Assembly: GCA_003023695.1 (NCBI GenBank)
Contig: PXYW01000003.1
Location: 1-64,000 of the forward strand
Direction of reading: 5' to 3'
Length of the DNA: 64,000 bases
From: Sulfobacillus benefaciens
Lineage (GTDB): Bacteria; Bacillota; Sulfobacillia; Sulfobacillales; Sulfobacillaceae
A program made the position numbers and the translations under genes. Of this stretch, positions 1 through 64,000 are shown one piece after another. The notes under the pieces are model-generated. The model saw nothing but the letters and a program-made list of their open reading frames with translations, did not search any database and was not told where the DNA came from. Within the stretch, counting starts at the first letter, position 1. Each line of letters starts with the position of its first letter.

Positions 1-1396
1 GGGCCACGTCTACCAAATACGGCTGCCGGAAATACGGGCTGCCTTTGGCCCAATAGATCCCCAACGGAATTAGGCCCAGCGCCATGGTGCCAAACCCGAC
101 CCCCAGGGATATCGCGTTGAGCGAGCCCACCACCTGAAACAGCAACCAAAACATAAACACGGCCCCAATCAATGGCCAAAGGCCAATGAACAGCGCGTTC
201 CCCCAGGATTTGAGCACGATGGATCGATACGCCACGACCACCGACACCCCCGCTAAGCCATAATAAATCGCGATTTGCAGCCCAATAGCATTAATCGCAT
301 CACTCATCACCGCACTGACCGATCCCACAAAGTTCGACAACACAAACAACACCAAGGACACCAGCCCCACCACAATGCTGGCAATCCAGGGCGTCCGCCA
401 CACCGGATGCACCTGCCCAAACGCCCGCGGCAACGTGTGGTCCCGGCCCATGGCAAATAACGATCGCGTGACTTGAATCAACGACGTTTCCAAGGTGGCA
501 ATCGTCGACAGCATCACCGCGATCGCCAGCACCTTGCCGCCAAGGCCCGGCCACACCACTTGGCCCAACACCGCCAGCACATCCGCGCTGTTCGCGTTAA
601 TCACCTTCGCCGGCAGGCTGAGGTTGGTCGCCACGGTAAAGATTTGAAACAGCAGGAAAATCACCACCACGCCCCAGAGCCCGCCCCAGCCGGGCGTCTG
701 GCGCGCGTTTTGGGTTTCTTCATTGAGGTTGGCACTGACATCCCAGCCCCAATAATAAAAGGCCGCCACCAGCCCGCCGGCGGCAAAGCCCGCCAACCCA
801 TGAAACCGGGACAAACCCCACCACGACCAGGAAAACGGCACCACCGCATGCCCCACCGCATGGACGATGGCCAAGACCGCAAAGACGACTAAAATAGCGA
901 TTTCTACCGACGACATCATCCACTGCACGCGTGCCGTAATGCGAATGCCAATCATCACCATGATCGCCATCAGTAAAAACCAGAGGCTCCCCACAATGGT
1001 GACCCACCCGACGTTGTTGGCCCATTGGGCGTTAAATAGGGCCAAGGTGACCGAACCCGCGGGGAGCGACCCGGCGACCATGAACAAGGTGGCGGACACC
1101 ACTAACGCCCACCCCGCCAAATACCCAAAGAAGGGATGCAGGCTGCGGCCGACCCAGGCATACGAGGCGCCCGCGTTGGCTTGGGTGCGGCCCAAGTAAC
1201 TAAACGCCCAGGCAATGCCAAACATGGGGATCCCGCACCACAACAAGGCGGCCGGACCCGCCAGGCCCACGGCGGCCACTAACGTGGCCGTCGAGGCGGC
1301 AATCGAATAGGCCGGGGCACTGCCGGCAATGGCCATAATCATCGAGTCAAAGCGCCCCAGCACATTGGCGTCTAACCGATTGACATTGGTGTTCAT
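1..1396 (-). CDS. APC-family amino acid/polyamine permease, C-terminus cut by window edge
   Basis: Reading the minus strand from an ATG at 1394-1396 gives an open frame of 465 codons that runs off the left edge. A GGGGGAAG ribosome site lies just upstream. The start MNTNVNRLDANVLGRFDSM is followed by a long hydrophobic helix and the stretch GSAPAYSIAAS, the G-S-x-P-like first-helix signature of the APC superfamily; many further membrane helices follow. It sits 44 bases downstream of the aminotransferase in the same direction as the agmatinase and aldehyde dehydrogenase genes, so uptake of agmatine, putrescine or a related amino compound is inferred. The segment is clearly richer in G+C, with G/C-rich third positions, than the genes beside it. 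The substrate is not readable from sequence. Family confidence is high. Confidence 0.9.
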   Translation of the reverse strand, partial: MNTNVNRLDANVLGRFDSMIMAIAGSAPAYSIAASTATLVAAVGLAGPAALLWCGIPMFGIAWAFSYLGRTQANAGASYAWVGRSLHPFFGYLAGWALVVSATLFMVAGSLPAGSVTLALFNAQWANNVGWVTIVGSLWFLLMAIMVMIGIRITARVQWMMSSVEIAILVVFAVLAIVHAVGHAVVPFSWSWWGLSRFHGLAGFAAGGLVAAFYYWGWDVSANLNEETQNARQTPGWGGLWGVVVIFLLFQIFTVATNLSLPAKVINANSADVLAVLGQVVWPGLGGKVLAIAVMLSTIATLETSLIQVTRSLFAMGRDHTLPRAFGQVHPVWRTPWIASIVVGLVSLVLFVLSNFVGSVSAVMSDAINAIGLQIAIYYGLAGVSVVVAYRSIVLKSWGNALFIGLWPLIGAVFMFWLLFQVVGSLNAISLGVGFGTMALGLIPLGIYWAKGSPYFRQPYLVDVA

Positions 1397-1439
1397 TATC
1401 TTCCCCCTTTTGACAACCTTTAAGTTCCAGCGAGGAGCC

Positions 1440-2774
1440 CTATTTTTGTAGGGAACGCTCCACTGCACTCAAAACTTGGTCAATTTGTCCGTAGCTAATC
1501 GAATAGGGTGGTTCAATGCGAATCACTTGGGCATTGTTTAAGGTTCCTCCCACCAAAATTCGTTCCGCGAAAAGTGATTTCGCAACTTGGTATCCGGTTT
1601 CGTGATTGCGAAACTCCATGCCCATGAGCAAGCCACGACCGCGGGCTTCTACCATCAACTCCGGATAAGTCTGCTGGATCCTCTGTAGTCCTTGAAGGAA
1701 ATAGTCGCCTTTCTCTTTGGCGATAGCAGGAACATCTTCTTCAACAATGGTGTGGATCGCTGCAATGGCCGCAGATGCACAAAGCGGGTTGCCTCCGAAT
1801 GTTGACGATCCCAAAATGAAGGGGTTGTCCTCCATTTGTCCCCACCATTTAGTTTTAGTTACCATACACGCAATCGGCATTACTCCACCGCCAAACGCCT
1901 TCCCCAGCGTCATGATGTCCGGTGTCACCCCAACATAATCGGATGCAAACAAAGTGCCTGTCCGCCCCATGCCGGTTTGAATTTCGTCGATAATCAAGAG
2001 ACATTCATGCCGATCGCAAATCTCTCGCAAAGCGGGCAAATACGAGTCGGGTGGAATGTTGACGCCACCTTCTCCCTGAATCGGTTCGACAATGACTCCC
2101 GCCACCGTTTCCCCTGTAAGTTCCAATTGGCGAATTGCTTCTTCCACTGCCGCCGCATCCCCATATGGCACATGCTGAAACCCAGGCACTAACGGCAAAT
2201 AGGGTGTGCGATACAGTCCTTTGCCGGTGGCGGACAACGAGCCCATAGTCTTTCCATGAAATCCTTTTTCCGTGGAAATAAACCATTTTTTCCCGGTTGC
2301 CAAACGGGCCAGTTTGAGAGCCATCTCGTTGGCTTCAGTACCTGCATTCACCATATACGAGTGTTGCAGGTCGCCCGGCGTAATCATGGCCACGAGTTTC
2401 GAGAGATAACCTCGGAGCGGATCTATCAGTTCTTGGCTGTGCAAGGCTTGACGGTGCAACTGCTTCTCCACCGCTTGAATCACGCGCGGATGCCGATGTC
2501 CCAGCAGGTATACCCCGTAACCACCTAGGCAATCGATATACTCAACGCCTTGTGTGTCACGGAAAACAGCGCCCTCGTCCGACCATTCCGCAACTCCCAC
2601 TTGATCCGCATAGGACTTGCGACTCTTTAAGATAGCTTCCGTCACATACAACGGAAAGTTTTCCAATGAGTCCTGCACAATGCGTTCTCCCTGGGCTGCG
2701 GTCAACTGGTCACTAGCCATTAATGACAAGATTCGGCCCGATTCCGCCAAGATGTCTTCGCGGGTCGCTCTCAT
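1440..2774 (-). CDS. Class III PLP aminotransferase, putrescine aminotransferase-like
   Basis: A 444-residue class III (fold type I) pyridoxal-phosphate aminotransferase. The PLP lysine lies in MTLGKAFGGG and the cofactor-ring aspartate in LLIIDEIQTGMGRTG. The motif NAGTEANEMALKLAR binds the phosphate, and GSSTFGGNPLCASAA is typical of putrescine/ornithine aminotransferases. The N-terminal extension of about 60 residues before the core resembles the YgjG/PatA type. It lies 15 bases downstream of agmatinase and upstream of a permease. Inferred reaction: putrescine plus an oxo acid to 4-aminobutanal, which the neighbouring aldehyde dehydrogenase would oxidise to GABA. Ornithine or another omega-amino substrate cannot be excluded. 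Confidence 0.88.
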   Translation of the reverse strand: MRATREDILAESGRILSLMASDQLTAAQGERIVQDSLENFPLYVTEAILKSRKSYADQVGVAEWSDEGAVFRDTQGVEYIDCLGGYGVYLLGHRHPRVIQAVEKQLHRQALHSQELIDPLRGYLSKLVAMITPGDLQHSYMVNAGTEANEMALKLARLATGKKWFISTEKGFHGKTMGSLSATGKGLYRTPYLPLVPGFQHVPYGDAAAVEEAIRQLELTGETVAGVIVEPIQGEGGVNIPPDSYLPALREICDRHECLLIIDEIQTGMGRTGTLFASDYVGVTPDIMTLGKAFGGGVMPIACMVTKTKWWGQMEDNPFILGSSTFGGNPLCASAAIAAIHTIVEEDVPAIAKEKGDYFLQGLQRIQQTYPELMVEARGRGLLMGMEFRNHETGYQVAKSLFAERILVGGTLNNAQVIRIEPPYSISYGQIDQVLSAVERSLQK

Positions 2775-2789
2775 AATATCGTCTCCTTT

Positions 2790-3737
2790 TTAATGTAAAC
2801 CGTCACCGGGAATCATGGTGAACAACAAATCATGTGCAACAGTCGCAGCAAAAAGTGCTGAGTTTCCTGTCAGGTCCAAATCCGGCGCCAATTCCACAAC
2901 ATCGGCACCCACCACGGAACAGTTCAGTCCTCGCAACAGCGACAATACCATGTGGCTTGACGGTCCCCCAGCCTCTGGGGTTCCGGTACCCGGGGCAAAT
3001 GCGGGGTCCACCACATCAATGTCACAAGAAATGTACACAGAACAGTCGGCTACCCTGGCCTGTATTCGTTCTAGCACCCACGGCGTCCCCCGCGCTATCC
3101 ATTGGTCCGTCGTTACCTGCTCGATGCCAAACTCAGCTCCATAGTGATCTTCTGAGACGTCATCCAAACTCCCCCGAATCCCGATTTGGATACTGTGCCC
3201 AGGATCAATCAATTGTTCGTCTAATGCACGTCTAAATACTGTAGCATGGTTATAGCGGCTACCCCAAAATTCGTCCCACAGATCGGTATGCGAATCCAAA
3301 TGAATCAGGGCTAGAGGTCGGCGACCTTTGGCCAAAGCCCGCAGTGGTGCCAACGACACCGAATGGTCGCCGCCCAATAACAGCACTCGTGTGCTGTTCG
3401 GAAAGGCCCCCAAGGCCTCTTCCATGGATTGAAGCGATTTCTCGACGCTCATCGGAATAACAAACAAGTCGCCCGCATCAGCTACTGAAGCTCCCTCGGT
3501 TAAAAATCGTCGCCGTTGGCGATGATAGGGATAAAGTCCTGCAGAAGCATGACGAATTGCCTTTGGGCCCATGCGTGCGCCGGGACGAAAAGTGGTGCCG
3601 CCATCAAACGGCGCTCCTACCACGACCACCGAGACTGGTTGGTCGTCTTGATACCGTGGCAACTTCATAAAGGTATCCTCGCCGGCAAACCTTGGCATTT
3701 CGTTTTCTGGAATCGGATCCTGCCGACGTGGTCCCAC
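2790..3737 (-). CDS. speB: Agmatinase (ureohydrolase family)
   Basis: A 315-residue arginase/agmatinase-family metallohydrolase that would split agmatine into putrescine and urea. The manganese ligands are visible: histidine in GGDHSVSLA, aspartates and histidine in HLDSHTDLWDE, and the two aspartates in SCDIDVVDPAFAPG. The sequence HLDSHTDLW followed by YNHATVFRRA is typical of agmatinases. The GTG at 3735-3737 is preceded by a strong GAGGAGG six to seven bases upstream, so the long N-terminus is preferred over the internal ATGs. It is second in the operon, after the aldehyde dehydrogenase and before the aminotransferase, which supports agmatine rather than arginine or guanidinobutyrate, though the latter remain possible. 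Confidence 0.88.
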   Translation of the reverse strand: MGPRRQDPIPENEMPRFAGEDTFMKLPRYQDDQPVSVVVVGAPFDGGTTFRPGARMGPKAIRHASAGLYPYHRQRRRFLTEGASVADAGDLFVIPMSVEKSLQSMEEALGAFPNSTRVLLLGGDHSVSLAPLRALAKGRRPLALIHLDSHTDLWDEFWGSRYNHATVFRRALDEQLIDPGHSIQIGIRGSLDDVSEDHYGAEFGIEQVTTDQWIARGTPWVLERIQARVADCSVYISCDIDVVDPAFAPGTGTPEAGGPSSHMVLSLLRGLNCSVVGADVVELAPDLDLTGNSALFAATVAHDLLFTMIPGDGLH

Positions 3738-3870
3738 GCGCTTCCCTCCTCAACAACTAGATTGCGAATATTCTCCCTGAATTCTGCAAATCAAGGTAAA
3801 TTCCTCTGTGCGGATCGCACTGTAGTTTTGCTAAATTCTGTGCGCGAAGCCTGTTAATCGATGCCGTGTC

Positions 3871-5319
3871 CTACTGTATCCGAAGATATAGGTGTTTACT
3901 CTCCATGAATTCTTCTAAACCTGGTTTGCCCAGTTCTCGGCCAAACCCCGACTGCTTATACCCACCCCAGGGAGCTTCCGACGGAGCCGGCTGAGAATCA
4001 TTGATCCACACTGTTCCCGCTCGCAATGCCTTACCTAATCTCAGTGCCCTGTCCAACTGCTGCGTCCACACGGAGGCTGCCAGCCCGTAGGGCGAATTAT
4101 TCGCAGCGGCAATCACCTCGGACTCGGAGTGAAACCGTCTTATCGCCATAACTGGTCCAAATATTTCTTCCGTCATAATCGCCGACTCCGACGCCGCACC
4201 TGCAAACACTGTTGGCGGCACAAAATATCCCGCAGCTAAGGCAGGATTAGCAGGCAATGCCCCTTGTACCACCAGTTCGGCCCCCTCTTCTTGGGCAGAC
4301 CGAATATAGGACTCTACTCGTTGCTTTTGACTGTGGCTAATAAGCGGACCCATGGTAGCCTCTGGGTCAAGTCCACTGCCTAAACGCACTTTTGCCGCCT
4401 CTTGGGCAATACTTGCCACGACGCGATCATAAATCTTGTCCTCCACATAAACCCGCGCGGTTGCCGAACACACCTCACCCTGATTCCAAAACACCCCGAA
4501 GCAGGTTCCAGGCACAGCGCGCGACAAATCCGCGTCGGCAAAGATAATGGCCGGTGATTTCCCGCCCAATTCCAAAGTTACCCTTTTTACTGAATCAGCT
4601 GCGACGCGTTGGATTCTTTTGCCTACTTCCAACGATCCCGTGAAACTCACCTTATCTACTAATGGATGCCGCACCAATGATTCTCCCGCATGAATCCCAT
4701 CACCGGTAACGACATTAAAGACTCCCGGCGGCAACCCGGCTTCCTCCAATATCTCCGGCAATAACAATGCGGTCAACGGCGTTTGTTCCGCGGGTTTAAG
4801 CACCACTGAGCATCCTGCTGCCAAAGCCGGAGCGGTTTTTTGCACCGCCATTAGAAAAGGATAATTCCACGGAACGATGGCCGCCACGACCCCCATTGGC
4901 TCACGGAGCACCAGACTCATCGCTTCAGGCCCCACTGGTATTACCTCTCCTGTCAACTTGGTAACCCAGCCCGCATAATATTCCAGGATATATGCCGCCT
5001 CATCGATATCGGCCAAGGCATCGCGAAGAGGTTTGCCTGAATCCTGCACTTCCAGTACCGCTAGGTCATCACGCCGTCGCCGGACAATATTTGCCGCTTC
5101 GAATAAAACTCGGGCGCGAGTGCGTTCCGCAATTTTAGACCATATCCCTGAGTCGAAAGCCGTCCGTGCTGCGCGGCAGGCATCATCAACATCGTCAGCC
5201 GATGCCTCCGGTACCGTGGCTAATACGGTGCCAGTACCAGGATCATAGACCTCAAACCACGTGCCAGAACGACTTTCTACCCATCGGCCGCCAATGTACA
5301 TTTTGTGCTTCGCAACCAT
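3871..5319 (-). CDS. NAD(P)-dependent aldehyde dehydrogenase, likely aminobutyraldehyde/betaine-aldehyde type
   Basis: A 482-residue ALDH superfamily enzyme. The general base glutamate lies in VTLELGGKSPAI and the catalytic cysteine in NQGEVCSATARVYV. The Rossmann motif is SFTGSLEVGKR and the C-terminal signature is GGYKQSGFGRELGK. The reading frame is open further upstream, but GGAGG seven bases before the ATG at 5317-5319 fixes the start. As first gene of an operon with agmatinase, a putrescine-type aminotransferase and a permease, the likely substrate is 4-aminobutanal, giving GABA. Betaine aldehyde or another amino-aldehyde would look similar. Confidence 0.88.
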   Translation of the reverse strand: MVAKHKMYIGGRWVESRSGTWFEVYDPGTGTVLATVPEASADDVDDACRAARTAFDSGIWSKIAERTRARVLFEAANIVRRRRDDLAVLEVQDSGKPLRDALADIDEAAYILEYYAGWVTKLTGEVIPVGPEAMSLVLREPMGVVAAIVPWNYPFLMAVQKTAPALAAGCSVVLKPAEQTPLTALLLPEILEEAGLPPGVFNVVTGDGIHAGESLVRHPLVDKVSFTGSLEVGKRIQRVAADSVKRVTLELGGKSPAIIFADADLSRAVPGTCFGVFWNQGEVCSATARVYVEDKIYDRVVASIAQEAAKVRLGSGLDPEATMGPLISHSQKQRVESYIRSAQEEGAELVVQGALPANPALAAGYFVPPTVFAGAASESAIMTEEIFGPVMAIRRFHSESEVIAAANNSPYGLAASVWTQQLDRALRLGKALRAGTVWINDSQPAPSEAPWGGYKQSGFGRELGKPGLEEFMESKHLYLRIQ

Positions 5320-5644
5320 TGTGACACCTCCTACCTTGTAATTTAACCTGATTTCACCTTTCAAGCGCTCATTCGCATCAATGCTCGGGGTTTAGGTCGT
5401 ACGCATCATTCCCCCTCTTTACCATATCATCGCTAAAAATTGGATGAATTGGACATTGTGTCATTATTTTGCTGTCATGTTCCTACGTTTCGTTGGCCAT
5501 TTTGCGGTTGCGGAAGAATTTTCTGTAGAATCTCGTAGTGCTTGGAAGGAAAACCCACGAATAGTGTCGAATATATTGCCGCGAACCATATTTCCCTTGA
5601 CCCGCCGCACCGACATTAGACTATCACTCCCAGGAGGAATTGTT
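5320..5644. promoter_or_regulatory. Divergent intergenic region between agmatine operon and peptide-binding protein gene
   Basis: These 325 bases separate two genes pointing away from each other, so promoters for both are expected. An in-frame extension of the plus-strand gene covers most of it, but I judge it non-coding. The only strong ribosome site on the plus strand is AGGAGG at 5632-5637, directly before the GTG at 5645. A TTGACC at about 5597 may be a -35 box, but I could not match a good -10. No regulator gene is adjacent. Confidence 0.4.
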
Positions 5645-7372
5645 GTGAGACTAAAATCCCCGTGGTTAGTGACGACCGCGATATTGCCCTTGTTAGCTGC
5701 AGGCTGCGGAGCGAGCACTTCCCCATCAAACACTGCCAGCGGCGGCATAGCTGTCGTGGGATTGTCGCCCCAATCATCGCCTAATTGGTTTTTCCCAGTA
5801 TTATCTCTGGCCGATTATTCTGATCTTAACACCCAGGTCGCATCCTTGCTCTACGAACCCTTGCTATACATCAATAAACAGGACCAAGTGGATTTTTCTC
5901 GTTCTATTGCCACCAGCATAATCCCAAGCCACAACGACACCGTGTACACCATTACACTGGGCAACAAATATCGTTGGTCCAACGGAACTCCAGTGACCGC
6001 CCAAGATGTGGTATTTACCTGGGATGTGATGAATGCAGCGAGCAGCAATGCCCCAAACTTACCGTGGACCTATGGCGGGGAAGGAATTGGCGGGGTGCCT
6101 ACCAAGTGGCAAAGTGTTGTCGCCAAAGGTTCGCATACCGTAGTAGTTACGCTAACCGCGCCCTCTAGTCCCGATTGGTTCGAGCATAACGGGCTCTCGC
6201 AAATTATGCCAGCACCGGCATCGGTTTGGGATAAGTATCCGACCAATATGAACCAAGAACTCAAATTTATTGAGAAATTGTCTAACTCTCCCGATGCCCC
6301 GGAATATAAGGTGGTTGACGGGCCCTATAAGTTTTTCGCCATGTCCCCCAATAACTACTGGTCATTTGTCCCCAACCCCACTTATGGAGGGCACAAGTCC
6401 TCTCTCAGCAAGGTCGTTTTGCAATACGAAACATCGTCTTCCTCAGAATTCACCGAACTGAAAACGGGGGCCCTAAGTGTAGGATTCCTGCCGCCATCAA
6501 TGTGGAAGTCACGCAACCAATTAACTAATGACACCATGCGCTCAATTTACCTGCTGGGATTCAACTTCTTGTTGCCTAACCTGAACCCCAAAGGTCCTGA
6601 CGGCATTGGTAAGGCCTTTAATTCCCTATATGTGCGTGAGGCATTGCAAATGGGGGTCAACCAACAAGGCATCATTAACACATTCTTTCATGGCCACGGG
6701 GTGGTAGAAACCTCTCCCATTCCATCCCAACCGCCGACGCCTTTTTTTGATTCCCAATTGTCCAACCCACTTTATCCGTTTAATCCAAAAGCAGGGATGA
6801 AACTGCTAGAATCTCATGGTTGGCATCTGGTCAATGGAGTAATGACCAATGGCGCAGAAAAACTGTCGTTTAACCTGGTGTACGCCAGTGGTAGTCAAAC
6901 GTATTCTAGCATCGTCCAATTACTGAAAGACGACTGGGCTCAAGAAGGCATTCAAGTGACTTTACAATCGATGCCGTTTGACAATGTCATTGCCGACGCG
7001 ACCCCCTCAGACCCTTCACAATGGGCCATGTTAAATTGGGGTGGCGGTCTCTCGTTTAGCTGGACCTACGAACCCGACTACTTCCCGTCCGGCGGAGGAC
7101 TTTTCGGCACCAACGCCGCCAACAACGCAGGCGATTACTCCAACACTGAAATGAACACTCTGTTGCACGCCATTTACCTTCCAGGATCGTCGTCCCAAAC
7201 CATTACCCGGCTGTATCGCTATGAGGCTTATGCGGCCAAACAACTCCCGGTAATCTGGCTGCCCTATACCCCCATGTTTACCGAACATGTCAATTCGCTA
7301 CATGGCTATGTATCGTCTTTCAACCCCATCGAAGACATCTTTTACCCCAATTATTGGACCTTAAGCCACTAG
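5645..7372 (+). CDS. ABC transporter substrate-binding lipoprotein, peptide/nickel (family 5)
   Basis: A 575-residue family 5 solute-binding protein (DppA/OppA/NikA fold) expected to sit on the outer face of the membrane and deliver peptides or similar solutes to an ABC importer. The GTG at 5645 with AGGAGG seven bases upstream gives a short basic N-terminus, one hydrophobic segment and a lipobox LLAAGC near residue 24. Internal family features include VYTITLGNKYRWSNGTPVTA and ALQMGVNQQGII. No permease or ATPase gene is next to it, so it is an orphan component or its partners lie elsewhere. The 67 codons open upstream of this start are probably untranslated. Confidence 0.85.
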   Translation: MRLKSPWLVTTAILPLLAAGCGASTSPSNTASGGIAVVGLSPQSSPNWFFPVLSLADYSDLNTQVASLLYEPLLYINKQDQVDFSRSIATSIIPSHNDTVYTITLGNKYRWSNGTPVTAQDVVFTWDVMNAASSNAPNLPWTYGGEGIGGVPTKWQSVVAKGSHTVVVTLTAPSSPDWFEHNGLSQIMPAPASVWDKYPTNMNQELKFIEKLSNSPDAPEYKVVDGPYKFFAMSPNNYWSFVPNPTYGGHKSSLSKVVLQYETSSSSEFTELKTGALSVGFLPPSMWKSRNQLTNDTMRSIYLLGFNFLLPNLNPKGPDGIGKAFNSLYVREALQMGVNQQGIINTFFHGHGVVETSPIPSQPPTPFFDSQLSNPLYPFNPKAGMKLLESHGWHLVNGVMTNGAEKLSFNLVYASGSQTYSSIVQLLKDDWAQEGIQVTLQSMPFDNVIADATPSDPSQWAMLNWGGGLSFSWTYEPDYFPSGGGLFGTNAANNAGDYSNTEMNTLLHAIYLPGSSSQTITRLYRYEAYAAKQLPVIWLPYTPMFTEHVNSLHGYVSSFNPIEDIFYPNYWTLSH

Positions 7373-7464
7373 ACGGGGCGGGCTTCAATGTCCGCCCAAT
7401 AATTGCGGCAAAGAATACCCATCGTGTTAATCTCGCCGAGCAGCCCGAACTTTTTGCCCACCTT

Positions 7465-8160
7465 TTAACGAAGTGCGCTGGACAGTGAGATCTTTAGGTC
7501 ACGTTCCATCTCGCGAAATCCGGTTTCTGTTACCCGCATCGCTCGCCCTCCCGGAATCCGCTCGATCCATTTCAATTCGAGCAACCGGTTCATCATGGCC
7601 GATCCTAACGCCCCTGCCAAGTGATGTCTACGGGCGCTCCAATCCAAGCATTGCCGAGCGAAGTGACGTCGGCTGCGTCGAAGAGCGTCCAGATCGATGT
7701 CGAATCCCTCGAACCATCGCTCGCCATCCACAGTAACAACATAATCCCGTCCCACCTCCTGAATCAGACCGCCTTCCCGCATCATGTCTGTCAATGCAAC
7801 CCCGAGATCTCCTGCTAGATGGTCATAGCAGGTTCTGGCAAATCGCAAAGCCCGCACCTGTTCGGATTGCCGAAGAGACCGAATCGGTTTGGGATTCGCA
7901 ATAGCATTGAGGGATTCCAGCGCTAGTCCAACCTCCGCATTAGCCAAGCGATAATATCGATGCCTCCCATAAGGCTCAGCAACCAACAACCCTCCGTGCA
8001 CCATCTTGGCGAGGTGCGCACTGGCCGTCTGCGGCGTCACTCCTGCAGCGCGTGCCAGTTCATTTGCTGGCAGCGAGCGCCCATCAGCTAAATACATCAA
8101 CATCGCCGCGCGAGATTCATCGCCTATTAACGAAGCAATCTCCACTATGTCCGGTATCAC
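7465..8160 (-). CDS. ArsR-family winged-helix transcriptional regulator
   Basis: A 231-residue regulator with an N-terminal ArsR-type winged helix at about residues 5-80. The recognition helix reads GVTPQTASAHLAKM and is followed by a wing around GRHRYYRLA. The remaining 150 residues have no visible metal-binding cysteines and probably form a ligand or dimerisation region. The start is placed at the GTG at 8158-8160 because AAAGGGGG precedes it at good spacing; the ATG 14 codons upstream lacks a ribosome site. It is transcribed away from the flavin-reductase gene across about 120 bases, so it probably represses that gene and itself. The effector is unknown. Confidence 0.8.
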   Translation of the reverse strand: MIPDIVEIASLIGDESRAAMLMYLADGRSLPANELARAAGVTPQTASAHLAKMVHGGLLVAEPYGRHRYYRLANAEVGLALESLNAIANPKPIRSLRQSEQVRALRFARTCYDHLAGDLGVALTDMMREGGLIQEVGRDYVVTVDGERWFEGFDIDLDALRRSRRHFARQCLDWSARRHHLAGALGSAMMNRLLELKWIERIPGGRAMRVTETGFREMERDLKISLSSALR

Positions 8161-8279
8161 TTGATTCGCCCCCTTTAAATCGCTACGTTTCCATAGTAAC
8201 ATTTATACTTCGTCCTCTAACGAATGTTTGCCATTCTAAAATAGACTGGGGTCCAATGAAACAACAGGAGGCAAGCATA

Positions 8280-8900
8280 ATGAAACCCGTTCAAGCGCAA
8301 TCGATACCAACCAGAATCGTCCATCCCCAAATCTTGTATTTTGGCACGCCAGTGGTGCTGCTCACGACTCTTAACCGCAACGCAACCACGAACATCACCC
8401 CCATGTCATCGGCATGGGCTTTGGGAAACCGAATCATTCTTGGATTGGGTGAAGGGGGTCAGGGTTTAGCCAACCTTCGGCACCATGGTGAGTGTGTAGT
8501 AAACCTTCCCGGTCCCGAACTATGGTCTCAAGTGGAGGCCTTAGCTCCCTTTACTGGCGCAGATCCTGTTCCAGCGTCTAAGCAGGGTGTGTTCCGTTTC
8601 CAACCTGACAAGTTTGGGGCTGCCGATTTGACACCCGTGCCATCCTGTAAGGTCCGCCCTTATCGTATTGCCGAATGCCCGCTCCAGATCGAGGCGCAAC
8701 TCGTGGATATTCGGGAATCAGGAAACCACATTCGTTTTGGGATTGTCGAATTAGAATCAATCACAGTTCATGCCCATGTGGAGATTGTTATCGATGATTC
8801 GCACATTAATCCCTTAGCATGGAGTCCACTCATCTACAATTTTCGTCATTACTTTGGGTTAGGCCATGAATTAGGAAAAACTTTCAGAGCAGAGATTTAA
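8280..8900 (+). CDS. Flavin reductase-like (FMN-binding split-barrel) protein
   Basis: A 206-residue protein of the flavin reductase-like domain family (DIM6/NTAB-type split barrel). These either reduce FMN with NAD(P)H for a partner monooxygenase or act as flavoenzymes themselves. Supporting stretches are TPVVLLTTLNRNATTNITP, the SSAWALGN region that contacts FMN phosphate, and HGECVVNLP. The ATG at 8280 follows a clear AGGAGG. The divergent ArsR-family gene is the likely regulator. No monooxygenase partner is adjacent. The gene ends in a terminator-like hairpin at 8919-8942. Confidence 0.8.
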   Translation: MKPVQAQSIPTRIVHPQILYFGTPVVLLTTLNRNATTNITPMSSAWALGNRIILGLGEGGQGLANLRHHGECVVNLPGPELWSQVEALAPFTGADPVPASKQGVFRFQPDKFGAADLTPVPSCKVRPYRIAECPLQIEAQLVDIRESGNHIRFGIVELESITVHAHVEIVIDDSHINPLAWSPLIYNFRHYFGLGHELGKTFRAEI

Positions 8901-8918
8901 TGCAGACTTGTACAGCAG

Positions 8919-8942
8919 TTGTCCAGTTTCGTTTCTGGACAA
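8919..8942 (+). terminator. Terminator-like hairpin after flavin reductase gene
   Basis: TTGTCCAG at 8919-8926 pairs perfectly with CTGGACAA at 8935-8942 across an eight-base loop, followed by GAAATTTTC. The T-tract is weak but the position, 18 bases after the stop codon, fits a rho-independent terminator. Confidence 0.55.
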
Positions 8943-9203
8943 GAAATTTTCAAAGCGTAGAAGCACGGCTAGCCGCAATGTAAAGGCGACGATGAGCAGT
9001 CACCAGAAACAGGGGGATCGGGGCATTGAGGCTGGGAATGACGCATTAACCACACGATAACGGTCTCACAGGTGTTTTAGAAGCGTTTAGTTGCGAAAAA
9101 CGACGGAAGCCCGCCCCCTGGTTCGACGACCGGGGGGATTACTATCTTGTGGTCCCTAACATGAGAACCGGAGATATCTACCGGGCACCTAGCTGCCAAA
9201 TCC
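8943..9203. other. Gene-poor stretch, nothing firmly assigned
   Basis: No gene with a start and ribosome site was found here. A plus-strand frame at about 9050-9235 stays open for about 60 codons and reads like protein, but it lacks a start codon and overlaps the end of the next minus-strand gene, so it may be a relic of an older gene. Confidence 0.3.
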
Positions 9204-9401
9204 TTACCACCCCAACTGCACCATCGTCACCGTAAACAGCACAAAAGTCGCCAACGCTAGCCCTACGTGCGCATACACCCACAACACCGGAAATCGCGAG
9301 TTGCCCAACACAATCCAAAAAAAGATGACGGCGCCAAATGCTGATAGAAGCAGAAACAACGCATAGGTGATAAACACCAAAGGCTGATATATTGGCGTCA
9401 T
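9204..9401 (-). CDS. Small two-helix membrane protein with HVGLA motif (paralog B)
   Basis: A 65-residue membrane protein starting at MTPIYQPLVF. The ATG at 9399-9401 follows AGGGGGCGACATCC. It has two hydrophobic helices, about residues 8-32 and 40-62. The second begins HVGLALATFVLF with histidine 45 at the membrane edge. The protein encoded directly upstream carries nearly the same motif, HVGLAVATFITF, in the same place, so the two are tandem paralogs. I do not recognise a named family. A buried histidine could bind haem, copper or iron, but nothing here proves this. It is the last gene of a run that starts with the diiron protein at 9774-10526. Confidence 0.7.
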   Translation of the reverse strand: MTPIYQPLVFITYALFLLLSAFGAVIFFWIVLGNSRFPVLWVYAHVGLALATFVLFTVTMVQLGW

Positions 9402-9448
9402 GGATGTCGCCCCCTTTGTCTGGCAATGGCGTAACTTCCCCAAACCAT

Positions 9449-9724
9449 CTACGGGCTAGGGTGAGTCGGATAGCGGTTACGCAATTGCTGTTGGCGGTGA
9501 AAGTTGGTTAACGGCTGTTGTTGGCGATACACAGGACTGGGTCGATGCCAAGTATATAAAGAAAGAGCTGAGGAAAAAGTAATAAAGGTTGCCACTGCCA
9601 ATCCTACATGCAATGCCAACAATTTCTTAGGCAAAAACTTATGACGCCAGTCATAAACAAAAAACAGCCCTAGCCCTACCACTAAGGTAATGGCATATAT
9701 CCCGTAAGAGATGAGTAGCAACAA
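9449..9724 (-). CDS. Small membrane protein with HVGLA motif (paralog A)
   Basis: About 90 residues. Two membrane helices (about residues 2-24 and 34-56) are joined by DWRHKFLPKK, and a polar, glutamine-rich tail follows. Histidine 39 in HVGLAVATFITF matches histidine 45 of the neighbouring paralog. The start is TTG at 9722-9724 or the adjacent TTG at 9719-9721; the latter has the better six-base spacing from GGAGGGG. That ribosome site is itself one arm of a terminator-like hairpin (9726-9765), so translation may depend on whether transcription reads through from the diiron gene. Function unknown. Confidence 0.65.
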   Translation of the reverse strand: MLLLISYGIYAITLVVGLGLFFVYDWRHKFLPKKLLALHVGLAVATFITFSSALSLYTWHRPSPVYRQQQPLTNFHRQQQLRNRYPTHPSP

Positions 9725-9725
9725 A

Positions 9726-9765
9726 AACCCCTCCGAGCAGGATGGTGCCCATTTAACGAGGGGTT
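9726..9765 (-). terminator. Terminator/attenuator hairpin overlapping the ribosome site of the next gene
   Basis: On the minus strand AACCCCTC (9758-9765) pairs with GAGGGGTT (9726-9733) over a 24-base loop and runs into TTTGTTG. It lies just after the stop codon of the diiron gene. The 3' arm contains the GGAGGGG that serves the following gene, so the hairpin would both end transcription and hide the ribosome site. Confidence 0.5.
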
Positions 9766-9773
9766 CATGCGCT

Positions 9774-10526
9774 TTAGCTTTCTGATATTAGCCCTAATCG
9801 TCGTGCCCAGATTTCTGTGTCATCCCAAAGCTCCCTGATAAAGTCCTCAGGAGACCAGTCTAAAGTTTCCATGGGTGCTTGGAGCCGTGTACCCAACTTC
9901 TCCATGACGCGAAAAAGGTCGTCCCGTAGCACCAAAAGATTTTTCCGACCTTCCTCATCTAACGTCGGCAATACCCGAGTTAGATAGCGGTCCGAGAAAG
10001 CCTGATGGCGTGCCTCATCCTGAAGAGTCCGACGGGATAGCCTTCCCACCACGGTATCCGGAAATCTCCTAGCAAAACCTCCATAGAATGTTTTGGCAAA
10101 CAAGTCACTGATCAGTATCCCCCAGACCCACTGGACCGGATCGCGTTCTTGAAGCAATCGTGCTTGGTAACGCCACATCTCAGGAACCCGGCGGCTTGCC
10201 AGAGGCTCAATACCGAGCGTGCGATATAATCGGTTTAAATTTTGAAAATGCCGGGCTTCGTCCAATCCCATACTAGAGAGGTACATTGCCGGCTCTGCTT
10301 GACCAGAATTCAAAATCATCGGGAGTACCGCACTCACACCAAGCATTGCTGTCTGTTCTCCCAGGTAGACGGGTGTCATGACTTGACCAAGGGCTTCGCG
10401 ATGGTCCTGCCGCAATCCTTCGACGGCGCCCCAATCGATTTGATCCTGTGTCCATTGGCCTTTAATACCTTTTTCGAACAACCTTAAAAATCCTTCATCG
10501 GATAAGGTTGGGTCTACTTGTATCAC
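9774..10526 (-). CDS. Ferritin-like diiron protein, ribonucleotide-reductase R2-like fold
   Basis: A 250-residue, largely helical protein with a diiron ligand pattern: glutamate 57 (YLGEQTAM), glutamate 90 and histidine 93 (GLDEARHFQ), and glutamate 171 and histidine 174 (LQDEARHQAF). The third-helix position that normally carries glutamate seems to be filled by aspartate 141 (ISDLFAKTF). The size is below class I R2 subunits, and no radical-transfer tail or partner R1 gene is present, so deoxyribonucleotide synthesis is unlikely. An oxidase or oxygenase role is inferred. The start is a GTG preceded by GGGAGGCG. Downstream lie two tandem small membrane proteins, suggesting a membrane-linked redox unit. 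The exact subfamily is not resolved. Confidence 0.78.
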   Translation of the reverse strand: MIQVDPTLSDEGFLRLFEKGIKGQWTQDQIDWGAVEGLRQDHREALGQVMTPVYLGEQTAMLGVSAVLPMILNSGQAEPAMYLSSMGLDEARHFQNLNRLYRTLGIEPLASRRVPEMWRYQARLLQERDPVQWVWGILISDLFAKTFYGGFARRFPDTVVGRLSRRTLQDEARHQAFSDRYLTRVLPTLDEEGRKNLLVLRDDLFRVMEKLGTRLQAPMETLDWSPEDFIRELWDDTEIWARRLGLISES

Positions 10527-10896
10527 TACACACGCCTCCCAGTATTTCTACGCCAAAACTATCTCGCCCTGACTCCAAATGATAGGGTCTAATGGTCCAA
10601 AATCAAGGGCCATTAGACGCATTTTCGTATCGGGGTTATCCGATACCGGTTGCAAGTCAGCCGACACCCTGCTAAAAAGCCAGCCTGGACGGCCCGACAT
10701 TAGCCCGTACCGCACGATTTGAGCGACGGCATGGGCCGTACCACGACGTTGTTAACCGTTCAGCATTCCCTCTGCTCCACGGTTGACATCATTCGCTTCT
10801 TGACGCATGATTTTACCAGATAATCAATGGTAATTCATACACTAAACCCCGAAACTTATACATCCAACATGATACCCATCCGTCCATCGCTCTAGG
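10527..10896. promoter_or_regulatory. Intergenic region with two consecutive stem-loops upstream of the diiron gene
   Basis: GTCTAATGGTCC at 10587-10598 pairs with GGGCCATTAGAC at 10607-10618 (12 pairs, one G-U). Directly after it GTATCGG at 10627-10633 pairs perfectly with CCGATAC at 10640-10646. They lie 60-120 bases before the start of the minus-strand diiron gene and could be operators or leader-RNA structures. No gene is visible in the rest of this 370-base gap. Confidence 0.45.
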
Positions 10897-11817
10897 TCAC
10901 GGACTAGCGACGGCAAATAAGGGCTCGCCCGCATTAATGGCAAGGGAGGTGACCACAAATAGCACAACGCCATCTTGAGGCACCCTAATTTCTTCTATGA
11001 TATCTCCGAAAGGATTTCGGACCACTCCCGCAACTACCCCTACGCGCACCACATCCCCAGCTTGGATGCTCCGGTAAAAAAGCCCGGTAGCTGGAGAATC
11101 TACCCAGGCAAACTGATGCAAGATATGACTTTGTGAAACGCTGTCTAATTTCTCGGCAACCATTTCTAAATAACGCAAGACATTTTCTAGGCCCCTCAGA
11201 TGCGTTGTTACTGCACCTTCGTCCACCTGAGCTAATTGGCCAGCTTCCGCCAAAATCGACGGTATCCCCATCCGAGCGCCAGCGGCATAGGTCCCTCCTC
11301 CAATCGCAGCACTCTGCAAAATGTAATCAATACCATAGATCTGCGCCATGGCTTTTGACCGCGAAACCACTCTGGGATCCCCTTGATCCGAAAAAATGAC
11401 AAACGGAACCAGGGCCTCATGGATGTCTCCCGCATGCATATCCACCCAGTAATCAGCGGTACTAGCCAACCTGCTGATAGCGAAGGCAATCCGTTCCGAT
11501 ACAGTGCCGTTGGCAACACCGGGAAATACCCGGTTCAGGTTTTTTCCGTCGCGGGGCACCACATACTGTGATTTAGCAAAAAAAGATAGAGGATTGGTCA
11601 GGTGCACAACCAACACCTGGCCTTTTATGCGCTCAGCTTCCAGTGCACTGGCAAAGCGGATCGCAGCCTCAATGGGAGCGTATTCTCCTCCGTGCACGCC
11701 GGCCGTCACCAATAGGGTCGGTCCGGCCATTATCCCATCAACCCGCGTCAGGGGCAGTACTACATCGGTGCCAGGTACTGTGAGATAATCTCGAATCTTT
11801 CTTCCAATATCAGCCAT
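10897..11817 (-). CDS. Succinylglutamate desuccinylase/aspartoacylase-family zinc hydrolase
   Basis: A 306-residue member of the M14-like AstE/AspA family, zinc enzymes that remove acyl groups from amino acids or amides. Zinc ligands are seen in AGVHGGEYAPIEAA (HxxE) and in YWVDMHAGDIHE. The substrate arginine/asparagine pair is in DGKNLNRVFPG, and the likely catalytic glutamate is in GIPSILAEAGQ. The C-terminal third forms the small beta domain seen in this family. ATG at 11815-11817 follows GAGGAGGTGG. It stands alone and diverges from the MarR-ABC operon. The natural substrate cannot be read, and ectoine-type or N-acyl-amino-acid deacylation are both possible. Confidence 0.8.
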   Translation of the reverse strand: MADIGRKIRDYLTVPGTDVVLPLTRVDGIMAGPTLLVTAGVHGGEYAPIEAAIRFASALEAERIKGQVLVVHLTNPLSFFAKSQYVVPRDGKNLNRVFPGVANGTVSERIAFAISRLASTADYWVDMHAGDIHEALVPFVIFSDQGDPRVVSRSKAMAQIYGIDYILQSAAIGGGTYAAGARMGIPSILAEAGQLAQVDEGAVTTHLRGLENVLRYLEMVAEKLDSVSQSHILHQFAWVDSPATGLFYRSIQAGDVVRVGVVAGVVRNPFGDIIEEIRVPQDGVVLFVVTSLAINAGEPLFAVASP

Positions 11818-11875
11818 GAGTCATGCCACCTCCTCGTCGCTACTTTTCGTTGCCCACATAAACATTTCCTGTTTA

Positions 11876-11925
11876 GATTAGCCTAATCGCGACAACTTGA
11901 CATAGTACGGATAAACTAATATTTT
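11876..11925 (+). promoter_or_regulatory. Promoter and operator-like palindrome before the MarR-ABC operon
   Basis: TTGACA at 11897-11902 and TATTTT at 11920-11925 are 17 bases apart. Just upstream GATTAG and CTAATC form a six-base inverted repeat around one base (11876-11888), a good size and place for MarR autoregulation and also close to the divergent hydrolase gene. Confidence 0.5.
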
Positions 11926-11939
11926 GTATATACGAAGGA

Positions 11940-12419
11940 TTGGTGAATGCGATGGATTCGCTAAGTGCCAAAGAGGCCACTGATCGGTTGGTTTCCATAC
12001 AAAACTTGTTTCGGGTGATGATGGAACGACGGCCACGGAAGCCAGAAAGACGGCTCACCCGACTGCAAAGATTTTTGCTCATAACCATTGCACGGCAGGG
12101 GCCCTTATCTATGTCGCAACTCGGTCAGATACTCGATGTTAGTCAGACGACGATCAGCCAGTTTGTCGGAACCCTGGAATCTCAGGGTTGGATCGTCCGC
12201 GATTTCGATCCCAATGATCGGCGGCGCCATCTTGTTGCGATGACCACAAAAGGCCAAAACCTCGTTGAGCAAATTCAAATGACCCATCATCACTATGTCG
12301 AACGTATTTTGTCAGAACTTACCGCGCAAGAACGGGCTCAATTGGTCGCCATAGCCGAGCATATCGCATCAGTTCTTGCGAGTACGCCCGACTTGCTAAA
12401 GGAGGACGCGGGTTTATGA
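11940..12419 (+). CDS. MarR-family transcriptional regulator
   Basis: About 155-159 residues. The winged-helix core spans about residues 40-125 with recognition helix QLGQILDVSQTTISQFVGTL and a wing at DPNDRRRHLVAMT. The start is uncertain: TTG 11940, GTG 11943 and ATG 11952 are all in frame behind GAAGGA. It overlaps the ABC ATPase gene by four bases (ATGA), so the three genes form one operon. The usual role would be a repressor relieved by a small aromatic or toxic ligand that the exporter then removes. Confidence 0.85.
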   Translation: MVNAMDSLSAKEATDRLVSIQNLFRVMMERRPRKPERRLTRLQRFLLITIARQGPLSMSQLGQILDVSQTTISQFVGTLESQGWIVRDFDPNDRRRHLVAMTTKGQNLVEQIQMTHHHYVERILSELTAQERAQLVAIAEHIASVLASTPDLLKEDAGL

Positions 12420-13165
12420 TTCAAGACATCAATCACCCAATTATTGAAACACATCAATTACGCCGTCGCTACGGGCGGGGAGATGCCGCGATGGATGGAT
12501 TGGCGGGAGTGGATTTGACTGTTAGACGCGGCGAGATGGTCGCCTTGATGGGCCCATCGGGAAGTGGCAAATCAACATTAATGCAAATTTTAGGGTTGCT
12601 GGACCGTCCAACTTCTGGAAGCTACTATTTGAATGGTACCGATGTGAGCCGACTCACAACGGCAGAGCAGGCCGAATTGCGAGGTCGGCGCTTAGGCTTT
12701 GTATTTCAAGGGATCTATTTGCTGCCGCGTCTCAATGCTATCCGTAATGTGGAGTTGCCCATGGTGTATGCAAGGTTTCCTGCTAATGAAAGAAAACATC
12801 GCGCTTTAGAAAGTCTTTCTCGGGTGGGTCTCGCTGAATTGGCAAATCGGCGCCCTAACCAACTATCCGGCGGTCAGGCGCAAAGGGTCGCAATCGCCCG
12901 CGCAGTAGCTCCAGGACCAGATTTGTTGCTAGCGGACGAACCCACTGGAGCTTTGGATCGCGCATCCGGCCGTGAGGTCCTAGCGCTATTTCAATACCTC
13001 AATGACGACCTGGGTCTAACTATTGTTATCGTCACCCACGATCCCTTGGTAGGGCGGCACGCAAGACGAATCGTGGAACTTGAAGACGGTCGCATTATTT
13101 CCGATACCCCGGTGAATGAGAAAGACAGAATCGTCGCAGAGCATCCCCTGGAGGTGATTCGATGA
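12416..13165 (+). CDS. ABC transporter ATPase, MacB/LolD type
   Basis: A 249-residue nucleotide-binding subunit. Walker A GPSGSGKST is at about residues 46-54, the signature LSGGQAQRVAIARA follows, and Walker B is LLLADEPTGALD. The PTGALD ending and the length are typical of the MacB/LolD/FtsE group. Translation is coupled by four-base overlaps to MarR before it and to the permease after it, with AAGGAGG about ten bases upstream. The complex probably exports a peptide, antibiotic or other amphiphile, or works by transmembrane mechanotransmission. No membrane-fusion (MacA) gene is present. Confidence 0.9.
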   Translation: MIQDINHPIIETHQLRRRYGRGDAAMDGLAGVDLTVRRGEMVALMGPSGSGKSTLMQILGLLDRPTSGSYYLNGTDVSRLTTAEQAELRGRRLGFVFQGIYLLPRLNAIRNVELPMVYARFPANERKHRALESLSRVGLAELANRRPNQLSGGQAQRVAIARAVAPGPDLLLADEPTGALDRASGREVLALFQYLNDDLGLTIVIVTHDPLVGRHARRIVELEDGRIISDTPVNEKDRIVAEHPLEVIR

Positions 13166-14361
13166 ATGCATTCTCTATTGCTTTGGATTCCATTTGGGCC
13201 CATCGCCTCCGTAGCGCATTGACGGCTTTGGGCATCGTAATTGGGGTCTTTGCTGTGGTCACTTTGACTTCCTTGGGAAGCGGGGTGCGTTCCTATGTAA
13301 GCGGACAATTTAGTTCGTTCGGCGCAACGTTAATAACCGTGACCCCGGCGTTGCCCCATGCCAGTGGTGCAAAACCCCATTTTGGCAGAGGACCCAACAA
13401 CAATTTTGTTAACGTTCCCAGTACCCTCACCATTACCGATGCAAACGCCATTACGCTAGCACACTCGCCCGACATTTCCCAGGTTGCGCCGGTCGCTGTG
13501 TTGCCAGTCACCGTATCCCCAACCCCACGCGGATCCTCGGGTTTAGCAGCGACTGGTACCACCGCCTCGTATTTTAAGGCCGAACAGCTTTCATTTGCCG
13601 CTGGTCGCTTCACTCAAACTGGAGCGGTTCTAGGCTCTTCTGCCCTGCATACCTTGTTCCCGGGGGTAAAAAATCCGATTGGCCGCACCATTTATGTGGG
13701 GCAGGCTCCCATACCGGTGACCGGTGTGTTGCATGCGGCCTCTGGTTTATTAAGCAAAGCCGCCAACAACACTATTTTTGTTGATGTTTCCAAGGGACTA
13801 CAAATATCTGATCTTCATAATATTTCCGAGATATTAGTGGCTGCTTCCGGCAATTCAGCGGTCAATGGGGCCGGTCAAGTCATCACCCGCGTGATGAGCC
13901 TTCGGCACCCCTCCGGCGATTTTACTGTCACTAAGGACACCCAGATCCTAAAGACGATCAATAGCACCTTGTCTACCATCACGACATTTCTTAGCGGTCT
14001 CGCAGCAATCTCGTTGCTCGTTGGAGGAATTGGGATTATGAACATAATGCTGGTGACCGTCACCGAACGTTTTCGAGAAATAGGCATCCGCAAAGCCCTT
14101 GGAGCCCGCGACAGTGATATCCTGGTCCAGTTTTTGGCCGAGTCTGTTCTTTTGTCTTTATTAGGAGGCGCGATCGGAGTCCTGCTTTCTGCACTGGCAA
14201 GTCACATGATTGGGCAGTTAGCCGGATTTCCGGCAGGTCTTACTCTGGATGCTGTAGCACTGGCTGTCGGATTCTCGCTTCTAGTCGGCATTGTGTTTGG
14301 GGTAATTCCGGCCTTTCGAGCTGCTCGCCTAATGCCCGCTGAGGCGCTTCGTACCGAGTAA
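13162..14361 (+). CDS. ABC transporter permease, MacB type (MacB_PCD-FtsX)
   Basis: A 399-residue permease. One N-terminal helix contains RSALTALGIVIGVFAVV, the MacB signature. A large outside domain covers about residues 45-265, and three C-terminal FtsX-like helices include SLLVGGIGIMNIMLVTVTER and REIGIRKALGARD. GGAGGTGATTCG precedes the ATG. It partners with the ATPase encoded just upstream. A serine/threonine-rich outer domain and the lack of a MacA partner suit a single-membrane Gram-positive cell. Confidence 0.9.
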   Translation: MNAFSIALDSIWAHRLRSALTALGIVIGVFAVVTLTSLGSGVRSYVSGQFSSFGATLITVTPALPHASGAKPHFGRGPNNNFVNVPSTLTITDANAITLAHSPDISQVAPVAVLPVTVSPTPRGSSGLAATGTTASYFKAEQLSFAAGRFTQTGAVLGSSALHTLFPGVKNPIGRTIYVGQAPIPVTGVLHAASGLLSKAANNTIFVDVSKGLQISDLHNISEILVAASGNSAVNGAGQVITRVMSLRHPSGDFTVTKDTQILKTINSTLSTITTFLSGLAAISLLVGGIGIMNIMLVTVTERFREIGIRKALGARDSDILVQFLAESVLLSLLGGAIGVLLSALASHMIGQLAGFPAGLTLDAVALAVGFSLLVGIVFGVIPAFRAARLMPAEALRTE

Positions 14362-14527
14362 TCCATATGATGGCAGAAATCTCAAAGTCTTGATTCTCCG
14401 ATGACTTTACGATATCCTAAAAAAATCCAGGAAAATGACTCGGAATCCTCTACGTGGAGGTAAAACACGTCATCGAATTATCGTGCTATTCGGTGCATAC
14501 CAGGGCGTAACTCCCAATTGGCACTGA

Positions 14528-14563
14528 TCGGCCATTTCCCGTAAGGGCCGAACAGAATTTTTT
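14528..14563 (+). terminator. Rho-independent terminator after the MarR-ABC operon
   Basis: TCGGCC (14528-14533) pairs with GGCCGA (14546-14551) and is followed by ACAGAATTTTTT with six T at 14558-14563. It lies in the 278-base gap after the permease. Confidence 0.6.
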
Positions 14564-14639
14564 CTCCTGTGGCCCTTTTTCCCCTTTCCTGTCACATATT
14601 CCGGCATTTTCCCGGATCCTTTCCCAAGGAGCGTGAGCT

Positions 14640-15137
14640 ATGACTATCGGGCATTTACGACGCGTCATTGCGCGTCAAGAAAAATATCGCAGTCAATTAA
14701 TCGAAGAGTTACACCGCGATGCGGTTGTCCCCGAAGGGGTGGACGCACCTCCGTTCGACGACCAGGAACGCAACCGGGCACTTCTTCATGACCTTAATGT
14801 GCTATTACAGCAAAAGCAGAGCTTAATGGCAGCCAACATTGCAACCATGGTAACAATAGACGGTGAAGAGCTATCATTGTACCAAGCGCGCTTAAAGGCA
14901 GAAGCTCTACGACAACTCGCAAACCAATGGGAAAACATTGCCAAAGAGGGAGTCGGACCCAGGGGTCGACCTTGGATGGGGGCTCCTGAAAAACCACCTG
15001 TCAGACAGGTTTCCATTACCACTGCGCGTCAGCATGCCCACAACCTTATGACTTGGGCTGACAAGATTTCAGACGCCATCGAGTGGGCTAACTGGCATTC
15101 TAATGTGTCAATCCCAGAACCGAATACCGAGGCATAG
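14640..15137 (+). CDS. Helical coiled-coil protein, possibly DIP1984-like
   Basis: A 165-residue soluble protein, rich in charged residues and predicted mostly helical. The N-terminal 35 residues and the NVLLQQKQSLMAANIAT and ARLKAEALRQLANQWE stretches look like coiled coils. The C-terminal ISDAIEWANWHSNV recalls the ending of DIP1984/septicolysin-type proteins, but that comparison is from memory and weak. AAGGAG lies nine bases before the ATG. It sits alone between two ABC systems. Function unknown. Confidence 0.6.
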   Translation: MTIGHLRRVIARQEKYRSQLIEELHRDAVVPEGVDAPPFDDQERNRALLHDLNVLLQQKQSLMAANIATMVTIDGEELSLYQARLKAEALRQLANQWENIAKEGVGPRGRPWMGAPEKPPVRQVSITTARQHAHNLMTWADKISDAIEWANWHSNVSIPEPNTEA

Positions 15138-15315
15138 ACCTTTCCACGATTAAGGCCATGGACCTCCACAACATGGAAACCCATGGCCTCCGCGATATCG
15201 TCAAAAACTTCGCCGGAGTAAAAATTACAATTCAAATCCAGGTATAATGGATGTTATGGCCATACAGTGACAAGACTGGGGTTTTTGCCTGGCATGGAAA
15301 ACGAGGTGTCTCGCC

Positions 15316-17067
15316 GTGTGGAAACAACCATTGGTGACTGATTTCTTCAAAAAGTATCGCTGGCAATATATTATGGCCGTCGTTGCGGTGGGAATATCAA
15401 AAATCATACAAGTTCAGATTCCCAATATCATCGGCAATTTGATTAATCAATTTCGATTAGGAATTACGGTTCGGTTGATTCAGCATTATGCAGGTGAACT
15501 AGCCGTTGTGTCTATTGGCTATGTCTTGCTATTTGGTTTAGGCCAATTCACTGTGGGAAAGTTGGCACGCATTTTTGAAGCACACCTCCGGCAACGGCTG
15601 TTTTCGCATTGGGAACTATTAGAAACCCAATATTTTCAAAAACATACCGTCGGGGATTTGCTGTCCCATGTCTTGAATGATGTTCCCGCTGTACGGCAAG
15701 CTATGGCTGGCGGCATTAGCCAAATATTACAAGCAGTATTTTTGTTTTTGGCCACGTTAGCTATGACGGTGACCAAAATTAACTGGGTCTTAACAGCGGC
15801 TAGTCTCATCCCCCTACTATTGATTCCCGCGGTGGTTGTTCGGCTTGGGCCAAAGATACGCCGCCAATCACGTCTCGTGCAGGAGTCCTTATCCGAGATG
15901 TCCGACATGGCAGAAGAAAGTTTGCAAAGTATTCGGCTGATAAAATCCACGGCCAACGAACCGATCGAAACCAAGCGATTCACTGATAAGACAGATGCAA
16001 TATATGACCGTTCCATGGATTTGGTGCGCTTAAACACCACCTTTCAGGCCCTCATCCCACTTTTAACCGGTATCAGTTTTGCCATTGCCCTAGTCTTTGG
16101 CGGAGAATTAACCCTGACTCACAAAATCTCTCTGGGGTCTTTCGTTGCCTTTACCGTGTATCTCAGCATGCTAGTCCGTCCCTTAATGCAATTCGGCAAT
16201 GTGATCAACATTTTTCAAAACTCTTCGGCATCGTTGATGCGCATCGATACCTTACTTAAAGCGCAGCCGGAAATCACTGACCCTGATTCCCCTCGATCCA
16301 TGCCATCACATCCATCAGTAGCGATACAAGACTTGACCTTTCAATACCCGCATGCCACCAAACCAGCCTTGCGGCATATCACCCTAAGGGTCCCTGCCGG
16401 TTCCACCCTGGGCATAGTGGGCCACACGGGATCAGGCAAGACGACCTTATGCAGTTTACTTTTACGTGAGTTAGATCCCGAGCCAGGCACAATATTCATC
16501 GGTGGTGTGGACATTCGTGAGTTGAGTCGGGCGGATCTGCGGGAACATGTAGCGTATGTACCACAAGACGGCTTTTTGTTCTCCTTTCCGGTTGGAGATA
16601 ATATTGGCTTCCCTCTTGCCGACAGCAATCCCGCGTTAGTCACCGAAGCCGCCAACAAAGCGCGAATTCTTACTACTATCCAAAATATGCCCCGAGGATT
16701 TGCCACCATAGTTGGCGAACGCGGCATCAACTTATCCGGGGGCCAGCGTCAAAGAGTCGCCATCGCCCGAGCCCTGGTGAAGATGGACGCCAAAATCTTG
16801 ATCTTGGACGACAGTCTAAGCGCGGTCGACAATCGTACCGAATCTTCGATTTTAGCAGCATTGCAAGAACTTAGGCGGAAAAACCAAACGACCACCATTA
16901 TCATTAGCCACAAGTTATCTTCGTTACGCGATGCGGACCACATTCTAGTCCTTGAAGACGGAATGATGGCTGAATATGGAACCCCTAAAGACCTGCTTTC
17001 CCGCCAGGGAAGTATTTATTCTCATCTGTATCGCATTCAAACCCAAGGAGGCGCTCATCTTGGCTAA
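15316..17067 (+). CDS. ABC exporter half-transporter with degenerate catalytic site (subunit 1)
   Basis: 583 residues: a six-helix exporter membrane domain (about 1-310) and an ATPase domain. Walker A is GHTGSGKTT, the signature is the canonical LSGGQRQRVAIARA, and Walker B reads ILILDDSLSAVD, with aspartate in place of the catalytic glutamate. That pattern is known for the non-hydrolysing partner of heterodimeric exporters such as TM287/288 and BmrCD. The GTG at 15316 follows GAGGTG. The last eight bases overlap the TTG start of the second subunit, so the two should be made together. Likely a multidrug or lipid exporter. Confidence 0.9.
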   Translation: MWKQPLVTDFFKKYRWQYIMAVVAVGISKIIQVQIPNIIGNLINQFRLGITVRLIQHYAGELAVVSIGYVLLFGLGQFTVGKLARIFEAHLRQRLFSHWELLETQYFQKHTVGDLLSHVLNDVPAVRQAMAGGISQILQAVFLFLATLAMTVTKINWVLTAASLIPLLLIPAVVVRLGPKIRRQSRLVQESLSEMSDMAEESLQSIRLIKSTANEPIETKRFTDKTDAIYDRSMDLVRLNTTFQALIPLLTGISFAIALVFGGELTLTHKISLGSFVAFTVYLSMLVRPLMQFGNVINIFQNSSASLMRIDTLLKAQPEITDPDSPRSMPSHPSVAIQDLTFQYPHATKPALRHITLRVPAGSTLGIVGHTGSGKTTLCSLLLRELDPEPGTIFIGGVDIRELSRADLREHVAYVPQDGFLFSFPVGDNIGFPLADSNPALVTEAANKARILTTIQNMPRGFATIVGERGINLSGGQRQRVAIARALVKMDAKILILDDSLSAVDNRTESSILAALQELRRKNQTTTIIISHKLSSLRDADHILVLEDGMMAEYGTPKDLLSRQGSIYSHLYRIQTQGGAHLG

Positions 17068-18826
17068 AACCTCCGGCAGCCCACTTCGAGAGTTGATGAT
17101 TTATGCCAAGCCGTACCGGATCCTGTTCATTGGAATCGTTGGATTGGTAGTGGTCTACAACTTAACCCAAGTCATTCAGCCGTATCTAGTAAAAGTTGCC
17201 ATTGACCGTTACCTGCTAGTTCGCCATGCACACTTGGCTCCCATTGCCGAAATTGGCCTTGCCTATCTGATAATTACGTTAATAGGGCTGGTCGCTAACT
17301 TATTTCAAACCCGACTGGTAGCGTCTGCAGGACAAAAAATCGTCCGGCAAATTCGCATCGACTTGTTTACCCATATTGAATCTTTGTCGATGAAATATTT
17401 TGAGACCCATGATACCGGCCGTCTATTAACTAATGTATCCAGTGACACTACCCGAATTAGTCAATTCTTTACCCAATTTTTGTTAAGTGTAATTCGTGAC
17501 GGACTTACCATTGTATTGGTAATGGGCGCCATGTTAATCCTTAATTGGAAACTCGGGCTTATGGCCGCTATTGTAGTGCCCATAATTGTTGTCATTTCAT
17601 CCGCTTTCCGCCCACACTTAAGGAAAAGTTACAACACAACACGTTCCCGATTGTCCCGACTCATTGGTTTTGTTGCCGAAAATCTTACTGGAATGCGCAT
17701 TGTGCAGGTGTTTCATCAAGAGCAAAAGCAACTTCAAGCTTTTAATAACTTAAATTATCCGTATCAAGAGGCCAGCATAGCCGAATATAAATGGGATATC
17801 TTGTTTAACAGAAGCTTCGATCTGTTGGGCAACCTAGCAGTAGCCTTTGTAGCTTGGCTAGGCGGCCTTGCCGTAATGCACCATACGATTCAGTTAGGTG
17901 TCCTTTATGCCTTCATCTCGTATATCCAACAATTTTTCTCCCCAATAAATTCCTTGACCCAAAACTGGAACACCTTGCAATCTTCCATGATCTCTGCGGA
18001 ACGCGTCAGCAATGTGCTGGCCACCCCACCTGCCCTCTCTGACCCCCAAAATCCTATCATTCCCGATCCCACCAGTCCGGGCGCGATTACTTTCGAACAC
18101 GTAGGATTTTACTATGACCCGGCTCAGCCCGTGCTGCAAAATATCAGCTTTTCGGTAAAGCCCGGGCAATTTATCGGCATTGCGGGGGAAACCGGCGCAG
18201 GCAAAAGTACACTAATTAGCTTGCTAGGGCGATTCTATGATGTGGTCGAGGGTAAAATCCAGGTCGACGGAATTGACATTCGAGACATGCGGCAAGCCGA
18301 TCTACACCAATTAATTGCTGTCGTGCAACAAGAAGTCCACTTGTATTCCGGTACTATTGCCGACAATATTCGATTGTTTCGCGATGATATCACCATGGAG
18401 CAGATTGAAGCTGCAGCGATTGCCACCGGTGCAGATACCTTCATCCGCAATTTGCCTAATGGTTACCATACGTGGCTAACCCCTAGGGGTTCCAACTTAT
18501 CGGCTGGCCAGCGCCAACTCCTGGCTTTCGCCCGCACTGTCGTGTTAAATCCAAAGATTTTAGTCTTAGATGAGGCCACGGCCAATATTGATGCGGTAAC
18601 CGAATTGGCCGTTCAGGCGGGGCTCATGGAGATTGCCAGCAACCGCACCACCATTGTCATTGCTCATCGCCTATCCACAATTCGCCATGCCGACTGCATC
18701 TATGTGATGGCCAATGGCCACATCGTGGAGCATGGCTCTCATGAACAGTTGCTGGCCTTACGCGGCCATTACAGCGAGATGATCCAAAAAGCCTCGCTCA
18801 CCGATCAAAGTGAGCAATTTGCTTGA
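17060..18826 (+). CDS. ABC exporter half-transporter with intact catalytic glutamate (subunit 2)
   Basis: 588 residues: exporter membrane domain and ATPase domain. Walker A is GETGAGKST and Walker B is ILVLDEATANID, so the catalytic glutamate is kept. The signature is LSAGQRQL instead of LSGGQ. The asymmetric pattern is complementary to subunit 1, leaving one full and one degenerate ATP site in the dimer. The start is TTG at 17060-17062 with AAGGAGG eight bases upstream. The frame is open further 5' inside subunit 1, but no ribosome site lies there. The gene ends four bases from the convergent ATPase gene. Confidence 0.9.
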   Translation: MAKTSGSPLRELMIYAKPYRILFIGIVGLVVVYNLTQVIQPYLVKVAIDRYLLVRHAHLAPIAEIGLAYLIITLIGLVANLFQTRLVASAGQKIVRQIRIDLFTHIESLSMKYFETHDTGRLLTNVSSDTTRISQFFTQFLLSVIRDGLTIVLVMGAMLILNWKLGLMAAIVVPIIVVISSAFRPHLRKSYNTTRSRLSRLIGFVAENLTGMRIVQVFHQEQKQLQAFNNLNYPYQEASIAEYKWDILFNRSFDLLGNLAVAFVAWLGGLAVMHHTIQLGVLYAFISYIQQFFSPINSLTQNWNTLQSSMISAERVSNVLATPPALSDPQNPIIPDPTSPGAITFEHVGFYYDPAQPVLQNISFSVKPGQFIGIAGETGAGKSTLISLLGRFYDVVEGKIQVDGIDIRDMRQADLHQLIAVVQQEVHLYSGTIADNIRLFRDDITMEQIEAAAIATGADTFIRNLPNGYHTWLTPRGSNLSAGQRQLLAFARTVVLNPKILVLDEATANIDAVTELAVQAGLMEIASNRTTIVIAHRLSTIRHADCIYVMANGHIVEHGSHEQLLALRGHYSEMIQKASLTDQSEQFA

Positions 18827-18830
18827 ACCA

Positions 18831-19592
18831 CTAATCCGACTCGTCCTCACGAAAGAGCTCAGCCAACATTCGCGGCCGAGAATCCATAAACTGGCGTGTA
18901 ATCCGGTAGGCTAAGGTATCCTCGTAATTCACTGCCTTGAACGGATGATAATCAAAGTCAAAAATGGTGCAATCGGGATATGCCAACAAAATGGGCGAAT
19001 GCGTCGCAATAATACACTGGACCTGACCCGACAAGACCCATTGATGAATAATCCTGAGCAAAGCCATCTGTCCGGTGGGCGATAAAGCCGCCTCAGGTTC
19101 GTCGAACAAATACAACGAAGGCTGGCGCGCAGCAAGCCTATGGGTAAACAACGCCAAAAAAGCCTCACCATGGGATTTGTGATGCAAAGATGCGCCTCCG
19201 TAAGGGCGGAAAACCTCCTCCGCCGAAACGTAATCTTGTTGCGCCATTTCCTCAAGGTAGGTTGCAAACTGGTAAAAACTTTCTGCACGAAAGAAAAACC
19301 CATGTTGCGGCTTTATGCTCCAACTAAGGTTAAGCGACTTTGTTAACTCTGATTCCGAGTGAGCCGAAGCAAATTGGTGATTGCGATTGCCACCTTCGGG
19401 GTTAAATCCGCATCCTATCGCGATGGCTTCCAATAGGGTCGATTTGCCCGATCCGTTATCCCCTACGAAGAAGGTCACCGGCTTTATGAGGTCAATTTCC
19501 TTCAAGCTTTGAAACGCTGGCAACGCCCAGGGATAAATCTTCTGTTCTCCCGTACGCCAGCGAATCTGCCTTAAAAACACACCGGAGGGCAT
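18831..19592 (-). CDS. ABC/AAA-type ATPase of the COG3910 kind
   Basis: A 253-residue single-domain ATPase. Walker A is VGDNGSGKSTLLEAIA at about residues 42-57, the signature-like region is SHGEAFLALF, Walker B is LYLFDEPEAALSP, and the switch histidine is IIATHSPILLAYP. This is the pattern of predicted ATPases related to the OLD and SMC/RecF group, with no transport domain. Role unknown: DNA repair or defence functions have been suggested for relatives. It lies 18 bases downstream of the amidohydrolase and is probably co-transcribed with it. AAGGAATCC precedes the ATG. Confidence 0.75.
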   Translation of the reverse strand: MPSGVFLRQIRWRTGEQKIYPWALPAFQSLKEIDLIKPVTFFVGDNGSGKSTLLEAIAIGCGFNPEGGNRNHQFASAHSESELTKSLNLSWSIKPQHGFFFRAESFYQFATYLEEMAQQDYVSAEEVFRPYGGASLHHKSHGEAFLALFTHRLAARQPSLYLFDEPEAALSPTGQMALLRIIHQWVLSGQVQCIIATHSPILLAYPDCTIFDFDYHPFKAVNYEDTLAYRITRQFMDSRPRMLAELFREDESD

Positions 19593-19609
19593 ATCTTGGA
19601 TTCCTTATC

Positions 19610-20842
19610 TTACCGGGCGATCTTGTTTGTGATAAAATTGCCGTTTTGCACTATTAAAGCAATGTTGTCTAATTCTTGCAAGCTTTCAATGCGGTCGAGT
19701 GGGTTCTGACGTACTAAAACAAAATCTGCCCACTTGCCCGGTTCCAGACTACCCATATTGGCGCCCCATCCAATACAGTCCGCCGCTGTTTTGGTTGATG
19801 CGATGATCGCCTCCATGGGACTCATACCAACATCACACAGGAGTTCTAATTCGCGTAAATTAGTGCCGTGAATCCCCACCCCAGCATCGGTCCCCATGGC
19901 GATCTTGACACCAGCCCTATAAGCCCGTGCAATGCTTTCACGATGAATTTCTACCACTTCCTTAGCCTTTTCCACAAATGACTTCATTACTCCCTGTGAC
20001 TCGGCGAGTTCAATCACTGACATTGGTGCATGTAACGTGGGCACCAGATAAGTCCCATGTTCCAGCATTAGTTCAATGGCTTCGTCATCTAAATAAATTC
20101 CGTGTTCAATCGAACGAAATCCCGCACGAATCGCATTTTTAATCCCGTTCGCTCCTTGGGCATGTGCCATTGCTGGCGTATTGCCATGATAGCGGCCTTC
20201 TTGCACCACTATTTGCAATTCTTCAGGAGAAAATTGGGTGTGAGAAGGATGGTCAGCCGTGGATAACACCCCCCCGGTGGTTGCGACCTTAATCACATCG
20301 GCACCTTCCCGTAACACTTGACGCACCGTTTTTCGCACCTCGTCAGGGCCATCGCATACGGCACTCATCGCCATGAGCGGAGTCACCGAACCCAGAGCTG
20401 GATAAAACTCATCCCCATGTCCACCGGTGGTGGACAAGATCTTAACCGCAATCTTCATCCGTGGTGCCTCTATCAATCCCGCCAGTTGTGCTTGCCGAAA
20501 GCCCATATCAGCGCCGCCCGCATCGCGCACAGCGGTGATCCCAGAATAGAGGGTGCTCTCAGCATTTTTTATTGCCTGAATGACCAGTAGCGAGGGCGGC
20601 GTCATTAAAGACGATTCCAACCCGATTCCATTCGAATAAAAATGGACATGACAATCAATGAATCCTGGCAATAAATATCCACCTTGCCCATCAACAATGG
20701 TGGTGTTCGGTGGCACCGAAATTGCCGATTCCATACCCACGTCGGTGATTTTCCCGTTATCCCACAAAATTGCCGCCTGTGGTATCGGCGGGGACCCTAC
20801 TCCATCTATCAAGATTACGTTGCGCAGTAATGTACTACCCAA
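19610..20842 (-). CDS. Metal-dependent amidohydrolase, imidazolonepropionase/prolidase-like
   Basis: About 410 residues of the amidohydrolase superfamily. Metal and active-site residues are visible: HVH in GFIDCHVHFYS, the bridging lysine in GADVIKVATTGG, histidines in AMAHAQG and SIEHGIYLDD, and the aspartate in AMGTDAGVG. The family includes Xaa-Pro dipeptidases of the Sgx9260 type and other cytosolic peptidases or deaminases. The start is put at a TTG (20840-20842) behind AAAGGA; an ATG seven codons upstream (20861-20863) has no ribosome site. A TATGATAAT-like -10 lies close upstream. Exact substrate unknown, but a dipeptide fits the proteolytic neighbourhood. Confidence 0.8.
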   Translation of the reverse strand: MGSTLLRNVILIDGVGSPPIPQAAILWDNGKITDVGMESAISVPPNTTIVDGQGGYLLPGFIDCHVHFYSNGIGLESSLMTPPSLLVIQAIKNAESTLYSGITAVRDAGGADMGFRQAQLAGLIEAPRMKIAVKILSTTGGHGDEFYPALGSVTPLMAMSAVCDGPDEVRKTVRQVLREGADVIKVATTGGVLSTADHPSHTQFSPEELQIVVQEGRYHGNTPAMAHAQGANGIKNAIRAGFRSIEHGIYLDDEAIELMLEHGTYLVPTLHAPMSVIELAESQGVMKSFVEKAKEVVEIHRESIARAYRAGVKIAMGTDAGVGIHGTNLRELELLCDVGMSPMEAIIASTKTAADCIGWGANMGSLEPGKWADFVLVRQNPLDRIESLQELDNIALIVQNGNFITNKIAR

Positions 20843-21053
20843 GCAACCCCATCCTTTCGCCATCAAAATGGTTTGACATTATCATACCGCATTTAGTCGA
20901 TACCTCAGACTGTACCTTGCCATATTAGGACATCAAGTTGCATTGCGGTGAATTGGTCGGCGTACAAGCCACGGCATCCACCGATCAAAAAGCCGCCTGG
21001 TGAGGTTCCATTGCCACTATTAACGTTATACTTGTGAGTGAGGAGGCTCTGCC

Positions 21054-21269
21054 ATGAAAGTCACCCTGACCGCAAAAGTACAGTGGCACCCGCCAACCAC
21101 CAGACTCCAACAGGTTGTTGGCGCCTGTCTTCCCCCACCGTCGGATTTACCAGCCCCAGTGCGGCCATTGATCAAGGCGGAGATTTTCCGTGACAAGATG
21201 GTAACCGGCAGTGGTCATTTCTGGACACGCACGTCGCTCGCCTTCACGATTCAGAGGCGGACGCTATGA
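21054..21269 (+). pseudogene. Short leader ORF resembling the N-terminus of an IS605-type TnpB
   Basis: A 71-codon frame with a strong GAGGAGG seven to eight bases before its ATG. The first 17 residues, starting MKVTLTAKVQWHPP, look like the beginning of TnpB/OrfB proteins; the rest does not. Its stop codon overlaps the ATG of the hydrolase by four bases, so it translationally couples to that gene. I read it as a transposase stump whose expression signals now drive a neighbour. The TnpB similarity is from memory, and a real small protein is the alternative. Confidence 0.45.
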
Positions 21270-22072
21270 TGGTGCAACTGAAGAATGTGCCGATTTACTT
21301 GCGTGACTTAGGTCATGGCCCTCAGGTGCTGTTGTTCCTCCATGGTTGGGCCATGTCATCGGAAAGCTGGAATGCTATCTTGCCTTACTTTGACCTGTCT
21401 CGTTACCGATTGCTGATGCCTGACGTCAGAGGATTTGCCCGGTCCGGAACGCCCCTTAAAGGATACCACATTGACGACTACATGCGAGATAGTGTTCGAC
21501 TGCTGCGCCACGTGCAGGTGAAAAAGGTCACCTTGATTGGACACTCCTTTGGTGGCACCGGCGCCTTATATTTCGCATCCCGCATGCCTCACCTGGTCCA
21601 TCGTGTAGCAGTATTTGCCACCATACCCGGTGCTGCCTCCAGACTGGTCGATCTCCAAACACGCCAGCAATTTTCCCAATTGTTATCACTCGTGCAGCGC
21701 ACTCGGCCAACGCGTTTAAGCCGTCTGCTTCTCCGTATTTGGCGCCAGGCGTTTGCCCAACCGCCAAGTTTGGCTATTCGCCTGGCACAAGAAGAAGCCG
21801 TTGCACATGCAGTACCCCATGCCATCGAAGCAACCCTGCACACAATTCTCGACACAGATATCACTGCATGGCTTTCGCATATCAAAGCACAGGTGTTAGT
21901 CATCCGAGGCAGTGAGGACCCGATGCTGCACGAACGCACAGATCCCCTCGCCACCATTCCCCATTGCCAACGAGTTCTCATCCCGGGCAGCGGTCATTAT
22001 CCACAAATCGAAAAACCTGACCTAGTCTGGCAACACTTGTCAAAATTTCTCGTAGAACAACCATTGACCTAG
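21266..22072 (+). CDS. Alpha/beta hydrolase
   Basis: A 268-residue alpha/beta-fold hydrolase. The oxyanion loop is in LFLHGWAMSSESW, the nucleophile serine in LIGHSFGGTGAL, the acid in VLVIRGSEDPM and the histidine in IPGSGHYPQIEKPD. This is the full Ser-Asp-His triad of the esterase/haloperoxidase-like group; no signal peptide is seen. The ATG overlaps the stop of the small upstream frame. The gene abuts the convergent acyltransferase gene with no base between the stop codons. Substrate unknown. Confidence 0.85.
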   Translation: MMVQLKNVPIYLRDLGHGPQVLLFLHGWAMSSESWNAILPYFDLSRYRLLMPDVRGFARSGTPLKGYHIDDYMRDSVRLLRHVQVKKVTLIGHSFGGTGALYFASRMPHLVHRVAVFATIPGAASRLVDLQTRQQFSQLLSLVQRTRPTRLSRLLLRIWRQAFAQPPSLAIRLAQEEAVAHAVPHAIEATLHTILDTDITAWLSHIKAQVLVIRGSEDPMLHERTDPLATIPHCQRVLIPGSGHYPQIEKPDLVWQHLSKFLVEQPLT

Positions 22073-23206
22073 TTAGCTTTCCACGGGTGCCATCTTCCCT
22101 AGCGCCACCTCTTCCCGCACCAGGTAGGCGGCACGGCCAATAATCCAAGGACTCAACCGAGTTCTCCCAATCAACCCAATGATTTGGTAGGTAATAGTCA
22201 CTACCAATGTCACGGTCGAAGCGTCTAACAGCCAAGGATTCATCGCGCTATGCAGCAACCCCCACCCATACATCAATCCCGCTAAAATCATTGGGTGCAA
22301 GAGATAGATTCCAAATGATCGATCCGATATCCTCTCAATTAAGCTAAAATGGGACAGCAAGCGATGGGCATGCTGTTCCATCACAAGACCCCAAGCAACC
22401 AAATTCAAGAACAGCGTCGACGCAAACAGTATGGTACTGGGTTGTAGCACCGCATCCGCAAAATTTACACTGCCAGTCATATGCTCTTGGAACACGTAAG
22501 TCAGAGCCGAAAGCAACCCGGCTCCTAGCAACCCAACCCCTAATTTTCGGGTATGCCGCAACAGCCAAGCCGAAACCTGCGGCCAATGCACCGCTACTAC
22601 TCCCCCTAACACAAAATACCAAGCGTAGGTCCACACTTCCACTCCTGTGTAGCGATTGATGCCCAGACCTGAACCGTGCAACACATACTGATCATAGGTC
22701 ATGAGCAAGACTTCAAATATCAAAGCCGATCCTAAAACCCGCCAGGGAAATCGTCGTGCCCAATGCATTAACCCTAAAAACAACGGAAACGCCAAATAGA
22801 ATTGCATAGTAATCAACAAATAATACAAATGAAACCAGGCAGATCCAGTGGGCAATGATTTCAGCCACGCCAACACATATCCTGACAACGGCCACAGCGG
22901 GACCTTAAGAGCGATATATAGGGCACTCCAAATCAAATACGGAAACAACACCAACCGATAGCGCTTGCTCCAAAAGCGTGCCCATTGTGGCGGCCTATCA
23001 ATCACAGAATATGTGAGCACGAATCCAGTAAGCGCCATGAAGGCCTCCCGGGTAAAGTGCAGCCAGTTTAATACGAGCCCAGCCGCAAAGGAACTACTAC
23101 CGCCTGCTGTGTACCAAGTGGAATGCACGGCGACCACCGAAACAATAGTCACAGCCCGCACCAAATCCATTGATTTTACGTGGGGTTTTTTCACCGCAAC
23201 ACTCAC
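22073..23206 (-). CDS. Acyltransferase 3 family integral membrane protein
   Basis: 377 residues with about ten hydrophobic helices. The N-terminal KSMDLVRAVTIVSVVAVHST carries the R-x10-H pattern of acyltransferase 3 enzymes (OafA/WecH group), which move acyl groups onto sugars, lipids or other acceptors at the membrane. RFWSKRYRLVLFPYLIWS is also typical. It overlaps the CoA ligase gene by four bases, so it may use the acyl-CoA that enzyme makes. Acceptor unknown. Confidence 0.85.
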   Translation of the reverse strand: MSVAVKKPHVKSMDLVRAVTIVSVVAVHSTWYTAGGSSSFAAGLVLNWLHFTREAFMALTGFVLTYSVIDRPPQWARFWSKRYRLVLFPYLIWSALYIALKVPLWPLSGYVLAWLKSLPTGSAWFHLYYLLITMQFYLAFPLFLGLMHWARRFPWRVLGSALIFEVLLMTYDQYVLHGSGLGINRYTGVEVWTYAWYFVLGGVVAVHWPQVSAWLLRHTRKLGVGLLGAGLLSALTYVFQEHMTGSVNFADAVLQPSTILFASTLFLNLVAWGLVMEQHAHRLLSHFSLIERISDRSFGIYLLHPMILAGLMYGWGLLHSAMNPWLLDASTVTLVVTITYQIIGLIGRTRLSPWIIGRAAYLVREEVALGKMAPVES

Positions 23207-24660
23207 GATAGCACCTCACTTTGCGCAATTTGCTGGGTTAGGATTCGCCGTTTCACTTTCCCTGTAGAACCGGTGGGCAAGGTCGAGACAGTAATCACCT
23301 GGCTAGGCACTTTGTGTCCAGCCAACATCTCTGCCGCAAATTTTTTCACGCGATTAGCCAATACTGCAGTAGATTCCCCCGTTTCCGCTACCACACAGGC
23401 GACTACTTCTTCGCCTAGTATTGGGTGAGGCGACCCTACCACAGTACAATCCACGATTCCTGGTATCCGCCTAATGACTTCCTCGACTTCCCTAGGAAAA
23501 ACCTTTTCTCCTCCACGGTTGATCACTTCCCGCTGTCTTCCCTTAAGAAAGACAAACCCATCCTGATCTATGCTCCCCACATCACCCGTGCCGTACCAAC
23601 CATCGTGCATTTTCTCCTGTGCCCACTTATTAGCACCCCAATGCGGATCAATCACCGATGGACCTTTGATTTCAATGACCCCCGTTTTACCCGGAGGCAA
23701 GACGGCACCATTGTCGTCACAAACCCGCAATTGAATTCCGCGGGGTTTCCCCACTGACCCCACCCGATTGTCCTGGACACCGTTGGCAGCCACTTGACTT
23801 GCAGCCTCCGACAAACCATACGTTTCTGTGATTTCCAATCCCCAGCGATGAAGCCACTTTTCTCGTACCACACTTGGCAACGCCATAGAGGCAGACCTAA
23901 TTAAGCGGACCCTTCTTATGTCCTCCGGTTCTGTGGCATCTTGTGCGACTATCGCTAAAATCGACGGCACTGCGTTGATCCAAGTTGCCTTATATTTTTG
24001 GATATGGTCCCAAAATAAGGAACGCCGAAATCTCCGAGGAATCACTACCGTGCTGCCAGCTAAGAAACTAGCCAATACCGCCACTACTTCCGCGTTAATA
24101 TGAAAGAGCGGCAGCGGAGAATATCCAACATCTTCGGTCATCAAACCATGTACGCCAGATACTTGTTCTGCCGTATGCAATAACGCCGATGTCTTAATAG
24201 CCACGGGTTTGGGCTCTCCGCTCGTACCAGAAGTCCACAGCACTACGCCGCCACCGGGGTATCGTTGCTCACGTGATCCCGGGGTCATCGCGACGGCCGT
24301 CCACGGCTTTAGCTGCCATTGCCCCTGATCCTGAGCCAGATACCATCGGGCACCAACCTGAGTAAACGCGGACGTCGCCTCAGCCCAAGGAGAATCACCA
24401 GCAATAGGCACGGGCACTGCGTTTAGGCTCAACAACGCAAACCATGCGGGAATAAATCCCATGGCAGACCGCACGGGGAGCCCCACCCGGTCTCCTTCGC
24501 GAACGCCTTTTTTCCGCAGTTGTTCGCCATACTGAACTACCCCCTGATGAAAATCCTTGTAGGAAGTACTGCAATTCGGTTGTTCTGGATCAATGAGGAA
24601 ATGATGGTGGCCGAGCGCATTGGCTCTTTCTTCTAACAGGTCAAGCAGCATTGGTGTCAC
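23203..24660 (-). CDS. AMP-dependent acyl-CoA synthetase/ligase
   Basis: About 485 residues of the ANL superfamily, forming an acyl-AMP and then a thioester. Motifs: phosphate loop VVLWTSGTSGEPKPVAI, A5-like ETYGLSEAASQ, A7-like GWYGTGDVGSIDQDG, KGRQREVINRGGEKVFPREV, and a C-terminal lysine in STGKVKRRIL. It is somewhat short for the family. The start is GTG 24658-24660, or the ATG three codons on, both behind AAGGATAGGTG. It lies between an MFS transporter and an acyltransferase, suggesting import, activation and transfer of an organic acid. Substrate not readable. Confidence 0.85.
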   Translation of the reverse strand: MTPMLLDLLEERANALGHHHFLIDPEQPNCSTSYKDFHQGVVQYGEQLRKKGVREGDRVGLPVRSAMGFIPAWFALLSLNAVPVPIAGDSPWAEATSAFTQVGARWYLAQDQGQWQLKPWTAVAMTPGSREQRYPGGGVVLWTSGTSGEPKPVAIKTSALLHTAEQVSGVHGLMTEDVGYSPLPLFHINAEVVAVLASFLAGSTVVIPRRFRRSLFWDHIQKYKATWINAVPSILAIVAQDATEPEDIRRVRLIRSASMALPSVVREKWLHRWGLEITETYGLSEAASQVAANGVQDNRVGSVGKPRGIQLRVCDDNGAVLPPGKTGVIEIKGPSVIDPHWGANKWAQEKMHDGWYGTGDVGSIDQDGFVFLKGRQREVINRGGEKVFPREVEEVIRRIPGIVDCTVVGSPHPILGEEVVACVVAETGESTAVLANRVKKFAAEMLAGHKVPSQVITVSTLPTGSTGKVKRRILTQQIAQSEVLS

Positions 24661-24689
24661 CTATCCTTTTTAGGAATTCGAGATCGCGT

Positions 24690-26045
24690 TCACTGAATTG
24701 GTCGCGCCGCCGATGATACGGGACGATATTCTACAGACTCCAGAATTTGGCCCTTAGTTTCGCGGCCTAGCCAAGCCACCGCAAGAGCCCCAAGCAAGGC
24801 GACTGCCGCCACAAAGTCAAAACTGACCGCAATGCCACCGTTTTCCAGCCATAGGGCCATTAAGTAAGGTGCCAAGGCACCTCCCAAAAATCGTGCCCAG
24901 CCTTCAGCGATCCCCACTCCGGTGGCACGGATAGGCGTAGGATATTGTTCTGCTGCGAAAACCTTCATCGCCGGATCCACGGCAACCCCAAAGAAAGCAA
25001 ATGCCAGCCCAATGACAATCCATCCCGACAAACTATGGGCCAACGGAAAAGCCAACGCCGCAATGGCAGCAAGAAGAGAGAAGCCAACAATCACTGGTTT
25101 TCGACCCCATTTTTCCACTAACCAGGATTCCAGCCACTTGCCGGGAATTGACGCTGCCATAATCAAGGCGGCAAGCCTGTCAACCCACTGAGAGGGCACT
25201 CCTTCTTGATGCAGTATCGTTGGCATAAAAGTCATGATGGCGTAAAACATAAGCAAGATGGCGGGAAAACTAATCCATAGCATAATGCTGCGGTGAATAA
25301 GCCCACGACTGAGTATGTGCTTTCGCGGTTGAGAATCCGACGTGTGCTCAACTTCGCTCTCGATCACTGGGGCTTTACCTGTGGCCAGTTGTACAATCCC
25401 TTGCGCATCTCCGCTCTTACCATGTAGTTCTAGCCATCTGGGAGACTCGGGCAGGTGGCGCGCCAAAAGCCAGGCTAACAGCAGTCCCAAGCCTCCTGCC
25501 CAAAATAGCGGACGCCATCCAGATGCCGATCCCCATAAGGCAATGGTTACCGATGCTGCCAATGGTGCCAAAAAATAACCCACGGACAAAAACCCATCTA
25601 GGATCCCCGCTACCCGTCCACGGGCATGCTTCGGACTAAGTTCCGTCAATAGCGTGTAGGGCAGTGGAAACATTGCACCCAAACCTAATCCAGCCACAAA
25701 TCGCAACACTACAAACCAGTGCCAGTTAGGAGACCAACCCGTGGCTAAGGTGATTAAGGAATACTCAGTTAGGGCAGCTAGCATCACTTTTTTTCGTCCC
25801 CAACGATCCGCTAAACGCCCTGCGGGTGCTACGCCCAACGCAACACCGAGCGTGCCTGAAGCCACAACGAGTCCGGTATCCGATGCAGTGAGATGCCAAA
25901 TTTGGTGCAAAGGAACCAAAACAACCCCGATAAGCCCTATATCGTACGACTCCATCAACCACGCGGCGGCAGCCAAAATTAGCCACACCCACAATTGCCG
26001 ATTCATTTTATTGTTATCCAACTGCGTCCAATCTAGCTTCTGCAT
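24690..26045 (-). CDS. MFS transporter, metabolite:H+ symporter type
   Basis: 451 residues with 12 predicted helices. The loop 2-3 motif is GRLADRWGRKKVM, and RHLPESPRWLELHGKSGDA closes helix 6, as in sugar-porter-like and aromatic-acid symporters. It is the first gene of a minus-strand operon with the CoA ligase (29 bases downstream) and acyltransferase 3, so a carboxylic acid substrate is inferred. The ribosome site before the ATG is weak (GGGATG). Confidence 0.82.
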   Translation of the reverse strand: MQKLDWTQLDNNKMNRQLWVWLILAAAAWLMESYDIGLIGVVLVPLHQIWHLTASDTGLVVASGTLGVALGVAPAGRLADRWGRKKVMLAALTEYSLITLATGWSPNWHWFVVLRFVAGLGLGAMFPLPYTLLTELSPKHARGRVAGILDGFLSVGYFLAPLAASVTIALWGSASGWRPLFWAGGLGLLLAWLLARHLPESPRWLELHGKSGDAQGIVQLATGKAPVIESEVEHTSDSQPRKHILSRGLIHRSIMLWISFPAILLMFYAIMTFMPTILHQEGVPSQWVDRLAALIMAASIPGKWLESWLVEKWGRKPVIVGFSLLAAIAALAFPLAHSLSGWIVIGLAFAFFGVAVDPAMKVFAAEQYPTPIRATGVGIAEGWARFLGGALAPYLMALWLENGGIAVSFDFVAAVALLGALAVAWLGRETKGQILESVEYRPVSSAARPIQ

Positions 26046-26465
26046 TGCTCGACATCCCGCTTTCTGGTCATGTTATCGTAAGCCAGCATAAACGACCAAC
26101 CTGTGCCGAGGCTGTGCAATGGCTGAATCTCTGCTAAACGTTGCCTTAAGGGTTGTTGAACCGGATATTCTTCAGAAAATCTTTGTCCGTTGTTTGGGAT
26201 CAAACATTGCTTGGAGAGATAGCCGCAGTTTATTAGACCCGGTCAAATTTTGTCTTCACGACTGAATTGACCCAGTCAATTGGAGAGCCATGGGAGGCGT
26301 GGGGGTTTTTCGTAGGATCCCGAGCCGTTTTTGCAGACTAGGGGCATCCGGTCTTTTATAGTTTAACGGGGGCGCGAATCAGAGTGTGTTCGTCTAGCGT
26401 CTGCGGCGCCCCCTCAACTGCAAACGCATCCTCGAATAACGGTATCTCGGGCCAGCCATATCTTT
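26046..26465. promoter_or_regulatory. 420-base gap with an operator-like palindrome and a hairpin
   Basis: AATTGAC at 26265-26271 and GTCAATT at 26275-26281 form a perfect inverted repeat around CCA, the form of a repressor operator; it lies about 220 bases upstream of the MFS-ligase-acyltransferase operon. No regulator gene is adjacent. The right end holds the terminator hairpin of the reductase gene (26368-26413). Confidence 0.4.
26368..26413 (-). terminator. GC-rich hairpin downstream of the MDR reductase gene
   Basis: GGGGGCGC (26368-26375) and GCGCCCCC (26406-26413) are a perfect eight-base inverted repeat with a 30-base loop, about 50 bases after the stop of the minus-strand reductase gene. 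No run of T follows, so factor-independent termination is uncertain. Confidence 0.4.
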
Positions 26466-27470
26466 TTACGGCAATCGCACTAATTGCTTACCCACATTTT
26501 CACCTCGAAACAGGCGGATCAGTGCTTGGGGGGTATTTTGCAATCCCTCCACGACATCTTCTAGCATCCGCAACTGCCCTTTTTGGTACCATTGCTGCAG
26601 CTGTTTTAAGGCGTCTCCAAATTGCGGGGCAAAGTCGCCTACGATGAAGCCGCGCGCAGTCGCCCTTCGGGTCAACAGTAGCGGCATCAGAGTTCGGGGT
26701 CCCAATTCCGGCTCGACCGAATTATACAAGGAAATTTGGCCACAAATGGCAATACGGGCAAAATCATTCAAGTAATTCACAACCCCATCGGTGATATTTC
26801 CTCCCACATTGTCAAAATATACATCGACGCCAGTGGGACAAATCTCGGCTAATTGTTCCCGAAGGTCTTGGGTCTTGTAATTAATCGTTCCATCAAATCC
26901 ATATGTGTCTTGCAACAGTTGTGTTTTCGCGTCGCTTCCGGCAATTCCAATCACCTTGCAGCCAATTATTTTGGCAATTTGCCCTACTTGGGAACCCACA
27001 GCCCCAGCGGCACCGGATATCACCACAACGTCACCCGATTTGGCCTGTCCCACGTGAAGTAAGCCAAAATACGCGGTTAATCCCGTCATTCCCAGAACAT
27101 GCAGCGCGGTGGTAGGCGGCATAGATTCATCCAATACTCGCACTCCCGCCCCTGATGTCACACAATAGTCGGCCCACGGCATTTGTCCAACAACCCAATC
27201 ACCCGCGTTTATATTAGGGTCGCGACTTTGTTCCACTGTGCCGACACCACCCCCTACCATGACCGATCCCAAGTCAAACGGCGGCGCGTATGACCGTCCC
27301 AAATTCATGCGCCCCCGCATATACGGATCCACTGAAAGATATCGGATACGTACCAAAATATCCCCTGCCCCCAATGTCGGCAATTTCCGGGTCTCCATCC
27401 GAAAGCTATCTTCTTGGACCATCCCCACTGGCCTCTTAACAAAAAATATTTCTCGAGTTGCTGGTTCCAC
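26466..27470 (-). CDS. NADP-dependent MDR-family reductase (CurA/prostaglandin-reductase-like)
   Basis: About 334 residues of the zinc-free medium-chain dehydrogenase/reductase family. The opening KRPVGMVQEDSFRME and the segment YLSVDPYMRGRM are typical of the CurA/LTB4 dehydrogenase group. The NADP Rossmann motif is SGAAGAVGSQVGQIAK and the nicotinamide region is DVYFDNVGG. Such enzymes reduce the double bond of alpha,beta-unsaturated ketones and aldehydes. AAGGAG seven bases before a GTG (27468-27470) fixes the start; an ATG six codons earlier lacks a site. It appears to be a single gene. Confidence 0.85.
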   Translation of the reverse strand: MEPATREIFFVKRPVGMVQEDSFRMETRKLPTLGAGDILVRIRYLSVDPYMRGRMNLGRSYAPPFDLGSVMVGGGVGTVEQSRDPNINAGDWVVGQMPWADYCVTSGAGVRVLDESMPPTTALHVLGMTGLTAYFGLLHVGQAKSGDVVVISGAAGAVGSQVGQIAKIIGCKVIGIAGSDAKTQLLQDTYGFDGTINYKTQDLREQLAEICPTGVDVYFDNVGGNITDGVVNYLNDFARIAICGQISLYNSVEPELGPRTLMPLLLTRRATARGFIVGDFAPQFGDALKQLQQWYQKGQLRMLEDVVEGLQNTPQALIRLFRGENVGKQLVRLP

Positions 27471-27607
27471 AACAATTCTCCTTATCATCAATTCGCATCG
27501 TTTTTCGGTTGCGTTCCAATAGGGCCAGGAATCTTAAGCGCTAACAGCTGTAGTTTAATCCCAATCATGATACACTATCCATAAATTACCTAAAGGAGTT
27601 ATGTGCT

Positions 27608-27898
27608 ATGAGTTTTTTCAAATCCCTACAGAACATGGTCGATGGTGGAGAACAACCGGCGACGATGCCTAATCACCAATGCAACGCTTGTCAAACCAGC
27701 ATGGACTACCGCGGCCCGCATGCAATACGGACTGGAGGCATGAACCGTGGCTGGGGGGTAGCGGCCGACGTTCTCTTAGGTGCGCGGGATGAGGCCCTAT
27801 TCGATCAAATGACAGAGCGCAACGTATTAGTTCATGTATTTGCTTGCCCCCACTGTGGTCGCATTGAAATGGTAAACGACCCCAAGCGAGGATTTTAG
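27608..27898 (+). CDS. Small zinc-ribbon-like protein
   Basis: 96 residues with two CxxC pairs, CNAC at about residues 25-28 and CPHC at about 79-82, which would bind one zinc. The middle part MNRGWGVAADVLLGARDEAL is not from a family I can name. AAAGGAG lies ten bases before the ATG. It stands alone in front of a long perfect hairpin. Function unknown. Confidence 0.72.
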   Translation: MSFFKSLQNMVDGGEQPATMPNHQCNACQTSMDYRGPHAIRTGGMNRGWGVAADVLLGARDEALFDQMTERNVLVHVFACPHCGRIEMVNDPKRGF

Positions 27899-27906
27899 CG
27901 CCAGCA

Positions 27907-27943
27907 ACAGAGCCTAGTTTTGGTTGTATAAACTAGGCTCTGT
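27907..27943. terminator. Perfect 14-bp stem-loop between convergent genes
   Basis: The stem arms are 27907-27920 and 27930-27943, complementary at every position (core AGAGCCTAGTTT), with a nine-base loop TGGTTGTAT. It lies between the ends of the zinc-ribbon gene and the M20 hydrolase gene. There is no T-run on either side, so it may act as a bidirectional terminator or an RNA-stabilising 3' structure. Confidence 0.6.
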
Positions 27944-27971
27944 CATCACTGGTTAAGAAGGTCAGACACAA

Positions 27972-29129
27972 TTATCCATTTAGCGCCAATGCCGCAAATG
28001 CCGCCGCACCATATTTTAACGATCGCTCATCCACCATTAGCCCAGCCGAGTGAAGACCCGTAGTAAAATGATCCCCCACTATACCCAGGTTTAATATGGC
28101 AGCCGGCACCCGCTCTGCAACGTACGCAAAGTCCTCAACCCCCAAAGTAGGCACCGCAATGTCCACAACATGCCCCGTGCCCAACTGTTCAGCCAAAATA
28201 CCCTTGACCTTTCGGGTCCACGGCACATTGGCGACTGCAGGCGGATACCCGGTATCCACTACCAATTCTGCCGTAGCCCGATACATTGCGGCGACATGTT
28301 GAACTACTTCGCGCACCCGCGTAAGTACAGCTGTTCGCGTACTCGGCTGCAGAGTTCGAATGGTTCCCGTCATCTCAACACGATCGGCAATCACGTTTTC
28401 TCGATATCCGCCATGAATCGTGCCAATGCTGATAACACAAGAATCTAATGGATCTTGCTCTCTGCTCACCAACACTTGCAATGCCTGAATTATCGCTACG
28501 CTCACCATGATAGCATCCACACCAGTATGCGGCGCAGAACCATGCCCGCCTTTGCCCAATACCGTCAAGGTAAAGTCATCGCATCCTCCCATCGCTGGGC
28601 CTTCCTTGAGCCCTATCACTCCGGTCGGAAGATCATCGGTAATGTGGATCATCGCCGCATGGGTCACTCGGGGTGATTCCAAAATACCTGCCTCGATCAT
28701 CGGCAATGCTCCGCCAGGACCCTCTTCCCCAGGTTGAAACATAAACACTATGGGTCGAGTTAACTCATGTTCGTGAATTTTAAGATATCGCGCCGCCCCC
28801 AACAACATCGCTGTATGGCAATCATGTCCGCAGGCGTGCATACAGCCAGCAACTTCGGATGCAAAAGGTAGTCCTGTGGTTTCCGTAATGGGTAGTGCAT
28901 CCATATCCCCGCGCAACAGCAATGCATTGCCTTGACTTGGGCCAAGCCAAGCTTTCACTCCATTAGCAATCGGTCGCGAGTGCGGTATTCCCCAGTGGTC
29001 TAAAGCCTCTTCGACCAGGCCGCGGGTACGCACCGTATCCAATCCCAGTTCCGGAAAGCGGTGAATATTGCGCCGCATTTCAATCATCCAAGGCTCGATT
29101 TCTTTCCATTCCCTGTCATTAATAATCAT
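27972..29129 (-). CDS. M20-family amidohydrolase (N-acyl-amino acid/hippurate hydrolase type)
   Basis: A 385-residue M20D-type metallohydrolase. Metal-binding residues are in MHACGHDCHTAMLLG, the catalytic glutamates in MFQPGEEGPGGA, and a further ligand in HITDDLPTGVIG. The dimerisation domain starts near DDFTLTVLGKGGHGSAPH, and the last histidine is in TTGLHSAGLMVDE. These enzymes cleave N-acyl amino acids, hippurate, or indole-acetyl conjugates in the cytosol. ATG 29127-29129 follows GGGGGTTCTCC. Single gene, substrate unknown. Confidence 0.87.
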   Translation of the reverse strand: MIINDREWKEIEPWMIEMRRNIHRFPELGLDTVRTRGLVEEALDHWGIPHSRPIANGVKAWLGPSQGNALLLRGDMDALPITETTGLPFASEVAGCMHACGHDCHTAMLLGAARYLKIHEHELTRPIVFMFQPGEEGPGGALPMIEAGILESPRVTHAAMIHITDDLPTGVIGLKEGPAMGGCDDFTLTVLGKGGHGSAPHTGVDAIMVSVAIIQALQVLVSREQDPLDSCVISIGTIHGGYRENVIADRVEMTGTIRTLQPSTRTAVLTRVREVVQHVAAMYRATAELVVDTGYPPAVANVPWTRKVKGILAEQLGTGHVVDIAVPTLGVEDFAYVAERVPAAILNLGIVGDHFTTGLHSAGLMVDERSLKYGAAAFAALALNG

Positions 29130-29559
29130 GGAGAACCCCCGTCATCGTGAATTTGTTTAAGACCCTTAGTCGTCGACACGCACCCCAGGGGTTTCGACGG
29201 CAGGGTTGCCACGGAGCAAGCGACCGGAAAGACGCGTACCGCTCGTTATAAGCATTGCTTCAGCTTAATTCTCCAATTCTCGAAGCCTGCTTGTCAACAA
29301 AAGCTATCACATCCTAACGTTGCCATCATCGGTAGAAAATGAGTCTATCCGCCAAATTTACCCACGGACGAGTTGCGACTAACGGTACTTAGACCGATCT
29401 TAGCGATTGCATTGGGAATATTAGTTACCTTGCGGCGAACATGTAACGCTTGCAACACCGGAGGAAGGCCACAATAGTCACACGGAGTCCAGGCTGCTCA
29501 CTGCCCCGAGTCTTGAGGCGTAAAGCTGTCAATTTTTCACAGTTTTACGTTATGTGACG
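29130..29559. other. 430-base gap, no gene seen
   Basis: No frame with start and ribosome site. The composition is mixed, with stretches that look like degraded mobile-element ends (for example CGACACGCACCCCAGGGG near 29174), but no repeat or named family could be assigned. The right part would carry nothing regulatory for the HxlR gene, whose promoter is on its other side. Confidence 0.3.
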
Positions 29560-29898
29560 CTACAATACCTCATGATTATGCACAGCCGTGTCAATCCAAT
29601 TATCTGCCCATTGGTGAACGGCATCCATCACCACACGAAAAGCTTCTCCTTTGGGCGTTAGGGTGTAGGTGACTTGAACCGGTACCGTTGGTACGACCGT
29701 TCGGGTAACGATACCGGCAGTTTCCAATTCACGAAGCCGTTCAGCAAGCATGCGATCACTGACTTGCGGGATGCTGTCATGAATTTGCCCGAACCTTTTG
29801 GGGCCGGACAGTAAGACTTCCCAAATTAAACCCACCCATCGGCGCCCCAGTAATCCAAAAATAGCTTCGAACTTGGGACACAGCCGTTGTTCGTTCAT
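29560..29898 (-). CDS. HxlR-family transcriptional regulator
   Basis: 112 residues, the usual HxlR length, forming one winged helix. The hallmarks are cysteine 7 in MNEQRLCPKFEAIFGLLGR, the sequence GLIWEVLLSGPKRFGQIHD, helix VSDRMLAERLRELETAGIV and the wing YTLTPKGEAF. The cysteine near the N-terminus is the place where some relatives sense aldehydes or oxidants. GGAGGG precedes the ATG. It diverges from the pirin gene across 158 bases holding an inverted repeat, so it likely regulates pirin and itself. Confidence 0.87.
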   Translation of the reverse strand: MNEQRLCPKFEAIFGLLGRRWVGLIWEVLLSGPKRFGQIHDSIPQVSDRMLAERLRELETAGIVTRTVVPTVPVQVTYTLTPKGEAFRVVMDAVHQWADNWIDTAVHNHEVL

Positions 29899-29924
29899 AT
29901 CAGTCCCTCCTTCGTTATTATACA

Positions 29925-29980
29925 GAAGCTATTGACAAATATAAAGAAACTAGCTAAATTTGTAATTAAGAAGTAGCTTC
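29925..29980 (+). promoter_or_regulatory. Promoter of the pirin gene framed by an inverted repeat
   Basis: TTGACA at 29932-29937 and TAAATT at 29955-29960 are 17 bases apart. GAAGCTA (29925-29931) and TAGCTTC (29974-29980) are perfect inverted copies, one touching the -35 box and the other near the start of transcription, as expected for repression by a dimer or DNA loop. Confidence 0.55.
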
Positions 29981-30056
29981 CGTTTCGGTAGTATCAGAAT
30001 ATGGTGCCCAGTTTATCGGTAATCATATCCCTGAGATATGTTAAGGAGGATCTTGC

Positions 30057-31031
30057 ATGCCCGCTGTCACGCACCCTAATTGGTTGCAATTGCCCCGCAT
30101 CGGACCGCCAATACCACAAGCTATAGATCGTCCTGTAGAAAGGCTAGTAACGGCCCCGAGTTTACTTGAAGGCGCTGGATTCCCTGTCAGAAGGCCCTTC
30201 CCGAGCCGTGAAATAGGCTTTCGCAATGCTGATCCTTTTCTGTTGCTAGATCACTTAGGCGCCGTTGAATATGCGCCCGGCGAAGCCAAAGGAGCTCCTT
30301 GGCACCCTCACCGGGGATTTGAAACCGTGACTTATATCATCGATGGTGTGATGCAGCACCGCGATTCCCAAGGCGGCGGGGGATTGATTACCAATGGCGA
30401 TACCCAGTGGATGACCGCAGGGTCGGGAATTTTGCACGATGAGTTGCCTACCGAAGAATTGGTACGTACCGGAGGCCTGTTTCACGGAATCCAGCTCTGG
30501 GTAAATCTCCCCAGACGCTTAAAATGGACTCCGCCCCGTTACCAAAGTTTGGCGTCCCATCACGTCACTTTGGTTTCATCCGAGCACGGCGATGCGTTAC
30601 TGCGGATTATTGCCGGAGAACTTGATGGCCATAAAGGACCTGGGGTGACATGGACGCCGGTGACTGTGGTTCATGCCACATTGAATCCCGGATCTCTTTT
30701 ACAAGTTCCCTGGCCCCAACACTTTAATACCCTGATCTATGTGCTTTCAGGGGCCGGAACCGTAAGCTCGGCCGGCGTATTGATGCACGAGGGCCAGGGT
30801 GCACAAATGGGCTTCGGAGATATCATTACCATTGCCGCCAGCACAGAGCGTACTGGTCCCAGCGATACAATGGAAGTCCTCTTGCTAGGAGGTCGACCCA
30901 TCGGAGAACCTATTGCCAGTTACGGACCGTTCGTCATGAACACCCATGCGGAAATTGTGCAAGCGTTCAATGACTATCAAGAAGGACGGATGGGAAACAT
31001 TCCTGCACAAGAGTTTCATCCCGGTGGTTAG
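30057..31031 (+). CDS. Pirin family protein
   Basis: A 324-residue two-domain cupin. The N-terminal metal site shows WHPHRGFETVTYIIDG and a later histidine and glutamate in GSGILHDELPTEE. The middle of the protein carries FHGIQLWVNLPRRLKWTPP, typical of pirins. Some bacterial pirins act as quercetin 2,3-dioxygenases, others bind metabolic enzymes. AAGGAGG lies eight bases before the ATG. The divergent HxlR gene suggests induction by an electrophile or aromatic compound. The stop codon overlaps the end of the SCO1 gene by four bases, tail to tail. Confidence 0.9.
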   Translation: MPAVTHPNWLQLPRIGPPIPQAIDRPVERLVTAPSLLEGAGFPVRRPFPSREIGFRNADPFLLLDHLGAVEYAPGEAKGAPWHPHRGFETVTYIIDGVMQHRDSQGGGGLITNGDTQWMTAGSGILHDELPTEELVRTGGLFHGIQLWVNLPRRLKWTPPRYQSLASHHVTLVSSEHGDALLRIIAGELDGHKGPGVTWTPVTVVHATLNPGSLLQVPWPQHFNTLIYVLSGAGTVSSAGVLMHEGQGAQMGFGDIITIAASTERTGPSDTMEVLLLGGRPIGEPIASYGPFVMNTHAEIVQAFNDYQEGRMGNIPAQEFHPGG

Positions 31032-32170
31032 CGTTGGCTAATCACCTCTTGGATTATTGATGTCAATTTGTCCAAGGGAAGCCAACCATCATGGCTCCAC
31101 AAGATTTGACCGGATGACGACGTGAGCGTTAGCCATGGCTGATCCTGCACCCCATAACCATCTGCTACTTGTCCAGTCGTGTCAATGGCCACAGGAAATC
31201 GTAACGGCGATGGCAATGTGGCCAAATATGATGTCAACGCATGCCCCGACGGTTCAGTTGGTGCCTCATCAACAGCAATCACGGAGGGCCAATTGTTTTT
31301 GTCGGCAATCGCTTGGTATTGATTGAACATCGTTAAATTAGCACTTAAATCGGACGTCTGCCGAACCCAGGTGGCAAAGAACACGAGGAGATGCGGATGT
31401 CCTGGTCCCAAGGATACTGACCTGCCAATGGTCGTAGGGAGCTGCATTGGGGTTTTTGGAGAAGTTCCCGGAATATAGCGATAGGAAATAGGTGGCAATC
31501 GTGGAGGATGGGGCAATAGATGGGCAATCGCTTGAGCTAAGACATGAGCCTGTTGGCCTATACTGGCATAAGCCATTTGCGAATCATAAATCTCCATTTC
31601 TTGTCCCTTTTGGTTAATTAAGTACACTGCAGGAGTATGGTCAATAGCTCCATGCACCACAGCCACGTAGATTCCGTAGGCCTTCCACACCGATTCCAAT
31701 TGCTTGACGGATCCGGTAAGAAAATCCCAAGAAGTTAAAAGACCATGATCGACGGAATAGGCCTTAACATCAGCCACGGAGACCGCGTCCGGATTGGCGT
31801 CGACGCCCACTAACTGCACTTGCCCACCATCCGATCCCAACATCCGGACCGCTTGCACCAACGTCTCTGTCGTTATGGGACAGATCGTGGTGCATTCGCT
31901 GTCGGTAAATGCCAATACCACAACCTTTCCCCGAAATTGACGAAGCGATGTTGTCTGACCAAACTGATTTGTCAACGTAAAGTTGGGCGCTGGATGCCCT
32001 CCAAGAGAAGTTCCCGGATCAATATCAGGATTCGTGGCCAACGGGGAGAGATGAGACACAATGGCTTGTGATCCGGCCGCTTTTGAATGCATGCGGTATC
32101 CCGCCAGCATAGCCATTCCTACAACTAACAGCAATACAGGAATTGCGTAGAATAAAAATCGGCGCCGCAT
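31028..32170 (-). CDS. SCO1-type protein fused to a cysteine-less thioredoxin-like domain
   Basis: 380 residues. One membrane anchor (about 5-24) leaves the rest outside. Domain 1 (about 60-220) is SCO1/SenC: the copper-site cysteines 93 and 97 in SECTTICPIT and histidine 178 in DHTPAVYLI are all kept. Domain 2 (about 245-380) has a thioredoxin/TlpA look, but the expected WCxxC reads FFATWVRQTSDL, so both redox cysteines are gone. AAGGAGG precedes TTG-ATG at 32173/32170. It follows the coxE gene by 53 bases and may be the last gene of the cox operon. Copper delivery to an oxidase is the known SCO role; its link here to the hydroxylase is inference. Confidence 0.85.
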   Translation of the reverse strand: MRRRFLFYAIPVLLLVVGMAMLAGYRMHSKAAGSQAIVSHLSPLATNPDIDPGTSLGGHPAPNFTLTNQFGQTTSLRQFRGKVVVLAFTDSECTTICPITTETLVQAVRMLGSDGGQVQLVGVDANPDAVSVADVKAYSVDHGLLTSWDFLTGSVKQLESVWKAYGIYVAVVHGAIDHTPAVYLINQKGQEMEIYDSQMAYASIGQQAHVLAQAIAHLLPHPPRLPPISYRYIPGTSPKTPMQLPTTIGRSVSLGPGHPHLLVFFATWVRQTSDLSANLTMFNQYQAIADKNNWPSVIAVDEAPTEPSGHALTSYLATLPSPLRFPVAIDTTGQVADGYGVQDQPWLTLTSSSGQILWSHDGWLPLDKLTSIIQEVISQR

Positions 32171-32223
32171 CAACTGACGACCTCCTTGAGAGAATGGCCG
32201 AAACACGTCATAGTATGACGCAT

Positions 32224-33327
32224 TTACCTCATAGCATTCCAAGTCGTGGTTAATTCTTCGATAGTACCCGCGGCGTGGACCCGGTCAACGTTATTCCTCA
32301 ATGTCTTTAGCGAGTGAGTGGTATAAGCAAAACCCGGGCGCGAATCCCACGGATTTCCCCAAATTAGTTGGCGGCATCGGCGCCGCACGGCAGATGCATA
32401 AACTGCTAGAGGCTCCGATTCGCCACTTTCAAAGCCATCGGTCAGGAGCAGCACATCCGTTCGCTGACTCAACCATCGAGAATATTGATGTATTGTCGTT
32501 GCCAGTGCATCAGTTATTCGTGTGCCGCCATGAATGTCATGAGCAGTCTCGTAGATAGCTGCTAAAGCGTCGAGACTGCCGAGGTGTCTCAACGGCTGAG
32601 TCACTCGTGTAATCCGGGTGCTAAAACTCAATATTTCAACCCGTCGCTGTTGATGAACCAATTCATGTAAAAACTGAAATATGGTAGGCGTGACACTTTC
32701 CATGGAGCGACTGGTGTCCCACAATATTAAAGTAAGCCGTTCGCGCCATACTCGACGTCGATGCCAAAGACGCATAATTTCGCCCTGGGCCAGGCCCTTG
32801 CGCAGTGTCTTCGAGGTGTTCCAATAACGACCGTGAGACGCGCTCTGCCTTCGATGACTGCGATATTGATGCACCGCCAATTTTTCCACATGGTGCAAGC
32901 CAGAAATGTCCTCTACAAGTCTCTGCGTGGCTACAGTCTCATCGCGGCTAGCACGGCCAGCATGAGAAAAGATCGTAGCCCGAGCGTTATGGGTCGAAGG
33001 CGCAGAATTCCCTCCCCACCAACTTACCTGCCTCGTGTGAGGATCGGGCGGTGCCAGACCCAACAACCAAGGAGATTCCTGCGGTAAGATCACATCAACT
33101 CCCGCCAGGGATCCAATAAACGCAGCAAATAGATAGGCCAATAAGTTTTTCTGCTCTACGGTGCGCACTAGACACGCGCCCACGATATCAAAAAATTGTA
33201 CGAAGTTTTCAGGCTTTGCCAAAACCACCGCATTCATGACACGTTCCATATCCCGATAGCTAATGTCAAAACCATAAGCCCGCAATCCGCGAAAAAACAG
33301 CCACCAGTTATAAAGAACGGGTTCCAT
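32224..33327 (-). CDS. coxE: CoxE-like von Willebrand factor A protein
   Basis: 367 residues. The N-terminal region resembles CoxE and is followed by a basic linker and a VWA domain from about residue 195. The metal site begins DTSRS at residues 204-208, then a conserved threonine (GGTRITDAL) and aspartate (LLLTDGFESG). CoxE partners with the AAA+ protein CoxD; in Oligotropha this pair helps assemble the Cu/Mo centre of CO dehydrogenase. The start overlaps coxD by 20 bases, so the two are co-translated. Confidence 0.85.
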   Translation of the reverse strand: MEPVLYNWWLFFRGLRAYGFDISYRDMERVMNAVVLAKPENFVQFFDIVGACLVRTVEQKNLLAYLFAAFIGSLAGVDVILPQESPWLLGLAPPDPHTRQVSWWGGNSAPSTHNARATIFSHAGRASRDETVATQRLVEDISGLHHVEKLAVHQYRSHRRQSASHGRYWNTSKTLRKGLAQGEIMRLWHRRRVWRERLTLILWDTSRSMESVTPTIFQFLHELVHQQRRVEILSFSTRITRVTQPLRHLGSLDALAAIYETAHDIHGGTRITDALATTIHQYSRWLSQRTDVLLLTDGFESGESEPLAVYASAVRRRCRQLIWGNPWDSRPGFAYTTHSLKTLRNNVDRVHAAGTIEELTTTWNAMR

Positions 33328-34240
33328 CTGCTAACCCTACATCCTTTAAGATTTGCTCCAGTTTCGATCCCAACGGGGTTTGCACGGCCGTTAGCCGTTC
33401 CAAATCCTCACGATATTTAATCAAACATCCTAACGTTTCTTCCACGACAGCCGGCGATAGCTTCGTCTTTGACAAAATTCCCACAGCTTTTGCCCAATCA
33501 AGGGTTTCTGCGATCCCTGGAGCTTTGTGAAGTGGCTCTTGGCGAAGCCGCTGCACCATATTCACTAACGTCATGGCTAAATCTTGAGGAAGATCCTGAT
33601 ATAGCCGAGTTACAATAGCTAGTTCGCGATCAAAGGTTGGATAGGGTAACCACTGATAGAGGCACCGACGTTTTAACGCCTCATGCACCTCGCGACTTCG
33701 GTTAGAGGTCAGAAATACCAAAGGATATTCTACTGCCCGGATAGTGCCAATTTCCGGAATTGTCACTTGGAACTCTGACAATACTTCTAGTAGGAATGCT
33801 TCGAACTCATCATCACTCCGGTCAATCTCATCAATTAACAGAACAGGAGCCGGACCTTTCGGCGAAATCGCCTGCAGCAATGGACGAGCAATCAAATAAC
33901 GTTCGCTATAAAGCTCATCTTCAATTGCCGCATCAACAGTTCGCCCGGATGATTCCGCAAGCCGAACATGCATCAACTGTCGAGGGTAATTCCAGTCATA
34001 AAGCGCGCTTTCCCTGTCGATGCCCTCATAGCATTGCAGCCGTATGAGCGGCCGGTGCACAGCGTTGGCTACCGCAATAGCCAACGCTGTCTTTCCCACC
34101 CCCGGCTCGCCTTCCAAGTACAAAGGAAGATTCATCTTGGCACTTAAAAATACTGCCGTAGCCAGCGACGAGTCAGCTAAATATCCCGAACGCAGAAGAT
34201 CCGCTACAACGTCCCCAGGGCCATTCCAATCAACTTGCAT
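33308..34240 (-). CDS. coxD: CoxD-like MoxR-family AAA+ ATPase
   Basis: 310 residues. Walker A is GEPGVGKTA at about 44-52, Walker B is VLLIDEIDRSDDEF, sensor 1 is VFLTSNRSREVHEALKRR, and the latter also gives the arginine finger. The MoxR/CoxD type works as a ring with a VWA partner to mature metalloenzymes. It lies three bases after the coxM gene and overlaps coxE, supporting a role in activation of the adjacent molybdenum hydroxylase. Confidence 0.88.
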   Translation of the reverse strand: MQVDWNGPGDVVADLLRSGYLADSSLATAVFLSAKMNLPLYLEGEPGVGKTALAIAVANAVHRPLIRLQCYEGIDRESALYDWNYPRQLMHVRLAESSGRTVDAAIEDELYSERYLIARPLLQAISPKGPAPVLLIDEIDRSDDEFEAFLLEVLSEFQVTIPEIGTIRAVEYPLVFLTSNRSREVHEALKRRCLYQWLPYPTFDRELAIVTRLYQDLPQDLAMTLVNMVQRLRQEPLHKAPGIAETLDWAKAVGILSKTKLSPAVVEETLGCLIKYREDLERLTAVQTPLGSKLEQILKDVGLADGTRSL

Positions 34241-34243
34241 TCG

Positions 34244-35086
34244 TTAGTCTTTCCCCGCCATCGTTTGGTGCAATGCCCTGGAAACATAAACATTTACCAA
34301 TTGCCGCTTGTACCCAGTGACGTCGTCCTCGACGGGTGCATGAACAGCTGCAAGCCGTGCCGCCTCCCCAATTGACGAGGCGTTCACACCTTGCTCAGTA
34401 AGATAGGCTTCGGCTTCAACAGCACGAAATGCCGTGGAGCCAATACCGGTTATAGCCATTTTGACAGAAGTGCCGCCATTCCCCACCCAACATGCTACCC
34501 CAATCACGGGATAACCGGAAGCCGGGTGGGGCCTTTTAAGATAAGTGCTTGCCGCATCCGATGGCATAGCAGGCACTTCCACTGCCATCAAAACTTCTCT
34601 AGCACCCAACGCAGTAACAAACGGTGCTACAAAAAATTCAGAGGCCGGAATCTTGCGTATGCCATCGGGACCGCTAACAACCATTTGTGCATCGAGTGCC
34701 AACACTGCGGCGGGCAAATCCGCAGCGCTATCAGCATGACAGAGACTACCGCCGATAGTTCCCCGATTCCGTACCTGAACGTCACCAATAACAGCGGCAG
34801 TCTTGCTTAGTAAAGGCGCCTCGGCTTGTATCACAGGGTTTTGCGCCACTTCAACATGCCGGGTCATGGCCCCCACCGTGACTACGCCATCGTGCACGGA
34901 CACACCGTGCAATTCCGGGATCCCACTAATATCTACCACCATCTCGGGAGCTGCCAACCGTAATTTCATGAGTGGTAATAGGCTGTGCCCGCCCGCCAAG
35001 AGTTTAACCTCGGTTCCCTGTTGCAGCAAATCCGATGCCTCATTCACGGTGCTCGCACGGCGGAATTCAAACGGTGCAGTTAGCAT
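34244..35086 (-). CDS. coxM: Molybdenum hydroxylase FAD-binding (medium) subunit
   Basis: 280 residues of the CoxM/CutM family. Both FAD motifs are present: AGGHSLLPLMKLR at about 31-43 and TIGGSLCHADSAADLP at about 108-123. The C-terminal CO-dehydrogenase flavoprotein domain follows. It passes electrons from the iron-sulfur subunit to the acceptor. AAGGAGG nine bases before the ATG at 35084-35086 sets the start, two bases after the coxL stop. Confidence 0.9.
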   Translation of the reverse strand: MLTAPFEFRRASTVNEASDLLQQGTEVKLLAGGHSLLPLMKLRLAAPEMVVDISGIPELHGVSVHDGVVTVGAMTRHVEVAQNPVIQAEAPLLSKTAAVIGDVQVRNRGTIGGSLCHADSAADLPAAVLALDAQMVVSGPDGIRKIPASEFFVAPFVTALGAREVLMAVEVPAMPSDAASTYLKRPHPASGYPVIGVACWVGNGGTSVKMAITGIGSTAFRAVEAEAYLTEQGVNASSIGEAARLAAVHAPVEDDVTGYKRQLVNVYVSRALHQTMAGKD

Positions 35087-35088
35087 GA

Positions 35089-37437
35089 TTACCGTCCTCC
35101 TTGATTTTGCTGTATGGCCTGCCACACTTTTTCTGGGGTTAGCGGCATGGGCAGATCCCGAATCCCGAAGGGATGCAACGCATCCATCACAGCATTGACA
35201 ATGGCTGGGGTTGAGGCGATCGCTCCGGTCTCTCCCACTCCCTTAACACCCAAGGGATTATGTGGTGACGGTGTTACGGTATGCGCAGTTTCAAAGCGGG
35301 GGAAAAATCGGGCTTTTGGCATCGCATAATCTAGCAGGGAGCCAGTCAGTAATTGACCCTCGGCATCATATTCCGCTCCTTCATAAAGGGCTTGGCCAAT
35401 CCCCTGGACTAATCCTCCATGAATTTGTCCCTCGACAATCATCGGGTTGATGATATTCCCTATATCATCTACGGCAATGTATCGCATAAGATGGATATCG
35501 CCCGTGTCGGGATCCACGGATACCACTGCCACATGGGCCCCAAACGGATAAGTGAAGTTCTTCGGGTCATAAAACGCAGTACCTTCCAGCGCAGGTTCTA
35601 CACCTTCCGGCAAGCTCCATGCCAAATAGGCATCCAACGTCACAGCTTGGAAACTGACCTGTCGATCCGGCACCCCGGAAACAGAAAACATCCCGTCTTC
35701 AAAAACTACGTCTGATTCCGACACTTCCAACTTATGGGCGGCAATCTTTTTCGCCTTTTCAATCACTTTTTGGGTGGCTAAATGAATCGCTCCGCCACCG
35801 ACTGCAGTGGTTCGGGAACCGTATGTCCCCCACCCCATAGAAATACGTGCTGTGTCCCCATGAACGATTTCAATATCGTCCACCGGTATTCCCAATTCTT
35901 GCCCCACGATTTGCGCAAAAGTCGTTTCCTCTCCTTGCCCGTGCGGGGAGGCTCCGGTAAAGACGGTCACTTTCCCGGTAGGATGCACTCGGACGGTGGC
36001 ACTTTCCCATAAGCCACCTTGAAATCCTACTGCGCCCGCAACTTCTGATGGGCCTAACCCACACATTTCTACATAGGTGCTCCATCCGATGCCAATATAT
36101 TTGCCATCTTTACGTAAGGCAGCCTGTTCTTCGCGCAGTTTCGGATAATCTAACATATCCAGGGCAATTTTCAAGGTGCCCTGATAGTTCCCGCTATCAT
36201 ACTGTAAGCCAAAGGGATTGGTGTATGGGAACGCCTCAGCTTGCACCAAATTCTTTTCCCGAACGGCAACCGGATCCATTTGAATCTCCCGGGCATACAA
36301 ATCCACCATGCGTTCAATAAGGTAGGTGGCCTCGGGCCTTCCCGCCCCCCGGTATGCATCCACCGGAGTGGTATTGGTCACAACACCGTACACATCCGCA
36401 GAAGCGTGCGGAATATTATATGCTCCGTTGATGATCAACCCAAATAAAATGGTGGGAACCCCAGGGCCGGCCGTCGAAAGGTACGCACCTAAATTGGAAT
36501 ACGCTTTCACGCGAATGGCTTGAATCTGTCCATCCCTGGTTCCCGCTAGTTCCACCTCTTGCACATGGTCGCGGCCATGGCTAGTAATCAGAAAATTTTC
36601 CTGACGGGTTTCTGTCCACTTTACGGGTCGATGCAATTTACGCGCCGCCCAAGAGGCAACCACTTCATCGGGATAACAGGCGATTTTACTGCCAAATCCT
36701 CCACCCACATCAATCGCTACCACACGCAACTTATGTTCGGGTATCCCTAAAATTCCTGACAGCAGAAATCGATGGATATGCGGATTTTGGGTCGTCACCC
36801 ACACGGTCAACTCGTCAGTCGCGTTATTATATTGAGCCAGAGCAGCACGAGGTTCCATGGCATTAGGAATTAGGCGCTGTTGACGAAATTCGTGACGCAC
36901 CACTACTTCCGCCTGCTGAAATACCGCGTCCAAATCAGGCCCGACGGTCCAATGGAAGGCAATGTTGTGATCAATTTCCTCATGCACTTGAGGGCGGCCG
37001 TCCTCCACTGCTTCCCGGGGATGGACCACGGCCTCGAGCGGTTGATATTGCACTTGAACCTGGTCCGCAGCGTCTTGTGCCTGGTACGGAGTTTCGGCAA
37101 TGACCACAGCCACCGCGTCGCCCACATAACGGACGGTATCAAAAGCTAGTGCTGGATGAGGAGTCATCTTCAAATCTGAATTGGGTGGAATCCAGGCCGT
37201 CGGAATCAATCCTAATTCATCTTTGGTGTCTTGACCGGTAAACACGGCCAGCACCCCCGGCATCGCTTGGGCAGCTTGGGTGTCCACTGATAAGATTTTT
37301 GCGTGGGCATATGGGCTACGAACCATTTTCGCGTAAACCATTCCGGGTAGTGTCATATCATCCGTATATTGCCCGCGGCCCCGTATTAACCGAATGTCTT
37401 CGTGTCGTTTAAGCGCTTGACCCATAACTTGAGGCAT
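35089..37437 (-). CDS. coxL: Molybdenum hydroxylase large subunit, form II CoxL type
   Basis: 782 residues of the xanthine oxidase/CO dehydrogenase large subunit family. It binds molybdopterin-cytosine dinucleotide through motifs such as IDVGGGFGSKIACYP (about 243) and holds the catalytic glutamate in GVKGVGETGA near the end. The active-site loop reads AYRGAGR at residues 361-367, the signature of form II enzymes, instead of AYxCSFR of true aerobic CO dehydrogenase. The gene order S-L-M also fits form II. CO oxidation by form II enzymes is uncertain, so a purine, aldehyde or N-heterocycle substrate is possible. Confidence 0.9.
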   Translation of the reverse strand: MPQVMGQALKRHEDIRLIRGRGQYTDDMTLPGMVYAKMVRSPYAHAKILSVDTQAAQAMPGVLAVFTGQDTKDELGLIPTAWIPPNSDLKMTPHPALAFDTVRYVGDAVAVVIAETPYQAQDAADQVQVQYQPLEAVVHPREAVEDGRPQVHEEIDHNIAFHWTVGPDLDAVFQQAEVVVRHEFRQQRLIPNAMEPRAALAQYNNATDELTVWVTTQNPHIHRFLLSGILGIPEHKLRVVAIDVGGGFGSKIACYPDEVVASWAARKLHRPVKWTETRQENFLITSHGRDHVQEVELAGTRDGQIQAIRVKAYSNLGAYLSTAGPGVPTILFGLIINGAYNIPHASADVYGVVTNTTPVDAYRGAGRPEATYLIERMVDLYAREIQMDPVAVREKNLVQAEAFPYTNPFGLQYDSGNYQGTLKIALDMLDYPKLREEQAALRKDGKYIGIGWSTYVEMCGLGPSEVAGAVGFQGGLWESATVRVHPTGKVTVFTGASPHGQGEETTFAQIVGQELGIPVDDIEIVHGDTARISMGWGTYGSRTTAVGGGAIHLATQKVIEKAKKIAAHKLEVSESDVVFEDGMFSVSGVPDRQVSFQAVTLDAYLAWSLPEGVEPALEGTAFYDPKNFTYPFGAHVAVVSVDPDTGDIHLMRYIAVDDIGNIINPMIVEGQIHGGLVQGIGQALYEGAEYDAEGQLLTGSLLDYAMPKARFFPRFETAHTVTPSPHNPLGVKGVGETGAIASTPAIVNAVMDALHPFGIRDLPMPLTPEKVWQAIQQNQGGR

Positions 37438-37507
37438 AATCCCACTCCTTCAATAGACTTTGACTTGGGCACAGGATGTCTCCACCCTGACAAACCTTGA
37501 TAGACTG

Positions 37508-38017
37508 TTAACCCACTTCTTCCGCACCGGAAGTCTCCGACGCCTCAGACATTAAAGCGGCGGCCTGCTGCACCGACCGGACAATGGTTTCGTATCCCGT
37601 GCATCGGCACACGACTCCATCGAGTCCCTCGCGAATTTCCTCTTCAGTGGGATGGGGATTTTGACTCAATAAGTATGCGGCCGTCATCATCGCACCCGGA
37701 GTGCAAAAACCGCACTGGAGCCCATGTTTGGCCCAAAATCCTTCTTGCACCGGATGCAGCCGAGTCCCTTCCAATCCCTCGATCGTAGTCACCGCCGATC
37801 CCTGCGCCTGCACCGCCAAGACCGTGCAAGACTTTACCGCCTCCCCATCAAGCAATACCGTGCAGGCCCCGCATTGGGAGGTATCACACCCCACGTGGGT
37901 TCCTGTCAACCCTAACTCTTCCCGCAAAAAATGCACCAACAGAACCCGGGGTTCAATACTGCGGGTTACTGATTGGCCATTTACTGTCATGGTAACCGTG
38001 GTCAACACTTCCGGCAT
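37508..38017 (-). CDS. coxS: Molybdenum hydroxylase [2Fe-2S] (small) subunit
   Basis: 169 residues with two iron-sulfur domains. The plant-ferredoxin-like cluster has [16 protein letters not shown] and a fourth cysteine in AVKSCTVLA. The helical domain has [12 protein letters not shown] and CRCTGY. These are the eight cysteines expected for CoxS/CutS. GGAGGCGG lies six bases before the ATG at 38015-38017; eight more codons are open upstream. It is the first gene of the operon S-L-M-D-E-SCO1. Confidence 0.92.
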
Positions 38018-38126
38018 TAAAGACCGCCTCCATCTCATCATTCACAATCATTTGATAATTACTCTAATCCCGATCCTATCACAAGTGGCTACCATCGGAC
38101 AATCCTGGCAATAAAATCCAAACGCA

Positions 38127-38726
38127 TTAGATAGGTATGATTGGATGCTCTATCATTTGCCAATGGTCATCGCGCCATTGTAAATATATTCCTGCCGTAT
38201 TCTTCATATGGAGCCATTGCGCGGCATGCCACGGTGCATCCAGCATTGACAACACCACGGCTTTTAAGCAGTCGGAATGAGTGATCGCAACCACAAGCCC
38301 ATTAACGTAACGTGACCGCACATCGTCTAAAAACGCTTGCATTCTTTGAGCTACGCTACTTAATGGTTCGCCACCATCCGGCGCCCCGAGTTCGGGATTT
38401 AATTTCCATTGCCGGTAGCGCTCGCCATCATTTGTTTCAATGTCACAGATCAGCATGCCATCCCAACGCCCCAAGGCTATTTCATGCAATCGCGCATCAA
38501 TTTGCACTTCCATCCCAGGCCTAACAAATTCCCTGGCCGTCTGTTGAGTTCTCTGTAAAGGGCTGGCAAACACTGCCGCAATCGGTTTTTCCCTCCAAAC
38601 CCGCGCAGCAAAGTTCGCCTCCTTATGTCCCTGAGACGTAAGCTGGGGATCCCCGCGATGGGAAACCAAGATACCTCGATAGTTCGCTTCACTCTCTGCG
38701 TGACGTACTAACAACACCTCAAACAT
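38127..38726 (-). CDS. Histidine phosphatase superfamily (phosphoglycerate mutase-like) protein
   Basis: 199 residues. The phospho-histidine motif is in FEVLLVRHAESEAN at residues 2-15, a conserved arginine/glutamate in ASPLQRTQQTA and EIALGRWDG, and the second histidine in VVAITHSDCLKA. The family includes mutases and many small-molecule phosphatases; a broad phosphatase is more likely than glycolysis. GGAGGG five bases before the ATG fixes the start. It precedes the cox operon on the same strand by about 110 bases. Confidence 0.85.
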   Translation of the reverse strand: MFEVLLVRHAESEANYRGILVSHRGDPQLTSQGHKEANFAARVWREKPIAAVFASPLQRTQQTAREFVRPGMEVQIDARLHEIALGRWDGMLICDIETNDGERYRQWKLNPELGAPDGGEPLSSVAQRMQAFLDDVRSRYVNGLVVAITHSDCLKAVVLSMLDAPWHAAQWLHMKNTAGIYLQWRDDHWQMIEHPIIPI

Positions 38727-38884
38727 CGGAACCCTCCATTCAATTAACATCCTGCTCCTCGCGTCATCGGAGTCCTGCATTGCACTTGCTTCTTAAAGCA
38801 TGTGCCTAATAAACCCGGGAACGGCAGTAAATACACATCCAACCGGAGGCTTTACGGCACATTTTGGCAATTGGTATCAGAAAA

Positions 38885-38914
38885 TTGAAAGTCCCCTATA
38901 ACACTTTCTAATAT
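38885..38914 (+). promoter_or_regulatory. Promoter-like pair upstream of candidate RNA
   Basis: TTGAAA (38885-38890) and TAATAT (38909-38914) are 18 bases apart on the plus strand, near-consensus for a vegetative promoter, with no protein gene for the next 450 bases. Confidence 0.45.
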
Positions 38915-38920
38915 TGCATA

Positions 38921-39136
38921 AAAACCCCAAGACTTTTCGACAACAGCAGTGCACAATAAGAATCGCTAATCCGTGCGAATCTTGTGTGACTTAAGGACTA
39001 ACCGCATGAAAGTGGCTAGGCCCCCTCCAGCCTCGCCAGAACTATTCATGCGGGTGCAAGCTTCCCGGATTGTGTAGGATACTTAAATTGATCGCGGGAT
39101 AGGTTGCGGACGGCCTGTCCCGTGTTTATTTTATTT
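38921..39136 (+). ncRNA. Candidate structured RNA or long leader, about 215 nt
   Basis: Three structures follow the promoter: an imperfect stem around 38951-38987 (AAGAATCGC against GCGAATCTT), a perfect nine-base stem CCGCATGAA (39002-39010) with TTCATGCGG (39045-39053), and a terminator hairpin CGGGATAGG (39095-39103) with CCTGTCCCG (39114-39122) followed by GTTTATTTTATTTAATTT. No reading frame fills this 640-base gap. It may be a stand-alone RNA or an attenuated leader of the acyl-CoA synthetase gene at 39367. It matches no riboswitch or RNA family I know. Confidence 0.4.
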
Positions 39137-39139
39137 AAT
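39095..39139 (+). terminator. Rho-independent terminator with U-rich tail
   Basis: Nine base pairs (one G-U) with a ten-base loop and a T-rich tail. No plus-strand protein gene precedes it within 8 kb, so it implies a non-coding or leader transcript. Confidence 0.6.
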
Positions 39140-39366
39140 TTAAGCCAATAAGGGGCTTCCATACCACTCGTGCCACATCTCGAATACTAGTCTATGGTAG
39201 CTTTCCGCGCAAAACCCTGTAGCAATCTCCCATCTTAATCCACATCACTGACTAGAGTTATGAGTCCTGTCGGCAAATTCACTCACCCAAAATTTCAGAA
39301 ATGCAAGGCAAGAAGAGTATAATATACTCCATCAAACAGTCCGATTCTTCCTACCGGAGGTACGAT

Positions 39367-40929
39367 ATGAGTGACCCCATTCATCAACAAACTCTTTATG
39401 ACTTGTTAAGACGTTCCGCCGTTCGTTACCCGCATAAACCCGCTTTGATCTACGAACACCGCCAGACCAGTTACCGTCAGTGGCTATCACGAGTACACAA
39501 TACTGCCCAAGCATTTTTAGACAGCGGCTTAGTTCCGGGTCAAACCGTTGCCATTTACGCAAAAAATTCGGATCTGTATGCCACCGTGATTTTCGCCGCC
39601 GCCAAATCCGGCATTATTTTAGTGCCAATAAATTTTATGCTGACTGCTGAGGAGACCCGCTACATCCTAAACCACGCCGGCGTATCTGGTGTGATTGCCG
39701 GAAGCGAATTTCAAAATCTCCTTGACCAAGCCATTGAATCGTTGCCCCCAGAACAAATTCTTGCCATTGGCCATCGCAAATGGCTTTTAGACGACAACAG
39801 TCGGCACTCCTGGGACTCATTGCTGCCCATAGCTTTATCCGAAACAGAAGGTTCTCCCTCATCTACCACGGCGAACAACGGTGATGTGGCTCAGATTCTC
39901 TATACCTCGGGCACAGAATCGCGACCAAAAGGGGTCATGCTCACCCATCAAAATCTGATAGCAGAGTACGTGAGTGTAATTGTGGATGGAGGGTTGGAAC
40001 CAGACGATATTTCCCTTCATGCCCTTCCGTTTTACCATAGCGCTCAGCAACATGTCTTTTTAGGCCCATATGTGTATCTGGGCGCAACCCATGTGATCAT
40101 TTCAGTACCTAAACCCGAAGTCATCTTGCCGCTAATTCAGGAGCAGCATATCACACAATTTTTTGCTCCGCCAACCGTGTGGATTGGTCTTTTGCGCGAC
40201 CCCAATTTTGACAAATATGACCTATCTTCCCTGAAAAAAGGGCACTACGGGGCTGCCATCATGCCCCGAGAAATATTACTGGAATTGCAGCATAAACTGC
40301 CCAACACCAAGTTTTGGAACTTTTATGGGCAAACCGAAGTCGCTCCTCTTGCCACCGTATTAAAACCTGATGACCAACTGAGAAAATTGGGTTCTGCCGG
40401 AAAGGCCAGCCTCAATGTGGAGACAATTCTACTGGATGATGAGAACTGTCCGGTCTCCACGGGCCAGGTAGGTGAAATCTGCCACCGGAGTCCCCATATC
40501 ATGCCTGGCTATTGGCATGATCCGGAAAAGACTGCGGAGGCTTTCCGCGGGGACTGGTTCCACAGTGGCGACCTCGGCATCTTTGACGAAGAGGGCTATC
40601 TGACCGTAGTGGACCGTAAGAAAGACATGATTAAAACTGGCGGTGAAAACGTTTCTAGCCGCGAAGTGGAAGAGTTTCTGTATCAGCTTGATGGGATCTC
40701 TGAGGTGGCCGTCATCGGCGTCCCCGATCCCTATTGGATCGAGAGAATTGTGGCAATTGTGGTTCCTAAGCCGGGATCCACCCCCAGTCCAGAATACATC
40801 TTAGAGCGTTGCAAACAGCATCTCGCGCCATATAAGGTCCCTAAACAAATCCTGATGGCATCAAGTCTGCCCAAGAACCCCAGCGGAAAAATCCTCAAGC
40901 GAGAATTACGCCTGCAAATTCAAGAATAG
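39367..40929 (+). CDS. AMP-dependent acyl-CoA synthetase (fatty-acid CoA ligase type)
   Basis: 520 residues of the ANL superfamily. The phosphate loop is QILYTSGTESRPKGVMLTH, with serine-glycine-threonine kept and a less usual GTES instead of GTTG. A5-like NFYGQTEVAPLA, A7 GDWFHSGDLGIFDEEGY and A8 VDRKKDMIKTGGENVSSREV are clear. The acyl-adenylation lysine lies in PKNPSGKILKRELR. The start at 39367 follows CCGGAGGT; the frame is open 22 codons further back without a site. A structured leader with a terminator lies upstream. Probable medium/long-chain fatty acid or aryl acid activation. Confidence 0.87.
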   Translation: MSDPIHQQTLYDLLRRSAVRYPHKPALIYEHRQTSYRQWLSRVHNTAQAFLDSGLVPGQTVAIYAKNSDLYATVIFAAAKSGIILVPINFMLTAEETRYILNHAGVSGVIAGSEFQNLLDQAIESLPPEQILAIGHRKWLLDDNSRHSWDSLLPIALSETEGSPSSTTANNGDVAQILYTSGTESRPKGVMLTHQNLIAEYVSVIVDGGLEPDDISLHALPFYHSAQQHVFLGPYVYLGATHVIISVPKPEVILPLIQEQHITQFFAPPTVWIGLLRDPNFDKYDLSSLKKGHYGAAIMPREILLELQHKLPNTKFWNFYGQTEVAPLATVLKPDDQLRKLGSAGKASLNVETILLDDENCPVSTGQVGEICHRSPHIMPGYWHDPEKTAEAFRGDWFHSGDLGIFDEEGYLTVVDRKKDMIKTGGENVSSREVEEFLYQLDGISEVAVIGVPDPYWIERIVAIVVPKPGSTPSPEYILERCKQHLAPYKVPKQILMASSLPKNPSGKILKRELRLQIQE

Positions 40930-40981
40930 TCCTTGTGGCGGTGCATCCCATGCTCAGCTATGAAAGGATGATAGTGAGACC

Positions 40982-41980
40982 ATGATTCAAACGATCCAAT
41001 ATCACGACTGCATTGCCCTCGAACGGTTTACTGCCGCCAACGTCACCCAGTACGAAGTCGAACTGCCTAGTTTTCACGAGCCCCGCGAGCTCACCGTCAC
41101 TATTTGTCTCACTTCAGACCGTCAAGTCCAATCGTTATTGTTTCCCTTAGACACCCTGGACCAAGATTTATCGGAGTTTGCCCGCCTGCGGTGGTTGACA
41201 GTCCCATCCACCCATTATCGACGCCGAGTTTCACCGGTATTTGATGTCATAGCGGGCTGTGGCGATGTCGATGTGGTCCTTTGCTATCCAGGCCCTCGGG
41301 TTGCTCCTTGGCGTGATCAGGCACTTGACCAAGCGCCATGGGTGCGCCCAACAACATGGGATCAGTTCGAACACTTTCGATCAACCCATCCGCCATCGAA
41401 TATCAGTTTAATTCAATATGGGGTGAATGACTGGTTTGCTCGGTTTCCCACGGCGACAGACGACAGCTTCCTCAACGTTCTGCGTCAGGTAGAAGAATAT
41501 GCAGCCATTGCCCGTTTTTACCGCATTGGAGTACAACGCCACCACGCGGACCCCGCATGCGTTCTCCCTTTACTGCGAAAGAATCACTTAACCCAATATG
41601 ATGATTGGAGCGCCATTGCTGCCGAATTGCCCCTACTCACGACTCATTGGCTGGAGTCAATCCCATTGCCAGGACCCCGCCTAATGGCCCAAGACGCCAC
41701 TACCCTCACAATCACCAGCCACACTCTATGGCCCCATCTGCCCCATGCATTGGTCTCCCTGATGGCTTATAGCACGGATCACGGAAGACTAGTACAACTC
41801 GACGCTTTATGGTGGATCCGGGATCCTGATGAGGATTTTTCGATGGAAGCAATGCCCTTACCCCCTGATTATATTGAGGACATTGTCTTAATCGAACCAG
41901 ACGAGGCGCTATACCCTATCGTCGTGCAAAATCGACGACTGATTAGTCCTATTGAGCCCTCCTTTCCAGAGATCCTATAG
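40982..41980 (+). CDS. Unrecognised 332-residue protein
   Basis: No family recognised. The protein is soluble, acidic and rich in tryptophan, histidine and proline, with no membrane helix or signal peptide. Notable stretches are DVDVVLCYPGPRVAPW, YGVNDWFARFPTATDD and DALWWIRDPDEDFSME. The codon use is like its neighbours. It starts 52 bases after the acyl-CoA synthetase on the same strand behind AAAGGATG and is probably in its operon. It ends before a strong terminator. The position suggests a partner or regulator of the ligase, but this is guesswork. Confidence 0.72.
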   Translation: MIQTIQYHDCIALERFTAANVTQYEVELPSFHEPRELTVTICLTSDRQVQSLLFPLDTLDQDLSEFARLRWLTVPSTHYRRRVSPVFDVIAGCGDVDVVLCYPGPRVAPWRDQALDQAPWVRPTTWDQFEHFRSTHPPSNISLIQYGVNDWFARFPTATDDSFLNVLRQVEEYAAIARFYRIGVQRHHADPACVLPLLRKNHLTQYDDWSAIAAELPLLTTHWLESIPLPGPRLMAQDATTLTITSHTLWPHLPHALVSLMAYSTDHGRLVQLDALWWIRDPDEDFSMEAMPLPPDYIEDIVLIEPDEALYPIVVQNRRLISPIEPSFPEIL

Positions 41981-42010
41981 CAAGGTACAGCCCGATCCCA
42001 CTTCACAGCC

Positions 42011-42070
42011 AAGGCCCTGCCACCGCTTGGGCAGGGACAAACCGAAGTGCTTTCGGCGAGGCAGGGCCTT
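42011..42070. terminator. Complex bidirectional terminator
   Basis: AAGGCCCTGCC (42011-42021) pairs perfectly with GGCAGGGCCTT (42060-42070). An internal GGCAGGG at 42030-42036 can compete for the same left arm, and CCGAA/TTCGG forms an inner hairpin. It separates two convergent genes. Confidence 0.65.
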
Positions 42071-42086
42071 TAGTCCACAGTTTCAA

Positions 42087-43454
42087 TTACGCTAGGGAAC
42101 CCATGGGATCCCATGGCGCCAATTCTTTGGGTTCCTCGTCTAAAACAGCACGCAATGCGGCGTTTAAGTATTTCTTATCAACAACTACCTGATACATATA
42201 CTCGTCGAACCATGACTGGCTCATGACATAAAAACCCTTGTTTCCAACTTCAGTTCCCCAGCTATTTTCTACCTTCCAGCGATTGGGAAAACCGTCAACC
42301 AGATTCACGCCGGTAAACACCATTGCATGGGTCATTTGGCTGTCTCCGTAATCCAAACGTTCCGCCTTGGTCATAGAAAACTCGACGTCCAATGCACGAT
42401 TCAAATCAAATTGATCCGGGTCCAGGCTTCCCCGTTCACGATCTGCCATTTTTCCCACATCACACCCAAACCATACCGGTTCATTGTCCATTAGCTGAGC
42501 CTGAGCTAATGTCCGCAAGGTATCGATGTCCACGTTCAAGTACCTGACCGGCCGCCCTCCCACTACGTTGCCCAAATATTGTACCGTGTACATGTGTTGA
42601 AATGGCTTGTCGGCAGTCGGGGCGTTAATCACGCTGATAAAGTCATCCAAATTGCGATCGACGTATTTCTGGTAAAAAATTTGAGGAGTGAGAACTCCAG
42701 CACTATGATACTGATTGTTAACATCTCGATACTCAAAATCAAAGTGGGTTGGCGGTTCGCCAAGAAAATGACATGCCATTCGATAGAACTCCGCCATCAT
42801 TGCTTCCTTATCATCGCGTAGTGTTGTTTCAGATTGGCCTGCATGAAATGCCTGACGCAATCGTGCGGCATTTTGTCGAAGTTTGGCCGTTAGCAATCGA
42901 TTCATCATCATGGACTGACTGGAGTGAAAAGATTCCGGCATCGCAGTTTTAGGCAACACACCGTATTTTTTCACTAAATTAACAAACATATCCCATTGGC
43001 CGCCATCTTGCATCGGATTGGACAACAACCATGAAACCAGGCGGCCATCAGTGGGTTCGCTGAGGGTATCTAAAATGCTCTCCAGGAAATAATTGGCCTT
43101 CTCCACTTTATCCCAAAACATGAGGTAACTTTGGGACAGCTCAAACTCTTTTAAATTGAGTTTGCGAGCAATATCGACACGCAATACATTAAGTCCCGCA
43201 AACAGCCAGCAACGACCGCTCTGTTTTTGATTGGTCACGGGGCCGGTTTCAATTTCATGAGAAAAGGTATGAGACATCCGGTACGCCTTTTCGTGATCAA
43301 TCGCTACTTGAGCAATTCCATTTTTCATGATGGCATTCATCACGGTCTTTTGTTCTGGCTTATCATGGAAGCTCTTCTGATAATGCGCCAACGTTTCCGC
43401 CGTTAGTGCCCGTGCTTCGCTAAGCTTTATCGCCACTTGGGTCATCCCCCTCAT
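42087..43454 (-). CDS. pepC: Aminopeptidase C / bleomycin hydrolase
   Basis: About 450 residues of peptidase family C1B, the usual length. The catalytic cysteine lies in TNQKQSGRCWLFAGLNVLR, histidine in MTHAMVFTGVNLV and asparagine in WKVENSWGTEVG. These cytosolic hexameric enzymes trim peptides from the N-terminus. The start is ambiguous: ATG 43454, ATG 43445 or GTG 43436, the last having GAGGGGG at the best distance. It fits with the peptide and amino-acid transport genes nearby and appears monocistronic. Confidence 0.9.
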   Translation of the reverse strand: MRGMTQVAIKLSEARALTAETLAHYQKSFHDKPEQKTVMNAIMKNGIAQVAIDHEKAYRMSHTFSHEIETGPVTNQKQSGRCWLFAGLNVLRVDIARKLNLKEFELSQSYLMFWDKVEKANYFLESILDTLSEPTDGRLVSWLLSNPMQDGGQWDMFVNLVKKYGVLPKTAMPESFHSSQSMMMNRLLTAKLRQNAARLRQAFHAGQSETTLRDDKEAMMAEFYRMACHFLGEPPTHFDFEYRDVNNQYHSAGVLTPQIFYQKYVDRNLDDFISVINAPTADKPFQHMYTVQYLGNVVGGRPVRYLNVDIDTLRTLAQAQLMDNEPVWFGCDVGKMADRERGSLDPDQFDLNRALDVEFSMTKAERLDYGDSQMTHAMVFTGVNLVDGFPNRWKVENSWGTEVGNKGFYVMSQSWFDEYMYQVVVDKKYLNAALRAVLDEEPKELAPWDPMGSLA

Positions 43455-43541
43455 AGTTTCATAATATATTCATCATATTCCCTACTAAGAGCAAAATTTC
43501 CTGCGCATTTCCCTAACTTTGCGCAAGTTTTGGGGAAAATG

Positions 43542-43581
43542 CCTAGGACACACCAACCTCATTAGGCTGGCGTGTCCTAGG
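43542..43581 (-). terminator. Long terminator hairpin after the APC permease
   Basis: As minus-strand RNA the arms 43564-43581 and 43542-43559 pair over 18 positions, beginning CCTAGGACAC, with two G-U pairs and a four-base AATG loop. On the plus strand the same two sites would be A-C mismatches, so the minus transcript is the one selected for. Confidence 0.65.
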
Positions 43582-43605
43582 AGTATAAACCTTACTTGGT
43601 TGGTC

Positions 43606-45069
43606 CTACTGAGCCTTCGCCTCAGATTGCGCCTGGTTCAGCCTTTGCACCTGTTTACTCGCAGAAGTGGCAAAGTATACTACCAGCCCTAATACAATGA
43701 TAGCAGCCGTAGCCAAAATGACCTCGTAATTAATGTACCAAGGCGCGGTAGGATTGGTGGGCCTGGCAAGGTTAATTATCATTCCGACACCATATATCAA
43801 CGCTACCACATTAATCGGCCACACCCAACCGCGCAGGTTGAACAAGGCGTCGGCTTTGACCCCACGGCTTCGTGCAATCAGCGCCCCAAGCATAATCATC
43901 TGAAACGCCAAATAGATCCCCACAACAGCGAAACTTGTCAGAATCGATTCGAATTTAGCCGAAAAACTCAACAGCAGCGCGACCAATCCAGATAACCACA
44001 GCGCGTTTGTTGGCGTATGATATTTCGGCGAAACATGGCTCAGGAATTTGCTAAAGGGGATAACCCGATCGCGTGCGTAGGAATAAAACACGCGAGTAGC
44101 AGCCGCCTCGACGGCAGCGCCGCACGACAAAAAGGCAATAATCACCACCCATAAGAATATTTTGGCCGAAGTCGCCCCAATGGTTGCAGTCAAAATATAC
44201 GTAATAGGGTTTGGAGTCTTCGCTGCATTCATCGCCAACGCCATGTTGGGTGTGGCATGCAAAAAGGCAAAGACCGCAAACATGGTGGTGATGCCCCCAA
44301 CCATTAACGCCCAAATCATCGCTTTGGGCACACGGCGGCGAGGATCGATAACCTCTTCCGCCACATCCGCCGCGGATTCAAATCCATAAAAGATAAACCC
44401 GGAAAACAGCAGTGCCAACAAAAATACCGGGAAGTAGCTGGCATGTCCTTGAACTCCCATGGTCGTGTTGACAATCGAGGCTGGTTGGTGGGGAAAGAAG
44501 AGCAATACCACACCGATGCCGAGAGTTCCGAGAATTTCCATGGCCACCCCAACATTGATAAGAATCGAAAGCCGGGTCACCCCTACCATATTGACCAGGG
44601 TTTGCACCACCACCATGACTAATGTAATCACGATGAGTTGACCTTGATTGCCCCCTAATCCCAGCGCAGACGCAATATAAGGCGCTCCTCCATAATCCAC
44701 CGCAGTAATCGTTACCAATAAAGCCCAGCCATAAATCCATCCCACGAACCAGCCGTAACCGCCCCCCATGAGGCGCCGTGCCCATTGGTATAGGGCCCCT
44801 GCCAACGGATATTTTGCCGCCAGTTCGGAAAAGATCAGTACCACCATCAATTGGCCAATCACCACAATCGGGATGCCCCAAAAAAATGCCGGCCCACCGG
44901 TTTGCAATCCAAAAGCAAATAACGAATAAAAGCCCACCACAGGAGACAAATAGGTGAAAGCTACTCCGAAATTCGCAAAGAATTTCAAGGTGCGCTGTAG
45001 TTCTTGCTTATAGCCAAATTGTTCCAGGTGCTTTTGATCCGCATCAATTTGGTTCTGAAGATCTGCCAT
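43606..45069 (-). CDS. APC-superfamily amino acid permease (ACT/GABA-permease-like)
   Basis: 487 residues with 12 predicted helices. The N-terminal FGYKQELQRTLKFFANFGV and the stretch AVDYGGAPYIASALGLG are typical of the amino-acid/choline transporter group that includes GABA permeases. EVIDPRRRVPKAMIWAL closes the cytosolic loop. AAGGAG is ten bases before the ATG. It follows the omega-aminotransferase by 29 bases, and a PucR regulator diverges from the pair, so uptake of GABA, putrescine or beta-alanine is inferred. Confidence 0.88.
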   Translation of the reverse strand: MADLQNQIDADQKHLEQFGYKQELQRTLKFFANFGVAFTYLSPVVGFYSLFAFGLQTGGPAFFWGIPIVVIGQLMVVLIFSELAAKYPLAGALYQWARRLMGGGYGWFVGWIYGWALLVTITAVDYGGAPYIASALGLGGNQGQLIVITLVMVVVQTLVNMVGVTRLSILINVGVAMEILGTLGIGVVLLFFPHQPASIVNTTMGVQGHASYFPVFLLALLFSGFIFYGFESAADVAEEVIDPRRRVPKAMIWALMVGGITTMFAVFAFLHATPNMALAMNAAKTPNPITYILTATIGATSAKIFLWVVIIAFLSCGAAVEAAATRVFYSYARDRVIPFSKFLSHVSPKYHTPTNALWLSGLVALLLSFSAKFESILTSFAVVGIYLAFQMIMLGALIARSRGVKADALFNLRGWVWPINVVALIYGVGMIINLARPTNPTAPWYINYEVILATAAIIVLGLVVYFATSASKQVQRLNQAQSEAKAQ

Positions 45070-45098
45070 TAGGAGAACACTCCTTCCTCCACAAGTAA

Positions 45099-46409
45099 TT
45101 AAAGGACCGCCAATGCTGAAGTTAAGGTCTCTGAGATGATGTCGATTTCGGATTCTTCAATTATTAGCGGAGGAGACAAGGTAATGACGTCCCCCACCGG
45201 CCGCACGATAATCCCGTGATCCAATAAATACCTGGCTATTGCAGCTGCCGCTTTGCCAGGGCCAGTACTTGACGCAAACAGTTCCACCCTCCCCAAAAGT
45301 CCGACACAATTGGCGTCTGCTACCAAGTTAGGGTATTGGTGCGCGATATTTTCCAGTTGAATTTGAAGATAATCCCCCATTTTTGCCGCCCGTGAAAGTA
45401 ATTGCTCCTGTTCGATTACCGCGATGTTAGCTAACGCGGCTACGGCAGCCAATGGATGACCGCTATAGGTGTTGCCGTGCCTCAACTCAGGTCCTTCCTG
45501 AACCGACTGCAAAAACGCCTCCATCACATAGGGGGCAACCGCCGTAGCCCCAAGCGGCAGATATCCTGACGTGATGCCCTTGGCAAAGGTCATTAAATCA
45601 GGTTTAATTCCGTAATGGCGACTGCCTGTCCATTCCCCAAGGCGGCCAAATCCGGTCACTACTTCATCAGCTATAAAAAGGATCTCATACCGACGACAAA
45701 TCTCTCGCACTTGGCGCAAATACTCAGGCGGCGGAATGATGACCCCCCCGGCTGCTTGAATAGGTTCGGCAATAAAGGCGGCTATGGTTTCCGGACCCTC
45801 AAACTGGATTATACGCTCGACTTCACGCGCACACGCTAAAGTACATGGAGTGCGTGAATCATGATAGGAACAGTGATTAACATAGGGCGCAGGGGCATGC
45901 CGCACTCCCGACAACAACGGTTCGAAGCCCTGTCGATTGGCTGTAATACCAGCGACAGACAAAGCTCCCATGGTAACACCATGGTATGCGTGCTGGCGTC
46001 CAATAAGTTTGTACTTTTGTGCCCTGCCAAGCACTTTCCAATATTGACGGCTAATTTTCAAGGCGGTTTCTACGGCCTCGGAACCATCATTGCTAAAAAA
46101 TACGCTTCCTATCCCATCAGGTTCTAACAAATGCACCAATTTTTCTGCCAGCGTCAACGATGGCCGATTGGCGAACCCCCCAAAAGAAGAAAACCAACTT
46201 AATTTTTGCGCTTGTTGGGTTACGGCCTGGATAATTTCGGGACGTCCATACCCAATATTAGCCAACCACAAACCAGCGTGCGCGTCCAAATAACGACGGC
46301 CGGTTTCATCCCACACATAAATTCCTTCCGCTTTGTCAATGACTATGGGGCCGTTTGCAGTCAGAGAACTCATCTGGGTATATGGTCCCCAACGTTTAAC
46401 AACACTCAT
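45099..46409 (-). CDS. Class III omega-aminotransferase (putrescine/GABA/beta-alanine type)
   Basis: 436 residues. PLP lysine in LMTFAKGITSGYLPLGA, ring aspartate in LFIADEVVTGFGRLG, phosphate contact in FFSNDGSEAVETALKISR, and HGNTYSGHPLAAVAALAN near the dimer interface. It is only distantly similar to the aminotransferase at 1440-2774, so the two probably serve different amines or steps. AAAGGAG before the ATG at 46407-46409 sets the start; 27 further codons are open upstream. First gene of an operon with the permease. The natural substrate could be GABA, giving succinate semialdehyde. Confidence 0.87.
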   Translation of the reverse strand: MSVVKRWGPYTQMSSLTANGPIVIDKAEGIYVWDETGRRYLDAHAGLWLANIGYGRPEIIQAVTQQAQKLSWFSSFGGFANRPSLTLAEKLVHLLEPDGIGSVFFSNDGSEAVETALKISRQYWKVLGRAQKYKLIGRQHAYHGVTMGALSVAGITANRQGFEPLLSGVRHAPAPYVNHCSYHDSRTPCTLACAREVERIIQFEGPETIAAFIAEPIQAAGGVIIPPPEYLRQVREICRRYEILFIADEVVTGFGRLGEWTGSRHYGIKPDLMTFAKGITSGYLPLGATAVAPYVMEAFLQSVQEGPELRHGNTYSGHPLAAVAALANIAVIEQEQLLSRAAKMGDYLQIQLENIAHQYPNLVADANCVGLLGRVELFASSTGPGKAAAAIARYLLDHGIIVRPVGDVITLSPPLIIEESEIDIISETLTSALAVL

Positions 46410-46702
46410 GCGCGGGTCTCCTTTAAAAAATTTTATCCAAATCAGTGCGGGTTCAATAACACCTCCGCATACGGGAATGTTTGATATCACTTGCAGTAAA
46501 ACAGATTCGTTGCCTCAGAGCCGTTCACACGAAATGGGAACGTAGGACTTTTATCGGAAATCATTACAATATTCTCGCAGCATTATGATAACTCCTTGAT
46601 CCAAATGCACTGTTTTTTACCCAAAAATTGTGCAAGTCGCTTCTCCATGGGCAGGATAAGTAGGACCTACTGGCGAATACTTTAGTAAGTGAGGCGTTAA
46701 CT
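46410..46702. promoter_or_regulatory. Divergent promoter region between aminotransferase and PucR gene
   Basis: 293 bases between genes pointing apart. AT-rich near 46560-46600, as expected for promoters, but no clean -35/-10 pair or palindrome stands out to me. PucR binding would be expected here. Confidence 0.35.
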
Positions 46703-48163
46703 GTGAGTACTGTGTCTCGATGTTTAGCATTGCCGGAATTGAAAGATGCCGTGGTATTGGCGGGAGAAGGCGGGTTGGCACGCATCGTGCGCATGGCGCA
46801 TGTCGTCGACATCCCCGAGGTAGGTCCTTGGATTTGCCCTGAATTGTTGCTTTTGACTACTGGCCACGGGCGTGGTGAAGACGCCGATGAGTGGATCCAA
46901 CTCATCGAGGAGCTGGACGAGCATCAGGTGGCCGGCGTACTGATTGCGTTTGGCCGCTATGTTAACCAATTGCCCGCATCAGTGTTGGAAGCAGCCGATA
47001 GATTAAATTTCCCCTTAATCCGGTTGCCATGGGCCTTGCCATTCATTCGTGTCAGCGAGGCGGTTCACCGCCTAATAATTGATGAGCAAGCAGAGGTGGT
47101 CACCAGCATTGAGCAAATTCAAACCCAAATGGCCCGTGCTGCGCTATCTGCTCGCACCATCTCTGACTTAATTGTCCGCCTATCACGACTTGCCCACCTT
47201 AAAATGGCCTTGCACGATGATGCCGAAATACTGGTCGCAGGCCCTGCCCATTTATCCGGCACCGTTAAGACAATCCCCGTCCCATTGGAGCGCGGAGTCC
47301 ATTATTCCCTTCGTGTGGAAGACAACGGCATGACACCGTTAGCGGATTATGCAGCGTTAGTGCTAGGTTTGTTTTTGCTGCGCGAACAAGTTCGCGCACG
47401 CACCGAAGCTAAACTCCAAAGTTCATTGGTCAACACCCTGTTGCGGCACGAATCGTTGGAAGATCCAGAACTTGTAGAAAGAGCCCGCCTTTTAGGGTTC
47501 CATACTGAGTCACTCCATGCCTTATTAGCTCTGGGACTCCCCACACTGTCCCAAGAAAATGAATTGAGTCGCCAGTGGGTAGATAATGTATCGCGTGCGG
47601 AGCAACTGCTAGTGGCAGGACTGAAAGATTTTTCTCCCCTGATTACCACTCGACATAATTGTCTAGTGGCCATTTTAACACCACCGGCCGCCAAAGATGT
47701 CGATCGCTGCAATCAGGGCTTAGCCAAATTTTTTCGCGACTTTCCCCAAAGCTCAGGCATTTTGACCGATCCTATTGCCACCACCGAATTAGCCGCCATG
47801 TATGACGTCGTAGAAAATTTGTTGCCCCTTGCACCAAAAGGTCGGGTACACCCCCTATCGCGACTAATCTTTCCGCAAATTATTGCATCGCTGCCGGGCG
47901 ACTTAATGGAATCCTATTGGGCTGCCACATGGGGCCGATTGTCTTCCGCGTCGCTACAGGAATCCTTAGCCATGCTGGCGCAGCATCATGGCCATATCCA
48001 GGAAGCCGCCCAGCAACTGGGCATTCACCGCAACACTTTGCGCCACCGGATTGAACAAATTGAACAAATCTTAAAACGGCCGCTGACACCGGAATTCCTC
48101 AACGAGTTAACCTTATCGTGGATCTGGAGCCAAACCCGAATCAGCGGTAAAACCAGGATCTAA
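46703..48163 (+). CDS. PucR-family transcriptional regulator
   Basis: 486 residues. The N-terminal PucR domain (about 1-120) includes ARIVRMAHVVDIPEVGPWI. A GGDEF-like middle follows, and the C-terminal helix-turn-helix HGHIQEAAQQLGIHRNTLRH is the hallmark of the family. The members sense purines, polyamines, GABA or amino acids. The GTG at 46703 follows GTGAGGCG. It diverges from the aminotransferase-permease operon and so is its likely activator. The stop codon abuts the stop of the next, convergent gene. Confidence 0.9.
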   Translation: MSTVSRCLALPELKDAVVLAGEGGLARIVRMAHVVDIPEVGPWICPELLLLTTGHGRGEDADEWIQLIEELDEHQVAGVLIAFGRYVNQLPASVLEAADRLNFPLIRLPWALPFIRVSEAVHRLIIDEQAEVVTSIEQIQTQMARAALSARTISDLIVRLSRLAHLKMALHDDAEILVAGPAHLSGTVKTIPVPLERGVHYSLRVEDNGMTPLADYAALVLGLFLLREQVRARTEAKLQSSLVNTLLRHESLEDPELVERARLLGFHTESLHALLALGLPTLSQENELSRQWVDNVSRAEQLLVAGLKDFSPLITTRHNCLVAILTPPAAKDVDRCNQGLAKFFRDFPQSSGILTDPIATTELAAMYDVVENLLPLAPKGRVHPLSRLIFPQIIASLPGDLMESYWAATWGRLSSASLQESLAMLAQHHGHIQEAAQQLGIHRNTLRHRIEQIEQILKRPLTPEFLNELTLSWIWSQTRISGKTRI

Positions 48164-48568
48164 TCATACGACCTGACGATGATCCTGGGGAGGACGGGTA
48201 AACAAGGATCCAATCCAAGAAAACACTATCCCCATGACAAGCCCTACCAAAATGCCAACAACAAACATCGCAATTCTCGCACCCAAAGACGTCGAGATTG
48301 CAACCATATGATGAATTTCTGCTGGTGACAGTGACGGCACTTCCTTGTGTAACGCCTGGCTCAATTGCACAGAAGAGGGGGTTTTCACGATATTGGCGAT
48401 GCCGGATAAAAATGCATAAATTAATCCCATAACCACGCCAACCCCCACCGGACGCAAGGATGCTCGCTTGGCCCTAATGCCGGCCGTTATCACTAATGCA
48501 ATCATTGCCAAATCCAGGATCTCGCTGATAAGTGACGCCGCTGTAGTCCCGAGCACCAAATGTGCCAT
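48164..48568 (-). CDS. Small integral membrane protein, unknown
   Basis: 134 residues from the ATG at 48566-48568, with three predicted helices. No family recognised. That ATG has no good ribosome site, but the frame stays open upstream to a CTG at 48614-48616 which sits six bases behind GGAGGG. Starting there adds KQWYGLAAAAGCIALM, which completes a further helix. A CTG start is rare, so the true N-terminus is uncertain. Function unknown. Confidence 0.62.
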   Translation of the reverse strand: MAHLVLGTTAASLISEILDLAMIALVITAGIRAKRASLRPVGVGVVMGLIYAFLSGIANIVKTPSSVQLSQALHKEVPSLSPAEIHHMVAISTSLGARIAMFVVGILVGLVMGIVFSWIGSLFTRPPQDHRQVV

Positions 48569-48734
48569 GAGTGCAATGCATCCAGCGGCCGCTGCCAGAC
48601 CATACCACTGTTTCAGTGTAAGCCCTCCATTCTAACGAGTTGTTTCACCTCTTTTAATTATACCTAAGCAGCTCCTAGTCGTTTCTTCTCTATAGGCTGC
48701 GCGTCTAATATTTCGGTGTTGGTTTTGCTCCAGA

Positions 48735-50030
48735 TTAATCTCCGCCTGCATGGGCACTGGGAACAGTTCGGGGTCGTGACATATCATATTTGCCCATTAT
48801 TGTGGGAAACAGAATAGCATATCCCAATTGGAGACCGGAGGCCACCAAAAACGGCCATACCAAAGAGCCCATGCCAATAAGCCACCCTCCCAACGCTGGT
48901 CCCAAAGCCGCCGGAATACTCCAGGAAACCGCATTCAAGCTGCTGGCCAAACCTCGTCGTTGATCTCGCACCAATCCCACACTAAACGCCTGACGTGCTC
49001 CTACGGAGCCCCGATTGACAATCGAACGGACCACATACAAAACTGCAGCAAATGAAAACCCAGGCATAAACGGGATAGCTACCAATAACAAAACGCCTAA
49101 GAGCCGAGGTACCACAATGGAACGAATTAGCCCAAACCTCTCGGACACCTTCCCCACGATCAGCGAAGAAATGCCGGTCAAGAAAAATGTCAGTGCATAA
49201 ACTGGACCAATGGCCCCTGGTCCCACTCCAAATTTCAAGTTAAACCAATAGGGCAACAATGGCGCTACCAGCCCGACTCCTAGCGAATTCACCATGTTGA
49301 CCACCGCTAGCCAAGCCAGGGCAAGATTTTCTCTTCGGGTGACTCGCGCCTCTTCTTGTGCCTGGTGGGGAGATGTTGTTTGTTTTTCAGAGGTTTTGGC
49401 CGGCGGTGTTTCGTGCAAGACCCAGATTTGCAACAGATTGATGATTGCGATTAAAAGGTTTAAGCCAAATAACGGCAAATACGCTGCTGGCCCTGAAATT
49501 CCAGGCAACAAGTGAGGCAATACGGCAGCCAGCAAGGAGCCAATCCCCATTCCCCAAAACTGCAAACCCGCGTTAAAGCTAAATACATTGCCGCGTCTCG
49601 CGCTAGGAATGGACTGTGCCAGCCAGGCTTGTTCGGCTGGCGCAAATGGTCCAGATGCCCCATTGGCCCCCCGTCCAAAACCGAAGAGAGCAGCGGTCAA
49701 GACCAGGACCCAAGCATGGGGAAATAAAATAATGGACAAGGTGCCCAGCATCAAACCTAATTCATAAATCAATAAAAACACACGACGACCGACGCGATCG
49801 CTAGCAACGCCGACCAAAAGGCTTAAGACAGCACCTGACAATCCTCCCGCCATTAACAACAAGCCCACTTCCGGGGCAGTCCAGTGACGAATTTTCAAAT
49901 AAAGAGTAAAATCAACTCCCAGTGCCCCTTGTGCTATGCTGCGCAAAAATCTTGCCGCGATTAATTGTCGGGCAACCGGATCCAGTGATTTCCATCCAGC
50001 GATGGTATACGGAGCAGGATATTGGCCCAT
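48735..50030 (-). CDS. MFS transporter, probable drug efflux
   Basis: 431 residues with 12 predicted helices. The A-type loop motif is GVASDRVGRRVFLLIYELG, and the second half repeats it as GKVSERFGLIRS. It shares one base with the MarR gene (TAATG), so it is translationally coupled and probably repressed by that regulator. The substrate is likely a toxic or signalling compound. Confidence 0.85.
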   Translation of the reverse strand: MGQYPAPYTIAGWKSLDPVARQLIAARFLRSIAQGALGVDFTLYLKIRHWTAPEVGLLLMAGGLSGAVLSLLVGVASDRVGRRVFLLIYELGLMLGTLSIILFPHAWVLVLTAALFGFGRGANGASGPFAPAEQAWLAQSIPSARRGNVFSFNAGLQFWGMGIGSLLAAVLPHLLPGISGPAAYLPLFGLNLLIAIINLLQIWVLHETPPAKTSEKQTTSPHQAQEEARVTRRENLALAWLAVVNMVNSLGVGLVAPLLPYWFNLKFGVGPGAIGPVYALTFFLTGISSLIVGKVSERFGLIRSIVVPRLLGVLLLVAIPFMPGFSFAAVLYVVRSIVNRGSVGARQAFSVGLVRDQRRGLASSLNAVSWSIPAALGPALGGWLIGMGSLVWPFLVASGLQLGYAILFPTIMGKYDMSRPRTVPSAHAGGD

Positions 50031-50446
50031 TAATCGGTCATCTTCTTTCCATGCCAGTCATCGAACAATGTCTTCAGTAGAGTCTCTAAAGTTTCCCGCT
50101 GCTCAGCCGACAATAAGGTCATTACCTCATCGACCCTCTGGGCAAAGAGAAGTAGAGAACGTCTTAGCGTGTCGCTTCCGACTTCGGTGATCGTCACTCG
50201 TACGATGCGTTGGTCTTTTTCAGGACTATAACGGGTAACAAATCCCCGCGCCTGCAACTTGTCAATCATTTGGGTTACGCCTGGCGACGAAATATGTAGC
50301 CTTTCGGCCAGTTCGGACACCGTGGGCGCGCTCCCCCTTAATTTCATCATGAGCCGCAATTGCGGACGCGACAACTCGCCATAAATGCCTCCTAAGGCAT
50401 CCTGCAAAGCAATTAGGTATTCTACCATAGCGGAAGAGACTTCCAT
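50030..50446 (-). CDS. MarR-family transcriptional regulator
   Basis: 138 residues from an ATG behind GGGAGGCGG. Winged helix with recognition helix ELAERLHISSPGVTQMIDKL and wing SPEKDQRIVRVTIT. Sixteen codons are open upstream but lack a site. It is directly followed by the MFS transporter gene it would control. Ligand unknown. Confidence 0.88.
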   Translation of the reverse strand: MEVSSAMVEYLIALQDALGGIYGELSRPQLRLMMKLRGSAPTVSELAERLHISSPGVTQMIDKLQARGFVTRYSPEKDQRIVRVTITEVGSDTLRRSLLLFAQRVDEVMTLLSAEQRETLETLLKTLFDDWHGKKMTD

Positions 50447-50564
50447 TTCAAAACCGCCTCCCAGATACACTCTTCCAATGATGGTATCATACATTATTAA
50501 AGTAAGTTAGTGAATTAATCAGCTATCGTCTACGTTAATTTCCGCGCAGTTTTAAGGATGTCCG

Positions 50565-51155
50565 TTATCGACTTCCTACCTCGGTGGCAGCCGCCACTGC
50601 TAAACCAGCTACAAAGGCACTGGCTTCTCCGACCAACAGACTGGGCTGAAACCCGGAAAACACTGCATTCATCACCAACAGCAGCAAAGCCCACTGCATA
50701 GCGCCCCGCTGATTAATTCTTGACATTAAGTAGACATAGGCTCCAGCCAGGCCAAACGCGGCATACCCAGCACTTGCGTTGCTGCCCATAAAATTTGTCA
50801 CCAGCCCACCTACGATACCGCCGCCGAAAAATATAAGCAAATAAATCACTGGCTTAGCGACGGACTCAACGGCCGGACCCACTATCCACACAAAGAGACC
50901 AGAAAACAGCAATCCTAACAATCCGCTAGGCAGTACGGTGGCAACCAGAATACTTAACCAGCGTCCGCCAGGCAAAATCGCAATTTCCAATAATGCGCTT
51001 GGCAGAATCAGTTCGATTAACCATCCTACCACCATTAAACCAATCAGCGTGATGGTAATCGGGCTTCCTTGATGCCAACCACCTCGCATCCGCCGGTCTC
51101 TTTGCAGCATTTGGCGGCGTTGTTGACGCCAAAATTTTTTGGTTTCGCGGTCCAT
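50565..51155 (-). CDS. Rhomboid-like membrane protein lacking catalytic residues
   Basis: 196 residues. A basic N-terminal tail of 30 residues (RQQRRQMLQRDRRMRGG) is followed by about six helices in the order seen in rhomboid proteases. Where the GxSG serine motif should be, it reads NASAGYAAFGLAGAYVYLM, so tyrosine takes the serine place. The last helix has GEASAFVAGL where the histidine HxxGxxxG is expected. It is thus probably an inactive rhomboid that binds or shields membrane proteins. Rhomboid assignment is by helix pattern and the GLxGA stretch only. Confidence 0.6.
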   Translation of the reverse strand: MDRETKKFWRQQRRQMLQRDRRMRGGWHQGSPITITLIGLMVVGWLIELILPSALLEIAILPGGRWLSILVATVLPSGLLGLLFSGLFVWIVGPAVESVAKPVIYLLIFFGGGIVGGLVTNFMGSNASAGYAAFGLAGAYVYLMSRINQRGAMQWALLLLVMNAVFSGFQPSLLVGEASAFVAGLAVAAATEVGSR

Positions 51156-51351
51156 ACTTCACCCCCACATCAGTGTATCGAACTGCCCCCATTGAACTCA
51201 ACCGTTGATTAGCACAAAATCCACCTTTCATCACGAGTATGGTACCCTTAACAAGATGATTGGACCGTCCGCAAGGATCGCCCGAGCATAACCTGCCTTT
51301 TTACAGAGTCCTGAGTTCTGCGATACTCTATCCGAGAAAGGAGACGATATA

Positions 51352-52755
51352 ATGACCGAATGGCATGCTCACCGGCATCATCAGATAATGCGGGATGAAA
51401 TAAGCATAAATCCATTATTTGCGCGTAATGGAGAAGATGTGGTACCCCGATTCACATTGGCCGATCACGGCTTATTGCCCGAGACAGCTTATCAGATAGT
51501 CCATGACGAAATGGCCTTAGATGGGAACGCACGCCTTAATTTAGCCACGTTTGTAGGCACCTGGATGGAACCACAAGCGCGATTACTCTATTCTGAAGCA
51601 GCGGATAAAAACATGATCGACAAGGATGAATATCCTCAAACCGCTGCCATAGAAGATCGTTGCATTCATATTCTGGCAGATTTGTGGCATGCTCCAAATG
51701 CCCATAACGCCATAGGGGTTTCAACCACCGGATCCTCGGAAGCGTGCATGCTGGGTGGATTGGCATTAAAGCGTCGGTGGCAAACAGCGCGAAGACAGGC
51801 TCATCAGCCGTACGACAGACCCAATATCGTCTTTAGTTCCGCAGTTCAGGTAGTATGGGAAAAATTTGCCAACTACTTTGAAGTTGAACCTCGCTATGTA
51901 AACATTACGCTTGATAAACCGTATCTGTCGCCTGAGGGAGTCCTAGATGCGGTTGACGAAAACACTATAGCTGTGGTGCCTATTTTAGGCGCAACTTATA
52001 CGGGAATTTACGAGCCGGTGGCTGCTATCGCCCAAGCATTGGACGAATTGGAACGACAGACCGGGCTGGACATCCCTATCCATGTGGATGCGGCTTCCGG
52101 AGGATTCGTTGCCCCATTTTTACAACCTGATTTAGTGTGGGATTTTCGATTGCCGCGAGTGCAATCCATCAACACTTCAGGTCATAAATATGGATTGGTC
52201 TATCCAGGACTCGGTTGGGTTTTGTGGCGCGAAAAATCCAGTCTGCCACAAGACCTGGTCTTTGAGGTCTCGTATTTGGGTGGGAATATGCCCACTTTTG
52301 GACTGAACTTTTCCCGCCCCGGCGGTCAAGTCCTGCTACAGTACTATAACTTCCTAAGGCTAGGACGTCAGGGATACTACCAAGTGCAAAAGACCTGTCA
52401 GGATGTGGCGCATTTCCTGGCTCATAAAATTGGCGACATGCCAATGTTTGAACTTCTCACCGATGGTTCCGACATTCCCGTTTTTGCTTGGCGCCTAGTA
52501 CCCGGAGCCGAACGCAAGTGGGATCTACACACGTTGTCGCATATGCTTCGAGAGCGAGGATGGCAAGTTCCAGCATACCCTTTGCCCGCATCCCTGGAGG
52601 ATATCACGATTATGCGCGTGGTGGTCCGCAATAGCTTTTCCATGGATTTGGCCCATTTGTTTCTCGATGATTTACAGCGGTCGGTTGCCGCACTAGAAGA
52701 CTTGTCCCATCCGTATCCCGCATCATCGTCTAGATCCCACCATTTCCACCATTAA
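51352..52755 (+). CDS. gadB: Glutamate decarboxylase
   Basis: 467 residues of group II PLP decarboxylases, the usual GadB length. The PLP lysine is in SINTSGHKYGLVYPGLGWV, a ring contact in IPIHVDAASGGFVAP, and the family motif TTGSSEACMLGG binds phosphate. It turns glutamate plus a proton into GABA and carbon dioxide, a common acid-resistance step in the cytosol. AAAGGAG precedes the ATG. No glutamate/GABA antiporter (GadC) adjoins; the 43.6-kb permease is a candidate. The C-terminus is histidine/serine rich (SSSRSHHFHH). Confidence 0.92.
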   Translation: MTEWHAHRHHQIMRDEISINPLFARNGEDVVPRFTLADHGLLPETAYQIVHDEMALDGNARLNLATFVGTWMEPQARLLYSEAADKNMIDKDEYPQTAAIEDRCIHILADLWHAPNAHNAIGVSTTGSSEACMLGGLALKRRWQTARRQAHQPYDRPNIVFSSAVQVVWEKFANYFEVEPRYVNITLDKPYLSPEGVLDAVDENTIAVVPILGATYTGIYEPVAAIAQALDELERQTGLDIPIHVDAASGGFVAPFLQPDLVWDFRLPRVQSINTSGHKYGLVYPGLGWVLWREKSSLPQDLVFEVSYLGGNMPTFGLNFSRPGGQVLLQYYNFLRLGRQGYYQVQKTCQDVAHFLAHKIGDMPMFELLTDGSDIPVFAWRLVPGAERKWDLHTLSHMLRERGWQVPAYPLPASLEDITIMRVVVRNSFSMDLAHLFLDDLQRSVAALEDLSHPYPASSSRSHHFHH

Positions 52756-52773
52756 TGGGAAACAACCCGTCAT

Positions 52774-52798
52774 CCGAGCCGCCCTCCGAGCGGCTCGG
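52774..52798. terminator. GC-rich hairpin between gadB and patatin gene
   Basis: CCGAGCCGC (52774-52782) pairs perfectly with GCGGCTCGG (52790-52798) across seven bases, between two convergent genes. It lacks a T-run. Confidence 0.55.
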
Positions 52799-52823
52799 CA
52801 ACGCGTTGGTGAATTTCCAGTGA

Positions 52824-53690
52824 TTACTGCCGCGAGTCGATAAATTGCTTCAACTGGGGCAGAACTCGTTGGACCGCTTGATATCCATGGTCTATCAACA
52901 TCGCATAATCGTTAAATCCAAAAAATGGCACATGTTGCGTCATAGGGGCAATGGAAAACACATTCGCATCAGAAGCGCGCAATTCCGATAAGGTTTGCGT
53001 AGCATAATCTTCCGACCGGGATAAAATCTCTTCAATACCTACTTGGTTAGCGTTCACAGTAGGCGGAACCGCCACGTTCACTGCCACTACCGGTCCGTGA
53101 AAGAGAGCCTTGGCCCAATCCACGGGCAAAGTATCAGCTGTGCCGCCATCCACCAACACTCGATTATTCCATCTCGGTGCATCAAATAATCCGGGCAAGG
53201 CCATTGTCGCCCCTAAAGCTAGATTAAGAGACACCCTGTGGTATACTTCCCACCGCCCCCTCAACGGGGCCACCCTAGGTATATTGGTAAAGGCGATAGC
53301 CCGCATACTGACCAGATCCACTGAGGTCACCACCGTGGGCACCAAAAAATCTTCCGTGGTACTAGCCAATGGTGCTAAATTAAGTAATTCCGATAAGAAT
53401 TGTGATGGGTTTATTAGTCCCGTTGCCCTTGTCGGATTCCAAGGCCAAAGTTCAGCAAATAGTTCGCTATTGATGTGAAAATACCGCTCGGGATGCGCAG
53501 TAATTAGGGCTCCTGCTGCCTCCAGATCCGAAGCCGTAACTCCCAGCGCATAAAGACCCGCCACCAACCCTCCCGCAGATGTACCGGCTAATGCTACTGG
53601 ACGAAGTCCTGCATTCTCCAAGGCTTTTAACACACCAATATGGGCTGCCCCTAACAATCCACCCCCGGAAAGAGCCAACGAAAACCCCAT
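52824..53690 (-). CDS. Patatin-like phospholipase (RssA/NTE type)
   Basis: 288 residues. The oxyanion hole is in LALSGGGLLGAAHIG, the nucleophile serine in LAGTSAGGLVAGLYALG, and the catalytic aspartate in VLVDGGTADTLPV. This is the complete Ser-Asp dyad of patatin lipases. No signal peptide. GGGAGGTG precedes the ATG. The gene is followed by a gap of 60 bases to the K+ channel gene on the same strand. Probable membrane-lipid hydrolase. Confidence 0.9.
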   Translation of the reverse strand: MGFSLALSGGGLLGAAHIGVLKALENAGLRPVALAGTSAGGLVAGLYALGVTASDLEAAGALITAHPERYFHINSELFAELWPWNPTRATGLINPSQFLSELLNLAPLASTTEDFLVPTVVTSVDLVSMRAIAFTNIPRVAPLRGRWEVYHRVSLNLALGATMALPGLFDAPRWNNRVLVDGGTADTLPVDWAKALFHGPVVAVNVAVPPTVNANQVGIEEILSRSEDYATQTLSELRASDANVFSIAPMTQHVPFFGFNDYAMLIDHGYQAVQRVLPQLKQFIDSRQ

Positions 53691-53747
53691 TTCTACACAC
53701 CTCCCGGTATTTTCCTCCCATCCTTATTTTATATTCCGTGGCCCCTC

Positions 53748-54701
53748 CTACTGTTCCGGAACCAGGATTAATACTGCATCTTGATCGTCAATAACGGGAT
53801 CGTGTTCTACGCCAACCAATACAGATCCATCATGAACCAGCCCTAACAAGACGCCGGGATAGTTTTTCCGCACTTGACTCAATGGCTGACCGGCCCACTC
53901 CGGTTGAATGGGACGTTCACGCAACTGATAGCGGTCGGTGCCTATCAACCCTAACAGCAAGTCCGCGGCATGTGGCGTCTCAAGACTTTTAGCCAACGTA
54001 CGGCCCATTAAATCATCGGCGGAAATGGTATGACGAATCCCTAGATCTTGCAACGCACCTGCAACTTTTGTCGATTGCACCATAGCCATTTGGGGCAAAT
54101 TCGGTGCGGCATGTTTTACTAACACTGCCGTCATCAAAATATCGCCGTCGGAACTGCCAGCTATTAGTGCCTGGCGGGCCCTTTCCGGATGGGATTTCTT
54201 AACTGTTTCGACCTTGGTCGGGTCGCCTACCATGAGATGAATCCTGGCAGGCACACGGGCCGGATCAACATCGGCCACTAATACCACTTCTTGCTCTTCG
54301 TCTACCAATTCGTTTAACAAGTGGGCCACGGTGTCGTTAAACCCGTACACCACCAGGAAGTCTTTAACATTAAGACGGTGCTCCATTCCCAATACCCTCC
54401 TGAGTTGAATTGATGCTAAAGCTGCTGCCCATGCTGCAAACACTGCACCCACTAGCGGGATCGTGGTCAGCATCACCCCCATCGCCACAATTCGCCCGAT
54501 GGTGTTGTGGGGAGTCACATCTCCATATCCGACTGTGGTTGCAGTGGTAATTGCCCAGTATAGTCCGGTAAAGAAGCGAACTCCCTGGGTCCAGGCAAAC
54601 AAGATCGCCCCTAGTATCATGGTCACCAGCGACAAGATAATCAGAAAGAGGATCTGGTGCCTTCGCACCCTTTTCCATAACAGGCTAATTAATAGAGTCA
54701 C
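53748..54701 (-). CDS. Potassium channel with RCK (TrkA-N/TrkA-C) domain
   Basis: 317 residues. Two helices (about 16-38 and 68-98) flank the pore with selectivity filter TTVGYGD at 55-61. A cytosolic RCK domain begins DFLVVYGFNDTVAHLLNEL, with the Rossmann glycine motif altered from GxGxxG to GFNDT, and ends in a TrkA-C part. This is the MthK-like design of ligand-gated K+ channels. The GTG start overlaps the acetyltransferase stop by four bases (GTGA). K+ flux would support inside-positive potential in an acidophile, but that is inference. Confidence 0.9.
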   Translation of the reverse strand: MTLLISLLWKRVRRHQILFLIILSLVTMILGAILFAWTQGVRFFTGLYWAITTATTVGYGDVTPHNTIGRIVAMGVMLTTIPLVGAVFAAWAAALASIQLRRVLGMEHRLNVKDFLVVYGFNDTVAHLLNELVDEEQEVVLVADVDPARVPARIHLMVGDPTKVETVKKSHPERARQALIAGSSDGDILMTAVLVKHAAPNLPQMAMVQSTKVAGALQDLGIRHTISADDLMGRTLAKSLETPHAADLLLGLIGTDRYQLRERPIQPEWAGQPLSQVRKNYPGVLLGLVHDGSVLVGVEHDPVIDDQDAVLILVPEQ

Positions 54702-55579
54702 AGTGGTCTCCGTTGGAAATGGTATTGATCAATATCGGTTACAGGTTGATAGCCAACTTGTTGGTATATATGATTTGACGTAGGATTCGCCAGGTCGGTA
54801 AACAGGAACACCCGTTGATATCCCCAATCCAACAATTGTTGTGACACCCGCCGCACCAAATCAGACGCATACCCTCGCCCGCGATAGGGTGGCGGTGTAT
54901 AAACCGGAGCTATACGAATGCCATGAGGCGTTGGTCCGCTATAGCCCACTATGCAACACGGATTTCCAGATTCCTCGAGCACCATAAATCCCGCGCTCCG
55001 CCATTCGCCTGCCAATCGAACTGTAACACTGCGATGGGCAAAGTCGCGAGGATCTGTCACCTCTCCCATCGCCTCTGCCGTAAAGTCCACCATCCAAGAC
55101 AGCAACCAGGAGTAATCTTCCGGTACCGCTTGACGTATCTGTTCGGGACCCGAAGATCCCGGCAGCACATCCGTCAACTGGTAAATACGCTCCGAGACTT
55201 CGCGGGTGACCGCATCCCCGGACAACGATGCCCAAATTCTAGCGAACTCGGCTGCCGGGCGTATAGGCCCTATAACACCTACCAGCCCCGGGTACAGGCT
55301 AAAAACATCTTGGACCAAGCACTTAACCGCTTCTTCTAACCCAATCTTGGACAATATTAGGGGCCTCCCTGCCATCCCTAGCGCCGCACCATGAATCTTT
55401 CCTTGTTGATTGGCAACCGCACCCAGATAGACTAAGTCTCCTGGACGCGGATTCCGAGCCTCCGATTCCAAGAGCCCTAACATTAAATTGTGGGTAGCCT
55501 CATCGTTCATTAAGAACTCACGAACGTCGGAAAACAAGGTCGTTGGCGATAGAGACCGCATCATTCGAAACTGCTCCAT
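54698..55579 (-). CDS. GNAT-family N-acetyltransferase
   Basis: 293 residues. The N-terminal half is a degenerate acyltransferase-like fold; the C-terminal half holds the acetyl-CoA motif A in APVYTPPPYRGRGYASDLVR and motif B in NPTSNHIYQQVGYQPV. The two-domain layout resembles N-acetyltransferases that act on small molecules or peptide N-termini. It is coupled by overlap to the K+ channel gene, a link that is unusual and unexplained. Confidence 0.85.
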   Translation of the reverse strand: MEQFRMMRSLSPTTLFSDVREFLMNDEATHNLMLGLLESEARNPRPGDLVYLGAVANQQGKIHGAALGMAGRPLILSKIGLEEAVKCLVQDVFSLYPGLVGVIGPIRPAAEFARIWASLSGDAVTREVSERIYQLTDVLPGSSGPEQIRQAVPEDYSWLLSWMVDFTAEAMGEVTDPRDFAHRSVTVRLAGEWRSAGFMVLEESGNPCCIVGYSGPTPHGIRIAPVYTPPPYRGRGYASDLVRRVSQQLLDWGYQRVFLFTDLANPTSNHIYQQVGYQPVTDIDQYHFQRRPL

Positions 55580-55761
55580 CCTCTATTCACCTTCTTTGGG
55601 GTGGCATTTCCGCTACTGTTCTCATTCTACCTAACCGCAGAAGTAAAGCGCCATACCTATGAAATCACCCCTAGTGTGCGATTGGCACCAACGTATTAAG
55701 CCTCTACGGTAACACTGTGGAATTCGTCCATCACGATGATGTCGGAAAGCAAGGACAAACA

Positions 55762-56931
55762 ATGGAAACTGCATCTCTTTGGGGACAAGTCGCAGAAGCA
55801 ACGCGCCAACTGCTAAATGCGGGATGGGTGCAAATTACCCATTTTGAAGAAACCGAACCCCTGATCACCATTAAAGGGGTATCTTATTTTGTTCCCCCAG
55901 AATTGAATCGTTTAATGACCGTCACCCAAACTCTGGTTTCTCCCTTAGATCCTTTTCACCGCGCCCATCAACCTACCGTAAACCGGGTGATGCGCCAACT
56001 ATATCTCGAAGGACAAACGGTATGCGCCCCTTTAGAAGATTTTCTCTGTGACATTTTGTCCCCAGAATTGTGCCAGTCTCTAGCCTATTATGCAAATCTT
56101 CGCCTCGTTTGTGCTACGCCCCTTTGGTATCGGGGAAGAGTGTCGGGCGCACTAATCGCCTATGGAATGTCTGATCCCAACGGCCCAGCACTACAATTGT
56201 TAGCGCAATTGGCTTCTTTAATTTGGTTTCAAGAACAAGCTCAAGGAAACACCCAGGGAGAATTGGAGGCACTACAACGAGCAGCGTTGGAATGGATAGC
56301 CCTTTCCTCCCACCATCGCCATGAACTAGCGGACATTTTAGCAAGCCAAATCCAAACGCGTCTCATTGCCCTGATGTGGAGATTGGATGATGTGCTCGAT
56401 GGATTAACCCCTGACGAATCATGGATCCCCACTTTATCCCAAATTCGCGAACAATTGTCGCAAACCGCATACCAGGACATCGCAAATATGAGTCACGCAA
56501 TGTATCCCCCAACATTGCAGCTAGGATTAATAGCCGCGCTCTCCACGTTGTTGGCAGAGCATTCCACCTGCAACGCCACTTTGGCAGCAGACGATGTTGT
56601 GCACAACTGGGACTATCCCACGAACAACCGTATTCCTTTCTCGGTCCGTCTCGCCATGTATCAAATTGTCGAAGACTACTTAAAAATAATGGAGGAAGAG
56701 GGAATCGTCTCGCAAACCCAACTCAAGTTATCCGCCCTCGGCAATACCTTGTGCTTAAATGTCACAGTGCAAGATCCGCTCCCCAGTCTGGCTCCGTTCC
56801 CCCGCAAGCTCGCCGAACAACAGATCAAACTGCTAAGCGGCCAAGTGTTTTGGGCCGAGGATGGCCATCGTATGGCCATCGTGCTTCCAATCCTAGCTCC
56901 ATCGATAAATCTATCCCGCTCGCCCGGATAA
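55762..56931 (+). CDS. Pseudo-histidine-kinase with GAF-like sensor region
   Basis: 389 residues, soluble. The first 160 residues look like a GAF-type sensor (for example LRLVCATPLWYRGRVSGALI). The rest aligns by eye with the active kinase encoded downstream: IANMSHAMYPPTLQLGLIAAL here against IRQLSHQLHPAFIRLGLTPAL there. All catalytic motifs are lost. The H-box histidine is alanine 194 (LADILASQIQ), the N-box reads IVEDYLKIMEE, and the glycine box is absent. ATG 55762 follows AAGGAC; a GTG 15 codons upstream is weaker. Likely a regulatory partner of the second protein. Confidence 0.7.
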   Translation: METASLWGQVAEATRQLLNAGWVQITHFEETEPLITIKGVSYFVPPELNRLMTVTQTLVSPLDPFHRAHQPTVNRVMRQLYLEGQTVCAPLEDFLCDILSPELCQSLAYYANLRLVCATPLWYRGRVSGALIAYGMSDPNGPALQLLAQLASLIWFQEQAQGNTQGELEALQRAALEWIALSSHHRHELADILASQIQTRLIALMWRLDDVLDGLTPDESWIPTLSQIREQLSQTAYQDIANMSHAMYPPTLQLGLIAALSTLLAEHSTCNATLAADDVVHNWDYPTNNRIPFSVRLAMYQIVEDYLKIMEEEGIVSQTQLKLSALGNTLCLNVTVQDPLPSLAPFPRKLAEQQIKLLSGQVFWAEDGHRMAIVLPILAPSINLSRSPG

Positions 56932-57165
56932 ATATGGTAAAAGTTTTCGTCCAAGTGTATGGGATTTCCTCATGATGGCATAGGCTTCGACATTATCACT
57001 GCGCCAAATTGTCGCAATATACAGGTTCGTGACGCACGATTCCTTCGCCGTCGTCACTGTCGATGCAGGAATTTTTATGGATTTAGGCGAATTGGCTGCT
57101 GACAAATTAAGTAAAATCCCATGAAAAAACTTATAGGGCGACGATTAATAAGGAGAAAATATCTC

Positions 57166-58329
57166 ATGAATATACATCCGCCGGTACTTAAGGATTTTAT
57201 CGAGCGCATTCGCCACGAGACTAAATGGGCCTGGATTCAATATCTACGAGTCTCCCTAGTATCTTTTGATGTGATTGAATGTAGCCACAATCCTGCTGAT
57301 GCTGCTGCAGCAGAGGCACTTTGCCAAGTGGTAGCTCTCTGCCACCAGACCGCGAAGAACGGGGAAATCAATGCAAACTCAATCTACCGCAAGGGGCCGC
57401 TGTTAAATCGGCACTGGACCGACTTTACAGAATCCGATATAAAAATAGGCATACCTCCAAGGTGGCCATATCTTAGCCTCTATCCGGTCAAATACGACAC
57501 TGTATATTATGGTTCCTTACTTATTCATCACGAAGAACTTCTCTCAGAACATTCAGAACAACTATTATCCGCTTATGCTCACGAGGCGGCAGCCCTCGAA
57601 CGGGTTTCCGATCTTGAACAACGTGTGCAGGATCAAGGATGGAAGCTACACGATGCCATTATAGAATTGGCGCATGCACATGATACAGCAGCAGAATCCG
57701 TAGCTGACCACTTACACGGCAAAGTGCAAAGCTACTTACTGGTTGCATCGCATCAGCTGCAGCAGTGTCAAGATTTGCTTAGGTCACAACCCACCGAGAT
57801 AATGGATATTTTGCAAAACACCATGGATCTTCTCGATACCGTCCGTGATCAGCATATACGGCAATTAAGTCACCAACTCCATCCGGCATTTATCCGACTT
57901 GGGCTGACTCCCGCATTAGAACATCTGATTCGACGCTACCATTCTGTCTTGAATCTCCAACTTCGAATCGATGCCACGGTACGCCGATGGGACCAATTGA
58001 TTGATAGTCCGCTGCCACCAGCTACACGACTAGCCACCTACCGCATTGTGGAAGAGGCTCTGAATAACGTAATACAGCACGCCCAGGCCAATAGCGTCCA
58101 AGTCCGAGTATTGGTTGAAGACGGTCAATGGTTGGTCGTCCATATAGAAGACAACGGCAATGGCCGCCAATCCCACTCATTGAAGGAACATTTGGGTACA
58201 TTAACGATGAGAGCTCGAGCGGAAGAATTAGGGGGCACACTGAAATGGACACCGGTGTCACCACAGGGCACTCGGATAACCTGCATTCTACCCATCGCGG
58301 TTTCCACTGGCCTATTAAAAACCATTTAG
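57166..58329 (+). CDS. Cytosolic sensor histidine kinase, HisKA_3/NarL-partner type
   Basis: 387 residues with no membrane helix. N-terminal sensor region (about 1-160), a helical linker, H-box with histidine 184 (VADHLHGKVQSYLL), N-box EEALNNVIQHAQAN (about 296-309), and glycine boxes DNGNG (329-333) and LGTLTMRARAEELGGTL. The set matches kinases that normally phosphorylate NarL/LuxR-type regulators. No such regulator follows; instead a receiver-only protein lies on the other strand with its last 15 bases overlapping this gene's end. AAGGAG lies ten bases before the ATG; 15 codons upstream are open. It is a tandem paralog of the pseudokinase. Confidence 0.85.
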   Translation: MNIHPPVLKDFIERIRHETKWAWIQYLRVSLVSFDVIECSHNPADAAAAEALCQVVALCHQTAKNGEINANSIYRKGPLLNRHWTDFTESDIKIGIPPRWPYLSLYPVKYDTVYYGSLLIHHEELLSEHSEQLLSAYAHEAAALERVSDLEQRVQDQGWKLHDAIIELAHAHDTAAESVADHLHGKVQSYLLVASHQLQQCQDLLRSQPTEIMDILQNTMDLLDTVRDQHIRQLSHQLHPAFIRLGLTPALEHLIRRYHSVLNLQLRIDATVRRWDQLIDSPLPPATRLATYRIVEEALNNVIQHAQANSVQVRVLVEDGQWLVVHIEDNGNGRQSHSLKEHLGTLTMRARAEELGGTLKWTPVSPQGTRITCILPIAVSTGLLKTI

Positions 58330-58704
58330 TGGCTCAGCGCCACACCAGTCGCGTAAAATTGACACTGTAATCTGTGGCTTTAAAATAAACGGAAGTGCCA
58401 TTTTAGCCACGAAAGGCCCTATTTCAGGATCTGTTCCCATGATGAGTACTCTGGGTCGGAATGAAGAATTCCTTGCGCCGTCTCGAAAGCTCTCATAAAG
58501 CATTTTGTCTAATAAATTAACGTCGCATAAGACCAAGTTAGGTTGCAAATCGCGAACTAACGCCACACCGGCGACGCTAGCTGAAGCAGATCCTACTAAT
58601 TTCACGCTGTTTAGAGCAGACACCAGGTGGATTAACCACTTCAAATATAGTTCATCGCGTTCTAAGATCACTAGGGATCGCAGTAATTCCGGATCCGCCA
58701 CCAC
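58315..58704 (-). CDS. Single-domain response regulator (receiver only)
   Basis: 129 residues, one receiver domain without output domain. Acid pocket in LVILERDELYL, phospho-acceptor aspartate in NLVLCDVNLLDK, threonine in VLIMGTDPE and lysine in LPFILKPQ: all key positions are present. GTG start behind GGGGAGGAAA. It is convergent with and overlaps the kinase gene by 15 bases, so the two transcripts would be antisense at their ends. It could be the phosphate acceptor of the kinase and act by protein contact. Confidence 0.75.
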   Translation of the reverse strand: MVADPELLRSLVILERDELYLKWLIHLVSALNSVKLVGSASASVAGVALVRDLQPNLVLCDVNLLDKMLYESFRDGARNSSFRPRVLIMGTDPEIGPFVAKMALPFILKPQITVSILRDWCGAEPLNGF

Positions 58705-58853
58705 TTTCCTCCCCTTCCCCTTTGTAATTATTCGAGGGGCAAAGGCGATCTCCTTGTTTCCCCTGCCAATCTTTTGTGCTCTGATGCTTTAGTGCGTACA
58801 TGTTTTAGAATATAATCTCGAACCATGAGAGATACGACCAGCGGAAGGGTATC
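58705..58853. promoter_or_regulatory. Presumed promoter region of the receiver gene
   Basis: 149 bases upstream of the minus-strand receiver gene. AT-rich near 58797-58825; no clear operator seen. Confidence 0.3.
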
Positions 58854-59186
58854 ATGCCGTCAAGACGAACCACATATTCCAACCTTGGCCAAAAATTGCC
58901 GACGAATATAACTTGGACTCACAAACCGAAATTGCCAACCTTAAATTGCTCATCGCCTCTCATGTTTCGCAGGTTCCAAATATCAGCGGACCAAATTTTG
59001 AAATTTTATTTGGCCGTGGTGGAGGCCATGCTAGCCGATTTGCCGTTGGGTGCCGCGCTGAATCAAACGCGAGTGCCGGATGCTCCGCATCCGGAAATCT
59101 CTCATCGGAAGGTTGCCGCGTCCTATATTGGTCTCCTGTCGCAGGACGTGTTTTTCGGCTCTTTTGACGGCCAGAAAAGCGGTTAG
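58854..59186 (+). pseudogene. Frameshifted remnant of an unknown gene
   Basis: Protein-like coding signal moves between frames. From about 58900 to 58995 one frame reads like a real protein (DSQTEIANLKLLIASHVS). From about 58990 to 59186 another frame does (YLAVVEAMLADLPLGAALNQ, then SHRKVAASYIGLLSQDVF). Neither frame has a convincing start with ribosome site. I read this as one decayed gene with at least one frameshift; family not recognised. Confidence 0.4.
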
Positions 59187-59199
59187 AGGTTACTTCGCC

Positions 59200-59459
59200 T
59201 TGAAAGTCGTGCCATCTCGACCACTATTGCTTGGTCTCGTAGTTATGTTATTTCTCGTGGCCGCTCTGTTCGCCCTAGGTAGCGGGTTATATGAATGGAT
59301 TATTGGTGCGGTGTTTTTTTCAGCGGAATTGCCATCGGATTATTCAATGCAATGTGGCACGCTTCTGTGCAAGCATTTACACCGGTTGGGAAGTTGTCCC
59401 GGGTCAGTGCGCTTGACTGGTTATTGTCGTCAGCCACGCCTGCTTTTGGTTGGAAGTAG
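59200..59459 (+). pseudogene. Small membrane protein gene broken at a run of seven T
   Basis: A TTG at 59200 behind AGAGG opens a frame coding LVVMLFLVAALFALGSGLYE, a clear membrane helix. At the T-run 59314-59320 the coding sense shifts by one: with one extra T the frame continues FSGIAIGLFNAMWHASVQAF and ends at TAG 59457-59459. The product would be about 86 residues. The change may be a true mutation, a slippery phase-variable tract or a base-calling error. Confidence 0.5.
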
Positions 59460-59536
59460 TCGCACTTGCTGTTGCCTAAGCCATGTTTCTCTTGAGCAAG
59501 CCCATGCGGGAACTTAACGAATAAGGGAAATGTAGC

Positions 59537-59668
59537 ATGAAAGCCATGGGAATTAATATCAAAGTATCGGGAACGAAGCTCATTCCTAGAGACGACTATT
59601 TTCGCATCCGGCAAACAGAACCAGACCTCAACATTATGGCTGAGTTGCACATGGTAGATGACACCTAG
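59537..59668 (+). CDS. Short ORF, 43 codons, unknown
   Basis: ATG with AAGGGA nine bases upstream. The protein starts MKAMGINIKVSGTKLIPRDD and ends at TAG 59666-59668; it looks soluble and mixed charged. It could be a real microprotein or the first part of a lost gene. No similarity recognised. Confidence 0.35.
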   Translation: MKAMGINIKVSGTKLIPRDDYFRIRQTEPDLNIMAELHMVDDT

Positions 59669-59784
59669 TCTGGGTGGGCACTTTGCGTTACTATTTAAAC
59701 TGCAGATTGGCAGCTATTGACATGCGGAACCTGCGATGTTTCGCTTAATTTCGTGTGTTAGAGTGCCCGGTTCCCACCAGCTAA

Positions 59785-60719
59785 TCAATTTCCAAGCGTT
59801 TCCCTTACAGGTCGCCGCCGTGGATTTAACAGCAAGGATAGAAACACAAGATACGAGACGGCTACGTCGATAATTGCCAAAAGGGGATGTCGTGCAATAG
59901 CCGAGTCATACACTCCGTGAAATATGGCTGCCAGCAACAAAAGGCCAATGCCTACCCGCCATCCGCGAAAACCGTGTGACGCTACCCAGCCGAATCCCCA
60001 AGAGGCGATCCCTGCCCAAATTGCATGTAAAAACGGAGTGTATAATGCCCTCGTCAACGCGGTAAATGTTCCTAATCCAAAGGCATGCCGCATCACCTCA
60101 AATGCGATACCTCGTTCCACATAGGATATATTTTCCACCGCAGAAAAACCCAGCCCCGATGACACCCCGAGCATCATATAGGTTAAAGGGGACCATACCA
60201 CACCGCGAATCCTTTGCCAGCCTAGAACCACCAACACGATAATTTGCTTACAAAATTCCTCGGTAAGGCCAACGAACGCGATATAGGCAGGAGTTGCCAC
60301 GGCAAGTGAGGATGCGTTAAGAAACTTGGAACCTCCGTGAGCGTACCAAAAAGATTCGACCAACATGGCTATGGTGGTGCCCACCACACCGGTAAACACA
60401 TAGGCTCCAATGTCGCTGACCAACGGTGCGAGCCGAATATGGCTCGCTAACAATGGTTGAAACACAAAAAACCAAAACAAAGAGAAATACACCATCATCC
60501 CCGCCACGACATTGATATGAAAATCTAACAATAAAATGGGGGTAATAGCCAGTAGTAGCAACCCCAGGTATAAACGCGACCGGAGGATGGCCATCACATA
60601 AAGAATAGGGTTAGCCGGAAGCCACCTTCTAGCGATACCGAACAAGCCCGCCGTTTCGGAATTTCGACAGGTGGTGCACTGTGCCGGTCAATTGGTTGGC
60701 CACAATTTTCGCAGCGCAT
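59785..60719 (-). pseudogene. PrsW-family intramembrane protease with zinc ribbon out of frame
   Basis: From 60645 down, 286 codons give about eight helices and the PrsW motifs: EExxK in AFVGLTEEFCKQIIVLV, and later FHGVYDSAIA with its histidine. The TTG at 60645 has no ribosome site. A strong AGAGGAGAG does precede an ATG at 60717-60719, which reads MRCENCGQPIDRH in another frame. The second half of the zinc ribbon, CTTCRNSETAGLFG, is in the PrsW frame. One missing base near 60675-60680 would join them into a zinc-ribbon plus PrsW protein, a known layout. Either the gene is broken or the sequence has a one-base error. Confidence 0.7.
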
Positions 60720-60875
60720 AACACTCTCCTCTACAATAAGACGGTCGCCGATACTGTGGGACACTATCTGCTTAGATTTACCAGGTTGCCTGGATATTAA
60801 CCATATTTCAATACCGTTCTGATCGACTTATCCATTTCTGATCATCCCTGACCAAATCTGTCGCCACTTCCTGGT

Positions 60876-61557
60876 TCACGAGTCACGGCTTCTTAGGATC
60901 TCCAGGACCAGTCGTCCACCGGAGGACGCGGGGCACGTCCACTCTCGCACTGAGTGCGGCATGCTCAGCATTTTGTATCCACACCGGGAGCAGATATTGC
61001 TGCTCGGATACCAGCGATTCACGACGATGACCGTCTTGCCCCGCTGGGCCGCTTTGTATTCCCACTAGCAGCGAAATCCTCCAAAACCCATGTCGGCGTT
61101 GGCCCAATCCCGCTTGTGGCTGAGCATCTCGACCACGTTCAGATCTTCGATGGCGATCACGTCAAATCGCCGATCGTGGTGGGTGATGACCAGCCGACCT
61201 ATGCGGTCGGCCAGGATATCATGCTCGAGGCGTTTCAGTCCTTTTTTGTGATAGTCCATCCCTGACCCTAGGTCGGCGACAACCTCACACGGCCACCCTT
61301 GCCGGGCACAATAACGTTCCAGCACTGGCTTTTGCCGTTCCAGATAGTCATTCTGGTCATGACTCCACACCCGCGGTCTTTCGGGCGAGGACGGCGTGCT
61401 GACCCCGATGAGGCCGCAATCGGGCTAAATCATGATAGCCCCCCGCGGTCCGTTCATCCGAGATCAATGTTCCTTCGCGTTTCCATCGCCGCACGGTTGA
61501 GGGAGTCACGCCCAACAATTTCGCGGCTTCTCGAATCCCCACAAGTTCCCGATTCAT
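60876..61557 (-). pseudogene. IS607-type relic: tnpA fused to the end of tnpB, multiply broken
   Basis: The frame from 61557 starts MNRELVGIREAAKLLGVTPS, the MerR-like DNA-binding part of the IS607 serine recombinase. After a frameshift near 61370 the recombinase goes on as SHDQNDYLERQKPVLERYCA and DLGSGMDYHKKGLKRLEHDI. Straight after VITHHDR it becomes TnpB: RFDVIAIEDLNVVEML. An in-frame TAG at 61065-61067 interrupts, then EYKAAQRGKTVIVNRWYPSS and CSRCGYKM follow, and the zinc finger is cut short before a stop at 60876-60878. An internal deletion has joined the two genes. Confidence 0.8.
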
Positions 61558-61798
61558 ACTCTAATGAGATCACGCAGAGAAAACATAGGTAAAGTTTTAG
61601 GAAACTGTTAAAACCCATGGTTGCACCAGAGCATTAAGTTTGCAATCAAGCTGGTGAACTGCTCCCGCCTTCACTTCGCTTAGAGGCGCGAACTTCTTGC
61701 TTCATCGACCACCGCCCGCTGTCGCAGGTCTTACATGATCTCCGCAAGCGTGGATTCGGCACGTTCCATGCCTATATGACGCATATCCGTTAGCTAAC
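61558..61798. other. Gap between two transposon relics, no gene seen
   Basis: Possibly transposon-end DNA. It follows the tnpB relic end (61799) on the minus strand. No clear inverted repeat or reading frame. Confidence 0.3.
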
Positions 61799-62041
61799 TT
61801 ACAGTAGTATTTCTAACCCTCGATGCAGAATGTTGATCGCTGCGTTTACGTCGCGATCAATTTCTAATCCATATACAGAGCACTGGTGGATTCGCACCGA
61901 TAGGTCTTTCTTTACAATCGTTCCGCATCCGCCACTACACAGTTGCGACGTATGATGCGGGGGCACTTTAAGCAGTTGCTTGCTAGCGTTTTTTGCTTTG
62001 TATTCCAGATAGGTAGCAAGTTTGCCCCGGTGTTGTGTTTG
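61799..62041 (-). pseudogene. C-terminal fragment of an IS605-family TnpB
   Basis: Eighty open codons read RGKLATYLEYKAKNASKQLL, then HHTSQLCSGGCGTIVKKDL, a zinc-finger half with an extra residue. The second half is SVRIHQCSVYGLEIDRDVNA, whose last cysteine has become tyrosine, followed by AAINILHRGLEILL and a stop at 61799-61801. The catalytic RuvC aspartate region DRDVNAAINIL is kept, but a stop and frame changes lie upstream (62042-62180). A decayed nuclease gene. Confidence 0.75.
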
Positions 62042-62224
62042 CTACGAGAGAAAGCCGTATTAGACCGCACGGCAGCGTTGGCGGTTTCTTTCGTCCTGTG
62101 GCCGAGTCGCCAGGAATTGCGGGCAATTCGTGCTGAATGCGCTGCATCTTAGTACGACCGCCGAATTGGTGCACAATGCCCTCTCAATTAACAGCGCAAA
62201 ATATTTCTACATGATACCGTCAAA

Positions 62225-62482
62225 TTACCGGGCTTGTCGAAGCCCCGTTGTCGATCTCTTAGGGCGGTCCCAATCCCTCAATTGAATTCCCCAAAATCCG
62301 ACTAATCCAGCCAATGATATAACGGCGACGATGCCCCCAAGAATTACAGGGCCAAGAATGCTCGCTGGCCATAATTTATGAACGGGATGCGAAAATCCTA
62401 CAACGAAAGGACTGACAGCAACCCAAATACCTGCCAATAAAGCAATGGACGAAATCCAACTATCCCCGCGCAATTTAAACAC
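62225..62482 (-). CDS. SPW-repeat-like small membrane protein
   Basis: 85 residues, two helices. The segment SIALLAGIWVAVSPFVVGFS carries the S-P-(W/F) turn of the SPW repeat family. GTG start; the first eight bases overlap the end of the upstream gene, so translation is coupled. Role unknown; such proteins often occur in stress-linked clusters. Confidence 0.65.
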   Translation of the reverse strand: MFKLRGDSWISSIALLAGIWVAVSPFVVGFSHPVHKLWPASILGPVILGGIVAVISLAGLVGFWGIQLRDWDRPKRSTTGLRQAR

Positions 62483-62879
62483 CTTCCCTTCGCCGTTCGT
62501 CTTTGTTTTGTAATTGACGCGTTAAATCCCGCAACACTGATTCCGCTAGCGGCTTTAATAGGGTATCCAAATCGGTCCCAGAGTCGGTGGTTACGCCTGG
62601 TGCCGACAGTTGTGCTACAGGCTTCGGTCGACTCGCAGGTTTTTTCTCGGTCGCCTGAATCAGTCCACACTTTCGCATTTCCCGGCGTAAAGCTCCGAGC
62701 CACGACCCTAGCCCTAGCAAAGCGATGACCACCACGCCTACGCCACTCCAAAAATCCGTATACCCGGCCTTTGACCAGGTGCCATGAGTCATTCCCAAGG
62801 CAAATGGCCATAGCAAGAGCGCTATACCCGCTAATAGCACAATCGTCAGTGTTGCGATGGGCCATAAATATTTTGACAT
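62475..62879 (-). CDS. Membrane protein with SPW-like N-terminus and polar tail
   Basis: 134 residues: two helices in the first 62 residues (TIVLLAGIALLLWPFALGM and VGVVVIALLGLGSWLGAL), then a charged cytosolic tail with a possible amphipathic helix LLKPLAESVLRDLTRQLQ. AGGAAGT before the ATG at 62877-62879 sets the start. Overlaps the next SPW-like gene by eight bases; the two are probably partners. Confidence 0.65.
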   Translation of the reverse strand: MSKYLWPIATLTIVLLAGIALLLWPFALGMTHGTWSKAGYTDFWSGVGVVVIALLGLGSWLGALRREMRKCGLIQATEKKPASRPKPVAQLSAPGVTTDSGTDLDTLLKPLAESVLRDLTRQLQNKDERRREGV

Positions 62880-62939
62880 TCTAACTTCCTGGTTAGAAAA
62901 ACCTATGATAATCTCGTTTGGTTTTTCCCTGTCTCGGAT

Positions 62940-63170
62940 GAGACCCGCCGTCCTCACAGGATTCGCCGGCTCGGGGGTGGCTTCCGCCCCATGGAGCCGG
63001 GATGCATTTCCCCTGCTCCCCGCTCAAGATCCCGGCAGGAGAAGGATGGCAGGAAACTCCCATCGGTGTCCCGTCGGTGGTGCCTTGAGCCCCAGTGTTA
63101 CTGGGCCCTCATGAAGATACCCCGTCGCTCCTTTCGCCACGTGGTGGCGACGGGGGAATGCAATATGGGT
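62940..63170 (-). ncRNA. Candidate omega-RNA/right-end region of a TnpB-related element
   Basis: Directly 3' of the TnpB-related fragment, this stretch is full of stem-loops. CCGGCTC (62966-62972) pairs with GAGCCGG (62994-63000), enclosing a second GGGG/CCCC stem. CCCAGT-GTT-ACTGGG lies at 63091-63105, and CGCCAC-GTG-GTGGCG at 63135-63149. GTCTC-GGAT-GAGAC at about 62933-62946 may mark the element end. It is also more G+C rich than its surroundings. TnpB guide RNAs are known to arise from exactly this position. Confidence 0.5.
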
Positions 63171-63557
63171 CATTTGGAGAATACTGTCGTGCGATATCCT
63201 AACCAGGTACTCAAATACTGATGGGGCGATGCCAACGTCTTCGTTGCTACGCATTTAATCCGGGCCCAGGTGCTCCAAACGCTTTTCCGATAGGATGGAT
63301 CATTCCACTGATGCTGGGCTTGCATCCACTGCCGCAAGGCTTTGGGAACGTTCTCCCGCCAGACTTTGAGGCCGCCCCGGCGGCCAATGACCAACGCTGC
63401 CGCATGATGGACACTCATGCCATACTGCGGTTGATATTTGAACTGCCCGATCATCGAGGTATATGCCGGTTTGACTTTCCGCACGGCGACGCCTTCCCGC
63501 GCAGCCTGTCGTTCGATCGCCGTCAGCAAAGCCCGATAATTAAACTGGCTATTAAGC
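63170..63557 (-). pseudogene. C-terminal fragment of a TnpB-related (IS200/IS605 accessory) protein
   Basis: The frame reads SQFNYRALLTAIERQAAREG, then KVKPAYTSMIGQFKYQPQYG and MSVHHAAALVIGRRGGLKVW, the characteristic end of TnpB-related proteins. The N-terminal two-thirds is missing. It lies in the same reading frame as the MarR fragment upstream, separated only by the TAG at 63560-63562. Confidence 0.75.
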
Positions 63558-63559
63558 CC

Positions 63560-63799
63560 CTAAACTGGCGTAGACACGCAGCCGCGAACCGTTGTATGAT
63601 CGTCGGGAGCCGAGGAGGACAGTTTTCTTGCCAGATCCCCTGCAACTTCCGGTTGCTCCCGCAATATTCGCATACACTGTACATGGGAGAGGGTGAGATG
63701 ATGCGATTTCCACAAGTCGGCGATCATTGGCTCAGCCAATGCAATAACCTCTAAAAAGGCTCTCATGGTTTCCCGCGCTAATCCCGAAATGGTTGACAT
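63560..63799 (-). pseudogene. MarR-family regulator truncated by a transposon fragment
   Basis: 79 codons. The N-terminal dimerisation helix and the beginning of the winged helix are present (LTLSHVQCMRILREQP, EVAGDLARKLSSSAP), and then the sequence leaves the family and meets TAG at 63560-63562. About half the expected protein is lost. The loss of the wing and C-terminal helix makes it almost surely inactive. Confidence 0.7.
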
Positions 63800-64000
63800 A
63801 AATTTCCTTCACCTGTTGTTAATATTTAATGATACGTAAATACTTGCCCCTTAGTTAACTACAATCGATATTAAAATAAATTAAACTTAACGAATCTTTG
63901 CACTTATTTCCAGTATTCCCCAGATCATCAAAATTTGATGAAAAACATCGATGGCGAGCCCTTATACGCTAATTTGGTTCAAAATCTTGCCTTTACCAGC
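63800..64000. promoter_or_regulatory. AT-rich region upstream of the truncated MarR gene
   Basis: Strongly AT-rich between 63815 and 63910, with a perfect ten-base palindrome TAGTTAACTA at 63852-63861. This suits an old promoter/operator region. No gene is visible up to the window edge. Confidence 0.4.

Follow-up and report, generated by a model that had tools for sequence, protein, structure and literature searches.

We found that three neighbouring genes in the window (the whole 64,000-nucleotide stretch of DNA that was analysed) form an arrangement that is real, conserved and unusual, and that is assembled from known parts of a HisKA_3-like two-component system. With middling confidence, we interpret it as a rewired NarL/DesK-like system, in which one protein (P0002) would be the kinase, a LuxR-type regulator on another contig (C94) its target, and the products of the two other genes (P0001 and P0003) non-catalytic regulators. 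The genes and their surroundings are as follows:

54698..55579, minus strand: GNAT-like gene (named by eye), divergent from P0001
55762..56931, plus strand: pseudokinase P0001, 389 amino acids (longest frame from 55717)
56932..57165, plus strand: gap of 234 bases between P0001 and P0002
57166..58329, plus strand: kinase P0002, soluble, HisKA_3-like, 387 amino acids (longest frame from 57121)
58315..58704, minus strand: pseudo-receiver P0003, 129 amino acids, tail to tail with P0002
58789..59755: about 0.97 kb without similarity to the DNA of relatives
59785..60645, minus strand: membrane protein resembling a PrsW protease (named by eye)

An earlier note on this DNA had described two soluble sensor proteins in tandem, and both frames are indeed present on the plus strand; the start of P0002 was placed at the ATG at 57166, which is preceded on its 5' side by AAGGAG. 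The receiver-like gene on the opposite strand overlaps the kinase end by exactly the 15 bases claimed (58315-58329), with the TAG of P0002 and the TAA of P0003 both inside the overlap. Given the 234-base gap, co-translation of P0001 and P0002 cannot be taken for granted; the corresponding gap spans about 270-310 bases in G038, G016 and G015, the other genomes with an intact tandem. A promoter and terminator scan of the region gave nothing above chance, terminator-like sites included. The GNAT-like neighbour also occurs in these three genomes and in (broken) G039 and G040; on the right, the conserved block is bounded by the PrsW-like gene, which is syntenic in G039 and G016. Where the window has 58789-59755, G038 and G039 carry a GAF-GGDEF (diguanylate cyclase) gene directly upstream of the receiver; we sought this gene in the window, where it is absent and unrelated DNA stands instead, and it is also missing in G016.

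Catalysis is predicted to lie with P0002, whose HisKA_3 H-box has the LHGxVQ form. This protein combines a GAF-like N-terminus with an H-box (LHGKVQ; His184, Gly185 and Gln188), an N-box at 300 (NNVIQH) and a G1 box at 328 (EDNGNG), so that the histidine, N-box and glycine boxes listed in the earlier note were all located. Profile searches revealed matches to HATPase_c (E = 1.2e-10) and to the NCBIfam families MctS (5.9e-25), UhpB (2.4e-20), NarQ (1.5e-15) and NarX (8.5e-13), the NCBIfam matches all being far below the equivalog cut-offs. The label HisKA_3 that both proteins had been given does not hold in its strict sense: neither P0001 nor P0002 matched Pfam HisKA_3 (PF07730) even at E = 1, and P0002 departs from the HisKA_3 pattern of His, Asp/Glu and Gln (+4) by having an unusual residue, Gly185, in place of Asp/Glu. 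The proposed profile check thus came out positive for HATPase_c in P0002 only and negative for HisKA_3 in both. Among ten relatives searched against Pfam HisKA_3, the sole match was a weak one to the L102 kinase (E = 0.017). Since nearly all family relatives share the Gly after His (LHGxVQ; Ala in G016), Gly185 reflects the lineage and is no sign of damage. P0002 is thus HisKA_3-like by NCBIfam, yet no standard HisKA_3 protein.

P0001 consists of a GAF-like sensor (about residues 1-160), DHp-like helices and a CA-like domain. The position of the phospho-His is occupied by Ala194, Gln198 is retained, and the CA-like domain lacks both the N-box and the G-boxes, in agreement with the earlier description of an alanine at the phospho-site and lost ATP-binding boxes. 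The alignment of the two proteins along their dimerisation region was also borne out, by BLASTP (30% identity over 137 residues, E = 3e-12) and by profile-profile comparison (352 columns, 99.6% probability, E = 8.9e-25); as the latter alignment runs end to end, the likeness is not due to chance. P0001 had no match to HATPase_c and none above cut-off in sequence searches of Pfam and the PDB, and in NCBIfam it matched MctS (E = 8.9e-5). An AlphaFold model built from a five-row alignment was usable and kinase-like in residues 251-380 (block pLDDT about 59-87) and unusable in the N-terminus, and its top PDB match in Foldseek was DesK in the DesK-DesR complex (E = 9.7e-6). Together with the two alignments, this match upholds the view of the first protein as a degenerate kinase homologue. 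By its sequence, P0001 thus qualifies as a predicted pseudo-histidine kinase, namely a kinase homologue that has lost its phospho-His and ATP-binding residues and has been kept over evolution. Few of the HisKA_3 domains that have been sampled lack the phospho-His (56 of 16,025, 0.3%; PMC12632262). A search of 398 genomes of the phylum with the P0001 profile gave strong matches in its own family only; of four weaker matches outside it, the one examined was an ordinary LHGRVQ kinase.

We further compared P0003 with its orthologues. Its acidic pair, placed by ungapped alignment to an intact relative in L100, is Glu15-Arg16, and it has a phospho-acceptor-like Asp61, Thr91 and Lys110. The pair reads E-P in G038 and D-A in G016, so that the second position (DD2) is Arg, Pro or Ala in the three intact orthologues. 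DD2 binds the metal directly, and every true receiver has an acidic residue there (PMC12632262). The earlier statement that the receiver has all key residues therefore has to be withdrawn, and P0003 is best described as a pseudo-receiver because its metal-binding DD2 position is Arg16. Asp61 and Lys110 are present in 3/3 orthologues, and the position of Thr91 is Met or Asn in G038 and G016. P0003 had no match to Pfam Response_reg at E <= 1 and an NCBIfam match to NarL (1.6e-5); its orthologues pass the Response_reg cut-off (2.3e-10 in G038 and 1.8e-7 in G016). Modelled alone with AlphaFold, P0003 reached a pLDDT of 40, too low for the model to be used. Beyond the trio, P0003 is most closely related to single-domain receivers that are intact and adjoin this kinase type in G013, G031 and G033.

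These residues bear on the reading put forward in the earlier note, a closed circuit in which the kinase is controlled through a heterodimer with the pseudokinase and passes its phosphoryl group to the receiver next door, with output by protein contact and no DNA-binding regulator. Such a circuit would account for why three intact genomes retain a tail-to-tail receiver and why every orthologue retains Asp61 and Lys110, and the position of the receiver after the GAF-GGDEF gene in G038 and G039 makes a c-di-GMP output thinkable. However, phosphotransfer from P0002 to P0003 is unlikely because P0003 lacks a direct Mg2+ ligand, and this reading also has against it the loss of the Thr in two orthologues, the lack of the GGDEF gene in the window and G016, and a tandem in G015 beside which no receiver was found. 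Considering also the regulator described below, we regard it as improbable.

A probable DNA-binding partner, which the earlier note had called absent, is encoded elsewhere in the genome. In other genera, the single-copy kinase adjoins a LuxR-type response regulator in nine loci (two in G013 and one each in G019, G020, G021, G026, G030, G036 and G037), several of which also hold exopolysaccharide genes. The two genes overlap tail to tail in 5/9 of these loci, by 4-28 bases; this overlap with full LuxR regulators at single-kinase loci led us to reject tail-to-tail overlap as a speciality of the trio. In the genome of the window, the same regulator is an orphan with no adjoining kinase; it lies on another contig (G000:C94:46878-47669, minus strand), flanked by Wzz/CpsD-like genes and a membrane LuxR protein. 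Every other LuxR-type response regulator of this genome adjoins a HisKA_3 kinase, and the orphan stands at Wzz/CpsD-type loci in all four genomes with an intact tandem (the window's, G038, G015 and G016). Across 42 genomes of the order, kinase and regulator occurred together in 18, the kinase only in 3, the regulator only in 0 and neither in 21 (Fisher's exact test, P = 7.5e-9); the counts became 18/3/1/20 (P = 1.3e-7) with a weak 59-bit match in G034 included, and 15/2/1/16 (P = 2.1e-6) among genomes at least 90% complete, all of these values overstating the link because the genomes are related by ancestry. Presence of the two genes also covaries inside genera g1, g9 and g11. Of the three kinase-only genomes, two have a broken trio, and G017 has a kinase without a regulator. 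The orphan LuxR regulator, and the co-occurrence of this regulator with the kinase in 18 of 42 genomes, make an output through protein contact unlikely. Ordinary LuxR-type partners in relatives, which the earlier note had named as speaking against its proposal, are thus present in part, which alters the reading and does not end it. More generally, this cautions against deducing output from adjacency, the probable DNA-binding partner being encoded on another contig.

The survey of relatives covered the same 42 genomes and revealed the intact tandem in four of them, belonging to two genera; the window's genome, G038 and G016 have the tail-to-tail receiver as well, so that the tandem, at least, is kept together as had been asked of it. 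A search of named genomes for related loci added three distant kinases and no more. In the phylogenetic tree, the pseudokinases and kinases of these four genomes separate into two clades, one for each protein (100/100 in either case) and each spanning the two genera, and the nearest neighbours of the trio kinases are kinases of three other genera that likewise lack an adjoining regulator (80/85). The AU test allowed both the trio kinases (P = 0.23) and the G013/G031/G033 kinases (P = 0.44) as the sister group of the pseudokinases; an origin from the latter type is favoured because of GAF motifs shared in the alignment and the relationships of the receivers. P0001 and P0003 probably go back to one pair of a kinase and a single-domain receiver, which was retained in a regulatory role after losing its chemistry. 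The system is dispensable, since all three genes are broken in G039 (stops, and an IS256-like transposase gene inside the receiver), where most flanking genes are intact, and the pseudokinase is frameshifted in G040, at a contig edge.

Next, we compared conservation domain by domain. Between the window and G038, identity in the pseudokinase was 54% in the GAF domain, 50% in the linker-DHp region and 35% in the CA domain, versus 37%, 51% and 51%, respectively, in the kinase. Across genera, the GAF domain was 36-39% identical in the pseudokinase and 24-28% in the kinase, whereas the DHp was 53-57% identical in the kinase and 29-32% in the pseudokinase (Fisher's exact test, pseudokinase vs. kinase; GAF, P = 0.005 for window-G016 and window-G038; DHp, P = 0.001 for window-G016). 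As the GAF domain is best kept in the pseudokinase and the DHp in the kinase, a sensor subunit (P0001) and a catalytic subunit (P0002) are suggested. This split suggests that sensing may have moved to the dead subunit while phosphotransfer remained with the live one, and it fits the earlier proposal that the pseudokinase senses and the kinase acts; the earlier note was probably right about this role of the pseudokinase.

The same data speak to whether the locus is a decaying remnant, with one kinase and the receiver eroding without function after a duplication. The breakages in G039 and G040 would be expected of such a remnant, as would evolution faster than that of most flanking genes: the dN/dS of the pseudokinase was 0.14-0.22 against G040 (two long stretches) and 0.25-0.44 against the broken G039, as compared with 0.05-0.08 for the flanking K-channel, patatin, decarboxylase and PrsW-like genes. 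However, these pseudokinase values are well under 1, the frames are intact in four genomes of two genera, and the cross-genus GAF identity indicates constraint and not drift. The pseudokinase thus appears to be constrained, though less than its flanking genes, and we consider decay without function quite unlikely.

Under the rewired two-component system that we favour, P0002 would most likely phosphorylate the C94 regulator in trans, at the exopolysaccharide locus, and P0001 would most likely join P0002 in a mixed dimer through the DHp helices, supply the main GAF sensor, bring in the signal and set the kinase/phosphatase balance of P0002. P0003, probably unable to bind Mg2+ normally, would most likely serve as a phosphorylation-independent ligand of, or brake on, the DHp surface or transmitter; the mode of action of pseudo-receivers has been termed a mystery (PMC12632262). 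The analysis establishes the homology, the degeneracy, the co-conservation, the domain-wise conservation and the co-occurrence with the regulator; the heterodimer, the sensing, the direction of control and the phosphotransfer are what we infer. A further step, which we offer tentatively and with some doubt, is that a kinase-receiver pair lost its chemistry as a unit and was kept in both genera as sensor subunit and brake for a second kinase, the true target of which would be a regulator encoded elsewhere on the chromosome; dead and live kinase together would then make an obligate heterodimeric sensor of the HisKA_3 type.

Several known systems resemble parts of this arrangement. Like DesK-DesR and NarX-NarL, it has the DHp-CA order and fold, a Gln at +4 of the His and, in relatives, a LuxR-type regulator; unlike them, it has a soluble GAF sensor, a His followed by Gly and no Pfam HisKA_3 match, its regulator is encoded elsewhere, and a pseudokinase and a pseudo-receiver are added. 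RetS and GacS are hybrid membrane kinases whose genes lie apart, and RetS is not known to have lost its catalytic motifs in the way that P0001 has. In Pseudomonas, RetS-GacS is an example of a kinase being controlled through mixed oligomers that it forms with a second kinase (PMC4866733, PMC9491836). In Corynebacterium glutamicum, the ChrS pseudokinase has lost catalysis and raises output via the paralogous kinase HrrS; native ChrS and HrrS form heterodimers, whereas truncated ChrS gave no heterodimer in that assay (PMC9491836). The ChrS pseudokinase arose from a frameshift in laboratory evolution, whereas P0001 is natural, a separate gene and found in two genera. DivL is a HisKA-type membrane protein with Tyr in place of His that reads phosphorylated DivK. 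The Caulobacter DivL-CckA-DivK circuit includes a single-domain receiver and places a true kinase under the control of a pseudo-histidine kinase (PMC4211667, PMC9491836). Here, in contrast, the receiver is degenerate, so that phosphorylation-dependent binding of P0003 to P0001 in the manner of DivK is unlikely, and we claim no homology. A model for P0003 may be Osp of Rhodobacter, a single-domain response-regulator-like protein that binds the transmitter of the kinase CckA and inhibits it directly; it differs in its unrelated lineage and its hybrid kinase target, and the available portion of that source mentions no neighbouring pseudokinase gene (PMC9430884). As a compact natural set of live kinase, dead kinase and dead receiver, with simpler single-gene relatives, the trio would offer a test bed for how dead two-component proteins control a live one.

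Finally, P0001 might act on the regulator instead of the kinase, as a dedicated phosphatase or a regulator-binding sink working through its retained Gln. This role is a live rival because Gln198, a phosphatase-type residue at +4 from the absent His, is invariant in 4/4 pseudokinases despite the loss of the His and ATP motifs; HisKA_3 kinases use this Gln to position the water and can do so without the His (PMC5231405, PMC12632262). However, the flanking Asp by which DesK pairs with its regulator (the His/Asp/Gln geometry of DesK is described in PMC5231405) is Ser/Thr in the pseudokinases and Gly in the kinases, and the Gln may serve helix packing only. Overall, we judge an action on the regulator to be unlikely. 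A second pseudokinase, in G036, has its His changed to Arg and adjoins a LuxR-type regulator; the presence of Ser at its Gln position also weighs against the phosphatase role, and it is possibly independent of the pseudokinase of the trio.

In several genera, a family of degenerate single-domain receivers lies approximately 0.4-1.3 kb from the single-copy LHGxVQ kinase (the family of the window kinase P0002), with a non-acidic residue at DD2, the metal-binding position of the receiver acidic pair. Neither of the two members tested from the five listed loci had a Pfam match.

Degenerate single-domain receivers
L110:7094-7453
L111:9744-10151
L112:6535-6939
L113:6687-7064
L114:8117-8503

Another two-kinase locus of this kinase system was observed in genus g8, where the degenerate receiver and the LHGxVQ kinase are separated by a small classical HisKA kinase (L112:7047-7916; L113:7204-8073); the L113 copy, which was tested, matched HisKA (3.7e-7) and HATPase_c (2.3e-10). 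A second pseudokinase of the LHGxVQ kinase family was found in G036 (L102:11901-13019, - strand), with His replaced by Arg and the N-box lost. Its gene and that of the response regulator itself are arranged tail to tail, and an intact kinase is divergent from the pseudokinase.

The exopolysaccharide response regulator is adjoined in 8 loci by an apparently membrane-spanning protein of 438-484 aa with a C-terminal LuxR helix-turn-helix; this protein seems to be a second output or sensor that has been conserved.

Membrane LuxR helix-turn-helix proteins
L115:7741-9075 (contig C94 of the window's genome, G000)
L102:9768-11090
L101:6150-7514
L143:4873-6210
L145:4841-6205
L147:3971-5287
L148:3569-4885
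L151:7318-8772

Immediately upstream of the receiver, G038 and G039 carry a GAF-GGDEF gene (L096:337-1407 and L095:5995-7059, respectively), whereas the window has approximately 0.97 kb of unrelated DNA in its place (58789-59755). In G039, a transposase gene assigned by eye as IS256-like (L095:7337-8407) interrupts the receiver gene.
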